This document shows, in pieces, positions 1-55,105 of a DNA stretch of 55,105 bases (positions are counted from its first letter, which is position 1; each line of letters begins with the position of its first letter). The notes under the pieces were generated by a model that saw only the letters and a list, made by a program, of their open reading frames with translations, had not been told where the DNA came from and made no database searches. A program made the translations under genes and the position numbers. Source of the stretch: a virus. Where the stretch lies: IMG/VR virus record IMGVR_UViG_3300046543_000191, positions 1 through 55,105 of that record, one strand, 5' to 3'.

Positions 1-130
1 GGCGGCGTGCGCATAGTCCCCGGTGCTGGCGGCGTGCGCATAGTCCCCGGTGCTGGCGGCGTGCGCATAGTCCCCGGTGCTGGCGGCGTGCGCACCATTC
101 CCGGTGCTGGCGGCGTGCGCACGGTAGCCG
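1..130. repeat. 27-bp tandem repeats, left end
   Basis: About five copies of a 27-bp unit (GGCGGCGTGCGC, a variable 7-8 bases, CCGGTGCT) lie inside the coding sequence on the minus strand. The variable part has three versions (ATAGTCC, ACCATTC, ACGGTAG), coding DY, NG or YR between identical AHAASTG blocks. The same array continues at 54866-55105. Bases 1-37 are identical to bases 55069-55105, as expected for a circular molecule cut within the array. Confidence 0.9.
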
Positions 131-519
131 GTCGTAACGCTCTCCTTCGCCGCATCGACGATCCATTTGACCGCAGCTCGAATGAATTCGGGCAGGCGCA
201 GCTCGGCATTGATGGTGATTTCAGCCGATGCGATCTTGCTGTCGCCGTTCGGGTCGTCAACGACCTTGCCGCTGACCGAGGTCGAAGCAAACTTGCTCGT
301 GGCCGGCCCGTAATAGTTCCAGGCATCCAGCGGCATCAGAACCGAATGAAACGCGCCGGCGCCGCAACGCACGACCGGTTTGTCGGTCTTATAGGTGGCG
401 CCGATCTCATATTGGAAAGATACGCCGCTGGGGTTGCACTTCCAGTCGCGGCCGAAACCCTTGTAGGTCGTCAGTGTCGCTTCTGTTGTCGCGTCGATTT
501 TCGTGGATTTCTTGGCCAT
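1..519 (-). CDS. Repeat-rich DUF7666-like protein, N-terminal part (continues at 55105)
   Basis: This is the start of a gene that runs off the left end and resumes at the right end (54667-55105). The ATG at 519 follows GAGGAG by 7 bases. Residues 1-130 form a globular domain (YKGFGRDWKC, VRCGAGAFHSVLMPLDAW, AEITINAELRLPEFIRAAV) that resembles the phage family catalogued as DUF7666; that name is from memory. After it come 9-residue repeats of the form AHAASTG plus two variable residues, each coded by 27 bp. No function is known for the family. It is the third gene of the minus-strand operon read from the promoter at 1063-1091. Copy number cannot be fixed because the assembly breaks in the repeats. 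Confidence 0.8.
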   Translation of the reverse strand, partial: MAKKSTKIDATTEATLTTYKGFGRDWKCNPSGVSFQYEIGATYKTDKPVVRCGAGAFHSVLMPLDAWNYYGPATSKFASTSVSGKVVDDPNGDSKIASAEITINAELRLPEFIRAAVKWIVDAAKESVTTGYRAHAASTGNGAHAASTGDYAHAASTGDYAHAASTGDYAHAA

Positions 520-551
520 AAGTCAGTCTCCTCAATGTGGTGTGGTGGTGA

Positions 552-650
552 TCAGTGCGTCAGGTACGACGCCCAAATGGTGACGGTGAAGACGAACGCG
601 CCGGCGGCTAAGCCAGCGCATATGTCTTGAACAAAACCGCGAATTGTCAC
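552..650 (-). CDS. Small single-pass membrane peptide, 32 aa
   Basis: A GTG start at 650 overlaps the TGA of the upstream gene (GTGA), so translation would be coupled. The product reads VTIRGFVQDICAGLAAGAFV and ends after one hydrophobic stretch of about 20 residues, suggesting a membrane peptide. It sits between two genes of the same operon, and the 31-bp gap before the next start contains the CACCACCAC spacer common in this phage. It is too short for homology to help, and it is supported only by position, coupling and hydrophobicity. Confidence 0.45.
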   Translation of the reverse strand: MTIRGFVQDICAGLAAGAFVFTVTIWASYLTH

Positions 651-1015
651 TCAGCGGCGTCCTTGGTGACGCTGACGCTCAAAGAGCGGGAAAAGACGTC
701 GAACGTGCCGCCGTGTTCACCTGCGAGGCGCGAGGCCTCGTTCGAGGCAGAATCGAAATCGGGATGTTCGAAGGGCCACATGCACGGGCGAATTCGGCCG
801 GTGCTGTCGCCGCGCCGAAAAACGAAATGACCCCCGCCGACGGCTTCACCATCGCGAGGGTTCTTGGGAAAACGACGCATATAGGCAGGCTTGCCGTGGG
901 GGCGGCCTCGCTTCTTTGCCTTATGGTCAGGGCGCTGCATTGGCTCTACGGAGCCGGCGGCATTGGTAGGTGTGTAATCAGTCTCGAGTTCGTCGACGAA
1001 TCTTCTGTCTAACAT
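647..1015 (-). CDS. Hypothetical basic protein, first gene of the lysogeny operon
   Basis: 122 residues; ATG at 1015 with GAGGAG 8 bases upstream. It is rich in Arg, Lys and Asp, with a KAKKRGRPHGKPAYMRRFP segment (residues about 33-51) that looks like an AT-hook-style nucleic-acid-binding patch, and FVFRRGDSTGRIRPCMWPF further on. I do not recognise the family. It is the promoter-proximal gene of the leftward operon that also carries excisionase and integrase, so it may be expressed in the lysogen or after induction. DNA binding is inference from composition only. Confidence 0.7.
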   Translation of the reverse strand: MLDRRFVDELETDYTPTNAAGSVEPMQRPDHKAKKRGRPHGKPAYMRRFPKNPRDGEAVGGGHFVFRRGDSTGRIRPCMWPFEHPDFDSASNEASRLAGEHGGTFDVFSRSLSVSVTKDAAE

Positions 1016-1036
1016 TGTTGGTCTCCTCAGTGGTGT

Positions 1037-1054
1037 CCGCCACGGTACTGGCGG
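1037..1054 (-). promoter_or_regulatory. 5' UTR hairpin before the first operon gene
   Basis: Arms CCGCCA and TGGCGG face each other around a 6-base loop (GTACCG on the minus strand), 12 bases upstream of the GAGGAG of the gene starting at 1015. The position matches the hairpins in front of many early genes of this phage, but the loop differs from their YNACCAR consensus. Confidence 0.5.
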
Positions 1055-1062
1055 TGAGGAGA

Positions 1063-1091
1063 CGTATAGAGAAACACCGGAATAGTGTCAA
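1063..1091 (-). promoter_or_regulatory. Sigma70 promoter of the leftward lysogeny operon
   Basis: On the minus strand a perfect -35 (TTGACA, 1091-1086) is followed after 17 bases by TATACG (1068-1063). An inverted repeat with CGGTA/TACCG arms (1101-1113) lies 9 bases upstream of the -35 and matches the motif repeated around the repressor gene promoter. The promoter would drive the genes from 1015 through the circular junction to the integrase. Confidence 0.75.
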
Positions 1092-1096
1092 CTTCT

Positions 1097-1113
1097 AAAT
1101 CGGTATTTTACCG
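1097..1113. promoter_or_regulatory. Candidate operator for repressor 1 (CGGTA/TACCG inverted repeat)
   Basis: AAATCGGTATTTTACCG contains CGGTA and TACCG arms separated by three bases. The same ATCGGTA half-site occurs twice in tandem at 1880-1895 and in inverted form (TACCGAAAT) at 1835-1843. The site overlaps the stop codon of the repressor gene and lies upstream of the leftward promoter, so repressor 1 may activate or repress that operon. Confidence 0.55.
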
Positions 1114-1821
1114 TTGGGAATATACTATTGTGTGAACGGACTTCACCATGTTTCGCGGAAAGGTAATCTCTCCTTCAGGGTTCCATTGGTGCAGGCGCAG
1201 GAGATTCGGAGTCCATCCGAGAAATTCCTTGATAAAACCGCGCGGCGGATCGTCTGGGTGATCTGGATGCAACTGCACGATCACGTCTGCGCCGCGCGCT
1301 GCCGGCAGGTTGGGGTTGATCCACACTGTTTCACCAGGCTTATATCGAGGATACATGCTTTCGCCGTCGACATAGACCGCGTAGGCCTCCTTAACGCCAG
1401 CAAGAATCGGCGGCCTCATTTCCCACCCCAAAGTTTCACCATTGAACTCATATACGCCGTCATCGCCGCCAACTGCGCGCCCCCATACCGGAACATCGCG
1501 AGCGCCTATGTTTGGCGATTCGCCTACCTTGATGCTGTCATTTTGTGACGGAGATCGCGCCTTGAGTACCTCACGAACCGCCGGCGTGACTCGCTGAGTC
1601 GTCGGGTCCATCGCAACCGCTTCGGTCATGAGGGCGAGGAAAGCGTCACGGTCGATGCCCAGAACGTCAGCGACGTTCTCCCAATTGCGAATTTGGGTGA
1701 CCTTACCTTTCTCCCAGTCGGAGATCGTCTTTTGGCTCTGACCGACGCGCGCGCCTAATTTTTCCTGGCTCATGCCCAGGGTGCGCCGCTTGTTCCGGAT
1801 GATTTCGCTCAAAGTTTCCAT
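1108..1821 (-). CDS. CI-like phage repressor, XRE HTH plus S24 peptidase domain (repressor 1)
   Basis: 237 residues. Residues 4-60 are a classic XRE helix-turn-helix (LGMSQEKLGARVGQSQKTIS). The C-terminal half is a LexA/CI S24 domain with catalytic Ser in YVDGESMYPRYKPGE and Lys in GFIKEFLG. The likely self-cleavage site is in WGRAVGGDDG, where Ala-Val-Gly replaces the usual Ala-Gly. The family maintains lysogeny and is inactivated by RecA-stimulated autocleavage after DNA damage. The ATG at 1821 has no ribosome binding site, and a TATATC -10 ends only 9 bases upstream, so the mRNA is probably leaderless, as known for lambda cI made from PRM. TCGGTA-type operators lie on both sides of the gene. 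Confidence 0.9.
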   Translation of the reverse strand: METLSEIIRNKRRTLGMSQEKLGARVGQSQKTISDWEKGKVTQIRNWENVADVLGIDRDAFLALMTEAVAMDPTTQRVTPAVREVLKARSPSQNDSIKVGESPNIGARDVPVWGRAVGGDDGVYEFNGETLGWEMRPPILAGVKEAYAVYVDGESMYPRYKPGETVWINPNLPAARGADVIVQLHPDHPDDPPRGFIKEFLGWTPNLLRLHQWNPEGEITFPRNMVKSVHTIVYSQR

Positions 1822-1830
1822 GGTGCGCTG

Positions 1831-1836
1831 GATATA
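1831..1836 (-). promoter_or_regulatory. -10 element of the repressor 1 promoter (near-leaderless transcript)
   Basis: On the minus strand TATATC ends 9 bases before the repressor ATG, placing the transcript start 2-3 bases before the start codon. No good -35 is 17 bases upstream (GTTTTA), as expected for a maintenance promoter needing activation. The overlapping TACCGAAAT is a possible operator half-site. Confidence 0.45.
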
Positions 1837-1869
1837 CCGAAATTGTGGAAAAATAAAACCGGTTTAGTG

Positions 1870-1898
1870 TTGACTTAGAATCGGTAAATCGGTAAAAC
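1870..1898 (+). promoter_or_regulatory. Rightward early promoter with tandem operator half-sites
   Basis: TTGACT (1870-1875) and TAAAAC (1893-1898) are spaced by 17 bases. Two tandem ATCGGTAA copies (1880-1895) fill the spacer and overlap the -10, so repressor binding would block RNA polymerase. A palindrome AAACCGGTTT (1856-1865) lies just upstream. The promoter diverges from repressor 1 and reads into two very small genes. Confidence 0.6.
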
Positions 1899-2015
1899 GA
1901 CAACCATAACGAAAGCACCGCAAGAGAAAGGACATCGGCGGCGGTAATTTTTCAGAAGGCGAAAGCCGAAAGTTTTAAACAGGTCATCTTTTCAATTAAA
2001 ATTTCAGGAGTGAGC

Positions 2016-2105
2016 ATGCGGCAAAATAAAAAGGAAACCACCGTCAGAAGAGCATTCGCGCCGAAAGGCGCAGGTCCTCCCAGAAGAAGAAAAGCCGCCC
2101 ATTGA
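2016..2105 (+). CDS. Arg/Lys-rich 29-residue peptide
   Basis: ATG at 2016 with AGGAG 6 bases upstream. The product starts MRQNKKETTVRRAFAPKG and ends PPRRRKAAH, so it is strongly basic. It is the first reading frame after the rightward promoter, and its TGA lies in the loop of a strong terminator. That arrangement resembles a leader peptide or a small RNA-binding regulator such as lambda N. The role is inference; the start, ribosome site and terminator are seen directly. Confidence 0.55.
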   Translation: MRQNKKETTVRRAFAPKGAGPPRRRKAAH

Positions 2106-2124
2106 GGCGGCTTTCCCTTTTTAT
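2091..2124 (+). terminator. Rho-independent terminator downstream of the 29-aa gene
   Basis: Arms AAAGCCGCC (2091-2099) and GGCGGCTTT (2106-2114) form a 9-bp stem with a 6-base loop, followed by CCCTTTTTAT. It separates two tiny genes and could act as an attenuator for transcription from the promoter at 1870. Confidence 0.8.
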
Positions 2125-2150
2125 AGGAACACCAACAAAAAGGGGATGCT

Positions 2151-2300
2151 ATGAGAAATTCAGCCGATACCAAGTTGACATTCATGGACGCCGCCGGGTG
2201 CAGTGCTGCATTTGGCGGCGTCTTTATTGTTTCTCGCGTATTCCCTGAAGAAGCTCGCCGCATTCGCAAGCCGACCCGAAGGCCGGCACCACCCGTTTAA
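2151..2300 (+). CDS. Small hypothetical protein, 49 aa
   Basis: ATG at 2151 follows AAAAGGGGATGCT. The product is MRNSADTKLTFMDAAGCSAA, a short hydrophobic part (FGGVFIVSRVF) and a basic, proline-rich tail (RRIRKPTRRPAPPV). It lies just after the terminator at 2091-2124. A 9-bp inverted repeat (GACGCCGCC at 2187 and GGCGGCGTC at 2214), followed by a T-rich run, lies within the gene and may be a second attenuator. No family is recognised. Confidence 0.45.
   Translation: MRNSADTKLTFMDAAGCSAAFGGVFIVSRVFPEEARRIRKPTRRPAPPV
2187..2229 (+). terminator. Possible intragenic terminator/attenuator hairpin
   Basis: Perfect 9-bp arms GACGCCGCC (2187-2195) and GGCGGCGTC (2214-2222) enclose 18 bases and are followed by TTTATTGTTT. 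It lies inside the 49-aa gene. Together with the terminator at 2091 it would limit transcription towards the oppositely oriented repressor 2 gene. Confidence 0.4.
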
Positions 2301-2451
2301 CGGCTTGCGGACGCAGTTCGTACTGTCTCGGAGGAGGAGACTTGGCAGAGCCACGCCGTAAACTCCGGATTTCCATATCGCCACCACAGCGACGCGCGAT
2401 GTCTACCAAACATTTCGCAAATTTGTCAAGCTTTATTGAGTGCGGCCACGC
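2301..2451. other. Short non-coding interval with an operator-like site
   Basis: No gene is convincing here. A GGAGGAGGAGAC stretch at 2330-2341 is followed by a TTG codon at 2342, but the frame it opens runs antisense into repressor 2. On the minus strand TTGACAAATTTGC (2417-2429) is a one-base variant of the ACAAATTTGT element found before four other units. Confidence 0.4.
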
Positions 2452-3078
2452 CTATGATGCGGCCAGCCGCTCAGAAAGGACGATGACATGTACAGCCTCA
2501 ACGTCTCGAATCGTCATCGTTCCGGCAGTCAGGCGCTCGATATTTGCCTGGCCGTCCGTCATGGTGCAGAGGCGCCCGATCCACGCCGCCCCGCTCTTGG
2601 CATGGACAATCACCTCGTTGCCTGGTTTCGGCCAAACAGCCGGGTCGATCCATGCCTTCGTTCCGACGAGAAGGGCGGGCTCCATGACTTTAGTGTCGAT
2701 CGATATGGCGTAGCGACCTTCAGGAATGCGCTTACGCCCTTGGTTGAACGCCTCAAAGGCATACTTGCCGTCCTTCCTGTCGACGACTTTTCCGTAAGTG
2801 CGCGCCGTGCTGAACGCTCCGACTTTGGGGAGTTTGGTGCTACCGGTGCTGGCCCTCGCCTCGTCGACGAGCTCGCGGATAATGGCCGTGTCGATCTGCA
2901 GGAAATTGGCGATCGACGCGTACATGTGAGGGCGCGGCAAGCTGCCCATCTTCCAACGGCTGAACGTCTGTTGCAGCCAGTTATGCTTTTCGGCGATCTC
3001 ACGATCAGTCAGGCCGCGCCTGGTCTGTTCGTTCAGCAACATTTGCGCGAAGCGAGAGTTGCCGGAGACTTTGGCCAT
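2452..3078 (-). CDS. S24-like phage repressor lacking the catalytic dyad (repressor 2)
   Basis: 208 residues. Residues 10-60 form a helix-turn-helix (RRGLTDREIAEKHNWLQQTF, then SRWKMG). The C-terminal part has the LexA/CI fold pattern (YAISIDTKVMEPALLVGTK, WPKPGNEVIVH, AAWIGRLCTM). Where repressor 1 has GESM with the nucleophilic Ser, this protein has TKVM. Where repressor 1 has FIKEF with the Lys, it has WIGRL. It should therefore dimerise and bind DNA but not cleave itself. ATG at 3078 follows AAGGTCGAAACA. A TTGACAAATTTGTAA element lies 48 bases upstream. It probably controls the divergent rightward genes from 3189. Confidence 0.8.
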   Translation of the reverse strand: MAKVSGNSRFAQMLLNEQTRRGLTDREIAEKHNWLQQTFSRWKMGSLPRPHMYASIANFLQIDTAIIRELVDEARASTGSTKLPKVGAFSTARTYGKVVDRKDGKYAFEAFNQGRKRIPEGRYAISIDTKVMEPALLVGTKAWIDPAVWPKPGNEVIVHAKSGAAWIGRLCTMTDGQANIERLTAGTMTIRDVEAVHVIVLSERLAAS

Positions 3079-3126
3079 TGTTTCGACCTTGCATAGGAGG
3101 GCATGTTTACACTAGACATTCGCATA

Positions 3127-3141
3127 TTACAAATTTGTCAA
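3127..3141 (-). promoter_or_regulatory. ACAAATTTGT operator element, copy before repressor 2
   Basis: On the minus strand TTGACAAATTTGTAA contains the 10-bp palindrome ACAAATTTGT overlapping a perfect -35 hexamer. It sits in the 110-bp divergent region between repressor 2 and the early operon. The same 15 bases occur at 12595, 21275 and 47435 on the plus strand. Confidence 0.7.
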
Positions 3142-3158
3142 GGCGTCAACCAGCGCCT
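3141..3158 (+). promoter_or_regulatory. 5' UTR hairpin, CAACCA loop, before the gene at 3189
   Basis: Arms AGGCGT and GCGCCT (one G-T pair) enclose CAACCA. It is followed by ATCACCACCACGAGC and a GAGGAG. It is the first, slightly variant member of a hairpin family found before early genes. Confidence 0.45.
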
Positions 3159-3188
3159 GGATCACCACCACGAGCATGAGGAGACTAT

Positions 3189-3458
3189 ATGGACAACTCT
3201 GTGAATGAAATTATGCGCTCAATGAGGGAAGAAGGACTTTCCCTAAGAGCCATCGGCGAAAGACTGGGAGTAAGCCATCAGTCGGTTTATTTTCGCCTTG
3301 GCGGGAGCCGCACGCCACTCCGCAGCCGCGCTCCGGTTGCCGCGAACGACAACAAGATCATCAAAATGATGCCTCACAACGGCGGCTGCTCAACGGCAAG
3401 CGGTAAGATGCCAGTGAGTGTGGCGCGTCTGCCATCCCTAGATGCGGTGGCAGCATGA
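3189..3458 (+). CDS. Small HTH protein, first gene of the rightward early operon
   Basis: 89 residues; ATG at 3189 with GAGGAG 6 bases upstream. Residues 8-36 (MRSMREEGLSLRAIGERLGV then SHQSVYFRL) form a resolvase/sigma-type helix-turn-helix. A linker carries VAANDNK (residues about 50-56), and the C-terminus is DAVAA, both recurring features of this phage's early proteins. Its stop overlaps the next ATG (ATGA). It is probably a transcription factor, possibly Cro-like because it diverges from repressor 2; that role is inference. Confidence 0.75.
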   Translation: MDNSVNEIMRSMREEGLSLRAIGERLGVSHQSVYFRLGGSRTPLRSRAPVAANDNKIIKMMPHNGGCSTASGKMPVSVARLPSLDAVAA

Positions 3459-3757
3459 GTACGGCCGACAATAATTGCGACTGCGATTGCTTCGATGAGG
3501 GCGATTGGGTCGAATGCAAACTCAACACCGATTTTTTTGGCATCGTCGTCGGCGAATCTGATTTCGGTCGATTTTACACTGTGCAGCTCGCCGGCTCGCT
3601 GGAGCCGAAATTGTTCTATGCCGTGACGCTTCGGCATATGGACCGACCAGCAACCGGCGGCGGCGGCGCTAATCTGCCGATCGACGATGGCAATGTCGTC
3701 GACTTCACCAAGGAGCGCGAGCTCCGCAAAGACACCACCACGAGAGGAGCAGCGTAA
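3455..3757 (+). CDS. Hypothetical protein with SH3-like barrel pattern, 100 aa
   Basis: Starts at an ATG overlapping the preceding stop. The N-terminus is Cys/Asp-rich (NNCDCDCFDEGDWVEC), followed by FFGIVVGESDFGRFYTVQLA, a pattern typical of small SH3/KOW-like barrels, and a polar tail ending RGAA. The family is not recognised. It overlaps the next gene by one base (TAATG), so the three genes 3189-4557 are translationally coupled. Confidence 0.7.
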   Translation: MSTADNNCDCDCFDEGDWVECKLNTDFFGIVVGESDFGRFYTVQLAGSLEPKLFYAVTLRHMDRPATGGGGANLPIDDGNVVDFTKERELRKDTTTRGAA

Positions 3758-4557
3758 TGAGCGAATTCAAGGTCGGCGACCGGGTGCGGATGATGAAAAG
3801 CGTCGATGGAAACAAGGCCGAATGCGGCGCAACGATCATACATGACGATCAGACGAATCGTCAGCCATTTGCAATCAGGTTTGACGAACGTCAGTACTTT
3901 GGCCACTCGGCCGAAGGTCGAACCGAATATGGCTTCAGCTATTGGGTGGCTGGCTCAGATATCGAGTTGTTGACGGAACCTGCCACCCTCACCATCGAGG
4001 CCGGCCGTTATTATAAGACCCGCGACGGTCGCAAGGTCGGGCCTATGGTGGCGAGCCCTACCTACATTGATCGGCAGTATCCATTCACCGTCAAGCATGA
4101 CATCGACAACCTGTATTACGGCAAGGCATGGCGCGCAGACGGATCGTTCTCCGTCAACAAACACGAAGAGAGAGATCTCGACCTCATCGCCGAATGGGTC
4201 GATGAGCCGGCGATCGCCAACGACAATGCGGCGCAGTCGGCAACTCCCACCGCCATCTGCGCCCTGATCGAGAACGGCCAGCCCAAGCCATCCGCGACCC
4301 CGTTCGTGCACTCGACCGAAGCTGCGGCACAGAAAGAAGCAGCGCGGCTGGCCCGCAAGCACAAAGGCCAGCAGTTTGGAGTTTACGTCCTGACGACCAC
4401 CAGTCAGGAGGCAGCGCCGACATACGAGCATGAATGGCAGCGGCTTGCCGCTAAGGGCGAGAAGATTGGCGCCATCAAAGAACTGCGGCGCATCACCGGT
4501 CTTGGCTTGAAGCCGACAAAGGATGCTGTCGAGTACTGGCTTTCAGAAGCCGCCTAA
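3757..4557 (+). CDS. Hypothetical protein with C-terminal ribosomal L7/L12-like motif, 266 aa
   Basis: The N-terminus (FKVGDRVRMMKSVDGNKAEC) looks like an SH3-type barrel. The middle holds IANDNAA and a segment like that of predicted phage DNA-processing accessory proteins, which I cannot name. Residues about 228-262 (EKIGAIKELRRITGLGLKPT then KDAVEYWL) match the C-terminal domain of ribosomal protein L7/L12, which contacts translation factors. The protein ends LSEAA. The stop is followed by CCACCAAACAGCCACCAC and a hairpin before the next gene. The function is unknown. Confidence 0.7.
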   Translation: MSEFKVGDRVRMMKSVDGNKAECGATIIHDDQTNRQPFAIRFDERQYFGHSAEGRTEYGFSYWVAGSDIELLTEPATLTIEAGRYYKTRDGRKVGPMVASPTYIDRQYPFTVKHDIDNLYYGKAWRADGSFSVNKHEERDLDLIAEWVDEPAIANDNAAQSATPTAICALIENGQPKPSATPFVHSTEAAAQKEAARLARKHKGQQFGVYVLTTTSQEAAPTYEHEWQRLAAKGEKIGAIKELRRITGLGLKPTKDAVEYWLSEAA

Positions 4558-4581
4558 CCACCAAACAGCCACCACAGCAAC

Positions 4582-4606
4582 GCCGTGCGCCGACCAAGCG
4601 CACGGC
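4582..4606 (+). promoter_or_regulatory. Heptaloop hairpin (CGACCAA) before the gene at 4624
   Basis: A perfect 9-bp stem, GCCGTGCGC and GCGCACGGC, carries the 7-base loop CGACCAA and ends one base before TAGAGGAGA, the ribosome site of the next gene. There is no T-run, so it is not a terminator. It is a member of the YNACCAR loop family. Confidence 0.75.
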
Positions 4607-4623
4607 TAGAGGAGACTTTTGCC

Positions 4624-4980
4624 ATGACTGATTCACCATGGGGTAGACCCATTACCGGCGAACCGATCGACTACGTGCCGATCGACGCGCCAGCCACCGC
4701 TATCACACCCACGATTTTTACGGCGCCGATCCTTCGCCGGGCGCTGGTCGCCGCCTTAATTGCCGCCTTGTTAGTCAGCGGTTTCGCCTTTCCGGCCTTC
4801 GGTGCTGGCATCATTGCAATTTCCGCAATGGTCGCAGTGATTTGGGGCGCTGACAAGCTTGCCGACTATCTCAACGAAAAGGAGGGCGTCACGACCACCG
4901 CGAACGGTCCCGATCCGTTCAGCTGGTGGGTGACCCTTGTGGCTTTGGCCTTAATCCTCGGCGTCATCCTTATTATCTAG
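4624..4980 (+). CDS. Three-pass membrane protein, 118 aa
   Basis: ATG at 4624 follows GAGGAGACTTTTGCC. Hydrophobic segments lie at about residues 38-58 (LRRALVAALIAALLVSGFAF), 60-80 (GAGIIAISAMVAVIWGA) and 98-118 (WWVTLVALALILGVILII). The short N-terminal tail is cytoplasmic if Arg residues set topology. I do not recognise a family. It lies within the early operon directly before the recombination ATPase, so it is unlikely to be the lysis holin; superinfection exclusion or membrane anchoring are possible. Confidence 0.7.
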   Translation: MTDSPWGRPITGEPIDYVPIDAPATAITPTIFTAPILRRALVAALIAALLVSGFAFPAFGAGIIAISAMVAVIWGADKLADYLNEKEGVTTTANGPDPFSWWVTLVALALILGVILII

Positions 4981-4991
4981 GAGGGAAATGT

Positions 4992-5807
4992 ATGGCAATT
5001 TCTTGGGAAGAGCTCAAGGATACGTCCGATACCGATCCGCCGATCACGACGATCTACGGCGGCGCTAAGCTGGGAAAAACGACACTCGCCTCTGAGTTCC
5101 CGTCGCCATATTACTGCCGAACCGGCGAAGGCGAACGGCAGAGCGCAGGCACGCCGATGAAATCTTTCGGTGTCTCTGACAACTATGGTGACGTTCTCGA
5201 CCAGATCGAGTTCATGCTTGAAGCGGAACACGATCGACGCACGTTCGTGCTCGACGCTCTCGATGGACTCGAGGTGTTCATCAACGCCGAGGCCTGCGCT
5301 CGCAATGGCTGGGCCGACATCGAGGAGCCGGGATTCGGCAAGGGCTACGCGGCGGCTCACGCCATCTGGCTTGAGTTCATCAAGAAGGTGCTGGCGCTGA
5401 AGAAGGCTGGTTTCTACGTCGTGCTCATCTCGCACGTCAAAGCCAAGACCGTTCCAGGCGTCACGACTGACAGCTATCCGCGGTACATGCTCAACCTGCG
5501 CGACGACGCCGGCAGTGCGGTATGCGATGCGTCGGATTTGATTGGCTTCCTGCATCAGCGCGTGTCGATCCAAAAGGAGGATCTTGGCTTCAAGAAGACA
5601 GCGAAGCGCGGTTCGGGCGGCGGCGAAGTCAATATCGCCGTGCAGGAGCGGCCCGGCTTCATCGCGGGTAACAGGTACCAAATCCCCAAGGCTATCCTTG
5701 AATACAAGCAGGGGCAGGGGTTTGCGGTGTTGAACACCTACTTCCCTCCGCAGCCTGACGTTGTCACGGCGGAAGTCGAACCTGATGAGCAGGACGAGGC
5801 GGCATGA
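4992..5807 (+). CDS. Sak4-like RecA-fold ATPase (phage recombinase/annealing)
   Basis: 271 residues from the ATG at 4992, which follows TAGGAGGGAAATGT. Walker A is YGGAKLGKTTLASEF (residues about 22-36), Walker B-like FVLDALDGLEVF (about 83-94), and the third strand is AGFYVVLISHVKAKT. This is the AAA_24/Sak4 group, small Rad51-like ATPases that promote single-strand annealing with a phage SSB. A DUF669 protein, the usual partner, follows at 6035. The C-terminus is DEQDEAA and overlaps the next ATG. The pair is likely the phage homologous recombination module. Confidence 0.8.
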   Translation: MAISWEELKDTSDTDPPITTIYGGAKLGKTTLASEFPSPYYCRTGEGERQSAGTPMKSFGVSDNYGDVLDQIEFMLEAEHDRRTFVLDALDGLEVFINAEACARNGWADIEEPGFGKGYAAAHAIWLEFIKKVLALKKAGFYVVLISHVKAKTVPGVTTDSYPRYMLNLRDDAGSAVCDASDLIGFLHQRVSIQKEDLGFKKTAKRGSGGGEVNIAVQERPGFIAGNRYQIPKAILEYKQGQGFAVLNTYFPPQPDVVTAEVEPDEQDEAA

Positions 5808-6007
5808 TCGCGTTCTGCAATCCGGTCCAAGGCCGAAAGCACCGCGTCCACCCTTGGCATAGCACCGAAGCTGAGCCCCTTTTCGGCATCCAGGCAAACG
5901 TCGAACGTGGGCTATGGGCGCACGTCGTGGATGGCGACAAGCCGGTTATCTACACCGACAAGCGCCTCGCTCAGATCCGCGCTCGCGAATTATCGCGGGC
6001 GGCCTAA
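5804..6007 (+). CDS. Hypothetical protein, 67 aa
   Basis: ATG overlaps the stop of the Sak4-like gene (ATGA). The product, MIAFCNPVQGRKHRVHPWHS to ARELSRAA, has no membrane segment and no recognised domain. It sits between the recombination ATPase and its DUF669 partner and shares their transcript. It ends in -RAA, like many neighbours. Confidence 0.6.
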   Translation: MIAFCNPVQGRKHRVHPWHSTEAEPLFGIQANVERGLWAHVVDGDKPVIYTDKRLAQIRARELSRAA

Positions 6008-6034
6008 CACCACCACCACACGAAGGAGACTTGC

Positions 6035-6676
6035 ATGGCCAAGATCGGCAACAACTACGAGGCAGATTTCGAGAACACCGAGAAGCAGGGCGGTGGCGGC
6101 GGTATTCTTCCGCACATGTACGCCCAACTTCAGGCGGAAGCCATCAATCTGCCTGAGACCAAAGACCAGAAGGGCTTTCAGGCTGAAATCACGTTCGAGG
6201 TGATCGCGCCCGAGGAATTCAAGGGGCGCAAGTTCTGGGCCTATTGGACCATCGTCCATTCCGATGGCTACCAGCACGGCGCCTACAAGTACGGCAAGCC
6301 TATGTTTGACAGATTCGGTCGTGCAGTCGGCGAGGAGATCACGGCAGACACCGATACCGACGATCTTCTGTTCAAATCGTTCGTTGCCGAGGTCGGGATT
6401 CAGGTCGGCAACGCCAATCCTGCTGGTGGGTTCTACAAGGACAAGAACCAAATCGAGCGCTTCTTTTATACCGATGACGCGGCCAAAGAGCCCGTTCCGG
6501 AACTCGGTGTCATCGGCGACGGCACGCAAGGCAAGAAGCGCAACGAGGATCGACCAACACCCGCCAACGACAACAAGCCAGCACCTGCACAACGTGCTGC
6601 TGCGAATAACAACACGCGTCCTACGGCACAATCTGCGGCTGCTACGCCTGGCCGTCGGCCTTGGGGCAGCAAGTAA
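6035..6676 (+). CDS. DUF669-type single-strand DNA binding partner of Sak4
   Basis: 213 residues; ATG at 6035 after GAAGGAGACTTGC. Residues 1-150 match the DUF669 pattern (MAKIGNNYEADFENT, KGFQAEITFEVIAPEEFKGR, FWAYWTIVHSDGYQ, EVGIQVGNANPAGGFYKD). These proteins accompany Sak4 ATPases and are thought to act as phage SSBs. The C-terminus is a disordered Pro/Ala/Asn-rich tail with PANDNKPAPA and ends RRPWGSK, with no acidic SSB tip. A DDDIPF tip is instead found on the helicase at 10805. Confidence 0.75.
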   Translation: MAKIGNNYEADFENTEKQGGGGGILPHMYAQLQAEAINLPETKDQKGFQAEITFEVIAPEEFKGRKFWAYWTIVHSDGYQHGAYKYGKPMFDRFGRAVGEEITADTDTDDLLFKSFVAEVGIQVGNANPAGGFYKDKNQIERFFYTDDAAKEPVPELGVIGDGTQGKKRNEDRPTPANDNKPAPAQRAAANNNTRPTAQSAAATPGRRPWGSK

Positions 6677-6685
6677 CCACCACTT

Positions 6686-6710
6686 GGCGGGTCGTCACCA
6701 GCGGCCCGCC
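6686..6710 (+). promoter_or_regulatory. Heptaloop hairpin (TCACCAG) before the gene at 6736
   Basis: Arms GGCGGGTCG and CGGCCCGCC pair over 9 bp (one T-G pair) around the 7-base loop TCACCAG. It is followed by GTCTGCCACCACA and GAGGAG. Same family as the hairpins at 4582, 7588 and 13617. Confidence 0.65.
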
Positions 6711-6735
6711 GTCTGCCACCACAAGAGGAGCCTAC

Positions 6736-7578
6736 ATGACCGATTACGGGGCTGAAGCCAGCAAGATCACAGATAAATGCTATCCGATCCCAGGCGCGTT
6801 TGCCGCAGGCGGGGCGGTGACCAGCGTATTCACTGGCAAGGACATCAATGACGTCGACGTCTACTTCAAGAGCCGAGAGGCATTCGAATACGCAGTAGCT
6901 CAGGCCTACGAGGAAGGCATGTGGTGCGTGTCCGCCACCAAACGTGCGGTGACGTTTAGCGATCAGGGCGGCACACCGATCCAGTTCATGCATTTCGATT
7001 TCTTCCCGACGGCACAGTCAATCTTTGATGCGTTCGACTTCACCGTCGTCATGGGCGCCTACGATTTCGACACCAGCGAATTCCTCTTCCACGAAGATTT
7101 CCTGAAGCACAACTCACAACGCTTCCTGCGCTTCCATCCTGGCACACGCTATCCGTTGGCGTCGGCAACCCGCGTTCTTAAATATCAGGATCGCGGATAC
7201 ACCATAGGCAAGGGCGACATTCTCAAGATTGCCCTTGCGGCTCGCAAGCCGAAAATCGAAACATGGGAAGACTTGAAAGACCAGATCGGTGGCGCCTATG
7301 GCGAGAAAGTCGTTCTAGCCGGCGAGGGGCGGGAATTCTCGCTTGACGCTGCAATCGAGGCGCTGACGACAGACGAGGCTGGCAAGGATCTCTTCATTGC
7401 CAACGACAATGAAGCGCAGCCGAGCAACGCGATTGATCTGCAGCGGAAGCTCGCCTCATTGAAAGGCGAAGAATTCGATGTCAACCGCTTCGACGATGGC
7501 GAGAGCGGATTGGGTTACCCAGTTGACTATGAGCCGACATCGCGACCTTGGGCAACAACGTTCCCGGTCGCCGCCTAA
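6736..7578 (+). CDS. Nucleotidyltransferase-fold phage protein, 280 aa
   Basis: ATG at 6736 follows AGAGGAGCCTAC. Residues 20-45 (AFAAGGAVTSVFTGKDINDV then DVYF) carry the GG-x(n)-DxD signature of the polymerase-beta/nucleotidyltransferase fold. The rest (HFDFFPTAQSIFDAFDFTVV, LKYQDRGYTIGKGDI) occurs in uncharacterised phage relatives. The substrate is unknown. IANDNEA lies near residue 215 and the C-terminus is FPVAA. A heptaloop hairpin precedes it and another follows. Assignment to the fold rests on motif pattern alone. Confidence 0.65.
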   Translation: MTDYGAEASKITDKCYPIPGAFAAGGAVTSVFTGKDINDVDVYFKSREAFEYAVAQAYEEGMWCVSATKRAVTFSDQGGTPIQFMHFDFFPTAQSIFDAFDFTVVMGAYDFDTSEFLFHEDFLKHNSQRFLRFHPGTRYPLASATRVLKYQDRGYTIGKGDILKIALAARKPKIETWEDLKDQIGGAYGEKVVLAGEGREFSLDAAIEALTTDEAGKDLFIANDNEAQPSNAIDLQRKLASLKGEEFDVNRFDDGESGLGYPVDYEPTSRPWATTFPVAA

Positions 7579-7587
7579 CACCAAGCC

Positions 7588-7606
7588 GTACGGCCACCAA
7601 CCGTGC
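7588..7606 (+). promoter_or_regulatory. Heptaloop hairpin (CCACCAA) before the beta clamp gene
   Basis: Arms GTACGG and CCGTGC (one T-G pair) enclose CCACCAA. It is followed by AGCAACACCACCA and GAGGAG. Same loop as the hairpins at 10527 and 13617. Confidence 0.6.
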
Positions 7607-7631
7607 AGCAACACCACCAGAGGAGATTTTC

Positions 7632-8696
7632 ATGAAGCTCACCATTCAGCGTGCCGACCTGGCGCGCGTCATTACGAACGTCGGCCGTGTCGTCGAGGCC
7701 AGAAACACCATCCCGATCTTGAGCAATGTTCTGCTGAACGCCAAGGATGACACGCTCACCGTCTCCGGTACTGATCTCGATATCCTGGCCACGGCAAGCG
7801 CACCGGCCAAGATCGCCAAGCCTGGCAGCCTCACAGTCAGCGCCAAGCTGCTCGGTGACATCGTCAAGAAGGCAGGTTCCGACGATATCTCGATCGAAAA
7901 GAAGGGCGACAGTCTCATCTTCGCATCCGGCCGAAGCAAGTTCACCCTTGCCACGCTGCCGGCATCGGACTTCCCCGATATCGCTGGCGCCGGCGAATTC
8001 ACGACGGAGTTCGATATCGACCTTGCGGCATTCTTCGCGCCGGTCTCATTCGCGATATCGAGCGAAGAGGTGCGTTATTACCTCAATGGCGTCTTCTTCA
8101 TTGGCACGGAAGAAAGCACGATCGCGGTAGCGACTGATGGTCGCCGCCTTGCCAAGAACGTAGGCGACGCCGGTCCAATCTTCGCCGGCGTCATCGTTCC
8201 GCGCAAGACCGTCAGCCTTCTGCCGAAAGGCACCGTCACCGTTGCAGTTTCCGAATCCAAGATCCGGATCACGGCCGGTGACTTCGTCATGACGTCGAAA
8301 CTGGTCGACGGAACGTTTCCGGATTACGAGCGTGTCATCCCCAAGAGCAACGACAAGTTCATTTCGGTGAATCGAGACGAGTTCATGAAGGCTTCCGATC
8401 GCGTGTCGACGGTTAGCAGCGAGCGTGGTCGTGCTGTCAAGCTGAGCATCGCGCCGGGCTCAGTTACTTTCACCGTCAGCAATCCAGATTCGGGCAGCGC
8501 GACCGACGAAATAGAGGCAGAATACAGCGGCGAACCAATATCGATCGGCTTCAATGCCGCGTATCTCCGCGACATGTTCGGCGCGATGCCATCCGGCCAG
8601 GTCACGATTGCTCTCGCCGATAGCGGCTCGCCGGGGCTCTTCACGTCGGCCGGCTTTGCGGGGCTTACGCTCGTCGGCATGCCGATGCGGGTGTAG
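7632..8696 (+). CDS. dnaN: DNA polymerase III beta subunit (sliding clamp)
   Basis: 354 residues from the ATG at 7632 (AGAGGAGATTTTC upstream). The three clamp domains are clear: TIPILSNVLLNAKDDTLTVS (domain 1), VRYYLNGVFF and VATDGRRLAK (domain 2), DGTFPDYERVIPKSNDKFI and the C-terminal LVGMPMRV (domain 3), the last being the standard end of bacterial DnaN. It would form a ring that tethers polymerase to DNA. No DNA polymerase catalytic subunit is encoded apart from the prim-pol protein, so the clamp likely recruits host Pol III or Pol IV. Confidence 0.95.
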   Translation: MKLTIQRADLARVITNVGRVVEARNTIPILSNVLLNAKDDTLTVSGTDLDILATASAPAKIAKPGSLTVSAKLLGDIVKKAGSDDISIEKKGDSLIFASGRSKFTLATLPASDFPDIAGAGEFTTEFDIDLAAFFAPVSFAISSEEVRYYLNGVFFIGTEESTIAVATDGRRLAKNVGDAGPIFAGVIVPRKTVSLLPKGTVTVAVSESKIRITAGDFVMTSKLVDGTFPDYERVIPKSNDKFISVNRDEFMKASDRVSTVSSERGRAVKLSIAPGSVTFTVSNPDSGSATDEIEAEYSGEPISIGFNAAYLRDMFGAMPSGQVTIALADSGSPGLFTSAGFAGLTLVGMPMRV

Positions 8697-8699
8697 TCG

Positions 8700-8981
8700 A
8701 TGGCAAAACACCCGCGCAAAAGCATATCGGTCAGCGTCGACGTCGAAATGGATGAGATCGTCGAAGCGTTGACCGACGAAGAGATTTTGGATATGGCCGA
8801 GAAAATTGGCCATTCCGGAAGCCCACGCAACGTGGTTTTGTCCGCCATCGTCATGATCAGATCGGGCCGCATCAATGACGGCATCATCGAGCTCGAGCGT
8901 GAGTTCTTGCCTAGCTGGAAGAGCAAAGCAGCTTGTGAGGCTGCCTATCAGTTGGCCATGGCTCTCAAGGTGGCTGCATGA
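8700..8981 (+). CDS. Hypothetical protein, 93 aa
   Basis: ATG four bases after the clamp stop. It reads MAKHPRKSISVSVDVEMDEI and later HSGSPRNVVLSAIVMIRSGR, then a helical C-terminus ending ALKVAA. No recognised domain; mostly predicted helical and acidic. It overlaps the next gene by ATGA. Direct coupling to dnaN suggests a replication accessory role, which is only inference. Confidence 0.65.
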   Translation: MAKHPRKSISVSVDVEMDEIVEALTDEEILDMAEKIGHSGSPRNVVLSAIVMIRSGRINDGIIELEREFLPSWKSKAACEAAYQLAMALKVAA

Positions 8982-9241
8982 CCAAACCTCACGAGACAAT
9001 GACGACCGAGGGCATATGCCCTCGGTGCGGCGACGGTGCGTGGCGAGATAGCGTCGATGTCGGCGTTGGTGTTATCCATGGCCCATACGGTTGCGCGTGC
9101 GGATGGTCGGAATCTGAGGAATACGATCTAGAATTCAGAGGAGGTCTTCAGGCCAACGGTTCGTACATCGATATGCAAGGCGGCCTTTTGCCAGCCAGCA
9201 ATCCCATTGCCAGGATGCTGGCACGTGAGGCCGGCATATAA
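8978..9241 (+). CDS. Zinc-ribbon protein, 87 aa
   Basis: Residues 13-46 hold CPRCGDG and CACGW, forming a CxxC...CxC zinc ribbon. The remainder is acidic with no recognised fold. The start overlaps the previous stop and its TAA overlaps the next ATG by one base. Such small zinc ribbons are common in phage replication operons, and the target is unknown. Confidence 0.65.
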   Translation: MTKPHETMTTEGICPRCGDGAWRDSVDVGVGVIHGPYGCACGWSESEEYDLEFRGGLQANGSYIDMQGGLLPASNPIARMLAREAGI

Positions 9242-10182
9242 TGGCGCCCATCCCAAAGGTCACGCCATCCACGCTCCGCGCTGTGCAGGAAGCCATCGAA
9301 GCTGGTCACGACGAGTGGGAGTCCGTCGGCGTTCCTGCCGGCGACATCGGCGTAGAATGCGACCGCGCAGTCTGGCTGGCCTTTCGGCGCGCGTCTGTGC
9401 CGGAAGTCATCACTTGGCAGAAGCGTCGCATCTTCGAACGCGGCAACATCGAGGAAGAACGCCTACTAGATCTCCTCCGAATGGTAGGCGTGAACGTCTG
9501 GGGCGAGCAGGACCGAGTGCGCGCTTGCGGCGGACATCTGCGAGGCAAGATCGACGGCCGCGCTCTAGGGCTGCTGGAAGCGCCCAAGAAAGAGCACGTC
9601 GTCGAATGCAAGTCAGCCAAACAGGAAGTGTTTGCCAAGGTCAAAAAGCACGGAGTGCAGAAAGGCAAACCGGAGCATTACGCCACCTTCCAGTTCTACA
9701 TGCACGGCCTAGGCATCGATCGCGTCTACTACATGATGTCGAACAAGAACGACGAAGATCTGCATTTCGAGCGTGTGGAGTACGATTTTGAGTATGCGGC
9801 GCGCGCCGTCGCCAGGATCGAGCGAATCATCAACATGCCAGAGCCTCCGTCACGGCTTTGCACCAAGCGTGACGACTTCCGCGGCGCGTTCTGTAGGCAA
9901 GCCGCCGTCTGCTGGGGCGAGATGATGCCGCGCGCCCACTGTCGGTCGTGCCTCCACAGCACTCCGCTGATGGATGGCAATGCCGGATGGGATTGTGCGC
10001 GGTGGCAAAAGCCATTGTCGCTCGCAGAGCAAGACGCCGGCTGTCCGGCTCATCTGTTCATTCCAAGCATGCTCGCTGGATTTGAGCAGATAGACGTCGA
10101 CCAAGAGAACGAGACGATCACCTATCGCAGACCGGACGGCACGACATACGTCGACGGTGCAACACAAGCGGAGGCGACGTGA
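9241..10182 (+). CDS. PD-(D/E)XK nuclease, RecB/Cas4-like exonuclease
   Basis: 313 residues. The nuclease core is GKIDGRALG (Asp, about residues 102-110) and HVVECKSAK (ExK, about 120-128), with an upstream RGNIEEERLLDLL helix. Cysteines cluster in the C-terminal half (CTKRDDFRGAFC, CWGEMMPRAHCRSC, WDCARW), so an iron-sulphur or zinc centre as in Cas4/AddB is plausible. Phages use such exonucleases to make single strands for annealing by Sak4-type proteins. It shares the transcript with the recombination genes. Confidence 0.75.
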   Translation: MAPIPKVTPSTLRAVQEAIEAGHDEWESVGVPAGDIGVECDRAVWLAFRRASVPEVITWQKRRIFERGNIEEERLLDLLRMVGVNVWGEQDRVRACGGHLRGKIDGRALGLLEAPKKEHVVECKSAKQEVFAKVKKHGVQKGKPEHYATFQFYMHGLGIDRVYYMMSNKNDEDLHFERVEYDFEYAARAVARIERIINMPEPPSRLCTKRDDFRGAFCRQAAVCWGEMMPRAHCRSCLHSTPLMDGNAGWDCARWQKPLSLAEQDAGCPAHLFIPSMLAGFEQIDVDQENETITYRRPDGTTYVDGATQAEAT

Positions 10183-10544
10183 GCAAGAAGCCGCGTCCAA
10201 TATGCCCGATCTGCGGCGAGCGTGCCAATCGGACCATGACTCAATATGGCCGACGGCACGATTGCTGCGGCCTTTGGTCGTGGGGCAACAAACCGCTTGC
10301 AGATGCGGAGACGCATGCCGCGAGGCGAGAGGCGCATCGCGTGTTTGACCAACTGTGGCAGTCAGGCCATCTCGGTCGCGGGGAGGCCTACCAAGCCCTG
10401 GCGTGGTCGACCGGATGGCCTGAAAGCGATTGCCACATGATGCATATGCCCAAGGAGCGAGCGCGTCTCGTGCCATCGGCTGTGCGCAAGATATGGGCTG
10501 TCATTGACGGCCGACACCAAATCGACGGCGCCACCAACGCCTGA
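10179..10544 (+). CDS. DUF3268-like zinc finger protein, 121 aa
   Basis: GTG start overlapping the nuclease stop. The N-terminal CPICGERANRTMT and HDCCGLWSWGNKPLADAETH, then ARREAHRVFDQLWQSG, and GRGEAYQALAWSTGWPESDC followed by HM match the phage zinc-finger family DUF3268 (name from memory). Function unknown. Its last codons form part of a GGCG-CCACCAA-CGCC hairpin before the next gene. Confidence 0.7.
   Translation: MSKKPRPICPICGERANRTMTQYGRRHDCCGLWSWGNKPLADAETHAARREAHRVFDQLWQSGHLGRGEAYQALAWSTGWPESDCHMMHMPKERARLVPSAVRKIWAVIDGRHQIDGATNA
10527..10541 (+). promoter_or_regulatory. Heptaloop hairpin (CCACCAA) overlapping a stop region
   Basis: A short 4-bp stem GGCG/CGCC carries CCACCAA and overlaps the final codons of the gene at 10179. 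It is followed by CGCACACCACAAGAGGAGA before the ATG at 10569. This is the weakest stem in the family, but loop sequence, loop length and position match. Confidence 0.5.
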
Positions 10545-10568
10545 CCGCACACCACAAGAGGAGACGAT

Positions 10569-10805
10569 ATGGCACTCTATGACTTTGACCATATGCAATT
10601 ACGAGTTGATCATGCGCGCCGTGCACTTGAAGACATTTCATTTTTGGAGAAGGCATTCATCTGGTCAAGAACGCCGCAGGGAGGCGCTTATTGGGAAATC
10701 CAAGCGCGTGACGGGCTAACCGACGAAGCGCGTTCCACCATTGCGTACATGGTTGCTCAGGCAATCGAGATTGAAATCTTTGGCGGCATGCGCAGGGCCG
10801 CCTGA
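10569..10805 (+). CDS. Hypothetical protein, 78 aa
   Basis: ATG follows AAGAGGAGACGAT. The sequence is MALYDFDHMQLRVDHARRAL, then a mixed stretch and a helix ending FGGMRRAA. No recognised domain. Its TGA overlaps the helicase ATG by one base, so it is coupled to the helicase and may work with it. Confidence 0.6.
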   Translation: MALYDFDHMQLRVDHARRALEDISFLEKAFIWSRTPQGGAYWEIQARDGLTDEARSTIAYMVAQAIEIEIFGGMRRAA

Positions 10806-12592
10806 TGCCATTCAATCCCCGATATTATCAGGTCGAGGCCGTCGATTCCATTTTCAACTATTGGAACGAAGAGCCTGGTCATCCGCTTGTCGATATGGCC
10901 GGTGGCTCTGGCAAGAGCGGCACAATGGCTATGGTCATCAAGCGCCTTGTTGAGGGCTGGTCCGACATGCGCGTTCTGTCATGCGTGCACGTCGAAGAGC
11001 TTGTCGGAGACAATTTCAAAGAATTTATAGGGATGTGTCCCTTCGCCAACGCTGGAATTTATGCCGCCAGCCTTGGGCGCCGCGATCGGCAATCACAGGT
11101 TATATTCGCCCAGCTTCAGACGATCTGGGATAAGGCGCGAGAAATCGGCCACATCGATGTGATGATTATCGATGAGGTCCACCTTGTGCCGAACGATGAC
11201 AATACCATGTACCGCAAGCTTATCGCTGCGCTCATGGAAATCAATCCCGACATGAAGCTGGTTGGCTTCACAGCCACGCCGTATCGTCTGGATTCAGGCC
11301 GCCTTGATGAAGGCGATGACCGCCTTTTTGATATTGTGGTCTACACCTACAGTCTGGCGCAGGGGATTGAAGACGGTTACCTCAGTCGACTGACCAGCAA
11401 GCCGAGTGACGTGAAGTACGATATGGCCGGCGTACACCGACTTGGCGGCGACTTCAAAAAGTCAGATCTGGCCAAGGCGACCGACAAAGAAGAGCTAACG
11501 CGGGCCGCAGTTCTCGAAATCATGCGCTATGCCGAGGAGGAAAATCGCCGCACAGCAGTTATTTTCTGCAATGGCATCGACCACGCCACCCACGTTCGCG
11601 ATGAAATTCGCGCCCACGGCAAATCATGCGAAGTCTTGAGCGGAAAGACCCCCAAAACCGAACGCCGCAGGATTATCGCTGACCTGAAGGACGGCCGCCT
11701 ATGGGGCTGCACAAATGACAATGTCTTGTCGACGGGCACGAACATTCCCTGCATCGATCTCGTCGCCGATATGGCGCCGACCGAATCCACGAACAGATAC
11801 GTGCAGCGGGCTGTCCGCGGCACTCGCGTCGTTTGGCCGGCTGGCTTCAATCCGGACGCGACGGACGCTGATGGCAGAAAGGCCGCTATTGCACGCGGTT
11901 CGAAGCCCAATTGCCGGTACATGAACTTTGCTGGGAATATCGAGCGACACGGCCCGGTCGATTGCGTGCAGCCAAAGAAGCCAGGCAGTGGAACAGGTGA
12001 GCCGCCAATCAAGATCTGCCCGACTGACGTGGCAGATCCGACCGGAAAGTTTGGTTGTGAGGAAATATGCGCCGCTAGCGCCCGCATCTGCCCGAACTGC
12101 GAATATCAGTTTGTGTTTGAGGAAAAGCCGAAGTTTACGGCTCGACCGACTGATGTTGCTATCTTGGGTACGGTTGCCGAAGAAGATTGGCGGCGCGTGA
12201 CCGATAGGCGCTTTTTGAATCACCCTGGCAAGGACGGAAAACCCGACAGCGTAAAGACGGTTTTTGTTACAGGCTACACTGCCATCAACAAATGGTACGC
12301 GCCGGCGGCCGGTGGAAGAGCCAGGTCGGACAGTGATAGGTTTTGGAACGCGCATGGTGGCAGTCGACCCTTCCCCAAAACAGCGTTGGAGTGGCTGGAA
12401 CGGCAAGGGGAGTTGCGCGACACCGACGAGATCAGCGTTGAGCCGTCCGGTAAGTTTTGGAACGTCGTCGATTATCGCGTCGGCGCAACAAGGCCGGCCA
12501 ACGACAATGTGCCGGCTCCCGCCAACGACAATGTCGAGCGTCGTGGCATGGCCGATTGGGAACGGCAAATGGACGACGACATACCATTCTGA
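10805..12592 (+). CDS. SF2 DEAD/DEAH-type helicase with zinc module and SSB-like C-terminal tip
   Basis: 595 residues. Motif I is AGGSGKSG (about residue 32), motif II IIDEVH, motif III FTATPYR, and motif VI YVQRAVRGTR. Residues about 398-437 carry a four-Cys module (KICPTDVADPTGKFGCEEIC then ARICPNCEY). Two ANDN motifs (PANDNVPAPANDNVERR) lead to the C-terminus QMDDDIPF, whose last six residues equal the tip of E. coli SSB that recruits repair and replication proteins. It likely unwinds branched or forked DNA during phage replication or recombination. An operator element begins three bases after the stop. Confidence 0.85.
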   Translation: MPFNPRYYQVEAVDSIFNYWNEEPGHPLVDMAGGSGKSGTMAMVIKRLVEGWSDMRVLSCVHVEELVGDNFKEFIGMCPFANAGIYAASLGRRDRQSQVIFAQLQTIWDKAREIGHIDVMIIDEVHLVPNDDNTMYRKLIAALMEINPDMKLVGFTATPYRLDSGRLDEGDDRLFDIVVYTYSLAQGIEDGYLSRLTSKPSDVKYDMAGVHRLGGDFKKSDLAKATDKEELTRAAVLEIMRYAEEENRRTAVIFCNGIDHATHVRDEIRAHGKSCEVLSGKTPKTERRRIIADLKDGRLWGCTNDNVLSTGTNIPCIDLVADMAPTESTNRYVQRAVRGTRVVWPAGFNPDATDADGRKAAIARGSKPNCRYMNFAGNIERHGPVDCVQPKKPGSGTGEPPIKICPTDVADPTGKFGCEEICAASARICPNCEYQFVFEEKPKFTARPTDVAILGTVAEEDWRRVTDRRFLNHPGKDGKPDSVKTVFVTGYTAINKWYAPAAGGRARSDSDRFWNAHGGSRPFPKTALEWLERQGELRDTDEISVEPSGKFWNVVDYRVGATRPANDNVPAPANDNVERRGMADWERQMDDDIPF

Positions 12593-12594
12593 CG

Positions 12595-12621
12595 TTGACA
12601 AATTTGTAAGTTTACACCAGC
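12595..12621 (+). promoter_or_regulatory. ACAAATTTGT operator element, copy 2
   Basis: TTGACAAATTTGTAAG followed by TTTACACCAGC; all 27 bases are identical to those at 21275-21301. The palindrome ACAAATTTGT overlaps a consensus -35. No good -10 lies 17 bases downstream, so it may be an operator at a promoter needing an activator. It precedes the gene at 12659. Confidence 0.7.
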
Positions 12622-12658
12622 TTCAGGCTACCCAATTCACCACAATCGAGGAGACACC

Positions 12659-13402
12659 ATGACCACATTCAACCCGCTCAACATTGCCGGCGCCGAAGCC
12701 TTGGCAGAAGTGCCAAAAACCCACAACCTGCCGCCCCATGAGGCCATCTTCCAACAGATCGACGACCTTTACGACGAGGCCAAGAATTGGGCCGACGGCG
12801 AGCCGATCACCGATGAGGCCATGCACGACGCAATCACGCGCCTGTATGACGGCTTGCACGAGGCCGGCAAAGCCGCCGACGACCTGCGCAAGGACGCCAA
12901 GCGCCCGTTGGATGAGCAGATCGACGCTATACAGAAGACCTACAACCCATATATCCAGCCCAAAAAGGGCAAGGTGGATCTCGGCAAGTCGGCGCTCGGC
13001 GACCTGCTGGCGGCGTGGCGCGCGAAAGTCGCGGCCGAGAAGAAAGCTGAAGCTGACAAGATCGCTGCCGCTGCCGAGGCGGCCCGCAAGGCGGCTGACG
13101 AAGCTATGCGCGCCAGCAGCGGCAATCTTGCAGCACGTGAGGAGGCAGAGGAGCAACTTGCCGAGGCGAAGAGGTTGGAGAAGACGGCCAACCGCACGTT
13201 CAAAGCTGCCACGACAGGCACTGGGATGCGCACGGTATGGGTGGCGACGCTGACTGATGCTGAGGCTGGCTTGGATTGGGCGTATGCGCGCGATCCTGCG
13301 CGGTTCACGGCACTGGTGCAGGATATGGCGAACGAGGCCGTGCGAAACGGGCTGCGGGCTGTGCCTGGGTTTGCTGTGGCGGAAGAGAAGAGGGCGGCGT
13401 GA
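12659..13402 (+). CDS. Coiled-coil early protein, 247 aa
   Basis: ATG follows GAGGAGACACC. Residues about 60-185 are Ala/Glu/Lys-rich with long predicted coiled coil (AEKKAEADKIAAAAEAARKA, EEAEEQLAEAKRLEKTAN). The C-terminal part, TGMRTVWVATLTDAEAGLDW then AYARDPARFTALV, looks like a small domain found in phage early proteins near recombination genes. I cannot name the family. It opens a unit placed behind its own operator and ends EEKRAA, with the stop overlapping the next GTG. Confidence 0.7.
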   Translation: MTTFNPLNIAGAEALAEVPKTHNLPPHEAIFQQIDDLYDEAKNWADGEPITDEAMHDAITRLYDGLHEAGKAADDLRKDAKRPLDEQIDAIQKTYNPYIQPKKGKVDLGKSALGDLLAAWRAKVAAEKKAEADKIAAAAEAARKAADEAMRASSGNLAAREEAEEQLAEAKRLEKTANRTFKAATTGTGMRTVWVATLTDAEAGLDWAYARDPARFTALVQDMANEAVRNGLRAVPGFAVAEEKRAA

Positions 13403-13614
13403 CCGGAGGTTTGTGGGGTGACGAGTTCGAAACTCGCGTCGAAGCAGAACTAGCATCATCTAGCACCGCAGCCCGTGTTCTCAAGCTTCGTGATGAGCGA
13501 GGCATTGGCCTGATGGAAGCAAAGCGCATTGTTTTGCGTGAAGAGCTTATAGCCGATATCGAGGCCTCTAAGTCGATCGACGATATCAAGGCTCTGCTTC
13601 TACGCATCGTTTAG
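13399..13614 (+). CDS. Small protein with L7/L12 C-terminal-like motif, 71 aa
   Basis: GTG at 13399 overlaps the previous stop (GTGA). Residues about 28-44 (KLRDERGIGLMEAKRIV) match the GLGLKEAK helix of the ribosomal L7/L12 C-terminal domain, like the tail of the protein at 3757. The remainder is helical and acidic. It might mimic L7/L12 in binding translation factors; this is inference. Confidence 0.6.
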   Translation: MTGGLWGDEFETRVEAELASSSTAARVLKLRDERGIGLMEAKRIVLREELIADIEASKSIDDIKALLLRIV

Positions 13615-13616
13615 CA

Positions 13617-13637
13617 CCGCGCGCCACCAACGCGCGG
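13617..13637 (+). promoter_or_regulatory. Heptaloop hairpin (CCACCAA) before the helicase at 13665
   Basis: Perfect 7-bp arms CCGCGCG and CGCGCGG enclose CCACCAA, three bases after the preceding stop. It is followed by GACACCACCACAGCC and TAGGAGA. There is no T-run. Confidence 0.7.
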
Positions 13638-13664
13638 GACACCACCACAGCCCTAGGAGACAAG

Positions 13665-15047
13665 ATGACGTACGCCGATCTGTTGGCGAGCAAGAGCGCC
13701 GACGCGCCGCTTCGCGGCTTATCGAATATTCCGTCACTGCACAGCGACATGTTCCCATATCAACGCGACGTCACCGAGTTTCTGCTTGGCGTCGGCGGTG
13801 GCGCTGCCTTCCTTGACACTGGCCTCGGCAAGAGCTTCGTTGCGCTGGAATGGGCGCGCGTCGTGGCAGAGCACGCCGGAAAGCCTATCTTGATGCTGGC
13901 GCCTCTGGCCGTCGCTCCGCAGCACGTGCGCGAGGCGAAAAAGTTCGGCTATGACGATGCCCGCATCGTTCGCGACCGAAGCGAGATAGGTCCAGGCATC
14001 AACGTCACGAACTACGCGAAGCTTGAGCATTTCGATCCGAGCGATTTCGCAGGCGTGGTGCTCGACGAATCCAGTATCATCAAGAATTTCACGGGCCAAA
14101 CCACGCGCAAGATGATGGCGATGTGGAACGCTACGCCGTTCCGGCTGGCTTGCACCGCGACGCCGGCGCCCAACGATCATATGGAGCTAGGCCAGCACTC
14201 GCAGTTCCTTGGCGTCATGAATTCCAACGAGATGCTGACGCGCTGGTTTATCGCCGATCAGAACAATATGGGCCGCTATCGCCTTAAGGGCCATGCCGTC
14301 AAGCCATATTGGAATTGGGTGGCCAGTTGGGCGCGGTGTATCTCCAAGCCATCCGACCTTGGCTATTCCGATGAAGGCTTTGAGTTGCCGCCGCTCAACG
14401 TGTTCCGGCACGTGGTGAAATCCGATATCTCGATCGACGCCGGCGAGAACCTTTTCCGCATACCGGACACCAGCGCCACGGCGATCCACAAAGAGAAGAG
14501 ACTCACGGCCGAAGCTCGCGCCGCGGAGATCGCCGATCGCGTCAACGAAGAACGCGGCGAGGCATGGATTGTATGGTGCGACACAGACTATGAGGCTGAC
14601 GCACTGATGCAGCGCATTCCCGGCGCCGTCGAGGTGCGCGGCTCAATGACAGACACCGTCAAAGAAGAACGGCTCGTCGGCTTCAGCGAAGGCAATATCC
14701 GCGTGCTTATCAGCAAGCCGAGCATTGCCGGCTTCGGGCTGAATTGGCAGCACTGCGCCCGCATGGCGTTCGCCGGCCTGTCCTTCAGCTATGAGGCCTA
14801 TTACCAGGCAATCCGCCGCTGTTACCGGTTCGGGCAGAAACGACCGGTCGACGTACATATCGCGCTTGCCGATACGGAGCGGGCGATCTGGGACGTCATC
14901 AACCGCAAGAGCGGCGATCACGAGCAGATGAAAGTCGAGATGTATGCCGCGATGCGCAGAGCGCACGAAAGCCGGCAGGTCAAGATCGACTACCAGCCGA
15001 CGAAGAAAATCAAACTGCCTACATGGATGAGAGGAGCTACCGCATGA
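13665..15047 (+). CDS. SNF2-like SF2 helicase
   Basis: 460 residues. Motif I LDTGLGKSFVALEWA (about 45-60), Ia LAPLAVAPQHV, II VVLDESSIIKN (DESS box), III ACTATPAPNDH, then a C-terminal RecA lobe with SKPSIAGFGLNWQHC and QAIRRCYRFGQKRPVDV. That is the standard set for the small phage SNF2 group. The members translocate on double-stranded DNA. It overlaps the methyltransferase start by ATGA, an arrangement frequent in phages and suggesting joint action on DNA. Confidence 0.88.
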   Translation: MTYADLLASKSADAPLRGLSNIPSLHSDMFPYQRDVTEFLLGVGGGAAFLDTGLGKSFVALEWARVVAEHAGKPILMLAPLAVAPQHVREAKKFGYDDARIVRDRSEIGPGINVTNYAKLEHFDPSDFAGVVLDESSIIKNFTGQTTRKMMAMWNATPFRLACTATPAPNDHMELGQHSQFLGVMNSNEMLTRWFIADQNNMGRYRLKGHAVKPYWNWVASWARCISKPSDLGYSDEGFELPPLNVFRHVVKSDISIDAGENLFRIPDTSATAIHKEKRLTAEARAAEIADRVNEERGEAWIVWCDTDYEADALMQRIPGAVEVRGSMTDTVKEERLVGFSEGNIRVLISKPSIAGFGLNWQHCARMAFAGLSFSYEAYYQAIRRCYRFGQKRPVDVHIALADTERAIWDVINRKSGDHEQMKVEMYAAMRRAHESRQVKIDYQPTKKIKLPTWMRGATA

Positions 15048-15985
15048 CGAAGGTTTTGGATCAAGCCACCGGCGAGAATTGGGCCGCCTACAACGCCGAT
15101 TGTGTGCCGTTCACGGCCGGCTTGGACGACAATAGCATCGACTTCAGCGTCTACTCCCCGCCGTTCTCGTCGCTCTACATCTATTCGGAGAGCGTCGCAG
15201 ACATGGGCAACTGCGCCAGCGATGACGAGTTCTTCGAGCAGTACCGCTATCTCGTCCGCGAAAAGCTGCGCGTCACGCGTCCCGGCCGACTGACAGCGAT
15301 CCATGTCAAGGATCTCGTCTATTACCAAAACAGCAGCGCCAGAGGCACGGCAGGCCTTCGCCCGTTCTCTGACGATTGCACCAGACTGCATATCGAAGAG
15401 GGTTGGGATTTCCATTCTCGTGTCACCGTCTGGCGTGATCCGGTGCGTGAGATGCAGAAGACGAAGGCGCATGGGCTGCTTTGGAAGACGTTGCGCGCCG
15501 ACAGCACCTTTAGCCGCATGGGCCTGCCGGAATATCTGCTGGTGTTCCGCAAGTGGGCAAAGGATGGCGAGGAAGTTGCACCGGTAACGCACACCAAGGA
15601 GAGTTTCCCGGTCGACGAGTGGCAGGATCACGCTTCCCCGGTATGGAACTTCAGCAAGCAGGATCTTCCGGAGACCGACGTTCTAAATGTGAAGGTGGCC
15701 CGTTCCGACAAGGACGAAAAGCACCTCTGCCCGATGCCACTCAACATCACGAAGCGGGCGCTCCGCATGTGGTCCAATCCGAACGACGTAGTTTTCTCGC
15801 CGTTCATGGGGATCGGCTCCGAAGGCTATGTCTCCCTGCAGCAAGGTAGACGGTTCGTCGGGACGGAACTCAATCCGAACTACTTCCGCCAGGCCGTGAA
15901 GAACCTCGGCGAGGCTGCGGCGACGAAGCCGGGCGCGGACCTATTTGCAGCCAACGACAACGTGCCGGCACAGGTGGCAGCATGA
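15044..15985 (+). CDS. Site-specific DNA methyltransferase (amino class, SPPF motif)
   Basis: 313 residues from the ATG at 15044, overlapping the helicase stop and preceded by GAGAGGAG. Motif IV DFSVYSPPFSS (about residue 36) precedes the SAM-binding region VFSPFMGIGSEGYVSLQQGR, an order typical of beta-class N4-cytosine/N6-adenine methyltransferases. No restriction enzyme is nearby, so it is an orphan methylase that probably protects phage DNA. The last 12 residues, AANDNVPAQVAA, resemble the alphaproteobacterial ssrA tag (Caulobacter AANDNFAEEFAVAA), suggesting regulated degradation by ClpXP. Confidence 0.88.
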   Translation: MTKVLDQATGENWAAYNADCVPFTAGLDDNSIDFSVYSPPFSSLYIYSESVADMGNCASDDEFFEQYRYLVREKLRVTRPGRLTAIHVKDLVYYQNSSARGTAGLRPFSDDCTRLHIEEGWDFHSRVTVWRDPVREMQKTKAHGLLWKTLRADSTFSRMGLPEYLLVFRKWAKDGEEVAPVTHTKESFPVDEWQDHASPVWNFSKQDLPETDVLNVKVARSDKDEKHLCPMPLNITKRALRMWSNPNDVVFSPFMGIGSEGYVSLQQGRRFVGTELNPNYFRQAVKNLGEAAATKPGADLFAANDNVPAQVAA

Positions 15986-16311
15986 GCGACATTTTCGGAA
16001 GCAGACTTTACCGCACACCCTATCTTGTCATTCCGCGGCTTGCGCTTGAAGCCATGCCGGTCGAATGGCAGGAGCGTTTCGAAACTCTACTGAAAGAGGC
16101 TGATGATGCTGGCATCAAAACACCTTCATATCTCGTATTTCGCGATCTGTCTGACGGCAATCCCGATGGGATCAAAGGGTGCAAGCAGGTCAATCGCGGC
16201 CAATGGCGAAACGAGCCGTTCTATCGACTGACGGGCGGCTGGCATGACGATCCTTGGGCAAATTATCGCCACGGTGACGCTAGTGCCCTTTCATCTGAGG
16301 TAGCAGCATGA
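15982..16311 (+). CDS. Hypothetical protein, 109 aa
   Basis: ATGA overlap with the methyltransferase. Sequence features include YLVIPRLALEAMPVEWQERF, ETLLKEADDAGI and an aromatic C-terminal part (GGWHDDPWANYRHGD) ending EVAA. No recognised domain. Coupled to the methyltransferase and to the zinc protein that follows. Confidence 0.65.
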   Translation: MSDIFGSRLYRTPYLVIPRLALEAMPVEWQERFETLLKEADDAGIKTPSYLVFRDLSDGNPDGIKGCKQVNRGQWRNEPFYRLTGGWHDDPWANYRHGDASALSSEVAA

Positions 16312-16679
16312 CCAAGTTACCCGGAAAGCCTGCCGTACCTTTCACACCCACCGTGGACACCGACGGCAACCCGACTAACTGCTTTTGCTGTGGCATGCGT
16401 CCAATCGGCATTGGCGTCGGCGCCGGCAAAGATCCTGGCTATCTGTGCAAGAGGTGCATCGTGGCAATCGACGACTACAAGAAGATCCGACGCCTTGACG
16501 ATTTCGAACTCGCCGCACTCGACGCCGGCGTTGATGCCGTGGGCGAATTCATCGAGTCCAAGGGCAACCTGACCGACCTGGCGCATTACGACGAGCTCGA
16601 TCAGCGCCTGCTGGTCAAGGCTGCGTGGGAGGGTTGCGCCCGCGGCCTTCGTGCAGCCTTGAAGGATGCGCCGTTTTGA
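16308..16679 (+). CDS. Zinc-binding hypothetical protein, 123 aa
   Basis: Residues 24-48 carry CFCCGMRPIGIGVGAGKDPG and CKRC, a two-CxxC zinc site. The rest is helical (RRLDDFELAALDAGVDAVGE) with AAWEGCARGLRAAL near the end; similar sequences occur in rhizobial phages, but I cannot name the family with confidence. The start overlaps the preceding stop (ATGA) and its TGA overlaps a TTG start for the C5 methylase. Confidence 0.65.
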   Translation: MTKLPGKPAVPFTPTVDTDGNPTNCFCCGMRPIGIGVGAGKDPGYLCKRCIVAIDDYKKIRRLDDFELAALDAGVDAVGEFIESKGNLTDLAHYDELDQRLLVKAAWEGCARGLRAALKDAPF

Positions 16680-18229
16680 AAATACACGCAAACGACAACC
16701 ACCATGATCTGCGCTTCTTATCTGTCTGCTCCGGCATTGAGGCAGCCAGCCGTGCTTGGATGCAACTTGGCTGGCGCGCGGTTGCCTTCTCGGAAATCGA
16801 GAAGTTCCCATCGGCCGTTCTGACATACCATTACCCCTGCGTGCCGAACCTTGGCGACTTCACCAAGATCGACGTTCGCACGCTTGGCCGCGTCGATATC
16901 CTGGCTGGTGGCACTCCATGTCAAGCATTCAGCGTTGCAGGTCTGCGCCAGTCACTTGCCGACGCACGCGGCAATCTTTCACTCGAATTCGTGAGGCTGG
17001 CCCATGAGCTCGCAGATCGCAATGGACTTCGGAATGTCGTCTGGGAAAACGTCGTCGGCGTCCTCAGTACCAAAGACAACGCGTTCGGCTGCTTCCTCGC
17101 TGGACTTGTGGGGGGGGATACCGCCGTACAACCGCCAGCAAGCGGAAAATGGCCAAGTGCTGGCATGGTCTCTGGACCAAAAGGCCGTGCCGCGTGGCGT
17201 ATCCTCGATGCTCAATACTTCGGAGTGGCCCAACGACGCCGTCGTGTCATCGTTGTCGCAGATTTTGGAAACGGGGCCGATCCCGCCAAGGTTCTTTTTG
17301 AGCAAGACGGCGTGCGCCGGTATTCTCCGCCGAGCCGTGAAGCGCGGGAAGGAGTTGCCGGAGCAACTGCGGGTGGCCCTGAATGCGGTGGCCGTGAGTC
17401 GGTAGCAAGTCCGGTTGCCTCCGTAGGCAACCGGACTTCTGGGCCTATTGATGTTGCGACCGCTGTGAATGCTCATGGTGGCCCACATGGTCGGCTTGAT
17501 TTCGAAAGTGAGACCTTTGTGCATCAGACGGTCGCAACCTTAGATGCGTCATATGGTCGACTTCAGGGAGCGTCGGGACAGGATGCCAATCACGGACACA
17601 GTCACTTGATAGCTACCTGTGTCACCGGCGATGTCACCCACGCTCTAACCGCCGAAGGTCATGACGCCAGTGAGGACGGATCGGGGCGCGGCGCCCCGAT
17701 TGTTGCTTTTGACTGCAAAGGTACGCAGGTCCAATTCACCACGGATGGCACCATGACTACCCTTAGATCAATGGGGCATTCTGGCTCGCATCAGAACGCT
17801 GGTGGTCATGCTGCGGTGGCATTTGCAGAGAACAGCCGTGCAGAGTTGCGTCTAGAGGGAGGTGATGGGCAGACAGTCGGGACCATTGGGACCGGCGGCG
17901 GCAAGCCAGGACAAGGATACCCTGCCGTCCTCACATCCGCCGTCCGTCGCCTCACGCCAATGGAATGTGAACGTCTGCAGGGATTTCCAGACGGCTACAC
18001 CAGAATCCCCATGCGCAGCTACAAGTCACGTCGCGTCACCCGCACGCGTCCAGAGGACATGTGGGAGAAAATCGACGGCGTTTGGTGGCTCATGGCTGCC
18101 GATGGCCCGCGATACAAGGCATTGGGCAATAGTTGGGCCGTGCCGAAATTCGCGTGGCTAGGATGCCGCATCCAGCGCTTTATGCCAGCCAACGACAACA
18201 ATCAGGAGGAAGCTCTTGCAGCCGCATAG
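16676..18229 (+). CDS. DNA (cytosine-5) methyltransferase
   Basis: 517 residues from a TTG at 16676 overlapping the previous stop. Motif I FLSVCSGIEAASRAW, IV GGTPCQAFSVAG with catalytic Cys, VI VWENVVG, VIII QRRRRVIVVA, IX RRLTPMECERLQGFPDGYT and X YKALGNSWAVP are all present. About 200 residues between VIII and IX form the target recognition region. Orphan phage C5 methylases usually evade host restriction. ANDN occurs at residues 5-8 and again in the C-terminus PANDNNQEEALAAA, a 14-residue tail like the Caulobacter tmRNA tag in length and at eight positions. Confidence 0.93.
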   Translation: MKIHANDNHHDLRFLSVCSGIEAASRAWMQLGWRAVAFSEIEKFPSAVLTYHYPCVPNLGDFTKIDVRTLGRVDILAGGTPCQAFSVAGLRQSLADARGNLSLEFVRLAHELADRNGLRNVVWENVVGVLSTKDNAFGCFLAGLVGGDTAVQPPASGKWPSAGMVSGPKGRAAWRILDAQYFGVAQRRRRVIVVADFGNGADPAKVLFEQDGVRRYSPPSREAREGVAGATAGGPECGGRESVASPVASVGNRTSGPIDVATAVNAHGGPHGRLDFESETFVHQTVATLDASYGRLQGASGQDANHGHSHLIATCVTGDVTHALTAEGHDASEDGSGRGAPIVAFDCKGTQVQFTTDGTMTTLRSMGHSGSHQNAGGHAAVAFAENSRAELRLEGGDGQTVGTIGTGGGKPGQGYPAVLTSAVRRLTPMECERLQGFPDGYTRIPMRSYKSRRVTRTRPEDMWEKIDGVWWLMAADGPRYKALGNSWAVPKFAWLGCRIQRFMPANDNNQEEALAAA

Positions 18230-20360
18230 CTTTAAGGTTTCACCATCGACACGCACGCCTCTGGACGTTGCCCGCTCGTATATCGCAGCGGGCGTTCCCA
18301 TTTTTCCCTGCCGTGAAGCAGCATCGGAAGGCGTAGACTATGCCACGGGCGAAATCATGGAATTCGCCGAAAAGGCACCATACACCACCTTTGGATTGAA
18401 AGACGCGACCCGGTCCAGCCGTATCATTGATATATGGTTCAACGAGCGTCACCCCGCCGCTGCGATCGGCATTCCGACGGGCGAGAAACTTGGCGGGTGG
18501 GTGCTGGATCTCGATCGACACGGCGACCGTGACGGCCACAAATGGCTTGCGGAGCAGGAAGCGATCCATGGGCCGCTGCCCGACACGGCGCGGGCCAGCA
18601 CTGCCAACGGCGGGACGCACATAATTTTCAAGCATGTCGATGGTGTCCGAAACCGTGCCGCCATTGCGCCGGGTGTGGATACTCGCGGGGACGGCGGCTA
18701 TATCGTCGGTCCAGGCAGCGTCATGGCCGACGGCCGCCGATATGAATGGATCAACCATGACGGCGACGGGCTGCCAGAGTTCGCGGACGCGCCAGCATGG
18801 CTCATCGATCTTGTCATCACGAAGGCATCGCCTGCTGTCGAAGCAAAGCCGAGGGAGTATACCTACCAGCCGCAAGACAACGGAGCAGCGCGGTACGCGG
18901 CGCGTGCCATGGATATGGAGCTCGACAAGCTGTCGACGTCGCCAAAGGGGCAGCGTGGACAGCAGCTGTTCGCCAGCGCGTGCTCCATCGGCGAGCTCGT
19001 GGCTGCTGGATATCTGAGTCGCAGCGAGGCAGAGGCAGGACTGTTTGACGCGGCACAGGCCAACGGTCTCGTTGCTACCGATGGCGAGCGTAAGTGCCTG
19101 GACAAGATAAAGCGTGGCCTGGATAAGACGGCCAATTCGCCGCGGCAAATCCCAGAGCGAGCGCACGATAACGACAACGCGTCAGATCCTGCGGCAGTGG
19201 AAGCATTCGTCGAGCGCGCCAAGGCCAAGGAGGCAGCCAAGGCCGCTGCGCCAGCTGTAACAGAGCCTGTCGCCATCAGCGAGCCGGCATCAAACACGCA
19301 ACCGCAGCCAAAGAAGCGCGAGCGATTCGAGCTGACGTGGTTCGACGAGATCGAGGAGGGAAAGCCTAAAGAGACGATCCTGAAGGGCTGGCTAGGCGTG
19401 GGCGAGTTCACGACAATCTCAGGCTTGCCCGGAACAGGCAAGAGCGTCATTGTCACGGATATCGCTTGCCATATCGCGGCCGGCATGGACTGGCACGGCA
19501 AAAAGATCAAACAAGGCCTCGTCGTCTACGTCGCGGCCGAGCGCAAGAAGCTAACGGAGCGCCGCATGATGGCCTTCCGCCAGCATCACGACGTTCGCGA
19601 CGTTCCGCTGCTAGTTGTTGGCGGCAGGCTGGATTTCACCAAGGATCTGAAGGATGCGCGCGACCTGATCACGGCCATTCGTGAGGCGGAGACAATCACC
19701 GGTCTGCCATGCGTCTGGGTCATCATCGACACATTGACGCGTGTCTTTGGCGGTGGGGACCAAAACGCCAGCAAGGACATGACGCGGTTCGTGCAGTCCT
19801 GCGACGAGATCCTCACCGAGACGAAGGCGCACGTCACTGCGATCCATCACAGCGCGTGGAGCGGTGAGCGCGGCAAGGGCGCCATCGACCTAGACGGTGC
19901 GGTCGACGCGTCATTCATGGTCAAGAAGGACGGCGCCAAGCACCGGTTGGTGTGTGACGGTACCAACGACGGTGAGGACGGTGATGTCCTGGCCTTCACC
20001 ATGAAGTCGGTTCAGATCGGCGTGGATGAGGACGGCGAGCCTACCACGGCACCGGTGGTGGTGCCGGCCGAGACAGACAAGCCGCCTAGCAGTGGAACCC
20101 TGAAGGGCTTCAAAGGGGACGTGCTTGCGGCTCTGCGCAAGGCCATCGAGAAGAATGGCATTGAGCCGAGCGGCCATTCCTTTCCAGAAGACGTTCTTGT
20201 CGTCGACGAGCAGACATGGCGCACCGAGTTCTATGCCAGTCGGGATATGTCAACCACAGGCTCAGCAGAGACTGCGCGTAAGCAGTTCCAGAGAGCGCCT
20301 GCAGCGCTCATTGAGGCTGGGCACGTGAATAATATCGGAATTTGGTATTGGGCGGCATAG
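18216..20360 (+). CDS. Primase-polymerase fused to RepA-type (AAA_25) helicase
   Basis: 714 residues. TTG at 18216 follows AGGAGGAAGCTC and overlaps the methylase end by 14 bases. Residues 10-200 are a prim-pol domain (VARSYIAAGVPIFPC, GWVLDLDRHGDRDG, GGTHIIFKHVDG, GVDTRGDGGYIVGPGS). Residues 370-600 are a hexameric RecA-like helicase (SGLPGTGKSVIVTDIACHIA, VVYVAAERK, VWVIIDTLTRVF, VTAIHHSAWSGERGKGA). It should prime and unwind DNA at the phage origin. The iteron array begins at its stop codon. A DNDN variant of the ANDN motif lies near residue 320 and the C-terminus is YWAA. Confidence 0.92.
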   Translation: MQPHSFKVSPSTRTPLDVARSYIAAGVPIFPCREAASEGVDYATGEIMEFAEKAPYTTFGLKDATRSSRIIDIWFNERHPAAAIGIPTGEKLGGWVLDLDRHGDRDGHKWLAEQEAIHGPLPDTARASTANGGTHIIFKHVDGVRNRAAIAPGVDTRGDGGYIVGPGSVMADGRRYEWINHDGDGLPEFADAPAWLIDLVITKASPAVEAKPREYTYQPQDNGAARYAARAMDMELDKLSTSPKGQRGQQLFASACSIGELVAAGYLSRSEAEAGLFDAAQANGLVATDGERKCLDKIKRGLDKTANSPRQIPERAHDNDNASDPAAVEAFVERAKAKEAAKAAAPAVTEPVAISEPASNTQPQPKKRERFELTWFDEIEEGKPKETILKGWLGVGEFTTISGLPGTGKSVIVTDIACHIAAGMDWHGKKIKQGLVVYVAAERKKLTERRMMAFRQHHDVRDVPLLVVGGRLDFTKDLKDARDLITAIREAETITGLPCVWVIIDTLTRVFGGGDQNASKDMTRFVQSCDEILTETKAHVTAIHHSAWSGERGKGAIDLDGAVDASFMVKKDGAKHRLVCDGTNDGEDGDVLAFTMKSVQIGVDEDGEPTTAPVVVPAETDKPPSSGTLKGFKGDVLAALRKAIEKNGIEPSGHSFPEDVLVVDEQTWRTEFYASRDMSTTGSAETARKQFQRAPAALIEAGHVNNIGIWYWAA

Positions 20361-20705
20361 CGGGACAACGATATATTTTTGTCTCGCAGCAAAAACAATG
20401 ACTTACAAGGTGTTTTGTCCCGTTTGTCCCGATTGTCCCGCTGTTTGTCCCGTAGTCTACAAAATTAGTAGAAAGCGGGACAAACGACTTGTCCCGCAAG
20501 GGTGCCTTGTCCCGCTGTTTTGTCCGGCTAAAAAATAGGCAGAAGGACAGAGCGGGACAAGAGCGGGACAAAAATAACTCAATAAAAACAGTGTTGCGGG
20601 ACAAGAGCGGGACAAGATTTTTTTTACTTTGTCCCACGAGCATCCAGCGGGACAAAAACCCCACACACCTTTAGGTGTGGGTGTTGTCCCGGTGCTTTGT
20701 CCCGG
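20360..20705. repeat. Iteron array (GCGGGACAA), probable replication origin
   Basis: Fifteen clear copies of GCGGGACAA or its complement TTGTCCCGC (last base sometimes different) and about three degenerate ones fill 346 bp. Exact plus-orientation copies lie at 20360, 20475, 20552, 20563, 20596, 20607 and 20647; inverted copies at 20415, 20424, 20433, 20445, 20489, 20507, 20684 and 20697. Pairs spaced 11 bp apart place sites on one DNA face. A/T-rich stretches lie between clusters (20569-20595, 20616-20629). The position straight after the replicase gene is the usual place for a theta or rolling origin. Confidence 0.8.
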
Positions 20706-20762
20706 TTTTGTGTTGAATAGAAATACCGCCAATACGACCACAACACCACAAAGGAGATCAGC

Positions 20763-21278
20763 ATGGCCAGATCAGCCACCAAGCGAACCACCCAGACGAC
20801 ACGCCTCAACGGCAAGAGAGTGAAGATCGTCACCACGACGTCGGCGACCGGCACGCGTGTTGCCGTACGAGACGCAGGTCCAAAGGAATGGGAACTGCAG
20901 ACGGCCCAGGTCCGCGCACTTCGCGCCATGCCGGAATATGCTCGCACCGTCGATGACGTATTACGCGGCAAAGGCCAGTTCACATTGGCCGGTGACCAGA
21001 ACGCGGCGAAGCGCGGTCCTAAGGCGCGAGCCGAAGCTCTGGCGGCTGGATTGACTGCTGGTGAGCACGATGTGCGGATCTACATAACGGGCGGGAAGCT
21101 CGGCCTGATAGAGAATAAGGTCGGTAACGCCAAACTCGAGCCAAGCCAGATCGTTCGTCATCCTCTGCTTGCGGCCCTCGGTTTCGACCGTCAAGCCGTG
21201 TGCCGTGCCACGACCTGCGAGGATGCTGCGCGACAGGCGGTCAATCTTGTTCGTGGCTGGCTCTCCGCAAATTCTTGA
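20763..21278 (+). CDS. VRR-NUC family nuclease, 171 aa
   Basis: ATG at 20763 follows AAAGGAGATCAGC. Residues 100-165 show the VRR-NUC pattern: GEHDVRIYITGGKLGLIENK with the catalytic Asp and ExK, then LEPSQIVRHPLLAALGFD and a final helix. The family contains structure-specific and Holliday-junction nucleases. The N-terminus is basic. Its position directly after the iterons suggests processing of replication or recombination intermediates. The stop overlaps the next operator element. Confidence 0.72.
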   Translation: MARSATKRTTQTTRLNGKRVKIVTTTSATGTRVAVRDAGPKEWELQTAQVRALRAMPEYARTVDDVLRGKGQFTLAGDQNAAKRGPKARAEALAAGLTAGEHDVRIYITGGKLGLIENKVGNAKLEPSQIVRHPLLAALGFDRQAVCRATTCEDAARQAVNLVRGWLSANS

Positions 21279-21301
21279 CAAATTTGTAAGTTTACACCAG
21301 C
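21275..21301 (+). promoter_or_regulatory. ACAAATTTGT operator element, copy 3
   Basis: Identical over 27 bases to 12595-12621, beginning with TTGACAAATTTGTAAG. It overlaps the stop codon of the VRR-NUC gene and precedes the gene at 21347 by 45 bases. Confidence 0.7.
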
Positions 21302-21346
21302 GTCACAATACGCACCACACCAGCGCCACACACCAGAGGAGATCAC

Positions 21347-22297
21347 ATGACGAGACACGGAACCTTGGCCGAGCAACTCGAAGCGCTTCGTCTTTATGCC
21401 TCCACCCCCGACCATGATCCGGAACCGCTTCAGACAACGTGGACCACTGTTGCGGCGAACGACAACAATCCAGAAGATACGGAAGGCATGACCGTTGAGC
21501 GCCGTTGGCGCATGAAGCCGTCGATCGAGGAAATCATGCGCCAGGTCGAAGAGGGCGAAGTTGAGCGAAGCGAAGAAATGACAGAGATGGAGACCTACGA
21601 CGGCGTCGAGCACAAGACGCATGCTGTTCAGGGTCCAGTTATCCGCATCGGCCGCTTGCGTTTCAGTGACGGAACACAGACAGAGCGCGGTCACAAGCTC
21701 ACCATTGACGGCAAGGTCGTTGCAACTCAGATACGAATGCCAGTCGGTGCTTTGCTCGGAACAAAGGATGCGGCCGAAAGTCAGCTTGGCGCGGAAGAAG
21801 ACAGTCAGCACGTTACGGCGAGCAACCGCTATTTCGCCGATCTGATGAAGACACTCCCGCATCGATATCGCGCCGGTGGCAAGCGTCGCCAAGGTCGAAA
21901 CTATACACGAGCCGAGGCGATCACCATACTTGAGGAAGCCAAGGGCAACACAGATATGTCCAAGGTGACCGTCACCAGATATCCGGATGGACTGCCGTGC
22001 GCATCTCAGAAAATGGCCGACATCTTTCCTGGAATGGTGAAGACGCAGCGTGGCGAGAGTGGTTCGTTGGCGTGGCAGGATATTGTTACTGCCAAGGCTG
22101 ACCGTCAAGCATGGGCCGCCTCGGTGGCGTCTCTGTCTGCCAAGGACAAGGAAACTCTCGATACGGCTGTCGGCGCTAATAGCTTTGAGGAGCTTGGAGG
22201 TTCGGTACCAAGACGAACAGCAATCAGAAAAGGCCGTCGATCACTCATCGCAGCAAACGACAATCTTATGAGTGCCATTCGATCTTACGCCGTATAG
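21347..22297 (+). CDS. Hypothetical early protein, possible late regulator, 316 aa
   Basis: ATG follows AGAGGAGATCAC. The N-terminal third is acidic and disordered with VAANDNNPED and EEIMRQVEEGEVERSEEMTE. The middle (GPVIRIGRLRFSDGTQTERG) is beta-rich; the C-terminal half is helical and basic (PRRTAIRKGRRSL) with a second AANDN. No family recognised. It stands alone behind an operator element and is the last early gene before the 22.6 kb terminator, a position where phages often keep the late activator or antiterminator. That role is inference. Confidence 0.65.
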   Translation: MTRHGTLAEQLEALRLYASTPDHDPEPLQTTWTTVAANDNNPEDTEGMTVERRWRMKPSIEEIMRQVEEGEVERSEEMTEMETYDGVEHKTHAVQGPVIRIGRLRFSDGTQTERGHKLTIDGKVVATQIRMPVGALLGTKDAAESQLGAEEDSQHVTASNRYFADLMKTLPHRYRAGGKRRQGRNYTRAEAITILEEAKGNTDMSKVTVTRYPDGLPCASQKMADIFPGMVKTQRGESGSLAWQDIVTAKADRQAWAASVASLSAKDKETLDTAVGANSFEELGGSVPRRTAIRKGRRSLIAANDNLMSAIRSYAV

Positions 22298-22555
22298 TTG
22301 GCACTTTCTGAAAACTCGAAGGGTGTATCTATGAAGGGGTCAGCAATGACTTGCTACCCCACATCCTTCCGGGCGCACAAATAGATTGCGACGGAGGCTC
22401 GGCCAGTGATGAGCCGGGCCTAACTATAGGCCATTCGGTCGCGCCGCCATGCGGACCCGATTGCCAATCATGTACATCGTGGTCACGCCTCTGCGCAGCA
22501 TGCGCCCACGATATTGTATTGCCTGGCGCTGCCTCCTCCGGCGACTGGCGATCGT
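22298..22555. other. Non-coding interval with inverted repeats
   Basis: No convincing gene. A 75-codon frame from TTG at 22351 encodes a Cys-rich sequence (CGPDCQSCTSW) but has a poor ribosome site. Short stems are visible: GGCTC/GAGCC (22396-22415) and GGCC/GGCC (22417-22432). The interval may be the untranslated tail of the early transcript or carry a late promoter. Confidence 0.4.
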
Positions 22556-22614
22556 GCGGCAGGTTGAGGTCCGGATGATAAACCGGGTGCCTCCCTGCCG
22601 CTTTTGGCTTTTCT
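22556..22614 (+). terminator. Large multi-segment terminator at the end of the early region
   Basis: GCGGCAGG pairs with CCTGCCGC, inside it GAGG pairs with CCTC and CCGG with CCGG, around an ATGATAAA loop; TTTTGGCTTTT follows. The 46-nt imperfect hairpin ends 27 bases before the next gene. Confidence 0.75.
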
Positions 22615-22628
22615 AGAAGGAATTCCCA

Positions 22629-22901
22629 ATGTCAAAATTTATCGCTTGGCTGAAAAGCCTGTTCTCGAAAGGAAAATCCGAGATGACCGACGTCACCGCT
22701 CAGGTTGCCGCAGTCGCAACTACCGTCGAAACCGCCGTCGCCGCAGATGCATCCGCGCTTGTCGCTGGTGCTGAAGCCGATATCAAGGCCGTCGTCGACG
22801 AGTTCGCCAGCGCTGCCACCAAGATCAAGTCAGTCTACGACAAGCTCGGCGTCAGCCTGCATGCATGGGAAGAAGTCGTGGCGCTGGCAAAGGCGCTGTA
22901 G
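22629..22901 (+). CDS. Small amphipathic Ala/Val-rich protein, 90 aa
   Basis: ATG at 22629 follows AGAAGGAATTCCCA. An amphipathic start (MSKFIAWLKSLFSKGKSEM) precedes about 60 residues rich in Ala, Val, Asp and Glu (VAAVATTVETAVAADASALV) that should form one long amphipathic helix. An alternative start is the internal ATG at 22683. It resembles small phage proteins placed before tRNA or packaging genes whose role is unknown. It ends just before two tRNAs. Confidence 0.65.
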   Translation: MSKFIAWLKSLFSKGKSEMTDVTAQVAAVATTVETAVAADASALVAGAEADIKAVVDEFASAATKIKSVYDKLGVSLHAWEEVVALAKAL

Positions 22902-22913
22902 CTAGACCAATTC

Positions 22914-22990
<77 letters not shown>

Positions 22991-22993
22991 ATT

Positions 22994-23068
22994 GAGGTAA
23001 TGGCGGAACGGTGACGCAGCGAATTGCAAATTCGCTCAATGCTGGTTCGAATCCGGCTTACCTCTCCA
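22994..23068 (+). tRNA. tRNA-Cys (GCA)
   Basis: 75 nt with encoded CCA. The acceptor GAGGTAA/TTACCTC is perfect, the anticodon stem is GCGAA/TTCGC around TTGCAAA (anticodon GCA), and the T arm is GCTGG-TTCGAAT-CCGGC. It follows the initiator tRNA as a two-gene cluster between the early and late modules. Confidence 0.9.
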
Positions 23069-23089
23069 ATTCTTAATGGCGGCGTTTCG

Positions 23090-23761
23090 ATGGTGGCTCT
23101 AGTCAATTTTGACACGTCGGCCTTCGAAAAGGCCGCTAGGCGCCTTGAGTCATCGCCAAAGCAGATGGCTTTCGCGATCAGCAAAACGCTGAACGCAGCA
23201 GCGCACGAAACGCGCCGCACGCTGATTTCCCAGACGTGGCCGCAGCACATAACGCAGCGCAACAAGGGATTTATTGCTTTCGCCCTTGGCGTCGAGAATT
23301 CCAGCCGATCAAACCTCACGGTCAAGATCACCGACGCTCGTGCCAAAGGTCGAGGCAACCTAGAGCTTCACGCAGATGGCGGTGTCAAGCGCACCGAGCA
23401 TCACCGAGTCGCTGTGCCTGTCGCGGGCCAGCGCCTCGGCGCGACTGGTATCGCCAAGTCCCAACGACCCACTGCCATTGCCGGCGCCTTTGAGCGCAAC
23501 GGTGCGATCTTCAAGCCATATGGCAAGAAGTATCCGATCTACGTTTACAAACGCGGCAGGAAGAAGGGCCAAGTCAGTAAGGCCGGCGGATCATGGGGTG
23601 GAGCAGGGCGCGGTATCAAGCGCATGTTCGTCCTCAAGCCAAGCGTGACCATCAAGCCAGACGTGCCGTTCAGGCACGACTTCCGTGTGAGCATGGAGGC
23701 CAATCTGCGCCGATCCGGAACGTCAGCAATGTCAAATGCGATTAGATCATCTATGCGCTAG
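23090..23761 (+). CDS. Putative head-tail/minor tail protein (lambda gpZ-like)
   Basis: 223 residues from the ATG at 23090; an upstream extension would run into tRNA-Cys. FDTSAFEKAARRLESSPKQM then AFAISKTLNAAAHETRRTL is the start typical of the lambda gpZ/HK97 gp10 tail-completion families; the C-terminus is basic (YVYKRGRKKGQVSKAGGSWG). The family helps join tail to head. It is unusual in lying upstream of the terminase genes. There is no clear ribosome site, so the exact start is uncertain. Confidence 0.55.
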   Translation: MVALVNFDTSAFEKAARRLESSPKQMAFAISKTLNAAAHETRRTLISQTWPQHITQRNKGFIAFALGVENSSRSNLTVKITDARAKGRGNLELHADGGVKRTEHHRVAVPVAGQRLGATGIAKSQRPTAIAGAFERNGAIFKPYGKKYPIYVYKRGRKKGQVSKAGGSWGGAGRGIKRMFVLKPSVTIKPDVPFRHDFRVSMEANLRRSGTSAMSNAIRSSMR

Positions 23762-23956
23762 ACGCATGGCTCGTGATCGCCTAGCAATGCATTAATTGCA
23801 TATCTCATTTCATCACCTATGCGTGAAAAAGTCGAAGGTACTTAGATTTCAATAGCTTCTCACTGATCGCGCCACCGCGTAGTCTTTCTAGGTGCAGGTT
23901 TTTTATTGGAGGGGGGCCATCATGTTCGGCTCCCCAAGATTTCGAGGGCTGAACCT

Positions 23957-24580
23957 GTGGCGACCATTGCAGAAGTTGCAGAGCACATCGACGTGAACAC
24001 GCGCACGGCCGCCGATTTGGTCGCGCGCAGCATCATCACCAAATCGTCGCGCGGCTCTTACGATCTCGATGTGGTGCGGTTGGAATATATCCGCCACATC
24101 CGTGAAGTCGCCGCCGGCCGAGAAGCCGCCCAGACAGTACCGCCCGGTAAGATCGACGGCGAGCAAGAGCGCGCCCGCAAGGACAAAGAGGCGGCGGACA
24201 GGCTTGAGCTTCAGAACGCCGTGACACGCGGCGAGCTCGCTCCGCTCTCAGAAATGGTTTCGGCCGTCACGTCGGCATTCGCCCGCGTCAGGGCAAAGAT
24301 CCTGACCATTCCATCGAAGGTCGCACCACTGGTGGTGGGGGAGACGTCAACAGTCGTTGTTCGCGACGTGGTGAAGAATGAAGTCCACAACGCTCTTGAA
24401 GAACTCGCAGGGACACGCCTCCGAGACTGGACGTTCAGCCCACCAGGCGATTCAGAAGAGTTGCTGGAAGGTGCTGACTCCTCCGCCGGAACTGACGATA
24501 AGCGAGTGGGCCGACAAGGAAAGACGCCTAAGTCCGGAAGCGTCGGCCGAGCCCGGAAGGTGGCTAACGTCCCGCGCTGA
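23957..24580 (+). CDS. Terminase small subunit (Nu1-like)
   Basis: 207 residues from GTG at 23957 (CGAGGGCTGAACCT upstream). ATIAEVAEHIDVNTRTAADL (residues 2-21) is the winged-HTH of lambda Nu1-type small terminases, which bind cos or pac DNA. A charged helix (ERARKDKEAADRLELQNAVT) and a large-subunit-binding tail follow. The 3' end overlaps the large subunit reading frame by about 200 bases. An upstream TTG at 23906 is an alternative start. Confidence 0.8.
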   Translation: MATIAEVAEHIDVNTRTAADLVARSIITKSSRGSYDLDVVRLEYIRHIREVAAGREAAQTVPPGKIDGEQERARKDKEAADRLELQNAVTRGELAPLSEMVSAVTSAFARVRAKILTIPSKVAPLVVGETSTVVVRDVVKNEVHNALEELAGTRLRDWTFSPPGDSEELLEGADSSAGTDDKRVGRQGKTPKSGSVGRARKVANVPR

Positions 24581-26369
24581 ATACCAGCGCGGTATCATGG
24601 ATGCCATGGCCGACCCAGAGGTGACGAAGGTCGTTATTTCGAAGGGCAGCCAGGTCGGCTACACCGAGATCCTGAACAACACCATCGGCTACTATATCGA
24701 TCAGGACCCTTCCACGGTCCTTATCATGCAGCCGACGCTCGATATGGCGCAGGCATGGTCCAAGGACCGATTGGCGCCCATGGTTCGTGACACGCCGGCA
24801 TTGACTGCCAAGGTGTCAGACAGCAAGTCGCGAGATAGCGGCAATACCATGCTGCACAAGTCGTTCCCGGGCGGCCAGGTTACGATCGTTGGCGCCAACT
24901 CTCCGGCAAGCCTTGCATCGCGACCAATCCGCATTGTGCTCGCCGACGAGGTTGACCGTTATCCGGTCTCCGCCGGCGACGAAGGCGACCCACTTAAGCT
25001 GGCGCAGAAGCGTCAGTTGACGTTCTGGAACCGGAAGACGCTTGTCGGGTCCACGCCTACTGTCAAGGGAGCGAGCGTTATCGATCGCGAGTTTCAGAAC
25101 AGCGATCAGCGACGCTATTTCGTTCCCTGCCCAGAGTGTGGTGTAGGCCAGTATCTCAAGTGGTCTCAGGTTCATTGGAACAAACATGAGGGGCATAGGC
25201 CGGAAACGGCGCACTATGTCTGTGAGGATTGCGGATCGCTTTGGAGCGATACGCAGCGCTGGGCCGCCATACGACTTGGCGAGTGGCGCGCGACAGCGGA
25301 ATTCAAAGGAACGGCTGGGTTTCATATCCCCGGCCTTCTGTCCCCCTGGGTGCGGCTGGAAGATATCGTCGTCGAGTTCCTTGAAGCGAAGGATCATCCC
25401 GAGCTTCTGAAGGTCTGGACGAACACTGTCCTCGGCGAGACGTGGGAAGAACGCGGCGAGACTGTTTCGGCAGGGCCGCTGCTTTCGCGCATCGAGACCT
25501 ACGACAGGGATATGCTTCCGGACAACGTGCGTGTTGCGACTGCCGGCGTTGACGTTCAGGGCGACCGCCTTGAGGTTCAGACTATCGGCTGGGGAGCAGG
25601 GGAAGAGGCATGGGTTGCCGACTACCTTGTGATACCCGGCGATCCGTCGCAGCAAGACACATGGCGTCGCCTGGACGAGTATCTGCTGACGCCGTTGACC
25701 ACGGAAAGCGGTCGCTCTCTGCGCGTTCATGCCGTTGCCATCGACACCGGCGGCCACCACGCCGCAATGGTTCTCGCGTTCTGCAAGAGCCGCAAGGCGC
25801 GTCGCGTCTGGCCCATTAAGGGTATGGCTGGTGCAAAGCCTGTTTGGCCGCCGCGCGCCTCAAAGACCAAGACCAACGAGAATGTGTTTCTTGTCGGCGT
25901 CGATACCGCAAAGGATGCGGTCTACGGCCGGTTGCGCATTGCGGCGCCAGCGCCTGGGTACATTCATTTTCCGCAGGCTGAGGCTGTCGACGCTGATTAC
26001 TTCTTTCAGCTGACCGCAGAGCAGGCCGTCACGCGCTACCGGGACGGGCGACCGTACCGAGTGTGGGTCTGCGGCGCCGGCAAGCGCAACGAGGCGCTGG
26101 ACACGTTTGTCTATGCCTACGCTGCTCTGAAATCTCTGCGCACCCGCCTTGATATCGTGCGGCGTCCGAAGGCCGAGCAACCAGCGGAAGCTGAGCCTCA
26201 GCCTGAATCGCAGATCAATGACACGCCACCGGCGAACGAGCCGGCGAATGACAACGTCCCTGTTGCAGCGCCGACACTCCCCATGCCGGTACCAGCCGCA
26301 AGACCAGTAGCGCAAGCGCCGCCAAGGCGCGGCCCAGTTCGGCGCATCAGCCGTTCGAGCTTTCTCTAG
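24378..26369 (+). CDS. Terminase large subunit (lambda GpA family)
   Basis: Up to 663 residues. The family signature LTISEWADKERRLSPEASAE then PGRW is followed by a variant Walker A (SKGSQVGYTEI), Walker B (IVLADEVDRYP), a CxxC pair (VPCPECGVGQY; CEDCGS) and the nuclease domain (TAGVDVQGDRLEVQ, VAIDTGGHHA). It packages DNA into proheads. The ATG at 24378 lies far inside the small-subunit gene; a GTG at 24471 is an alternative closer to the conserved start. The C-terminal 60 residues are a Pro/Ala tail with PANDNVP. Confidence 0.92.
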   Translation: MKSTTLLKNSQGHASETGRSAHQAIQKSCWKVLTPPPELTISEWADKERRLSPEASAEPGRWLTSRAEYQRGIMDAMADPEVTKVVISKGSQVGYTEILNNTIGYYIDQDPSTVLIMQPTLDMAQAWSKDRLAPMVRDTPALTAKVSDSKSRDSGNTMLHKSFPGGQVTIVGANSPASLASRPIRIVLADEVDRYPVSAGDEGDPLKLAQKRQLTFWNRKTLVGSTPTVKGASVIDREFQNSDQRRYFVPCPECGVGQYLKWSQVHWNKHEGHRPETAHYVCEDCGSLWSDTQRWAAIRLGEWRATAEFKGTAGFHIPGLLSPWVRLEDIVVEFLEAKDHPELLKVWTNTVLGETWEERGETVSAGPLLSRIETYDRDMLPDNVRVATAGVDVQGDRLEVQTIGWGAGEEAWVADYLVIPGDPSQQDTWRRLDEYLLTPLTTESGRSLRVHAVAIDTGGHHAAMVLAFCKSRKARRVWPIKGMAGAKPVWPPRASKTKTNENVFLVGVDTAKDAVYGRLRIAAPAPGYIHFPQAEAVDADYFFQLTAEQAVTRYRDGRPYRVWVCGAGKRNEALDTFVYAYAALKSLRTRLDIVRRPKAEQPAEAEPQPESQINDTPPANEPANDNVPVAAPTLPMPVPAARPVAQAPPRRGPVRRISRSSFL

Positions 26370-26377
26370 GATCTTCG

Positions 26378-26578
26378 ATGTCCACATACACACAGGCCCA
26401 ATACACGGCGCTTTGCGCCGCGATAGCGGCTGGCGCGACGAGCGTCAGCTACCAGGGCAAATCGGTGCAGTATCGAGATCTGCAGCAAATGCTTGAACTC
26501 AAGGCGCTGATCGAGGCCGACCTGAACGGCGTGAAGATCAAGCGCCAGTTCCGCCCCATCACCTTCAAGAACCTTTGA
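26378..26578 (+). CDS. Head-tail joining protein, gpW family
   Basis: 66 residues; ATG at 26378 nine bases after the terminase stop. TQAQYTALCAAIAAGATSVS and YRDLQQMLELKALIEADL match gpW of lambda, a small protein that closes the filled head and accepts the tail. It sits between terminase and portal as in lambda. Confidence 0.85.
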   Translation: MSTYTQAQYTALCAAIAAGATSVSYQGKSVQYRDLQQMLELKALIEADLNGVKIKRQFRPITFKNL

Positions 26579-26589
26579 GGGGTGAAACT

Positions 26590-28122
26590 TTGGCATTTTC
26601 TCTTTTGAAGTCGCTTGGCTTCGGCCGAAAGCCGAAGTCGGCCAAGGCATATTACACCGGCATGGGTTTCGAGGGCGCGCAAATGCGCCGTCGCTTGTCG
26701 ACTTGGCAGCCGACCCGCGCCAGCATGACACAGCTCGTCTCCGCAGACGGAGAGCAATTGCGGGCGCGATCCCGCGATCTGTTGCGGAACAACCCATACG
26801 TGGCGTCGGCCGCAGAGTCCTTTGTCGCCAATCTCGTAGGGACAGGCATTAAGCCGTCACTGCTGCTCGGCGACGCAGCTGTCAAAGACGAGCTGCAGGC
26901 GCTGTGGCGGGAATGGACGGATCAGGCAGACTTTACAGGGCAGACCGATTTCTATGGCCTGCAGGCCCTCGTCGCTCGAGCTCTGTTTGAGGCCGGAGAA
27001 TGCTTCATTCGCTTTCGATCCGGCAGCAACAACATGCCCGGCGTGCCGCTGCAATTGCAGCTGCTGGAAAGCGAAATGCTTGCCTACAACAAGAACCACA
27101 TGGCGGATGATGGCAACCAGATCATCAACGGCATTGAGCTTGATGGCAACGACCGCCGTATTGCCTATTGGTTCTATTCTGTCTATCCGGGCGATCCCTA
27201 TTACCGAGTCCACCCTCTGACCTATGTCAGGGTGCCCGCGGACGAGGTGTTGCACATCTACAGGCCGCTTCGACCTGGCCAGATGCGCGGTGTTCCGTGG
27301 ATCACGCCGTCGATCGTCAAGCTATTCACCGTCGACCAATATGACGACGCAGAGCTTGAGCGCAAAAAGCTCGCCGCAATGTATGCGGGATTTATTACGA
27401 GCGCCGCGCCAGCCGACATGTTTGATGAAGACACTGACCTCGTCCAGAACAGTGAGCCGGGGCCATTCCCGGTATTGGAGCCTGGCACTATCCAGAGCTT
27501 GCTACCTGGAGAAGAGATCAAGTTCAGCGAGCCTACCGAGGCTGGTAACTCGTACGAGCCATTCCAGTATAGAAACTTGCTGGCTGCCTCGTCCGGCATG
27601 GGCGTTCCGTATATGTCTGCGACTGGTGATAACGCCAAGGCGAATTACTCCTCGTCGCGTCAGTCCCTTGTCGAATTCAGAAACCGGCTCGCGCAGCTTC
27701 AACATAGCTGCATGGTATTTCAGATGTGCCGCCCGGTTTGGGCGCGATGGCTGACGGATGCTGTGATCAGCGGCGAAGCAGATATTCCCGACCTTCTGCA
27801 AAATCGTCGGAAGTACCTCAAGGTCAAATGGATACCGCCGCGTTTCGACTGGATCGACCCCCTAAAGGACGGCCAGGCGGAAAAGCTGCTGGTTGATAAC
27901 GGGTTCAAGTCTCGCAGTGACGTTATCGAAGAACTTGGGTTCGACCCCGAGGAAACCGATCGCCGCATTGCAGCCGACCAAAACCGCATCAGTGATCTTG
28001 GAATCCTTCTGACCGACAGCCCGCTTGGACAGTCTTTGTCCAAGACGCCGCCGGCGGATGACGCCGATCCCGACCAAGCCGAATCCCATGAAGAACAATT
28101 AGAAGGGGAGGCTGCCGGATGA
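26590..28122 (+). CDS. Portal protein (lambda gpB family)
   Basis: About 510 residues from TTG at 26590, five bases after GAGGGGTGAAAC; a TTG at 26575 overlapping the gpW stop is the alternative. Conserved stretches include GAQMRRRLSTWQPTRASMTQ, LRARSRDLLRNNPYVASAAE, FVANLVGTGIKP, GECFIRFRSG and YSSSRQSLVEFRNRLAQLQH. The family forms the dodecameric DNA channel at one capsid vertex. The stop overlaps the protease ATG. Confidence 0.92.
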   Translation: MAFSLLKSLGFGRKPKSAKAYYTGMGFEGAQMRRRLSTWQPTRASMTQLVSADGEQLRARSRDLLRNNPYVASAAESFVANLVGTGIKPSLLLGDAAVKDELQALWREWTDQADFTGQTDFYGLQALVARALFEAGECFIRFRSGSNNMPGVPLQLQLLESEMLAYNKNHMADDGNQIINGIELDGNDRRIAYWFYSVYPGDPYYRVHPLTYVRVPADEVLHIYRPLRPGQMRGVPWITPSIVKLFTVDQYDDAELERKKLAAMYAGFITSAAPADMFDEDTDLVQNSEPGPFPVLEPGTIQSLLPGEEIKFSEPTEAGNSYEPFQYRNLLAASSGMGVPYMSATGDNAKANYSSSRQSLVEFRNRLAQLQHSCMVFQMCRPVWARWLTDAVISGEADIPDLLQNRRKYLKVKWIPPRFDWIDPLKDGQAEKLLVDNGFKSRSDVIEELGFDPEETDRRIAADQNRISDLGILLTDSPLGQSLSKTPPADDADPDQAESHEEQLEGEAAG

Positions 28123-29309
28123 CTCGAAACAAGAAGGTGATGGCTCTAGGGCCATCGCCTGCCGAGATATGCCTGTTCAGCGGCATTGGCGCCGACGAAA
28201 CCGGCGAAGGTATCACGGCTCAATGGTTCGATGCTGAATTCAAGGCGCTCGGAAACCCGGCCGAAGTGCTTGTCAGGATCAATTCGCCCGGCGGCGACGT
28301 GTTCACTGCCGAGGCAATCTTCACGATCCTCGCAATGTCCCCGGCGCAGATCACGGCGCGCATCGAAGGCCTGGCGGCAAGCGCTGCCACGCTTATCGCG
28401 ATGGCTGCTGACCGCGTTGAGATCGCCAGTAACGGCTTCATGTTGATCCATGAGCCGTATAGCGGCGGTGCGGGCGGTACGGCGGATGAACTCAGGATTG
28501 CTTCTGAAGACCTGCAAAGGCTGACCGATCGCTACGTTGAGGCATACGCCAAGAAAACCGGGCAATCGCAAGAAGACGTTCTCGCTTTGATGAAAGAGAA
28601 CCGCCTTCTGAGCGCCAAAGAAGCCGTTGAATTCGGCCTATGCGACGAGGTTATCGACCCGTCGCAAGCGTCGATCAATCTCAAACTCGTTCCACAACGT
28701 TTACGCGCGGCAGTTGAGTCTGCCATGCATAAAGGAATCGCTATGGCTGTGACGCCAAAAATGAACAAGACCGAGGCGGCTCTTGCCGCTCTGTCGGCAA
28801 AGCTTGATGCGCTCTCCGCCATCCTGGCCAAGGCCGAAGATGATGGCTACGCCGAAGACGGCGACGAAAACGACGACAAGCCGTCCGACGCCAAGAGGGC
28901 TCGCAAGGCACGCAAGGCGCGCGCTGACGACGACAACGATATCAGTGCAGACGACGACGACGACCTGAAGGCCGATTCCGATGAGGATGACGACATGAAG
29001 GCCGCCGCTGATGATGGTGACGACAAGGAAGACGACGACACGCCAACAAGCCGTAAGGCTCGCGCTGCAGTCAAGGGTCTGACCTATGCCCGCCGCGTCG
29101 CCGATCTCTGCGCTCTTGCGGGTCGCGAAGACATGACGGCCGGCTTCCTTTCGAAGGCCGTTCCGCTGGCGGATATCCGCCAAAAGCTTCTGAAGGCACG
29201 CTCCGAGAACGAAGGCCGCACCAGCAATGCACGCGGCGCCATCGTTCGAACCAAGGCCGAAGATGCTGCGAAGGGCTGGGATGCAGCCGTCGCGAAGCTG
29301 AAGCGTTAA
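28119..29309 (+). CDS. ClpP-like head maturation protease with scaffold domain
   Basis: 396 residues. Residues 15-190 form a ClpP/S49-type serine protease: VRINSPGGDVFTAEAI, catalytic Ser in EGLAASAATLIAMA and His in FMLIHEPYSG. After it comes an acidic Asp-rich linker (DDDNDISADDDDDLKADSDE) and a helical scaffold-like end with KGLTYARRVADLCALAGRED. This corresponds to the lambda gpC/Nu3 arrangement. An internal ATG at 28743 with its own ribosome site would give the scaffold alone. Confidence 0.88.
   Translation: MTRNKKVMALGPSPAEICLFSGIGADETGEGITAQWFDAEFKALGNPAEVLVRINSPGGDVFTAEAIFTILAMSPAQITARIEGLAASAATLIAMAADRVEIASNGFMLIHEPYSGGAGGTADELRIASEDLQRLTDRYVEAYAKKTGQSQEDVLALMKENRLLSAKEAVEFGLCDEVIDPSQASINLKLVPQRLRAAVESAMHKGIAMAVTPKMNKTEAALAALSAKLDALSAILAKAEDDGYAEDGDENDDKPSDAKRARKARKARADDDNDISADDDDDLKADSDEDDDMKAAADDGDDKEDDDTPTSRKARAAVKGLTYARRVADLCALAGREDMTAGFLSKAVPLADIRQKLLKARSENEGRTSNARGAIVRTKAEDAAKGWDAAVAKLKR
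28743..29309 (+). CDS. Nested scaffold protein (in-frame internal start)
   Basis: 188 residues in the same frame as the protease. The ATG at 28743 follows AAAGGA by 6 bases (28731-28736), at the boundary between protease and linker, exactly where lambda Nu3 begins within gene C. The product starts MAVTPKMNKTEAALAALSAK and is acidic and helical. It would form the internal scaffold of the prohead. Confidence 0.65.
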   Translation: MAVTPKMNKTEAALAALSAKLDALSAILAKAEDDGYAEDGDENDDKPSDAKRARKARKARADDDNDISADDDDDLKADSDEDDDMKAAADDGDDKEDDDTPTSRKARAAVKGLTYARRVADLCALAGREDMTAGFLSKAVPLADIRQKLLKARSENEGRTSNARGAIVRTKAEDAAKGWDAAVAKLKR

Positions 29310-29321
29310 GGAATTTCAGAC

Positions 29322-29693
29322 ATGACAGTTTTTACTCAGCAGCCATGGAGCCTCGAGTTTCTGGTTACCGAAGCGCCGGGCTATATCTCGCGTGATGTCA
29401 TCACGATTGCCTCCGGCGCCGGCATTGTCCTACCCGGCACCGTCGTCGGCAAGATCACCGCCTCGGGCAAATACATTCCCTCGGTCCCCGCGGCCACGGA
29501 CGGCTCACAGATCGCCGCCGGTATTGTTGGTTTCCGCGTTGATGCCACCAGCGCCGATCATCCGGTGACCGCATTCACGCGCACCTGCGAAGTGAATGGC
29601 AAGCACCTCACGCGCGACGCGTCGATCGACACTCCGACAGAGGTCGCCACCCAGAACGCACAACTGGCCGCGCTCGGCATTTCCGTCCGCTAA
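29322..29693 (+). CDS. Head decoration protein (lambda gpD family)
   Basis: 123 residues; ATG follows AAGGAATTTCAGAC. EAPGYISRDVITIASGAGIV, LPGTVVGKITASGKY, AAGIVGFRVDATSADHPV and LAALGISVR are typical of trimeric gpD-type capsid stabilising proteins. It lies between the protease/scaffold and the major capsid gene as in lambda. Confidence 0.9.
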   Translation: MTVFTQQPWSLEFLVTEAPGYISRDVITIASGAGIVLPGTVVGKITASGKYIPSVPAATDGSQIAAGIVGFRVDATSADHPVTAFTRTCEVNGKHLTRDASIDTPTEVATQNAQLAALGISVR

Positions 29694-29709
29694 AGGAATA
29701 TTTGACCTA

Positions 29710-30729
29710 ATGGCAAGCATGGACATCTTTAACAGCGATGCATTTAGCACCGTATCGCTGACCACTGCACTTGAGAAAATCCCCTACAAGCCGCAGTTCC
29801 TGAACGAGCTCAATATTTTCGAGCCAGTTCCGACCAATACCCGAAGCATCGCAATCGAAAAGCGCGACGGCTTCATGCAGCTGATTCCGACGTCGCAGAT
29901 CGGCGCTCCGCCGACGCAGCTTCAGGACGACAAGCGCGATATCCGCAATTACAGCACGAAGCGCTGGGCGAAGGCATTCACGCTTTACGCCGAGCAGCTG
30001 AGCGGTATTCGCCAATTCGGCACTGAAACCGAGCTGATGCAGGTTCAGGCTGAAGCCGCTCGTCGCCTGTCGCGCCTGAAGGACGACTTCGACCTTACCG
30101 CCGAATTTGCACGCCTCGGCGCCCTTCAGGGCAAGTGGCTGGATTCGGATGGTAGCGTTCTCATCGACTGGTTCGCCGAGTGGGGAATTTCCCCGAACAC
30201 GCCGGTAGCCTTCGCGTTCTCCGACGACACGATCAACGTGAACGATCTCTGCAAGAAGGTCGCACGCGGTATGGCTCGCGCCTCCAAGGGCGGCTTTACG
30301 ACCAGCACGACCGTTCATGCGCTCGTCGGCGATGCGTTCTTCGACGCTCTCGTGAAGCATCCTTCGGTCGATCTGACCTACAAGAACTGGCTTGCAGCTG
30401 AAGGTCTGCGCGCTACGCAGGCGTCGGTATTCGATGCCTTCTACTTCGGCGGCATCTACTTCCACAACTATCGCGGCACCGACGACAAGTCGACCGTGGC
30501 GGTTGCTGACAATGCGGCAGTCTTCTTCCCTGTTGGCGTGCGCGACCTGTTTCAGGTTGCCTACGGCCCGGCCGAATTCGATCCGTGGATCAACACTTTC
30601 GGCCAGGAGCAGTACGCTCTGACGATCCCAGATCGCGACAGGAACGCCTGGACGAAGTTCGAGATCTACAGCTACCCGCTGTACATCTGCACGCGTCCGG
30701 AAGTCCTGTACACCGGCACCGCAAGCTAA
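29710..30729 (+). CDS. Major capsid protein (lambda gpE family)
   Basis: 339 residues from ATG at 29710. MDIFNSDAFSTVSLTTALEK, PYKPQFLNELNIFEPVPTNT, RSIAIEKRDGF and the C-terminal YSYPLYICTRPEVLYTGTAS are characteristic of gpE-type HK97-fold capsid proteins. The ribosome site is weak (AAAGGAATATTTGACCTA). It should be the most abundant virion protein. Confidence 0.92.
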   Translation: MASMDIFNSDAFSTVSLTTALEKIPYKPQFLNELNIFEPVPTNTRSIAIEKRDGFMQLIPTSQIGAPPTQLQDDKRDIRNYSTKRWAKAFTLYAEQLSGIRQFGTETELMQVQAEAARRLSRLKDDFDLTAEFARLGALQGKWLDSDGSVLIDWFAEWGISPNTPVAFAFSDDTINVNDLCKKVARGMARASKGGFTTSTTVHALVGDAFFDALVKHPSVDLTYKNWLAAEGLRATQASVFDAFYFGGIYFHNYRGTDDKSTVAVADNAAVFFPVGVRDLFQVAYGPAEFDPWINTFGQEQYALTIPDRDRNAWTKFEIYSYPLYICTRPEVLYTGTAS

Positions 30730-30743
30730 GCGGCGGGGCCGCC

Positions 30744-31064
30744 ATGGATTTTGACAATCTGGTTTTGTCGCCATGCATGGCGGCTTTCGGCGTGACTGTA
30801 TTGGTCACGCCGCTTAAATCCCAACCGAGCGCACAGCCGTACACTGCCGAGGGCATTTACGATCGCTCCGTCGCAACGGTTATGCTGGCTGATGGCTCAG
30901 AGATGGCTTCCACGAATGTCACCCTTGGCATTCGGTTGAGCGACTTCTCTATCCCGCCTCGTGAGGGTGACAAGATCACGCTCAATGGCAAGGCCTACAA
31001 GGTTGATGCGCTCTTTCCAGATGGGCAGGGCGGCGCCGAGCTGAAGCTGAAAGAGATCCGATGA
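30744..31064 (+). CDS. Head-tail joining protein (lambda FII-like)
   Basis: 106 residues from ATG at 30744. MDFDNLVLSPCMAAFGVTVL and FSIPPREGDKITLNGKAYKV fit the small barrel proteins (gpFII and related) added to the head end that binds the tail. It overlaps the next gene by ATGA. Confidence 0.7.
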   Translation: MDFDNLVLSPCMAAFGVTVLVTPLKSQPSAQPYTAEGIYDRSVATVMLADGSEMASTNVTLGIRLSDFSIPPREGDKITLNGKAYKVDALFPDGQGGAELKLKEIR

Positions 31065-31618
31065 CCAGCCACACCACGGCCATCAGGGAGGCGATATACA
31101 GTCGCCTCTCGAATCTCCCTGGCTATATGACTATCCGCAAGCAGGGAACACCGACGCTGTCGGTAGACGATCTGCCGGCGCTATCGATCTTCATCGCTGA
31201 TGAGCGCCTTGATCCGGACGGTGACGCAAATGCAGGCCCTCCGAAGTTCGGCGTCACAGCGACGATAATTGTTGCGGTATCGCGCGGCTTTGATGATCCA
31301 TCTGTTACAGACGGCATCATAGATGCCGACATCGACGCGATCGAAAACACACTGCTGACAGATCCGACGTTCGTGGGTTTCGGAACCGACGAGAGCTTCC
31401 GTTTCGAATCTATCAACGGCATCCGCCGGCGACGCATATTCGAGAAGGAAGGCGAGACCTACTTTCTTGAGCTGCAGCTGGAATTCCAGTTCTTTTACCG
31501 CTGGGTTTACAACCCGGTCATCAATGACGACTTCACGACCCTGAGCGTTACGGCAAAGCCGAACAACGACGACGCAGCGGACCAGTTCAACAGGACGTGG
31601 TCGTTGCCGGCGTCCTAA
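31061..31618 (+). CDS. Tail terminator/Mu gp37-like protein, 185 aa
   Basis: ATGA overlap with the joining protein. IREAIYSRLSNLPGYMTIRK, LPALSIFIADERLDPDGD and YFLELQLEFQFFYRWVYNP fit the tail-terminator position and length. In Mu-type gene order this place, just before DUF2635 and the sheath, is held by gp37. The family assignment is by position and pattern. Confidence 0.65.
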   Translation: MTSHTTAIREAIYSRLSNLPGYMTIRKQGTPTLSVDDLPALSIFIADERLDPDGDANAGPPKFGVTATIIVAVSRGFDDPSVTDGIIDADIDAIENTLLTDPTFVGFGTDESFRFESINGIRRRRIFEKEGETYFLELQLEFQFFYRWVYNPVINDDFTTLSVTAKPNNDDAADQFNRTWSLPAS

Positions 31619-31637
31619 CCAAAAAGATCATCACCAC

Positions 31638-31838
31638 ATGAGCAAAACGGTTTTTGTCGTCCCCGCAGAAGCGGGCGCGAAGCTGAGCCATCCCGTGTCC
31701 GGCAGTCTTCCTGACGGTGGAGCCGACTGGCTCGCAGATCAATTCACGTTCCGCCTCATCAAGGATGGCGCCATCGCAAAGAGTGCGCCGGCAATCCTCA
31801 AGGCGTCGAGCATCAGCACGAAAACGGATAATTCCTAA
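31638..31838 (+). CDS. DUF2635 protein (Mu gp38-like), 66 aa
   Basis: MSKTVFVVPAEAGAKLSHPV then SGSLPDGGADWLAD and FRLIKDGAIA is the DUF2635 pattern. Mu gp38 homologues always precede the tail sheath. The stop TAATG overlaps the sheath start by one base. Its role in the tail is unknown. Confidence 0.8.
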   Translation: MSKTVFVVPAEAGAKLSHPVSGSLPDGGADWLADQFTFRLIKDGAIAKSAPAILKASSISTKTDNS

Positions 31839-33343
31839 TGTCTGTTTCTTTCAATTCTTTTCCCTCGACGTGGAACGTTCCGCTCTTCTATGCGGAAGTT
31901 GATTCCTCTCAGGCGGGCACCGGCAGCACCGCCAGCCACCCCGCTATTTTCATCGGTCAAAAGCTCGCCGGCGGGAACGCCTTGTCGAACAAGGTCTATG
32001 CCATCGGCTCGGTTGCCGTCGCGAAAAAGCTTTTCGGCGAAGGCTCCATGCTTGAGCGCATGGTGTATCGTCTGTTCAAGGTCTATCCCTCGGCTCTGCT
32101 CTATTGCATGGCCGTTGATGATCCTACGGGCGGCGTGGCAGCTACCCAGACGACGACCGTTACCGGAACCGCAACTGAATCCGGCATCATTTCGCTCTAC
32201 GTGGCCGGCCAGCTTGTCAGCGTCGGCGTCAAGAGCGGCGACACGGCGTCCGTGATCGCAACTGCGATTGCTGCTGCTGTCACCGCCACGACGACGCTTC
32301 CATCTACTGCTGCTGCTGTTGCTGGCGTCGTGACGTATACTTGCCGATGGAAGGGCGCGACGGGCAATGACATCGTCGTCACGGATACCTATCTCGGTTC
32401 GAACGGCGCACAGGCGCTTCCGGCAGGCATTACGCTTGTTCATACCACGGCAACCAGCGGCGCCGGCGTTCCGACTTTCGATGACGCTATCATCGCCCTC
32501 GGCGAAACCCAGTACGATTTCTTGGGACTGCCCTACACCGATAGCGGCACTCTTGCTGTTTTCGATACCGAATATGGGTTCGGCGATACCGGCCGTTGGG
32601 GCTGGATGCGCGAGCTCTATGGTGCGATTTGGAGCGCCAGGCGCGACACGTACAGCAATCTCATGACGTGGGGTCCGACCGGCAATTCTGCGGTTGAAAC
32701 CGTTCTTGCTGTCGAGCCTGCTTCGCCGTCGCCAGTTTGGGACTGGACAGCCGCATATACCTCGGCTGCCATAAGAGGCCTGGCAAACGACCCGGCTCGG
32801 CCGCTTCAGACGCTGGAAATGACTGGCGTTCTGCCGGCTCCTTCCGAAGAGCGCTTTACCGTTGCCCAGATGAATAATCTGGTTTCGGTGGGCATCGCTA
32901 TTCAGAGGGTCAATCCGAACGGCTACCCGGCCATCATGCGGGAGGCCATGCGGTACCAGAAGAACAGCTATGGCCAGTCGGACAACGCTTATGCGCTGGC
33001 AACGACGCTTTACACGCTGGCCGAGATCTTCCGGCGCCTGAAGAACGCGATCACGAGCAAGTATCCGCGCCACAAGCTGGCGAATGACGGTACCGTCTTC
33101 GCGACCGGGCAGGCGATCATCACTCCGAAGATCATCAAGGCAGAGCTCGTGTCGGAATATTCTGACATGGAATATGACGGCTTCGTCGAGAATCTGGACG
33201 CGTTCGCTTCCAATCTCGTGGTTGAGCGCAACAGCACAAACCCCGACCGCGTCGACGTCCTGTATCCGCCGGACATCATCAACGGTCTGCGCATCTTCGC
33301 CGTGCTCGCACAGTTCCGGCTGCAATATTCCAGCGCTTCCTAA
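31838..33343 (+). CDS. Tail sheath protein (Mu gpL family)
   Basis: 501 residues. MSVSFNSFPSTWNVPLFYAE, AIFIGQKLAGGNALSNKVYA, a central inserted domain with TVTGTATESGIISLYVAGQL, and WGWMRELYGAIWSARRDTYS are typical of Mu-like contractile sheaths. Its presence shows a myovirus. The C-terminal IINGLRIFAVLAQFRLQYSS is the conserved sheath core. Confidence 0.92.
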   Translation: MSVSFNSFPSTWNVPLFYAEVDSSQAGTGSTASHPAIFIGQKLAGGNALSNKVYAIGSVAVAKKLFGEGSMLERMVYRLFKVYPSALLYCMAVDDPTGGVAATQTTTVTGTATESGIISLYVAGQLVSVGVKSGDTASVIATAIAAAVTATTTLPSTAAAVAGVVTYTCRWKGATGNDIVVTDTYLGSNGAQALPAGITLVHTTATSGAGVPTFDDAIIALGETQYDFLGLPYTDSGTLAVFDTEYGFGDTGRWGWMRELYGAIWSARRDTYSNLMTWGPTGNSAVETVLAVEPASPSPVWDWTAAYTSAAIRGLANDPARPLQTLEMTGVLPAPSEERFTVAQMNNLVSVGIAIQRVNPNGYPAIMREAMRYQKNSYGQSDNAYALATTLYTLAEIFRRLKNAITSKYPRHKLANDGTVFATGQAIITPKIIKAELVSEYSDMEYDGFVENLDAFASNLVVERNSTNPDRVDVLYPPDIINGLRIFAVLAQFRLQYSSAS

Positions 33344-33355
33344 AGGATAACAAAA

Positions 33356-33718
33356 ATGGGGCTTAGAGCCGCAGGCACCGCGTACGTCAAGGTTGACGGA
33401 ACGCAATACCCGTTGCGCGGGAATCTGGTGATTATGCCGTCCTCGGTAACGAGGACGGGTATCGCCGGCCAGGACTACGTGCACGGTTACTCCGAAATGC
33501 CAGTCGTTCCGTATATCGAAGGCGATTTCACGTTGACGGACGATTGGAAGATTGCCGACGTCAAGGGAATCACGGGCGCGACGGTTACGGCTGAGATTGC
33601 CAACGGCCACACCTATACGCTGAAAAACGCGTGGCAGGCCGGCGATCTACCGATGGAGACCGTCGATGGCAAAGTGAAGATTCGCTTCGAAGGCGTTTCC
33701 TGCACGGAAGGAACCTAA
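33356..33718 (+). CDS. Tail tube protein (Mu gpM family)
   Basis: 120 residues; ATG follows AAAGGATAACAAAA. GTAYVKVDGTQYPLRGNLVI, DYVHGYSEMPVVPYIEGDFT and GDLPMETVDGKVKIRFEG are the Mu-type tube signature. It lies directly after the sheath, as expected. Confidence 0.9.
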   Translation: MGLRAAGTAYVKVDGTQYPLRGNLVIMPSSVTRTGIAGQDYVHGYSEMPVVPYIEGDFTLTDDWKIADVKGITGATVTAEIANGHTYTLKNAWQAGDLPMETVDGKVKIRFEGVSCTEGT

Positions 33719-33721
33719 CAA

Positions 33722-34021
33722 GTGACGGCATGGAAAGACGGAAAGTTCACCTACACATTCGATTACGAAATCGAGGCGCACGGTGAGAAGGTGAAGGAGC
33801 TCGTACTTCGCGAGCCGACCGGCGCCGATGTTATCGCTGTGGGTAATCCGGTTCAGTTCGACCCAATAAGCGACCCACCGCGCGTCCTGATCGATGATGC
33901 GCGGATGGCGGCGATGATCAGTCGTCTTTCCAGCGTGCCGCCCGGCGCGGTGGCAAAGCTTAAGCCGAAGGATCTGATCAGCCTCGGGTGGCATCTCACA
34001 AGTTTTTTCATGCCGGTGTAG
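33722..34021 (+). CDS. Tail assembly chaperone, zero-frame product (Mu gp41-like)
   Basis: 99 residues from GTG at 33722. FTYTFDYEIEAHGEKVKELV and LREPTGADVIAVG, then RLSSVPPGAVAKLKPKDLIS are the tail-assembly-protein pattern. The frame ends at TAG 34019-34021, 12 bases after a T-TTT-TTC slippery heptamer (34003-34009). The chaperone coats the tape measure during tail assembly. Confidence 0.85.
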   Translation: MTAWKDGKFTYTFDYEIEAHGEKVKELVLREPTGADVIAVGNPVQFDPISDPPRVLIDDARMAAMISRLSSVPPGAVAKLKPKDLISLGWHLTSFFMPV

Positions 34022-34164
34022 CTGACGATTCCGTCAACATGGCTATCGATCTGGCAATGACATTTCACGTCAACCCGTTCGATTTTCTGGCTCGCCCTCA
34101 CCATGAGTTGGCGGAATTGCACAGCTACACCTTGAAATATCTGGAGCGTACCCGCGATGACTGA
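33722..34164 (+). CDS. Tail assembly chaperone, -1 frameshift product
   Basis: A -1 shift on TTTTTTC (34003-34009) continues as HAGVADDSVNMAIDLAMTFH and onward to TGA 34162-34164, giving 147 residues. The downstream frame has no good independent ribosome site and overlaps the tape-measure ATG. Short and frame-shifted long chaperones are standard in long-tailed phages (lambda G/GT, P2 E/E'). The slippery sequence is seen directly; the use of it is inferred. Confidence 0.75.
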
Positions 34165-36250
34165 GGCTTTGGTACTTCCGGCTACTGTCCTCGATAAATT
34201 TACCAAGCCGCTGAAAGACCTTGTGAGCCGGCTGAAGGACGTGAAAGTCCCTGACGGTATGAAGCAGGTCGGCAAGCAGATGGAAAGCTTGCGCAAAGAG
34301 GCCGAGGGCGTCACCAAAGCGGTCACGAACGGCCTAGGTGGTTTGACGACGGGCCTCGGGCTTGGCGCACTCGGCGCCGGTGCTTTCACAGCCGCCGGCG
34401 CTCTGACAGCCGTTGGAACGGCCGTTAGGTCGTTCGCCGACAACGCCGTCCGCATGAGGAAGTTTTCTCACGAGACAGGCATTGCCGTTACCACGCTGCA
34501 AAAGATGCAGCAGGTATCGGACGGCCTCGCGATCGATCCAGACGCAATTGCCGGCGGCCTTTCATTCTCTGCCCGCAATGCAGATGCGATGCGGCTCCGC
34601 CAGGGCAGTTACGGCGCAATTGCTGGCCTTCGTGGCGGCAGGGGCATCGCCGATGATTTGGCAAATACAAAATCCAATGATGAGGTAGTCAAGAAAGAAC
34701 TTAACTATCTTGCCATGCAAAAGGATGCGCAGTCGCGCCGCACCTTGTCTGGGCTGTTTTTCGGCACTGAAGAATTTGCCGAATTCGGCGCGAACGGTAA
34801 GGCCTCGCTGGATAAGCGCATGGCTGCAGCGGGCAAAAACACCTACGTGCCTTCGGAAGAGGATACGAAGAAGGCAGAGGCGTTTCAGGATGCAATTTCA
34901 CATCTGAGCGCCACATTTGAGAATTTGAAGAACTCCGTCGGCGGGGAGTTGGCGCCGGATATTACGGCCGCAGCAGACGCCTTCAAGGAGTTTGCTGGAG
35001 CACATGCCGGCGACGTGAAAGTGTTCTTCCATGACGTCGTTACGTCAATCGAAGCTGTCGATTGGGCTGGCGCGGCCAAGAACTTTCAGGATCTATTTGC
35101 CGATATCAAGAGTATCGTAGATTGGGCGAACGGCACTGCCAAGGCGAACGCAACTGAAAATAGGGGCGACGCAAAAGACGGCCAGTATTACAAGGTGAAT
35201 CCATCGTCCTGGCTGCCGAGTTGGCTCTCCAACCTTAACCCGATCGAAAAGGGCGGCCCTTTGGATAGGGCGATTCAGAGCACAGCACCAAAGACCGACA
35301 ATTCTGCACGAGATCCTTCGATGGTCCGCGGGCGCAATGGGCTTTACCATCCAACCGCATACCATCCAGGCATGCAGGAAGCCTTCGTCGGCGCCTCTAC
35401 GGCACGCGACAGCGCCGCAATAGCGATCCTCGCAAAAGGCGTCGAGCTCGGCATGATTGCCTTTACGCAGGGCTATCTTGGTAGCAGTGCCGGCGCCGGA
35501 GTGGGTGGCGCCGACGGCATACAGAACGCATCGTGGGGCGGCAATAGGGCCGTGTTCGGCGGTAGTGGCAAGGGCGGAAGCTTCGATGTAAGCGGAGCAG
35601 GAACCGGACCGATGCCGACCGGTAGCAAGGCTCAGCGCGCCAAGGCCATTGTCGATCGTCTGATGGCGGCTGGCATGTCTCGTGAGAACGCCATCACCTG
35701 GGCAGGCGCGACTATGGGCGCCGAATCCGGTTACGGCAGTGCGCAGCGGGGAGACTACGCAAACGGCCGACCGACCGCGTTCGGTGGTGCGCAATGGCAT
35801 ATGCCTCGCGTGAGGGATATCCTCAAGGGCACTGGCATTGACGTAAGAAGCGCCGGCATGGATGACCAGACCAAAGCCATGATCTGGGAAATGAAGAAAA
35901 CGGGCATCTGGGACAAGGCCGTGAAGGCCGGAAGTGCCCAAGAGATTCTTCGTTTGGCCATCAAGGAATACGAGCGCCCATTAGACCAGGGGCCGCGCCA
36001 GTTCAATAGCCGTGCGGCTATTGCCAACGCACTTCGCAAGGCGCTCGAAAACCAGCAGTCAGAGAGAAAATCGGCGTCGAGGGCCGCGGCAAATGCTGGC
36101 CTTCAGGGCAGCACTGCGCCCGGTGCGCCGCCGACCGGCAAGGTGGATATTCACGTCCATAGCAAAGACCATCCCGTTACCGTCAAGCAGAGCGACAGCG
36201 AGCTGTTTCAGGGACTCAAGATCAACCGCGGCAATTCCGTGTCGCTCTAA
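34157..36250 (+). CDS. Tape measure protein with tail lysozyme-like domain
   Basis: 697 residues. The N-terminal third is helical with a hydrophobic Gly/Ala segment (GLTTGLGLGALGAGAFTAAG), as in Mu-type tape measures. Residues about 490-610 (AAGMSRENAITWAGATMGAE, FGGAQWHMPRVRDIL, AIKEYERPLDQG) resemble the phage tail lysozyme domain that opens peptidoglycan during injection, with Glu in GAESGYG as likely catalytic residue. The start overlaps the chaperone stop. Length implies a short tail of roughly 100 nm if each residue spans 0.15 nm. Confidence 0.85.
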   Translation: MTEALVLPATVLDKFTKPLKDLVSRLKDVKVPDGMKQVGKQMESLRKEAEGVTKAVTNGLGGLTTGLGLGALGAGAFTAAGALTAVGTAVRSFADNAVRMRKFSHETGIAVTTLQKMQQVSDGLAIDPDAIAGGLSFSARNADAMRLRQGSYGAIAGLRGGRGIADDLANTKSNDEVVKKELNYLAMQKDAQSRRTLSGLFFGTEEFAEFGANGKASLDKRMAAAGKNTYVPSEEDTKKAEAFQDAISHLSATFENLKNSVGGELAPDITAAADAFKEFAGAHAGDVKVFFHDVVTSIEAVDWAGAAKNFQDLFADIKSIVDWANGTAKANATENRGDAKDGQYYKVNPSSWLPSWLSNLNPIEKGGPLDRAIQSTAPKTDNSARDPSMVRGRNGLYHPTAYHPGMQEAFVGASTARDSAAIAILAKGVELGMIAFTQGYLGSSAGAGVGGADGIQNASWGGNRAVFGGSGKGGSFDVSGAGTGPMPTGSKAQRAKAIVDRLMAAGMSRENAITWAGATMGAESGYGSAQRGDYANGRPTAFGGAQWHMPRVRDILKGTGIDVRSAGMDDQTKAMIWEMKKTGIWDKAVKAGSAQEILRLAIKEYERPLDQGPRQFNSRAAIANALRKALENQQSERKSASRAAANAGLQGSTAPGAPPTGKVDIHVHSKDHPVTVKQSDSELFQGLKINRGNSVSL

Positions 36251-36274
36251 ACCGCCGTCACCCAAGGAAAAACG

Positions 36275-36796
36275 ATGACATCTCCCCTCTGGCGGCAATT
36301 GCTGCTTCCGGCGTCGTTTCGTGGCGTTCCGTTCCATGTGGAAGGCGGCTCAAAGCAGGGCGGCCGGCGGACAGTAACGCATGAATACCCCAAGCGCGAC
36401 GATCCTTATACTGAAGACATGGGTCGTCGCGCCCGCAAGTTTTCCATTTCGGCTTACGTCATTGGTGACGCATACACCATAGATAGCGAACTTCTTGCCG
36501 CTGCTCTCGATACAGAGGGCGGCGGTACGCTGATCCATCCGACCATGGGCATCATGAACGTTACCTGTGACGGCTACAGCCGTTCGGAGCAGCGTGAAGA
36601 GGGCGGCATGGCCCGGTTCGAAATCCTGCTGGTCGAGGCCGGAACCAGCCCATACACGCCTGCAGCAGCAGACACGCAATACGCAACATCTAGCGCGGCT
36701 GACAGCGCAGGTAGTGCTGCCGCAACCGCCGCAGATACGACGCTGGCCAACACAACGCATGGCGTTACTCAGTTAAGAGGGGTTGGCACAGCTTGA
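36275..36796 (+). CDS. DNA circularisation/baseplate hub protein, N-terminal half (Mu gpN)
   Basis: 173 residues. WRQLLLPASFRGVPFHVEGG and RRARKFSISAYVIGDAY are the DNA-circularisation N-terminal domain of Mu gpN. An Ala/Thr-rich tail follows and the frame stops at 36794-36796. The second half of gpN is a separate frame beginning at an overlapping TTG, so the normally single gene is split in two. Confidence 0.85.
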   Translation: MTSPLWRQLLLPASFRGVPFHVEGGSKQGGRRTVTHEYPKRDDPYTEDMGRRARKFSISAYVIGDAYTIDSELLAAALDTEGGGTLIHPTMGIMNVTCDGYSRSEQREEGGMARFEILLVEAGTSPYTPAAADTQYATSSAADSAGSAAATAADTTLANTTHGVTQLRGVGTA

Positions 36797-37461
36797 CCCG
36801 CACCGAATTGAACGAAGCTGTGTCGATCTTGCAGAGCACGGCGGCCAACCTATCGGCGCTGACGTCCGGAACAACCGAAGAAGGCGCCGCACTCGATCGA
36901 GCATGCACCACATTGAAAGTGGATGCCAAGTCGCTGCTGCTGTCCGGATCTATCGGCTCGACGGCGCTGGCGTGTTTCACCGCGGCCACGACCGCCAGCA
37001 TTACGGCTGATCAGTTTTACGCGATCAGGTCTACCATATCGGCGCTCGCGCCTAGCTATTCTGCCGGCATCACCATGCGGCAAATGCTGCTCAGAATGTG
37101 CATCGCGGAAGAGAGCAGGGCGGTATCGAACGCCATTCTGACCAGCCGCAGCGAGGCGGAGGCCATTCTCGCTCGCATGGTCGACGACCTTGAGGCGATC
37201 GAAGATTTCGCCGCTGACAATATCGAGTCCTCCGTCTATCAGGCATTCCTCGCGCTTCATGGTGCGGTTGCCTACGACCTGTCGCAGCGCGCAAGCCAGC
37301 TTCCGAAGCTGGCGACTTACACATTCGGCAAGCGGCGCACGGCGCTGACCCTGGCGAATGTCCTGTATGGCGACGCAAGCCGCGCCGACGAAATCATCAA
37401 TGAAAATAGCCCCGTTCATCCGGCGTTCATGCCGGATAGCATCAGGGCGCTCACGGAGTGA
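36793..37461 (+). CDS. DNA circularisation/baseplate hub protein, C-terminal half (Mu gpN)
   Basis: 222 residues from TTG at 36793 (TTGA overlap). The end, RASQLPKLATYTFGKRRTAL then LANVLYGDASRADEIINENS and HPAFMPD, is the conserved C-terminus of Mu gpN-type proteins. Translation probably couples to the first half. The split could be a natural fission or a recent nonsense change; both halves lack other defects. Confidence 0.8.
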   Translation: MTRTELNEAVSILQSTAANLSALTSGTTEEGAALDRACTTLKVDAKSLLLSGSIGSTALACFTAATTASITADQFYAIRSTISALAPSYSAGITMRQMLLRMCIAEESRAVSNAILTSRSEAEAILARMVDDLEAIEDFAADNIESSVYQAFLALHGAVAYDLSQRASQLPKLATYTFGKRRTALTLANVLYGDASRADEIINENSPVHPAFMPDSIRALTE

Positions 37462-37467
37462 TCCATT

Positions 37468-38613
37468 TTGCCCAAAGTTGAAGAAACCTGCGAAGTCACG
37501 ATCAACGGGAAGGTTTTCCGTGATTGGGACTCAGTAACGGCCACCGCGAGCATCAATCCGTTCGCTCGTATGGTCACCCTGAGCGTGACGGAAAAGGTCG
37601 GTGCTAACGGGTCTGTCGGGCGGGCGCTGCAGATCAAGCCAGGTGACTCCGCGACGGTGAAGCTTGCCGGAGTGCTGTTTGCATCCGGCCATATTCACGA
37701 GCGCCAGGTTGCTTACGACGCCAACAACCATTCGGTGCGAGTGACCTTTGCATCGCAGGTGCTCAAGGCCGTCAGGCAGTCCATCCCGCTCAAGGATGGC
37801 GAGTTCAAAAATTACAGTTTTCAGGCCATTGCCAACAAGGTCCTGGCGCCGGTCGGCGTTGCCTTGAAGGCACTCAACCCGCCGTCTGGGTGGGACAAGG
37901 CATTCAAATACGTAAACATCGAGCTCGACGAGACCCCTTTCAGCCTTCTCTCTCGGTTGTCGAAGTACCGAGGCATCTGGCTTCACGACGACAAAAACGG
38001 CAACATGGTCGCGCGGGGCAATACCGACAAAAAGCCGACTGCCGAGTTCGTCGAAGGCCGTAATATCCTTTCCGCCAGCTGTCTTGCGCAGAATGCGCCG
38101 GATACGACTCAGGAAGTAACCAGCCAGCAGCGCGGAACTGACAATAGCACGCCGGCTCAGAACCGCGGCGCGTATTCCGGTAAGGCTGATTCCAAGGGTT
38201 CGAATTTCACCACATACAAGCGAACGCAGGCGGATATTCCCGCCGATGGCGACGACCTGAAGCAGGCGGCTGGATACCTCCAGCTCACGTCATTGAGCCA
38301 ACCGCTCATATTGCGCATCGTCTATCAGGGTTGGCTTCTTTCCACCGGCAATCTCCCAGAGGTGTTCGATCAAATCTCGATAGATTCCCCGATGCTGATG
38401 CTGAAGACTTCAGATTTGAAAATCGCGGAAGTGACCTTCACGCAGGATCAGGCGGGAACGCGCACCACGCTTCTAGCTCAGAACTGGATCGGCTCCCCTG
38501 TCGATGTGCAGAGCACACCCACAGAGCAGACCGACGCTCAAAAGGCGACATCGACGCCCATCACCCCGACGCCACCGACGACGGATGGGCCGAAGGGGCA
38601 GATCGTGGTTTAA
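37468..38613 (+). CDS. Baseplate hub protein (Mu gpP family)
   Basis: 381 residues; TTG at 37468 after GGAGTGATCCAT. CEVTINGKVFRDWDSVTATA, DETPFSLLSRLSKYRGIWLH and VYQGWLLSTGNLPEVFDQIS fit Mu gpP (gp27-like hub). A Thr/Pro-rich tail ends it. It follows gpN in the Mu order and should carry the spike. Confidence 0.85.
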   Translation: MPKVEETCEVTINGKVFRDWDSVTATASINPFARMVTLSVTEKVGANGSVGRALQIKPGDSATVKLAGVLFASGHIHERQVAYDANNHSVRVTFASQVLKAVRQSIPLKDGEFKNYSFQAIANKVLAPVGVALKALNPPSGWDKAFKYVNIELDETPFSLLSRLSKYRGIWLHDDKNGNMVARGNTDKKPTAEFVEGRNILSASCLAQNAPDTTQEVTSQQRGTDNSTPAQNRGAYSGKADSKGSNFTTYKRTQADIPADGDDLKQAAGYLQLTSLSQPLILRIVYQGWLLSTGNLPEVFDQISIDSPMLMLKTSDLKIAEVTFTQDQAGTRTTLLAQNWIGSPVDVQSTPTEQTDAQKATSTPITPTPPTTDGPKGQIVV

Positions 38614-38629
38614 CGAACGCGAGACATTC

Positions 38630-39124
38630 ATGACAATTGCACGCGGAAGCATAAAGTCCGTCAAGGATGGCGGCAAACTGCGAACGCTCAACCTTGTCGG
38701 CCTGCAAGACGAAAGCCTTTCGGACGTCGAGCACTTTGAGAGCTATGGCCTTACCGCCGTTCCCGCCGCAAGCGGCAGCGATGGAAGCGCAGAAGTGATC
38801 ATCGGATTTGTCGGCGGAAACAGATCGCATCCTGTCGTTTTGGCGTTTGGCGATCGCCGCAGCCGCCCCAAAGGCAGGCCCGCCGGCGACGTGACGCTCT
38901 ACCACTACAACGGCGCCGAGGTGCACCTGGCCGCCGACGGTATCAATATCAATACTGCCGGAAATCCCCTCACGATTACTGCCGCCGGCGTCACCATGAC
39001 GATATCGCCGGCCGGTGTGGCGATCGAGGGCGGAGCGGTCACGCACAACGGCAAGGATATCGGTTCTGACCACGTCCACACCGGAGTCACTCCTGGCAGC
39101 AGCAATACGGGAGTGCCAGCTTGA
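38630..39124 (+). CDS. Baseplate spike protein (Mu gp45/P2 gpV type)
   Basis: 164 residues from ATG at 38630. An OB-like N-terminal half is followed by a beta-prism (HLAADGININTAGNPLTITA, GVTMTISPAGVAIEGGAV) and a C-terminal HVH (SDHVHTGV), the iron-binding HxH found at the tip of P2-type membrane-piercing spikes. Confidence 0.88.
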   Translation: MTIARGSIKSVKDGGKLRTLNLVGLQDESLSDVEHFESYGLTAVPAASGSDGSAEVIIGFVGGNRSHPVVLAFGDRRSRPKGRPAGDVTLYHYNGAEVHLAADGININTAGNPLTITAAGVTMTISPAGVAIEGGAVTHNGKDIGSDHVHTGVTPGSSNTGVPA

Positions 39125-39612
39125 GCAACATTCGCATCGCGCCCGGTCAGGGTACGGCGGCCATCACGCTCGATTGGCTGACCACGGATCAGAATACGCT
39201 CGACAGCACTCACGACCTAATCTCGGCCGTTCTGATGGCGATTGGCACCGACAAGCGCGCCAACGCTGACGATGAACTCCCGGTAGATGGCGACACTGAC
39301 CTTCGAGGATGGTGGGGCGATACCGATGCCGACGAGATCTGGGGCGGCTGGCAAGTCGGTACGCGCCTATGGCTGTTGAACCGCGCAAAGATTACCGACG
39401 AGAATTATAAGTACGGCGCGACCGTCGCCCGAGCTAAGACTTACCTGATTGAATGTCTTCAGCCATTTCTAGATAAAAAAATAGCAACAAAATTGGAAGT
39501 AGATGTACAGCGCTATAACGAAACGAGCATATCCGCTTCTATCGTGCTGTATCGGGGAAACAATTCCCTAATCTCTTTGCAATTTCAAGATTTATGGGAT
39601 GACATATCTTGA
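39121..39612 (+). CDS. Baseplate wedge protein (Mu gp46 type)
   Basis: 163 residues; TTG overlapping the spike stop. LRGWWGDTDADEIWGGWQVG, TRLWLLNRAK and AKTYLIECLQPFLDKKIATK match the gp46 family (gp25-like wedge). The last 45 codons are more A/T-rich than the neighbours, and the stop overlaps the next TTG. Confidence 0.88.
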   Translation: MSNIRIAPGQGTAAITLDWLTTDQNTLDSTHDLISAVLMAIGTDKRANADDELPVDGDTDLRGWWGDTDADEIWGGWQVGTRLWLLNRAKITDENYKYGATVARAKTYLIECLQPFLDKKIATKLEVDVQRYNETSISASIVLYRGNNSLISLQFQDLWDDIS

Positions 39613-40694
39613 CTTGGTCTACCCCTGATCTAGCGACGCTGCGAAAGCGCGGTCGCGACCAGATGATTTCCGCCACAAAACTTGGCTCGATCGTCCCGAA
39701 TAGTCCGCTCCGAATCATGACGGACGGCAACAGCGCCATGGCGCATCTGACGCTGCAGTTTCTGGATTGGCTTTCAAAGCAGCTGATGCCGGATACAGCT
39801 GAAGAAGAGTGGCTGGATCGCCATGCGGCGATCTGGCTGAAGAATGGACGCAAGCAGGCGACATATTCCAGCGGTACGGCGACTTTTACCGGCACGGCCG
39901 GAACTGTGATAGCCGCAGGAACAGAGCTCAGCAATGGCGCGGTCACGTTTCAAACAACCGCAGACGTTACGCTCGGCTCCGGTGACACGCCCGGCAATAT
40001 TGAGGCACAGACCGCAGGGGCCAATGGCAACCTCGATGTTGGTACGTCTTTGTCGATCACGACGGCGCTGTCAGGCGTTGATGGCACGGCGATTGTCGTT
40101 TCGCTAGCCGGCGGCGCGGACGCGGAAAGCGATGTTTCGCTGAGAAACCGCGTACTCGATCGAATCCAAAAGCCACCACAGGGCGGCGATGCTGATGACT
40201 ACGTCGCGTGGACGCTCGAGGTTCCTGGCGTTACCCGCGCATGGTGCTCGCCGCTCGAGATGGGCGACGGCACGGTGACGGTACGCTTCATGATGGACGA
40301 CCTGCGCTCTTCGAACAACGGCCTACCGACCAGCGACGACATTGCGACCGTCAAGGCATATCTGGATACGGTGCGGCCGGTCTCCACCAAGGATCTGTTC
40401 GTTGTCGCGCCGACGCTCCACCCCATTGCTTTCACGATTACGAATCTCGTGGAAGACGACGCGTCGACGCGCGCAGCGATCGCAAACGCCGTCATAGCCC
40501 TGTTGGTTGATCGTGCGAAACCGGCCTATTCGTCTAATGGCGTTGCTCAGCCGGCCCAGACGATCTACGCAGCGTGGGTATCAGATGCGATCCTAGGCGC
40601 CTCTGGCGTGGACAGTTTTACCCTGACCATGGCCGATCAGGTCATGCCAGATAAGGGCTCAATGGCAGTGCTGGGGACCATAACCTATGGCTGA
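39609..40694 (+). CDS. Baseplate J-like protein (Mu gp47)
   Basis: 361 residues; TTG overlapping the gp46 stop. MAHLTLQFLDWLSKQLMPDT, EEEWLDRHAAIWLKNGRKQA, and RVLDRIQKPPQGGDADDYVA then WTLEVPGVTRAW are diagnostic for the baseplate J family, which forms the wedges of contractile tails. Confidence 0.92.
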   Translation: MTWSTPDLATLRKRGRDQMISATKLGSIVPNSPLRIMTDGNSAMAHLTLQFLDWLSKQLMPDTAEEEWLDRHAAIWLKNGRKQATYSSGTATFTGTAGTVIAAGTELSNGAVTFQTTADVTLGSGDTPGNIEAQTAGANGNLDVGTSLSITTALSGVDGTAIVVSLAGGADAESDVSLRNRVLDRIQKPPQGGDADDYVAWTLEVPGVTRAWCSPLEMGDGTVTVRFMMDDLRSSNNGLPTSDDIATVKAYLDTVRPVSTKDLFVVAPTLHPIAFTITNLVEDDASTRAAIANAVIALLVDRAKPAYSSNGVAQPAQTIYAAWVSDAILGASGVDSFTLTMADQVMPDKGSMAVLGTITYG

Positions 40695-41418
40695 CACGCA
40701 CGTTAGGCGGACCCAATCTGACTATCAGCAGGCAATGGCAGATAACCTGCCCACGGGGCCGGCCTGGCCGCGTGAGGCCGATGCCCTCCTGATGAAGGTG
40801 TTGAACGGTCTTGCCAGCAACTGGTCCTATGTCGATGGCAGGGCGGCCGATCTGCTCGAGATCGAAAGCGATCCGCGCGTCACGTCAGAAATGCTTGATT
40901 CATGGGAGACGGCATGGGGGCTTCCTGACCCCTGTATAGCTGAAGCGGTGACGATCGCCGACAGGCGAAAGGCCCTTGTTCAGAAGATGACCTCCGAAGG
41001 CGGTCAGTCGATCCCATACTTCGTGAGCGTAGCTCAGGGTCTGGGATATACTGTGATGATTCAGGAATATTCCCCCTACATGGCCGGGATGAGCCGCTGC
41101 GGCGACACACGCACCGATATATATTCGAACGATTATCGATGGGTGATCGGCTATCCGAGCATTCGGTATCAGTGGACAGTCAAGCTCACGAACAATCGCG
41201 AGACGTGGTTCAGGACCGGCGCAGGGGGCGGCGAGGTTGGCGTTGATCACATGGTGACCATTGCGCTCGCCACAGACCTTGAGTGCGTTATTCGCCGATG
41301 GAAACCGGCGCAGACCGAAGTTTCATTCGACTACTCTCTTCTGGCAGCTTCATTCCTCACTGACAGTTCAGGCACTTTCCTGACCGACAGCAACGGCGTC
41401 TATCTGACCGGACTGTAA
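40687..41418 (+). CDS. Mu gp48/YmfQ-like tail protein
   Basis: 243 residues. [40 protein letters not shown] and [20 protein letters not shown] fit the DUF2313 group, which links baseplate to fibres. The C-terminus repeats [20 protein letters not shown], a short connector-like repeat. Confidence 0.88.
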
Positions 41419-41466
41419 GGCTTCGCCGTTTTGGCTGGACAGCCGCACTCACCCCTTCTTCCAACT

Positions 41467-41495
41467 AAAGGCCCTTCTTGTGGGGCCTTTTTTTA
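41467..41495 (+). terminator. Rho-independent terminator between baseplate and fibre genes
   Basis: Arms AAAGGCCC and GGGCCTTT form an 8-bp stem around TTCTTGTG, followed by a T-run. It ends 14 bases before the fibre ATG and may lower fibre expression relative to the baseplate. Confidence 0.8.
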
Positions 41496-41509
41496 TTGGG
41501 CACCTTTTT

Positions 41510-42598
41510 ATGCAGTACAGTCAACCATACGATCAGACATCCAATCCGAATGCGCCCTACGTTAACGGCAACCCATCGTCGGGGATTCAAGGATCTATCA
41601 TACCGGCCGGCGCTGTCGAATATCCGCAGCGCGAACTTATTGCGCTCATCCAGGCGGCCGGCCTCACTCCAAGCAATAGCGATTTGTCTCAGGTAGCGAA
41701 GGCGGTCCAATCCGGTCAGCTCAACTTTGCCGTTGCGGGCGGTACGGCGAATGAGCTGACGGCAAGCTTCACGCCCGCCGTAACGGCGCTCGAAGCCGGC
41801 ATGAGCTTTCTGATTGAGGCTGCGACCTTGAATACCGATGCAGCGACGCTCAATGTCGACGGTATCGGCAATAAAAGCATCGTGAAAAACGGCAGCCTCC
41901 CTCTCGATCCTGGTGATCTGAATGGCTTGGTAGCTCTGGGCTATGACGGCACAAACTTTAAGCTTTTGACGTCGCCAAAGTCAGGCTTCAGCAAGAGGCA
42001 GATTTTTACGGCTTCCGGAACCTTCACGCCTCCTACTGGCGTCACCAAGGCCAAAGTCTCTGTCTGGGGTGCTGGCGGCGGCAGTGGCGGCACATTCGCT
42101 AGCGGGTCCGGCTCGCAAGGCGGAGGCGGCGGTGGTTTTGCTCAAGGCATTGTCGCCGTAACGCCTGGTGTTGGTGTCGCGGTTACGATCGGTGCTGGTG
42201 GCGCTGCTGGCGTTGCCTCTTCCACGCCTACCGCAGGCGGCAACGGCGGGACATCGTCCTTCGGAGCCTTGCTCTCAGCCACGGGCGGTGCAGGCGGAAT
42301 CGCGGCAAATGCCGTCGTGGTTTCGAACGTTGTCGCCGTAGGCGGGGCGGGATCTGGTGGCGATCTACAGGTCTCGGGCTGCACTTCAGATGCAGCCTAT
42401 CTGGCTGCAGGCACAAACAATGTCGTTATTGGCAAGGGTGGTGCATCGTTCGGTGGAATGGCCGCGCATGTCGGACTTTCCTCTGGGTCAAGCTCAATGG
42501 GCGTTACCGGCATATTCCCCGGCGGCGGCGCATCTGGCAGCGGTAACCAGGCGAACGGTGCGGCCGGCGCAGGCGGCCTTGTCATTGTCGAATATTAG
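41510..42598 (+). CDS. Tail fibre with glycine-rich adhesin domain
   Basis: 362 residues from ATG at 41510. The N-terminal third ([40 protein letters not shown]) is a fibre shaft; [20 protein letters not shown] begins a glycine-rich domain with polyglycine loops ([26 protein letters not shown]) like the receptor-binding tips of Mu-like and T-even adhesins. It determines host binding. A DUF4376-type chaperone follows. Confidence 0.8.
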
Positions 42599-42609
42599 GG
42601 AACTGACCG

Positions 42610-43152
42610 ATGAATAATTTCGCACGCGTCATCAATGGGACGGTATTCGAAATCATCCAATTTCCGGATGGCGTAACGCCTGCGCAGGCATTGCCAGCGT
42701 CTCTGGCCGCAGATTGCTATCCCTGCGCAAATGATGTTGGTCAGGGGTGGACTTATTCCAAGGGAAACTTTGCCCCTCCCGCAGTCAGCATTCCATCCGT
42801 GGCAGATCTGACCGCTTATACAGCGACCAAACGTTATTCCCTCGAGACCGGTGGCTTTACCTACGGTGGCCACCCGATCTCGACCGACCGCGATAGCCAG
42901 AGCAAGATCGGCAATGTCGCCCTGGCGGCAAACATCATCGGCTCATCCTTCTCGACCGACTGGAAATGCTCCGACGGAACCTTCGTCACCATGGGGCAGG
43001 CTGACGCGATCGCGATGGCGACCGCCGTCATGACCTTCATCAGCGCCTGTTTCGGCGTTGAGGGATCCGTGACGGCTGCGATAGCGGCCGGGACCATCAC
43101 CACGATCGCCGAGATCGATGCGGCTGGTTGGCCATCCTCTGTGCTGTCATAA
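42610..43152 (+). CDS. Tail fibre assembly protein (DUF4376-like)
   Basis: 180 residues. The C-terminal ETGGFTYGGHPISTDRDSQS then KIGNVALAANI and WKCSDGTFVTMGQADAIAMA is the DUF4376 pattern of fibre-assembly chaperones. It lies immediately after the fibre. Confidence 0.8.
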   Translation: MNNFARVINGTVFEIIQFPDGVTPAQALPASLAADCYPCANDVGQGWTYSKGNFAPPAVSIPSVADLTAYTATKRYSLETGGFTYGGHPISTDRDSQSKIGNVALAANIIGSSFSTDWKCSDGTFVTMGQADAIAMATAVMTFISACFGVEGSVTAAIAAGTITTIAEIDAAGWPSSVLS

Positions 43153-43162
43153 GGAGCGATGA

Positions 43163-43432
43163 GTGATGGCGGACGAGCTAAATACAAAGAAGCTCATCGA
43201 TTACTTCCTGTCACCAGATATCGATGGGACACCTCTGCTGGCGGCGCTGATCTCGCTTGGCCTCGCATCCGCGGTCCAGGGCAGCAAGGCCGATACCGCC
43301 GTGCAGCCAGGGGCACCGCTCCTTGAGGCGCTGGACGCTATCGGAGCGCTCTTTCCGACGACGCCCGGCCCATCCGGATATCCGAGATTCTTTCTGAATG
43401 GCGGCGTCGTCATGTTTGGCGAAGAAGAATAG
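43163..43432 (+). CDS. Small structural-region protein, 89 aa
   Basis: GTG at 43163 or ATG at 43166, both suitably placed after AAGGAG. LIDYFLSPDIDGTPLLAALI and a Pro/Gly-rich end (FPTTPGPSGYPRFFLNGGVV) do not match a known family. It lies between the fibre chaperone and a secreted fibre-like protein and may belong to the fibre tip. Confidence 0.6.
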   Translation: MMADELNTKKLIDYFLSPDIDGTPLLAALISLGLASAVQGSKADTAVQPGAPLLEALDAIGALFPTTPGPSGYPRFFLNGGVVMFGEEE

Positions 43433-43441
43433 GATTTTTCC

Positions 43442-44671
43442 ATGAGATTTCTCAGGTATTTGGTCGCCGCTGCCTTGCTGCTGGCGCCCCTGTCGCCGGC
43501 TGCTGCGGACGGAGTTGGTAACCCCAGTTTCAAGACGATCAACGGCAAAGAGATTCCGAGCGGTGCGTTCGTCGGCACAACCGACACCCAGACGCTGACA
43601 AACAAGACGCTTACAAGCCCAACTATTACCGGTTCGCCGACGGTGACGGGTACGATGAATGCAGCTTCGGGTATTGCTACGGGCCCCTGGTCCTTTATCT
43701 CTGGTGCATTTGGGACTGCCAACGGTCCAGCATGGGCAACCTATTCGACTATTTTCGATGCGAATAAATTCGACGTTGGCGGATTTCCTACAGCTTATGA
43801 ATTTGGCGGGAATGCCACAGGTATTCCCGCAGCTTTCGTCGGGTCTATTAATATTCCCGCTACATCGGCAGCCGGGAATGCTGGTTTTGGCTTGGCTGGA
43901 TACGGCATGTCATCTAGTACAACTCAGGGTGCCGTTGGAACATTCGGGTTTGGCGGACCAGCGGCAAATGGCGTCTCTGCATGGGGTGGCAATTTTGTTG
44001 TACAAAATTGTCCCATTGCCGCCGCATGCGCTACCAATACCGGTTATACCAATAACGTTCTTTATGGCGTTGAAATTAATGTAAATATCCTGAAAAATGC
44101 AGGCGTTGCTCCGAACACGCCATTGCGCGGTATTTATATTGTCGGAGGAAGCGAAGTCGCTCCATCATCGGGTGTAAATTATGCGATCGATATTGATAGT
44201 CTCGGCGTTACTCAATCCCCGCATTTAAAATGGGCGTCTGCCATTCGTACCGAGGATGGATCAACCAATACCGCATTTACCGTTGGCACTACGGGAACTG
44301 GAAATAGTGTCGGATCACAATCGATCCTATTCAATTCCAGGGATAGCGGTGGAGCGTCCAACGTAGCGTCAATGCAGACCGATCCAGGCGGCGATTTGAT
44401 AATTTCCTCTGGTAATGCCGGTATTATTTCATTGCAATCTGGCGCTACTACTCTTGCAACACTTAGTACAACCGCCTTTAAACCAGCAGCGCCAGTGCAG
44501 CCTATAGGTTATGTAATAGCCAGTTTGCCGGGATGTACTTCTGGCAATCAAGGGATGATGACATTTGTCACCAACGGCACATCGCCGACATTTCTTGGCG
44601 CGGTGGCTACGACGGGAACAACGGTAGCTCCTGTTTTCTGCGATGGTTCAGGAACATGGAAATATTTCTGA
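43442..44671 (+). CDS. Fibre-like protein with Sec signal peptide, 409 aa
   Basis: The N-terminus MRFLRYLVAAALLLAPLSPA then AAD is a clear signal peptide with an AxA site. It is followed by TDTQTLTNKTLTSPTITGSP, a repeat usual in phage tail fibre shafts, then beta-rich sequence with GFGLAGYGMSSSTTQGAVGT. Codons are more A/T-rich than upstream genes. Export would be odd for a virion fibre; it may be a secreted surface protein or a recently fused gene. Confidence 0.7.
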   Translation: MRFLRYLVAAALLLAPLSPAAADGVGNPSFKTINGKEIPSGAFVGTTDTQTLTNKTLTSPTITGSPTVTGTMNAASGIATGPWSFISGAFGTANGPAWATYSTIFDANKFDVGGFPTAYEFGGNATGIPAAFVGSINIPATSAAGNAGFGLAGYGMSSSTTQGAVGTFGFGGPAANGVSAWGGNFVVQNCPIAAACATNTGYTNNVLYGVEINVNILKNAGVAPNTPLRGIYIVGGSEVAPSSGVNYAIDIDSLGVTQSPHLKWASAIRTEDGSTNTAFTVGTTGTGNSVGSQSILFNSRDSGGASNVASMQTDPGGDLIISSGNAGIISLQSGATTLATLSTTAFKPAAPVQPIGYVIASLPGCTSGNQGMMTFVTNGTSPTFLGAVATTGTTVAPVFCDGSGTWKYF

Positions 44672-44702
44672 AGCTTCGGGCACCTTTCCCATTGGAGTCG
44701 CT

Positions 44703-45137
44703 ATGAGACGAGTACGCCTCTTCACCGCGATCATGGGCATAGCAACCCTCGTCAGCCTCGCTCCAGCGCGCAGCGAGACGATTATTGATCTGTCTCCAAT
44801 GAAATGCTCAGATGATGGGGGAATGTTGTCGTATACACATTCGAGCATCGCGATAGAAGTTGCTTATGCCAGCAGTCAGGCCGGTTCGGCATTCCTATTC
44901 TTAGATGATATCAATTGCAAAATGCACACCAGAAACAGGTATGCAGCAGAGATCGATGGGAATGGATCTGTGCAGGCGCAGATCGCCATGGACGGCAAAA
45001 TCACCGTTTCCAACGGCTATCCAAGGGCATGGGCGAAGCTTGTCTATGGCGCACTTCTCTGGCTCGCCGATGGCTACACAATTTTCGATGAGAACGGCAA
45101 GCCGGTAGTGCTGCCGAAGGTCGCAGACCTCCACTAG
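44703..45137 (+). CDS. Secreted hypothetical protein, 144 aa
   Basis: ATG at 44703 follows TTGGAGTCGCT. A signal peptide (MRRVRLFTAIMGIATLVSLA then PARS) precedes a small mixed domain with two Cys (MKCSDDGG; DDINCKMHT) that could form a disulphide in the periplasm. The family is not recognised. It lies between fibres and lysis genes and is probably a host-surface-modifying accessory gene. Confidence 0.65.
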   Translation: MRRVRLFTAIMGIATLVSLAPARSETIIDLSPMKCSDDGGMLSYTHSSIAIEVAYASSQAGSAFLFLDDINCKMHTRNRYAAEIDGNGSVQAQIAMDGKITVSNGYPRAWAKLVYGALLWLADGYTIFDENGKPVVLPKVADLH

Positions 45138-45157
45138 CGCAAATTTCATTCAACTAT

Positions 45158-45181
45158 AGGCGTCCTCCGGGGCGCCTTTTC
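45158..45181 (+). terminator. Rho-independent terminator before the lysis genes
   Basis: Arms AGGCG and CGCCT with a GC-rich interior are followed by TTTTCTATT. It separates the fibre region from the endolysin. Confidence 0.65.
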
Positions 45182-45195
45182 TATTGGAGCCTACA

Positions 45196-45828
45196 ATGGA
45201 CCACGCGAAATTCTTCGACGCGGTGCGCACGTCGCTGTTTAGCGGGCGGCTGTCGACAAACCAGGTCAATGGCATGGAAGCCATTCTGACGGAATGGGAG
45301 GCCAAGCCCTTTGATAGCCGCTGGCTCGCCTATATGCTCGCCACCGTTTTTCACGAGGCGGACAACACCATGTGCGCCATATCGGAAAACCTGAACTATT
45401 CGGCCGCCGGGCTGCGCGCTACCTTCCCGAAGTATTTCACGGGCACGCAGGCAGCATCCTATGCCCGTCAGCCGCAGCGCATCGCGAACCGGGCTTATGC
45501 GAACCGCATGGGTAACGGCAACGAGGCCAGTGGTGACGGCTGGCGCTATCGCGGGCGTGGCCTGGTGCAGATCACCGGCCATGACAACTACGCTAAATAC
45601 GGCATCGCCGACGATCCAGATAAAGCGCTCGACCCCATCAAGGCCGTCGAGATCCTGTTCGATGGCATGACCAACGGTCGCTTCACCGGCAAGAAGCTGT
45701 CTGACTTTTTCAGCGCCACGACAACCAATTGGGTCGGCGCGCGCGGGATCATCAATGGCTCTGACCGGGCAGCCGATATCGCCGGCTACGCCAAGAAGTT
45801 CCTCTCAGCGATCGAAGGGGCGTCGTAA
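45196..45828 (+). CDS. Endolysin, glycoside hydrolase 19 (chitinase-like) family
   Basis: 210 residues from ATG at 45196 (ATTGGAGCCTACA upstream). AYMLATVFHEADNTMCAISE carries the catalytic Glu, and GDGWRYRGRGLVQITGHDNY then AKYGIADDPDKAL is the family signature. It lacks a signal peptide, so it needs the holin at 45828 to reach the peptidoglycan. Confidence 0.9.
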   Translation: MDHAKFFDAVRTSLFSGRLSTNQVNGMEAILTEWEAKPFDSRWLAYMLATVFHEADNTMCAISENLNYSAAGLRATFPKYFTGTQAASYARQPQRIANRAYANRMGNGNEASGDGWRYRGRGLVQITGHDNYAKYGIADDPDKALDPIKAVEILFDGMTNGRFTGKKLSDFFSATTTNWVGARGIINGSDRAADIAGYAKKFLSAIEGAS

Positions 45829-46124
45829 TGGCAGAGCCAGGAATGATTTCCAAATTCTTCATGGACCATAAGGCGTCGGGAGATTGGGCGGCTCGGCGCC
45901 GTATCATCTTCATCGCTTTGATTTGGTCCGGCGTTGCCATGAGCGCGATTACCGGCTGGGCAATGTTCCATGTCCAGACCAATCCGCTGCTCGACACCGC
46001 CTTCATCAACCTCAACGGTCTCATCGGGCTGATCTTTGCCTCCTACGTCTTCGGCTCGATCGCTGACGACAAGAACAAGGCCAAGCAGACTGGCGGCCCC
46101 GAAAACGTAAGTCCGTCGACATGA
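45828..46124 (+). CDS. Holin-like two-pass membrane protein, 98 aa
   Basis: Hydrophobic segments at about residues 25-47 (IIFIALIWSGVAMSAITGWA) and 58-80 (NLNGLIGLIFASYVFGSIAD) with charged ends. It starts one base inside the endolysin stop (TAATG). Size, topology and position fit a class II holin. Confidence 0.75.
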   Translation: MAEPGMISKFFMDHKASGDWAARRRIIFIALIWSGVAMSAITGWAMFHVQTNPLLDTAFINLNGLIGLIFASYVFGSIADDKNKAKQTGGPENVSPST

Positions 46125-46492
46125 TCGCTTTTCTCAGCACAAGCACAGGGCGCTGGATAACCGGCGCCCTCGTGGCCATCTTGGCGCTTGCCGGCGTCTA
46201 TCTATTCGCCGACCACCGCGGCTATCAGCGGGCCGCCACGGCCTACACAGCCACCATTGCCACCATGAAGGCGGACGCCGCCACGGCGCGCGCCGACGAG
46301 ATCGAGCGTCAGAGCGCGGTTAACGACGCCGCCAAGGCTGCGGAAGCGCGAAGCATCGCGCAGATGCAGGCCGACAACAACACCCTTCAAACCCAAATCG
46401 AGGAATTGCAGCGTGAAGCTAGCCAAGATCCTGACGCTGGCCGCGCTGCTCTTGGCGCTTCCAGCGTGCTCCGCATCAACAAAATACGTTAG
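46121..46492 (+). CDS. Inner-membrane spanin (Rz-like)
   Basis: 123 residues. One N-terminal membrane segment (GALVAILALAGVYLFADHRG) and a long coiled coil (ADEIERQSAVNDAAKAAEAR) fit an i-spanin. It overlaps the holin by ATGA and carries the o-spanin gene inside its 3' end in another frame. Confidence 0.88.
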   Translation: MIAFLSTSTGRWITGALVAILALAGVYLFADHRGYQRAATAYTATIATMKADAATARADEIERQSAVNDAAKAAEARSIAQMQADNNTLQTQIEELQREASQDPDAGRAALGASSVLRINKIR

Positions 46493-46706
46493 TCCGCCGC
46501 CGCCGCCTTCGCTAGCCGCCCCGGACTCCGCGCTCACCAAAGATTGCGCGCAGCCCGTCGACGTCGGTTCGGCCGCACTGGCCCAAAGCCAGACCGAAAG
46601 CCTTTGGATCAAAGACCGCAAGGCGCTTATCGATTGCCGGCGCAGCAAGGCCGCGCTTCGTGATTTTTATGCGGAGCGAGACCGCGGACTGGCAGCTAAG
46701 AAATGA
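46413..46706 (+). CDS. Outer-membrane spanin lipoprotein (Rz1-like)
   Basis: 97 residues. Lipoprotein signal MKLAKILTLAALLLALPACS with lipobox LPAC, then a proline run (VSPPPPPS). It starts within the i-spanin gene in a different frame, the classic overlapping Rz/Rz1 layout. The two proteins fuse inner and outer membranes in the last step of lysis. Confidence 0.9.
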   Translation: MKLAKILTLAALLLALPACSASTKYVSPPPPPSLAAPDSALTKDCAQPVDVGSAALAQSQTESLWIKDRKALIDCRRSKAALRDFYAERDRGLAAKK

Positions 46707-47017
46707 CGGCGGAGGACATCATGAAAGTGGTGTTGTTCTTCCTCACGGTTGCCGGCAGCGGCTGGGCCATCTGGTGGAAGATCGACGCCAAGGTCGAGAA
46801 GGTGAAAACCGAGACAACTGCGCTCCGCGATGATCTGGCTGAGCACAAGCTCCACACCGCAGAGAAGTACATCACCAAAGAGGGACTCCGCGAAACGACC
46901 GAGCAGATCATGGGTGGCATTGGCGGTCTGAAAACAGCCATTGACAACATGACCCTTCGCGTCGATCGCGTAGTCGAGAATCAGAACAAGCCTCAGCGCT
47001 CGACGCGATCGAGCTAA
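46703..47017 (+). CDS. Membrane-anchored coiled-coil protein, 104 aa
   Basis: ATGA overlap with the o-spanin; ATG at 46721 is an alternative start. MKVVLFFLTVAGSGWAIWWK is a membrane anchor, followed by a coiled coil (KVEKVKTETTALRDDLAEHK; NMTLRVDRVVENQ). It could be a second holin component or an exclusion protein. It ends before a strong terminator. Confidence 0.7.
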   Translation: MTAEDIMKVVLFFLTVAGSGWAIWWKIDAKVEKVKTETTALRDDLAEHKLHTAEKYITKEGLRETTEQIMGGIGGLKTAIDNMTLRVDRVVENQNKPQRSTRSS

Positions 47018-47018
47018 C

Positions 47019-47056
47019 AAAAGCCCCTATCCTTTACCGGGTAGGGGCTTTTTTTC
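47019..47056. terminator. Strong bidirectional terminator ending the late operon
   Basis: AAAAGCCCCTA (47019-47029) pairs with TAGGGGCTTTT (47042-47052), with further pairing inside, and T-runs lie on both strands. It ends the late rightward transcript and the leftward gene at 47065. Confidence 0.85.
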
Positions 47057-47064
47057 GTTCGTGC

Positions 47065-47370
47065 TCAATCTTGCACTGAGCGTCTCTCACCTCTGCGAAT
47101 ATTCTCATAGACCATTTCGACGCGGCAAGCGGCATACGTGACGTCGATCTCGTAACCTGCAGTTGGCCAATTCATTTTGCATTCGCCTTCAGTGTGAACG
47201 ATCCAAAACCATTTTTCCTTGGTCCACGCTTCGTCGATTTGGAAAATACGACCGATCTGTCTATCGCCGTCGAAACCGACGAAATCCGTTCCTGGCTTCT
47301 CAATCCAGCTGTGCCGCCATCTGTATCTCGGCTTGCTGCCAGGGATGATCGATTCCCAAAGCTTCCACAT
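47065..47370 (-). CDS. Hypothetical Trp-rich protein, 101 aa (leftward)
   Basis: ATG at 47370 follows GTGAGGTGCGTT. The product is unusually rich in Trp and Tyr (MWKLWESIIP, YRWRHSWIEK, EAWTKEKWFWIVHTEGE) and basic at the end. On the minus strand TTGACT (47421-47416) with AAATAT 17 bases on could be its promoter. It diverges from the operator-controlled unit at 47507 and lies between two terminated blocks, so it is a likely separately expressed accessory gene. No family recognised. Confidence 0.65.
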   Translation of the reverse strand: MWKLWESIIPGSKPRYRWRHSWIEKPGTDFVGFDGDRQIGRIFQIDEAWTKEKWFWIVHTEGECKMNWPTAGYEIDVTYAACRVEMVYENIRRGERRSVQD

Positions 47371-47434
47371 AACGCACCTCACTGACGGAATATTTGTTCC
47401 TTTTTTGTTCTCAGTCAAGTGCCGGATGCGTTTC

Positions 47435-47461
47435 TTGACAAATTTGTAAGTTTACAACAAC
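47435..47461 (+). promoter_or_regulatory. ACAAATTTGT operator element, copy 4
   Basis: TTGACAAATTTGTAAG, then TTTACAACAAC, matching copies 2 and 3 except near the end. It opens the rightward unit 47507-51113 and may also affect the divergent gene at 47370. Confidence 0.7.
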
Positions 47462-47506
47462 GTCGCATCATTCTTTGTATCCGATGCGACTTAACTAGGA
47501 GGCGGA

Positions 47507-48778
47507 ATGCCAACACCACTACTTTCAGACGAACTCGCCAAGGAAGCCGCTGACGCATTCATCGCGCTTGGAGAGAAGACGGCGGCGGCAGTGCTGCTCG
47601 GCATTCCGAGACAGACATTCTGCACGAGGCTGAAGAGAGCTGCCGAGCGCGGGATGCTTGGTCCGGCGGAGACGCTGCCTGGTTATGTCATGGCAAGCGT
47701 GTCGGAAAAAATAGGCGGCAAGTACGTAAAGCAAGTGAAGGCCCCCGGTCCTGTCTTTGAGATTCCTCCGACGCATGTCACCGGCAAGATTACTGTCAAC
47801 CGGGACGCGGACGGCCGGATCATTCAGGACTGGCTTCGCGTCGAGCCCGACAAGGTGGCGCAGCAAGCGGCGTTGCAGGCTGCTATTCAGGCCTTCAAAG
47901 ATGACCTGCCGCGCGCATCTCCTGTCGCAGCTCCATTGCATACCGTCGATGCCCTGCTTAACCAGTACACTATCACAGACCACCATCTCGGGGCGCTGGC
48001 GTGGAACGAAGAGACGGGCGCCGGTGACTATGACCTGCGCATCGGTGAGCAGTTGATTATCGATTGGTTCGCTGCGGCCATTGCGCAGTCACCGGCCGCC
48101 AAACGTGCCGTCTTTGCGCAGCTCGGCGACTTCCTTCACTATGATTCGTTCAAGAGCATAACGCCGGAGCACGGCCACCTTCTGGACAGCGATTCCCGTT
48201 ACCCTAAGATGGTTCGGGCGGCTATCCGCATTGTGCGCACAGTCATCCGCATGTTGCTTGAGAAGCATGAGCATCTTGACGTGATCATGTGCGACGCCAA
48301 CCATGACCCGGCCGGCGAGGTGTGGCTACGCGAGATGTTGGCGGCATTCTATGAAGAGGAGCCGCGCGTTAAAGTCGATACCAATCCAAGCACATACTCC
48401 GTCATCGAGCATGGCGACGTCTCGCTATTTTACCACCATGGGCACAGGCGCGGAACCAAGAACGTCGATTCCATCCTCGTCGGCAAATTCCGCAAGATCT
48501 ATGGTCGCACCAGCCTGAGTTATGCCCACACCGGCCATAAACACTCAGATGAACTGAAAACAACCGACCTCATGAAGGTGGAGCAGCACGAAACGCTGGC
48601 TGCGCCAGATGCCTACGGATCGAACTGGCTTTCTGGTCGATCTGCCAAGGTGATCACGTACCACAAGGAATTCGGTGAGGACGGTCGCGTCACACTGTCT
48701 GCAGCTCGAGTTATGGGCGCATCCAAGATGCGGGCCGAAAATGACAACACACCGGCTGAGCAGAAGAGGGCGGCATGA
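47507..48778 (+). CDS. HTH plus metallophosphoesterase protein, 423 aa
   Basis: ATG follows AGGAGGCGGA. Residues 1-55 are a Fis-type HTH (ALGEKTAAAVLLGIPRQTFC). The remainder is a calcineurin-like phosphoesterase: ITDHHLGALAW, QLGDFLHYDS, CDANHDPAGEVWL (a GNHD-type motif with CDANHD), YHHGHRRGTK and HTGHKH. Relatives are common in siphophages and myophages; substrate unknown, possibly DNA ends or cyclic nucleotides. The end AENDNTPAEQKRAA resembles an ssrA tag. Confidence 0.8.
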   Translation: MPTPLLSDELAKEAADAFIALGEKTAAAVLLGIPRQTFCTRLKRAAERGMLGPAETLPGYVMASVSEKIGGKYVKQVKAPGPVFEIPPTHVTGKITVNRDADGRIIQDWLRVEPDKVAQQAALQAAIQAFKDDLPRASPVAAPLHTVDALLNQYTITDHHLGALAWNEETGAGDYDLRIGEQLIIDWFAAAIAQSPAAKRAVFAQLGDFLHYDSFKSITPEHGHLLDSDSRYPKMVRAAIRIVRTVIRMLLEKHEHLDVIMCDANHDPAGEVWLREMLAAFYEEEPRVKVDTNPSTYSVIEHGDVSLFYHHGHRRGTKNVDSILVGKFRKIYGRTSLSYAHTGHKHSDELKTTDLMKVEQHETLAAPDAYGSNWLSGRSAKVITYHKEFGEDGRVTLSAARVMGASKMRAENDNTPAEQKRAA

Positions 48779-48808
48779 TCGAGCCGAGATAACCATAATC
48801 ACCACCCA

Positions 48809-48831
48809 GCCTCCGGTCACCAGCCGGCGGC
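48809..48831 (+). promoter_or_regulatory. Heptaloop hairpin (TCACCAG) before the gene at 48855
   Basis: Arms GCCTCCGG and CCGGCGGC (one mismatch) enclose TCACCAG, the same loop as at 6686. It is followed by TACCACGA and AGAGGAGAAGAC. Confidence 0.6.
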
Positions 48832-48854
48832 GGCTACCACGAAGAGGAGAAGAC

Positions 48855-49301
48855 ATGAGCAGAATTTACCTTGCGTCTAGTTGGCGCAACAAATACCAGC
48901 CAGACGCCGTCATCATGCTCCGTGCGGCTGGCCACGAGGTCTACGACTTCCGCAATCCACCAAATGGTGTGCCCGGGTTTGCGTGGTCTGAAATTGACCC
49001 TGACTGGCTCGGATGGAAAGCAGCGGAATATCGCGACCTTCTGACCACGCACCCGATCGCAGCGCGCGGCTATATGAACGATTTTCGCGGCATGGAATGG
49101 GCTGACACTTGTGTCCTTCTTCTGCCGTGTGGTCGGTCAGCCCATCTTGAGGGCGGATGGTTTGCCGGCCGAGGCAAGCGATTGATTATCTGGACACACG
49201 ATGGCGAAGAGCCGGAACTGATGGCCCTGATGGCGAATCATATTTGCACATCTGGCGAAGAGGTGCTTGCCGCTCTTGGCGCTGCGCAGGTGGCGGTATG
49301 A
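48855..49301 (+). CDS. Nucleoside 2-deoxyribosyltransferase-like protein, 148 aa
   Basis: ATG at 48855 follows GAGGAGAAGAC. MSRIYLASSWRNKYQPDAVI, MLRAAGHEVYDFRNP and ADTCVLLLPCGRSAHLEGGW are the signature of the deoxyribosyltransferase fold (DUF4406/YtoQ-like), which exchanges or hydrolyses nucleoside glycosidic bonds. With the HD hydrolase and dNMP kinase that follow, it suggests control of the nucleotide pool. A role against NAD-based host defence is possible but untested. Confidence 0.75.
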   Translation: MSRIYLASSWRNKYQPDAVIMLRAAGHEVYDFRNPPNGVPGFAWSEIDPDWLGWKAAEYRDLLTTHPIAARGYMNDFRGMEWADTCVLLLPCGRSAHLEGGWFAGRGKRLIIWTHDGEEPELMALMANHICTSGEEVLAALGAAQVAV

Positions 49302-50038
49302 CCCTTTATGGCGGAAGAATCCCAGACGAAGACGGAGTTATACCGTTTTCGCAGAAACAGTATAACGATCCACCCACGACATTTGGCGCACAGCGCACGA
49401 TGGTCGCTGCCAACGACAACATGCCACCCGATGAGAGCGGGCAGTCAGCCGGGTTTGCCGTTGGGCGCTATATCGGCCTCGATCGCCGCGAAGGCGACTT
49501 CATGGCCACTTACACCGGACGCAAATACTGGCCGTGCGATCCTCGGCCGGAAGAAGTTTTCATCGAGGACATCGCGCATTCTCTCAGCCTGCAGTGCCGC
49601 TACGCCGGCCATTGCATCCTGCATTACAGCGTCGCCGAACACAGCGTTCTTATAGCGCGCTGGCTACGTGCCAAGTACGGGCCGCTGACGGCGTTCTACG
49701 GTCTGCTGCACGACGCACCGGAGACGTATTGCGTTGATGTGCCGCGACCGCTCAAGCCGTGGCTGGCGAACTACAAGGAGATCGAGCAGCGGAACTGGCT
49801 GGCAATATCGCAGCGGTTCGGCCTGACGGCCGAGATCCCCGATATTGTCCATGAGGCCGATACGCGCATCATTGGCGACGAGCTCGTCAACATGCGGCCT
49901 ATGCCCTGGCACGCGAAGCACAATAAGCCGCTCGGCGTCAAGATTGGTTGCTGGTCGCCGCAGGACGCCGAGCAAGAATTCCTGTGGACGTTTGAAGCCC
50001 TAGCGCGCGACACGGAGCAGTCGAGGAGGGCGGCATGA
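49298..50038 (+). CDS. HD-domain nucleotidase (YfbR-like), 246 aa
   Basis: ATGA overlap with the previous gene. HCILHYSVAEHSVLIARWL (His and His of the first motif), FYGLLHDAPETYC (HD pair) and DTRIIGDEL (final Asp) define a YfbR-type HD fold that dephosphorylates dNMPs; DatZ, the dATPase of 2-aminoadenine phages, is a relative. No PurZ gene is present, so that base change is not indicated. AANDN occurs near residue 37 and the end is RRAA. Confidence 0.8.
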   Translation: MTLYGGRIPDEDGVIPFSQKQYNDPPTTFGAQRTMVAANDNMPPDESGQSAGFAVGRYIGLDRREGDFMATYTGRKYWPCDPRPEEVFIEDIAHSLSLQCRYAGHCILHYSVAEHSVLIARWLRAKYGPLTAFYGLLHDAPETYCVDVPRPLKPWLANYKEIEQRNWLAISQRFGLTAEIPDIVHEADTRIIGDELVNMRPMPWHAKHNKPLGVKIGCWSPQDAEQEFLWTFEALARDTEQSRRAA

Positions 50039-50388
50039 ACCAATTCTACGTTGGGCAAAAAGTCGTCTGTGTCGATGCAAAATTCCCGCACGTCAGCATC
50101 GACCAAGGAATCCGTGAAGGCGAGATCTACACGCTTTCGTGGGTAGGGCCATACGCGCACTACATTGACGGCGAGTTCATCGGCGTGCGGCTTGCCGAGG
50201 TAACGCGCGGCGCAGATCCTGGCGGCTATGGTGCGGATGAAATGCCATTCCGCGCCACGCGCTTTCGACCGCTCGTAGCCGACCGTCTTGGTTCGCTGCG
50301 TGCGTTGCTCGTGCCGGGCCAGCCGTTGGCGCCGTCGATCGAAGAACCGCGCCGTAGGGCGCCTGTGAAGGAAGAGGAGAAGGTATGA
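50035..50388 (+). CDS. Hypothetical protein with SH3-like start, 117 aa
   Basis: ATGA overlap at both ends. FYVGQKVVCVDAKFPHVSID and GEIYTLSWVGPYAHY suggest a small barrel. The C-terminal tail is charged (EEPRRRAPVKEEEKV). Similar barrels occur at 3455 and 3757. Function unknown. Confidence 0.6.
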   Translation: MNQFYVGQKVVCVDAKFPHVSIDQGIREGEIYTLSWVGPYAHYIDGEFIGVRLAEVTRGADPGGYGADEMPFRATRFRPLVADRLGSLRALLVPGQPLAPSIEEPRRRAPVKEEEKV

Positions 50389-51113
50389 CACCCAATTCGG
50401 ACAACTGGTCTCCGTGGACCGTTGATGGTGATCTCATCGGCATTCCGTGTCTGTCGCCTGCGAAACCAGCCAATGATAACCAAGTAGCGGCACTTGGCGC
50501 TGCGATCGGAAAGGCGGAGGCAACTGACCGCGGTGCGGATGGCGTTCTCGGCAAGTTTCAACACATGCCGGCAGCAAACGACAATCTACCGCCCGTAGTC
50601 GCTTTCACCGGTCCCGCTGGCGCTGGCAAGTCTACTGCGACTCGCCATCTCGTCGAGCGGCGCGGCTACAAGTTGGTCAAGTTCGCCGCGCCACTCAAAG
50701 ACATGATGCGCGCGATCGGCCTTACAGAAGAAGAGATTGAGGGCGGTCTCAAGGAGCAGCCGAGCTCGACGTTGCTTGGCAAGACACCGCGGCACGCTAT
50801 GCAGACGCTCGGAACGGAGTGGGGCCGGGGATGCATCGGTGAGGATCTGTGGATCAGCCTATGGCGCCGGCGTGTCGAAGCTGTCTTGGCCTCTGGCGAC
50901 AAGGTCGTCGTTGATGACTGCCGCTTTCCCAATGAAGCTGCGGCAATCAGGAAGTTTGGCGGAAACATCTATCTTCTTGCCGGGCGGGGCGGTATTGCCG
51001 GCAATCACCAATCGGAACGAGGCTGCGAAGACATGGATTCCATCCTTGTCAACCAGGGATCAATCGACGAGTTGTACAGCATGGTCGACGACGCACTTAG
51101 GCGGGTAGCCTGA
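50385..51113 (+). CDS. Deoxynucleoside monophosphate kinase
   Basis: 242 residues. A disordered N-terminal 65 residues with PANDNQ and AANDNLPP precedes a P-loop kinase: FTGPAGAGKSTATRHLVERR, KFAAPLKDMMRA, LLGKTPRHAMQTLGTEWGR and VVVDDCRFPNEA. That set is typical of the T4 gp1/phage dNMP kinase group. It would phosphorylate dNMPs for phage DNA synthesis. The ANDN-rich leader is not part of the family fold. Confidence 0.85.
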   Translation: MTPNSDNWSPWTVDGDLIGIPCLSPAKPANDNQVAALGAAIGKAEATDRGADGVLGKFQHMPAANDNLPPVVAFTGPAGAGKSTATRHLVERRGYKLVKFAAPLKDMMRAIGLTEEEIEGGLKEQPSSTLLGKTPRHAMQTLGTEWGRGCIGEDLWISLWRRRVEAVLASGDKVVVDDCRFPNEAAAIRKFGGNIYLLAGRGGIAGNHQSERGCEDMDSILVNQGSIDELYSMVDDALRRVA

Positions 51114-51115
51114 GC

Positions 51116-51146
51116 AAAAAGGGGCGGAAATTCCGCCCCTTTTTAT
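51116..51146 (+). terminator. Rho-independent terminator after the dNMP kinase gene
   Basis: Arms GGGGCGGA and TCCGCCCC (51121-51139), flanked by A and T runs, form a strong stem ending in TTTTTATTATT. It closes the rightward accessory unit. Confidence 0.88.
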
Positions 51147-51196
51147 TATTCAAAGGTTGTATAATATAGAAGCGTTTTTCAATTATGGAGCGTTTC

Positions 51197-51541
51197 GTGA
51201 ATAAGTTTGGATCTATTGCCGTTTTGGGATTGTCGGCACTACTCGTTTTACCTGCGTGGAGCGGACATACTGCCAATGCCCGCGACTACCTGATGGCCGT
51301 CAAAGAGTTGATGGTGGAAAAACTTGGTATTCCGGATAGCGTGAAATTTAGCAACCTTCGGATGGCTACCCATCCTCAGGACCATCAGGCGATGCTCTGT
51401 GGATGGTTAACCGTCGAAACTATACCAGGCGAAGCGACCGCATCTGCGCCGTTCATATCATTTATTGATACGGAAAGCATGCGCGCCATTTCCGCTTCCA
51501 TTGATGACGGCACAGGGGTAGTCCGTCGCATGTGTCGATAA
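51197..51541 (+). CDS. Secreted small protein, 114 aa
   Basis: GTG at 51197 follows GGAGCGTTTC; ATG at 51185 is an alternative. VNKFGSIAVLGLSALLVLPA then WSGHTANA is a signal peptide with an AxA site. The mature part (VKELMVEKLGIPDSVKFSNL, MLCGWLTVETIPGEA) has two Cys. Its own A/T-rich upstream region and downstream isolation suggest an independently expressed lysogenic accessory gene. Confidence 0.7.
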   Translation: MNKFGSIAVLGLSALLVLPAWSGHTANARDYLMAVKELMVEKLGIPDSVKFSNLRMATHPQDHQAMLCGWLTVETIPGEATASAPFISFIDTESMRAISASIDDGTGVVRRMCR

Positions 51542-51574
51542 TAATGAAGTCGGCGCCGACTTCCGGTCTTCTAC

Positions 51575-51793
51575 CTACGCCAGCGAACTCGCAAGCACAT
51601 ATCGGTTTGCTCTCTCACCAATCCTGTCGACGAGCCAGATCTTGAAAATCTGCTTGCCCATGATCGTACAGTGGCGATTCATGACGATTGCCCGATCGCC
51701 GTGATAATCAACACCCTGTCCTATAGAAAATCTCCAGGCAACCCAATGGCATCTGTGTCTGCCGGCTACCTGTTGTTCTGCCGCCTCTGCCAT
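51575..51793 (-). CDS. Hypothetical protein with SH3-like pattern, 72 aa (leftward)
   Basis: ATG at 51793. The product contains WRFSIGQGVDYHGDRAIVMN and RHCTIMGKQIFKIWLVD, a pattern of small barrel proteins recording a G-D-R-V-type turn. The ribosome site (GGGGGAAGTTGGA) is acceptable. It stands alone, antisense to nothing, next to the secreted gene. Confidence 0.5.
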   Translation of the reverse strand: MAEAAEQQVAGRHRCHWVAWRFSIGQGVDYHGDRAIVMNRHCTIMGKQIFKIWLVDRIGERANRYVLASSLA

Positions 51794-51808
51794 TCCAACT
51801 TCCCCCAA

Positions 51809-52294
51809 TCCTCAACGTTCGGCTGTTAGCCGGGAGTTGATAACACGCCTCGTCGACGTGCCGGGGCTTTTAGCCGGAGCCTGGACATAGCACACCCGCT
51901 CCCGGCCAAACAAATGGCCAAGGCGACTGCGCTAGCCGCTAAGCTGCGCACATTCGGTTCACGCTCTTGCGCAACCTAGACGAAGACAGGGTTATCAAGC
52001 CCGAGTTGATTAATATCTAAAATGATCGGCTCATCAACATGAATTGCAGCTGATGATACCAGCATCCGTCCGGTGTGCTTTAGATGTGACAAATGTGTGC
52101 GGTTTGCATCTGATATGATTAGGATTCAAACGGATGATGGCGGTGATGAGATGAGAACGAAGCATGCACCGACCTGTACAGATTTTGTACGAAACCGAGT
52201 GTTTTCACGTACATTTTCGCGCTTTGTTCCGCACAGCAACGTAGGGCCACGTAGAGCGCTATTTCCGTAAGACGTTGTTTTTATTAAAGAAAAC
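51809..52294. other. Non-coding region left of attP
   Basis: No gene is convincing. A GCCGGGAG/CTCCCGGC inverted repeat (51831 and 51898 regions) is visible, and TTGTAC occurs at 52185, 52355 and 52403, around the attachment core, so these may be integrase arm sites. A frame from ATG at 52151 (MRTKHAPTCTDFVRN) has no ribosome site. Confidence 0.4.
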
Positions 52295-52342
52295 TGGTGC
52301 TGCTAGAGAGATTTGAACTCTCGGCCTCTCCCTTACCAAGGG
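52295..52342 (-). other. attP core: 3' part of a tRNA-Thr (GGT) gene
   Basis: On the minus strand CCCTTGGTAAGGGAG is the anticodon stem-loop with anticodon GGT, followed by a perfect T arm (GAGAG-TTCAAAT-CTCTC), acceptor half TAGCAGC and ACCA. The 5' half of the tRNA is missing: the bases before CCC (CTTAAGACTAAA) do not match. Integration would restore a complete host tRNA-Thr. The integrase lies 300 bases away, and the site is uninterrupted, so this is the circular form. Confidence 0.8.
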
Positions 52343-52424
52343 TTTAGTCTTAAGTTGTACTTTCCTTTATTTGTGGGATGTGCAGCGTTTGTGAAAATAA
52401 ACTTGTACACGAGATGTGCAAAAC

Positions 52425-52438
52425 TTGCAAATTTGCAA
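52425..52438. promoter_or_regulatory. 14-bp palindrome TTGCAAATTTGCAA near attP
   Basis: A perfect palindrome five bases from the integrase-operon terminator and 83 bases from the attP core. It shares AAATTT with the ACAAATTTGT operators and the variant at 2417. It could be an integrase/excisionase or repressor 2 site. Confidence 0.4.
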
Positions 52439-52442
52439 AGAA

Positions 52443-52462
52443 AACCCCGCAGAAGCGGGGTT
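52443..52462. terminator. Terminator of the leftward integrase operon
   Basis: AACCCCGC and GCGGGGTT form an 8-bp stem around AGAA. On the minus strand it is followed by TTTTCTTTG. It overlaps the last codon of the HTH gene at 52461. Confidence 0.8.
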
Positions 52463-52652
52463 ATTGTTGGCCAATTTTTAGTCCCATCCTCCGTATCTTG
52501 GAAGGAGAGAGTTTAGTTGGATCGTCGAATAAGATTATCCGCCTGATGCGGGTAACAGATAGGCCAATCTCATCAGCTATCGCGCGATAGGTTTTTCCAT
52601 CGGCACGCATGGTCAGTATTTTGGATCTACGCTCGTGCGTGTGGTTGCTCAT
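52461..52652 (-). CDS. Small HTH protein downstream of integrase, 63 aa
   Basis: ATGA overlap with the integrase stop. ADGKTYRAIADEIGLSVTRI then RRII is a clear resolvase-type helix-turn-helix with a basic end. It is the last gene of the leftward operon. It may be a recombination directionality factor or regulator of integration; position supports this but sequence does not decide. Confidence 0.7.
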   Translation of the reverse strand: MSNHTHERRSKILTMRADGKTYRAIADEIGLSVTRIRRIILFDDPTKLSPSKIRRMGLKIGQQ

Positions 52653-53803
52653 GCGCCTTTCCTCCTCTCCAAATCAGTCCTCTTGCCAGTACCCTCGGCG
52701 AGCCTTCCAGACCACGCCAGTGGATCTTCCAACCAGGGCAACGCCCGCCACGCGTCCAGAACCGGCAATTTGTTGATAGCCTCGATCAACGGTGCCTGCG
52801 GCACGTTGGTGTAGTGGCGGCTCATGTCATCCGCGGAATGGCCAAGGATCTGGTCTTTGATATGCGGATGCACTCCGGCGACAACGAGGCCCGTAGAGCA
52901 GGAGTGCCGGCCGGTATACGGCGCGATGTCTTTGATGCCAGATCGACGGCGAGCGCCATTGATTGCCGACTTCAGCCCGCCGCCGCCTTTGCCTTCCTCA
53001 TCAGTCATGATGACCTCGTACGGCTCACCGCGAGGCGTTCGAAACAGGCGCTGGTCTACTGCCAGCGCGTTGCGCTTGAGAAGAGATTCAAAGATCGGCA
53101 CCAGGAACTCATGGATCGGAATGCCGCGTGGTTCGCCCGTCTTCGTATGCGTGAGCGTGATCCATCGACCAGAGACATTCACTTCGCCGGACTCGAGCGC
53201 AAAGAGTTCTATTGGACGCATACCGGTGTAGAATAGCGTCGTCATGAGCATAGCCGGCCCCGGCGACATCGCGGCGATGAACGTTGCGGCGTGACCGTAC
53301 TCAACAGGGAACGTGCCCGCGCGGCGCTTTTTAATGCGCATTACGTTGGTTCCTTTGGGCTTCTTTGGTCGTGACCACTTACGGAGATCCGCCCACCCGT
53401 TAAGGACGGCATGATTCCACACAGCAATAAAAGGAGTGTAGACCTGCCGATTTCGCGTCTCAGGTTGGGCATTCGGATATAGCTTGCGCGCCGCCTCATC
53501 CAGGTCGTTCTGCTGGATATCCTTGAGCTTGCGGCTGTAGAAGTGTCCAAGCAGACCGGTTGTTGGCGTTCCCAAAAACCGCAAGTCTCCGCCGGCATCG
53601 TCATATGAGGAAACGGCATCGGAGAAGTCGCGCGTAGCCTTCGGCCCGTAAACGGCATCGCTAACGAGGCCAGCCTCTTTTTTTATGCGGATCGCCTCCG
53701 CGACTTCTTTGTCGTTGCTGCCAGTAGTTTCGCGAACTTTTTGTCCGTGGACAGTGCCGGAGATCCACCAGACTTTGCCACGCTTGTAGAGTTTGAGGGG
53801 CAT
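52649..53803 (-). CDS. int: Tyrosine recombinase (phage integrase)
   Basis: 384 residues from ATG at 53803 (AAGGATGTACTGAG upstream). The N-terminal MPLKLYKRGKVWWISGTVHG is an arm-binding domain. The catalytic domain shows Arg in YTGMRPIELFALE, Lys in HTKTGEPRGIP, Arg in APYTGRHSCSTG, His in ILGHSADDMS and Tyr in RHYTNVP. The first His of the HxxR motif is replaced by Tyr. It would recombine attP (52295-52342) with a tRNA-Thr gene. The 5' end overlaps the HTH gene by 121 bases. Confidence 0.92.
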   Translation of the reverse strand: MPLKLYKRGKVWWISGTVHGQKVRETTGSNDKEVAEAIRIKKEAGLVSDAVYGPKATRDFSDAVSSYDDAGGDLRFLGTPTTGLLGHFYSRKLKDIQQNDLDEAARKLYPNAQPETRNRQVYTPFIAVWNHAVLNGWADLRKWSRPKKPKGTNVMRIKKRRAGTFPVEYGHAATFIAAMSPGPAMLMTTLFYTGMRPIELFALESGEVNVSGRWITLTHTKTGEPRGIPIHEFLVPIFESLLKRNALAVDQRLFRTPRGEPYEVIMTDEEGKGGGGLKSAINGARRRSGIKDIAPYTGRHSCSTGLVVAGVHPHIKDQILGHSADDMSRHYTNVPQAPLIEAINKLPVLDAWRALPWLEDPLAWSGRLAEGTGKRTDLERRKGA

Positions 53804-53994
53804 CTCAGTACATCCTTTATGCCTTCGATATCGGCTTCTGTGAATAGGATATCCCGGCCGCGCACCATGCACAGCCCATGTTTCTTGGCAATCTTGGCGA
53901 CGCCTCTGTTTGTGAGACGCAAATGCGACGCCGCCTCGTCTAGCGTGTAGACGCTTCCACTAGGAGCATTGTCGTTCGCCGGTTCTCTGGTCAT
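53683..53994 (-). CDS. Excisionase-like HTH protein, 103 aa
   Basis: ATG at 53994 overlaps the upstream stop. VYTLDEAASHLRLTNRGVAK then IAKKHGLCMVRGRDILFTEA is a MerR/excisionase-type winged helix, which bends DNA during excision. EPANDNAPSG lies at residues 4-13. Its end overlaps the integrase start by 121 bases, like lambda xis/int, linking the two expression levels. It could also be a simple regulator. Confidence 0.75.
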   Translation of the reverse strand: MTREPANDNAPSGSVYTLDEAASHLRLTNRGVAKIAKKHGLCMVRGRDILFTEADIEGIKDVLRCPSNSTSVAKSGGSPALSTDKKFAKLLAATTKKSRRRSA

Positions 53995-54344
53995 AAGTCC
54001 GCATCCTCCCACGTTTCGGCAAATCTGCAATTGGGCGGCATTCCGTCGAACATCGGCCGGATCTGCGGGCGCTTGTAGCCGGCAAGGCCACAGCCGATCG
54101 GCGTGACGTAGAAGGTCAAGTCAGGCCTAGATCGAGCGAAGGCCAGAAACTCGATAACGTCACGCTCGATTTCTACCAGGCCACGCGTTTCGATCCGCTC
54201 ATCTTTCGTCGGTATGCCATAGCTGCGACCCTGCAGGCCAATGCCTTGACCATAGATAGCTCCGTGGCGCTGGACAGCGAAGCGGGCTGCGCCCGCACCA
54301 TGGATGCCGGCAAGGTTTGAGCCGAAAACGAATATGTCGGTCAT
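53991..54344 (-). CDS. A1S_2505-family macrodomain-like protein, 117 aa
   Basis: MTDIFVFGSNLAGIHGAGAA, QRHGAIYGQGIGLQGRSYGI, PTKDERIETRGL and VTPIGCGLAGYKRPQIRPMF match a family found in phages and bacteria (NCBI name A1S_2505, from memory), whose glycine-rich loops resemble ADP-ribose-binding macrodomains. ATGA overlaps at both ends. Expression in the lysogeny operon suggests a role in the lysogen, possibly against ADP-ribose-based defences; this is inference. Confidence 0.75.
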   Translation of the reverse strand: MTDIFVFGSNLAGIHGAGAARFAVQRHGAIYGQGIGLQGRSYGIPTKDERIETRGLVEIERDVIEFLAFARSRPDLTFYVTPIGCGLAGYKRPQIRPMFDGMPPNCRFAETWEDADL

Positions 54345-54610
54345 GCCGCCACCTTCGTGCGGTAACCCAACAGTTCCATGCGGTCGGCGATTGCCACCAG
54401 ATTGGCCGCTTGGCGCTCAAGGCGCGCATTCTTCCCGTTGGCCGCCTTCCGGTTCGCCTCAGCGACCCAACGCAGCTGCAGGGGCGATATGCCGTCTGCG
54501 ATGGCACGGTCTATCGTAAGAAGCGGGACGGCAGGCAGCGGACGTCGCGGTGCGACATATGGCGTCGGCTGTTCATGGCCGGCAAGTGTCAATCTTCTTG
54601 GCTTGTTCAT
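54341..54610 (-). CDS. Hypothetical protein, 89 aa
   Basis: ATG at 54610 follows AGAGGAGATCACA. The N-terminus is proline-rich (HEQPTPYVAPRRPLPAVPLL); the rest is helical and basic, ending KVAA. A strong hairpin lies upstream. No family recognised. It overlaps the macrodomain-like gene by ATGA. Confidence 0.65.
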   Translation of the reverse strand: MNKPRRLTLAGHEQPTPYVAPRRPLPAVPLLTIDRAIADGISPLQLRWVAEANRKAANGKNARLERQAANLVAIADRMELLGYRTKVAA

Positions 54611-54633
54611 TGTGATCTCCTCTTCGTGATGAA

Positions 54634-54658
54634 GGCGGCCGGTTGGTTGCCGGCCGCC
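54634..54658 (-). promoter_or_regulatory. Heptaloop hairpin (CAACCAA) before the gene at 54610
   Basis: On the minus strand a perfect 9-bp stem, GGCGGCCGG and CCGGCCGCC, carries CAACCAA and is followed by TTCATCACGA and AGAGGAGA. It is the strongest member of the family and the only clear one on the minus strand. Confidence 0.75.
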
Positions 54659-54666
54659 GACGCCTA

Positions 54667-55105
54667 TTACTCGACGATTTCGAATTCGCCTGCGGTGGTC
54701 AGGCGGTACGATTTGCCGGCCTCGATGCCGTTTTGGCCAACGAGAGACGCGCGGACGGCAACGAGCTTTGCCGGGAAGACGGTTTCGTCATATGCGGCGA
54801 GAACGATGCCACCACCTACCTCGGCCTTGGCCGTGGATCTTGCTCCGAGAGCGGCCGAAAGCGCACCATTCCCGGTGCTGGCGGCGTGCGCACGGTAGCC
54901 GGTGCTGGCGGCGTGCGCACCATTCCCGGTGCTGGCGGCGTGCGCACGGTAGCCGGTGCTGGCGGCGTGCGCATAGTCCCCGGTGCTGGCGGCGTGCGCA
55001 TAGTCCCCGGTGCTGGCGGCGTGCGCACCATTCCCGGTGCTGGCGGCGTGCGCACGGTAGCCGGTGCTGGCGGCGTGCGCATAGTCCCCGGTGCTGGCGG
55101 CGTGC
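54667..55105 (-). CDS. Repeat-rich DUF7666-like protein, C-terminal part (starts at 519)
   Basis: This is the second part of the gene whose start is at 519. Nine or more 27-bp repeats (AHAASTG plus NG, YR or DY) lead into a C-terminal domain (GGGIVLAAYDETVFPAKLVA then VRASLVGQNGIEAGKSYRLT), ending FEIVE with two stop codons (54669-54664). Codon phase matches the left part if the ends overlap by 10 or 37 bases. The conserved C-terminal domain shows the gene is complete rather than decayed. Confidence 0.8.
   Translation of the reverse strand, partial: HAASTGDYAHAASTGYRAHAASTGNGAHAASTGDYAHAASTGDYAHAASTGYRAHAASTGNGAHAASTGYRAHAASTGNGALSAALGARSTAKAEVGGGIVLAAYDETVFPAKLVAVRASLVGQNGIEAGKSYRLTTAGEFEIVE
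54866..55105. repeat. 27-bp tandem repeats, right end
   Basis: About nine copies in the order, from low to high coordinate, ACCATT, ACGGTA, ACCATT, ACGGTA, ATAGTC, ATAGTC, ACCATT, ACGGTA, ATAGTC. All bases outside the variable part are the same, so the units were homogenised recently. The array continues at 1-130 across the circular join. Confidence 0.9.

Follow-up and report, generated by a model that had tools for sequence, protein, structure and literature searches.

A RadD-like phage helicase ends in an SSB-type C-terminal tip that recurs on other proteins of its module

Results

We identified a phage-encoded RadD-like helicase that ends in DDDIPF, a tip that resembles the extreme C-terminus of bacterial SSB (SSB-Ct). 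Bacterial SSB is a hub that collects DNA repair and restart enzymes via a short tail. Judging from sequence comparisons, the helicase tip is probably a docking peptide of the SSB-Ct type, held on a flexible tether and displayed by the phage module to host SSB-interacting proteins. A helicase without the tip usually has a neighbouring phage protein that ends in Pro-Phe. The pattern suggests that the phages present a copy of a host docking signal.

The helicase is a 595-aa SF2 protein encoded on the plus strand at positions 10805-12592 of the window, by which we mean the whole virus record (IMG/VR IMGVR_UViG_3300046543_000191, 55,105 nucleotides). It matches the DNA helicase family phrog_16 in PHROGs and the ResIII and Helicase_C domains in Pfam, and motifs GGSGKS, DEVH, TATPYR and QRAVRGTR are all intact. 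A Pfam scan found no SSB domain (OB fold) in the helicase, and PF00436 has no match anywhere in the window record. The sequence-only reading had described the protein as ending in DDDIPF behind a disordered ANDN linker, and the translation, the word positions and the structure prediction confirm this description. The C-terminus runs through two ANDN words (12497-12508 and 12521-12532) and then into DWERQMDDDIPF. The last residues read ...RPANDNVPAPANDNVERRGMADWERQMDDDIPF, and the open reading frame terminates in ANDNVPAPANDNVERRGMADWERQMDDDIPF before a TGA stop at 12590-12592. AlphaFold assigned pLDDT values below 50 to residues 562-595, so it is fair to describe the tail, including the linker at 12497-12571 (plus strand), as predicted to be disordered. 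The last 17 residues of the helicase from a relative, L240, also fall below 50. The tip itself (12572-12589, plus strand) combines acidic residues, a hydrophobic residue, Pro and a C-terminal Phe with a free carboxylate, as in SSB-Ct, and the low-confidence region ahead of it provides the flexible linker expected of such a peptide. In the single-chain AlphaFold models of both the window and L240 proteins the tip is undocked on its own protein, an observation that carries little weight.

The word ANDN (GCNAAYGAYAAY) is common elsewhere in the window, with 16 occurrences between 3342 and 53979 against 0.3 expected. Sites include 6563, 7399, 12497, 12521, 15950, 16688 and 18188. In the genes checked the word lies in frame, mostly near C-termini, and its codons differ from site to site. 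A Shinella genome has its ANDN words clustered around a related prophage.

The proposal that the tip matters depended on its conservation in homologous helicases, and a lack of conservation was not observed. The tip is present in 67 of 70 distinct helicases from close relatives (96 of 100 ORFs from Rhizobium phages, Sinorhizobium phages and IMG/VR contigs). Among the 70, Pro at -2, Phe at -1 and Ile or Val at -3 are each found in 69, and Asp or Glu at -5 in 68. The sole exception at -1 is Tyr, and residues upstream of -7 vary. Exceptional endings include DDIQF in L093 and SPTIPF in L004; the L020 helicase is frameshifted, and its second fragment ends DDEIPF. Among relatives, the tip Pro is encoded by each of the four possible codons, and the gene is closed by each of the three stops. 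Over the last six codons pN/pS was 0.22, and over the last two it was 0.015; the ten codons upstream of the tip gave 0.84, in a C-anchored comparison that leaves the linker unaligned. The Asp, Ile/Val, Pro and Phe of the tip are under purifying selection.

We compared the tip to the SSB proteins of the presumed host, which was assigned from the relatives of the window. E. coli SSB ends MDFDDDIPF, and an acidic run followed by a terminal Pro-Phe is the signature of SSB-Ct. Helicase tips and presumed-host SSB tips fall into a common class, [ML]DD[DE][IV]PF. Together with conservation and selection, this supports the original assignment of the tip to the SSB type. In the few prophage-host pairs found, the tip and the SSB encoded by the same genome did not covary residue by residue. 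A strict pattern was found roughly once per genome in 121 genomes from the presumed host order, against 0 matches for the reversed control; 28 of 30 sampled matches were SSB. In the lysogens L025 (Shinella) and L026 (Pseudohoeflea), both of which encode RecO and Pol III chi, [DE][DE]x[IV]PF-stop matched only SSB and, in one lysogen, the prophage helicase. Scanning IMG/VR for DDDIPF-stop returned at least 120 ORFs. Pfam assigned 30 of 116 listed ORFs to SSB, six to RadD-like helicases, three to DUF669, one to ERF and one to DnaB; among the matches listed, RadD-like helicases thus outnumber every other Pfam-named enzyme class. The conservation in relatives and the controlled whole-genome scans exclude chance as the origin of the tip.

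We built a FastTree phylogeny from the core sequence of 161 phage helicases, of which 88 are tipped. At least eight gains or losses are needed to explain the distribution, and seven changes are forced by well-supported branches, with some long branches unsure. Many tip-less helicases terminate where the core ends. Tips from isolate phages include DPDVPF (Pantoea), EDDLPF (Acinetobacter), FEDIPF (Roseobacter), DFDDDIPF (Pseudomonas) and DPDYVPF (Escherichia). A comparison of the window with L022 showed approximately 94% DNA identity upstream as far as 10830 and approximately 92% from the first ANDN codon at 12497 to the stop, and blastn gave no match from 10830 to 12497. This unmatched body between matching flanks indicates that the helicase body was exchanged and the tail stayed. 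A comparison of L001 with L005 gives the same picture, with the helicase body replaced between conserved flanks. One cassette junction in the window/L022 pair coincides with the ANDN-coding repeat. In another helicase, at L018:4789-7644, the P-loop is interrupted before TGKS by an intein that contains a LAGLIDADG homing endonuclease.

The phage's own SSB-like protein does not carry the tip. This DUF669-type protein (6035-6676, plus strand) matches phrog_2300 (E 4.8e-34), and its relatives are annotated DUF669, with the Pfam DUF669 model itself not reached at 0.01. It ends RRPWGSK, and none of 129 phage SSB-like proteins at the 161 helicase loci ends in PF, which agrees with the initial claim that the tip is missing here. 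DUF669-type proteins of these phages have a conserved RPWG(S/A/N)K or PPW end that is possibly a docking signal of their own. DUF669 proteins that end in DDDIPF occur elsewhere (L201, L176, L148, L231, L204, L207 and L124). In L004 (phage RHph_X2_26), which has the SPTIPF helicase tip, the end of the DUF6511 protein is lost (REGDYI) and the DUF669-type protein contains an internal YDDDIPF.

Other proteins of the module also end in Pro-Phe. In the window, the DUF6511 protein (phrog_19707; 16308-16679, plus strand) ends ALKDAPF. The sequence-only reading had noted this DAPF end as a weaker echo of the helicase tip. The end is present as described. A PF end is shared by 80 of 91 DUF6511 proteins, often in a weakly acidic form (EAPF), and the family is better counted among the tip bearers. 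In other phages, DUF6511 proteins with the ends EVPF, ECPF or DPPF come immediately after a tip-less helicase. The isolates RHEph04, Baskent_P4_1 and Ssp-JY40 have tip-less helicases and a small gene at or near the helicase 3' end that finishes DIPF, EIPF or EVPF. Zinc-type proteins of phrog_23504 (63-117 aa) overlap or come after tip-less helicases, with a PF end in 18 of 20 adjacent cases, and were not found beside any of the 107 tipped helicases that had enough sequence downstream. The DnaN-type sliding clamp of the window (7623-8696, plus strand; Pfam) has no tip, and the Cas4-domain exonuclease (9241-10182, plus strand; PHROGs) belongs to the same module. In related phages, eight processivity factors (phrog_947 type) finish in DDDIPF or a similar sequence; these tipped clamps are found at L253:3081-4247 and in L254, L258, L261, L262, L263, L273 and L189.

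We counted PF ends over 161 distinct helicase loci, which take in related phages and so are not independent events: 91/161 helicases, 80/91 DUF6511 proteins, 19/21 zinc-type proteins and 8/50 clamps, and 3/3653 background ORFs (0.08%). At least one PF bearer is present at 144 of the 161 loci; the helicase is tip-less at 70 loci, and a different bearer is present at 53 of these. No bearer was found at 17 loci, where some stretches are short. A strict rule of one tip per phage holds for the helicase against the zinc-type protein or tipped clamp, which accompany a tipped helicase at 0 of 91 loci, and fails for DUF6511, present with a tipped helicase at 53 of 91. The independent evidence is that the same end occurs on four families between which no relationship was detected. 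Because the zinc-type protein, the clamp and DUF6511 also bear it, the tip is better assigned to the module as a whole than to the helicase.

We examined the relationship of the helicase to RadD. E. coli RadD is the closest solved protein (phmmer 1.2e-38) and the best Foldseek match of the AlphaFold model, over the whole chain (3e-35); the SF2 motor core and the full-length RadD fold are both present, as are zinc-type cysteines (C405/C418/C429/C432). The protein scores 185.7 bits against the RadD equivalog NF053632, for which the cut-off is 720, and we therefore call it RadD-like rather than RadD. Three arginines of the RadD SSB-Ct pocket, R21, R49 and R145, correspond to N, E/D and K in the window protein, which thus departs from the RadD pocket. 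Most of the phage helicases have another residue in place of R21 and Asp in place of R49, and K/R145 alone is retained. These replacements are equally frequent in tipped and tip-less helicases, and we dropped the idea of a role reversal in which the tip was gained where the RadD pocket was lost.

Discussion

The best reading of the tip starts from the phage's own SSB, which has none; on this reading, that is why the replication/recombination module displays one. Phage ssDNA would be coated by a DUF669-type SSB without the host tip, so host SSB-interacting proteins (e.g. RecO, Pol III chi, PriA, RecG and RecQ) would miss it. A tip on another protein of the module could bind the SSB-Ct pockets of these host proteins, and the bound proteins would be brought to phage forks or recombination intermediates, or titrated. 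It is an even call whether the tip is, more broadly, a portable module-level recruiting signal in phages with a tip-less SSB that has moved between unrelated scaffolds several times. That SSB-Ct is a docking motif, and that RadD binds it, is already known. In the open-licence literature, outside which most subscription papers lie, we found no report of a phage RadD-like helicase with an SSB-Ct tip and no description of the tip spread over unrelated proteins of one module.

Of the rival explanations, the strongest is built-in activation, in which the tail, fused to the helicase or supplied by an adjacent small protein, activates the same or a neighbouring copy of the helicase without host SSB. 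It ranks first among the alternatives because the pocket in which E. coli RadD binds SSB-Ct lies in motor domain 1, and either SSB or SSB-Ct raises the ATPase activity of the enzyme (PMC10238739). The similarity of the phage helicase to RadD extends along the entire protein, which would allow the tip to act in cis. Tips lie on RadD-like helicases or on genes that overlap or adjoin them. The idea is weakened by the replacement of two of the three pocket arginines, with or without a tip, and by the tips on separate clamp proteins, which it leaves unexplained. The tail is also undocked, with pLDDT below 50, in two AlphaFold models. We consider built-in activation unlikely.

Less likely still is that the receptor is a phage protein and that the tip links the helicase to annealing inside the module. 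The most plausible receptor would be the neighbouring Sak4-like ssDNA annealing protein (phrog_124; 4926-5807, plus strand), by analogy with phage HK620, whose Sak4 binds ssDNA coated with its cognate SSB only if the last six residues of that SSB, NDYPPF, are kept (PMC5928155). Sak4, the SSB-like protein, the Cas4 exonuclease and the helicase are neighbours in the window and in isolate phages. However, the conserved RPWG/PPW end of the SSB-like protein is a more natural ligand for Sak4, and a private phage pair would have no need for a helicase tip that closely matches host SSB.

We think it very improbable that the tail serves to bind a sliding clamp or is some other signal unrelated to SSB-Ct. 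The window encodes its own clamp, and L004, the one isolate checked with a degenerate tip, has no clamp matching that of the window in its whole record. Against this, the tipped-helicase phages JG054, Vid5, HD01, CRP-902 and Dru_SM1, from hosts other than Rhizobium, also lack a clamp matching the window's, which leaves a dependence on the phage clamp weak. Some clamps are themselves tipped, and the acidic run with terminal Pro-Phe points to SSB-Ct. Finally, the idea that the ending arose by chance, has no function and passed by descent to a few close phages has only the relatedness of the phages in its favour. It is refuted by the strong purifying selection on the tip, its repeated change on the tree, its retention while the helicase body was exchanged and pattern controls near zero.

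If display of an SSB-Ct-type docking peptide is the correct reading, the phage taps or blunts the SSB hub via a helicase, a clamp or a small adapter, without using an SSB. This would offer a testable answer to how phages whose own SSB is tail-less engage host repair proteins, and a possible function for DUF6511 and phrog_23504. The tips would also be natural tethered ligands for studies of the SSB-Ct interaction, which is under study as a drug target as well (PMC5872125).

The phage tip can be compared to three known systems. It shares with bacterial SSB-Ct the acidic run, Ile/Val, Pro, terminal Phe and a disordered linker, and belongs to the tip class of presumed-host SSBs. The bacterial tip sits on an OB-fold ssDNA binder behind a Gly-rich linker, whereas the phage tip sits on a helicase behind an ANDN-rich one. 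E. coli RadD (YejH, an SF2 protein with a zinc ribbon; PDB 6jde, 7r7j, 8h5y and 8h5z) resembles the phage helicase in its SF2 motors and zinc-type cysteines. RadD ends HELRG and has neither tail nor tip, whereas the phage helicase has both; RadD receives the SSB tail through a pocket from which the phage proteins mostly differ at two of the three arginines. The HK620 SSB (DUF669)/Sak4 pair is likewise a phage recombination module that attracts a partner by an SSB-like tip (PMC5928155). In HK620 the SSB bears the tip, whereas in the window the SSB-like protein ends in RPWG and the helicase or another protein of the module bears it.
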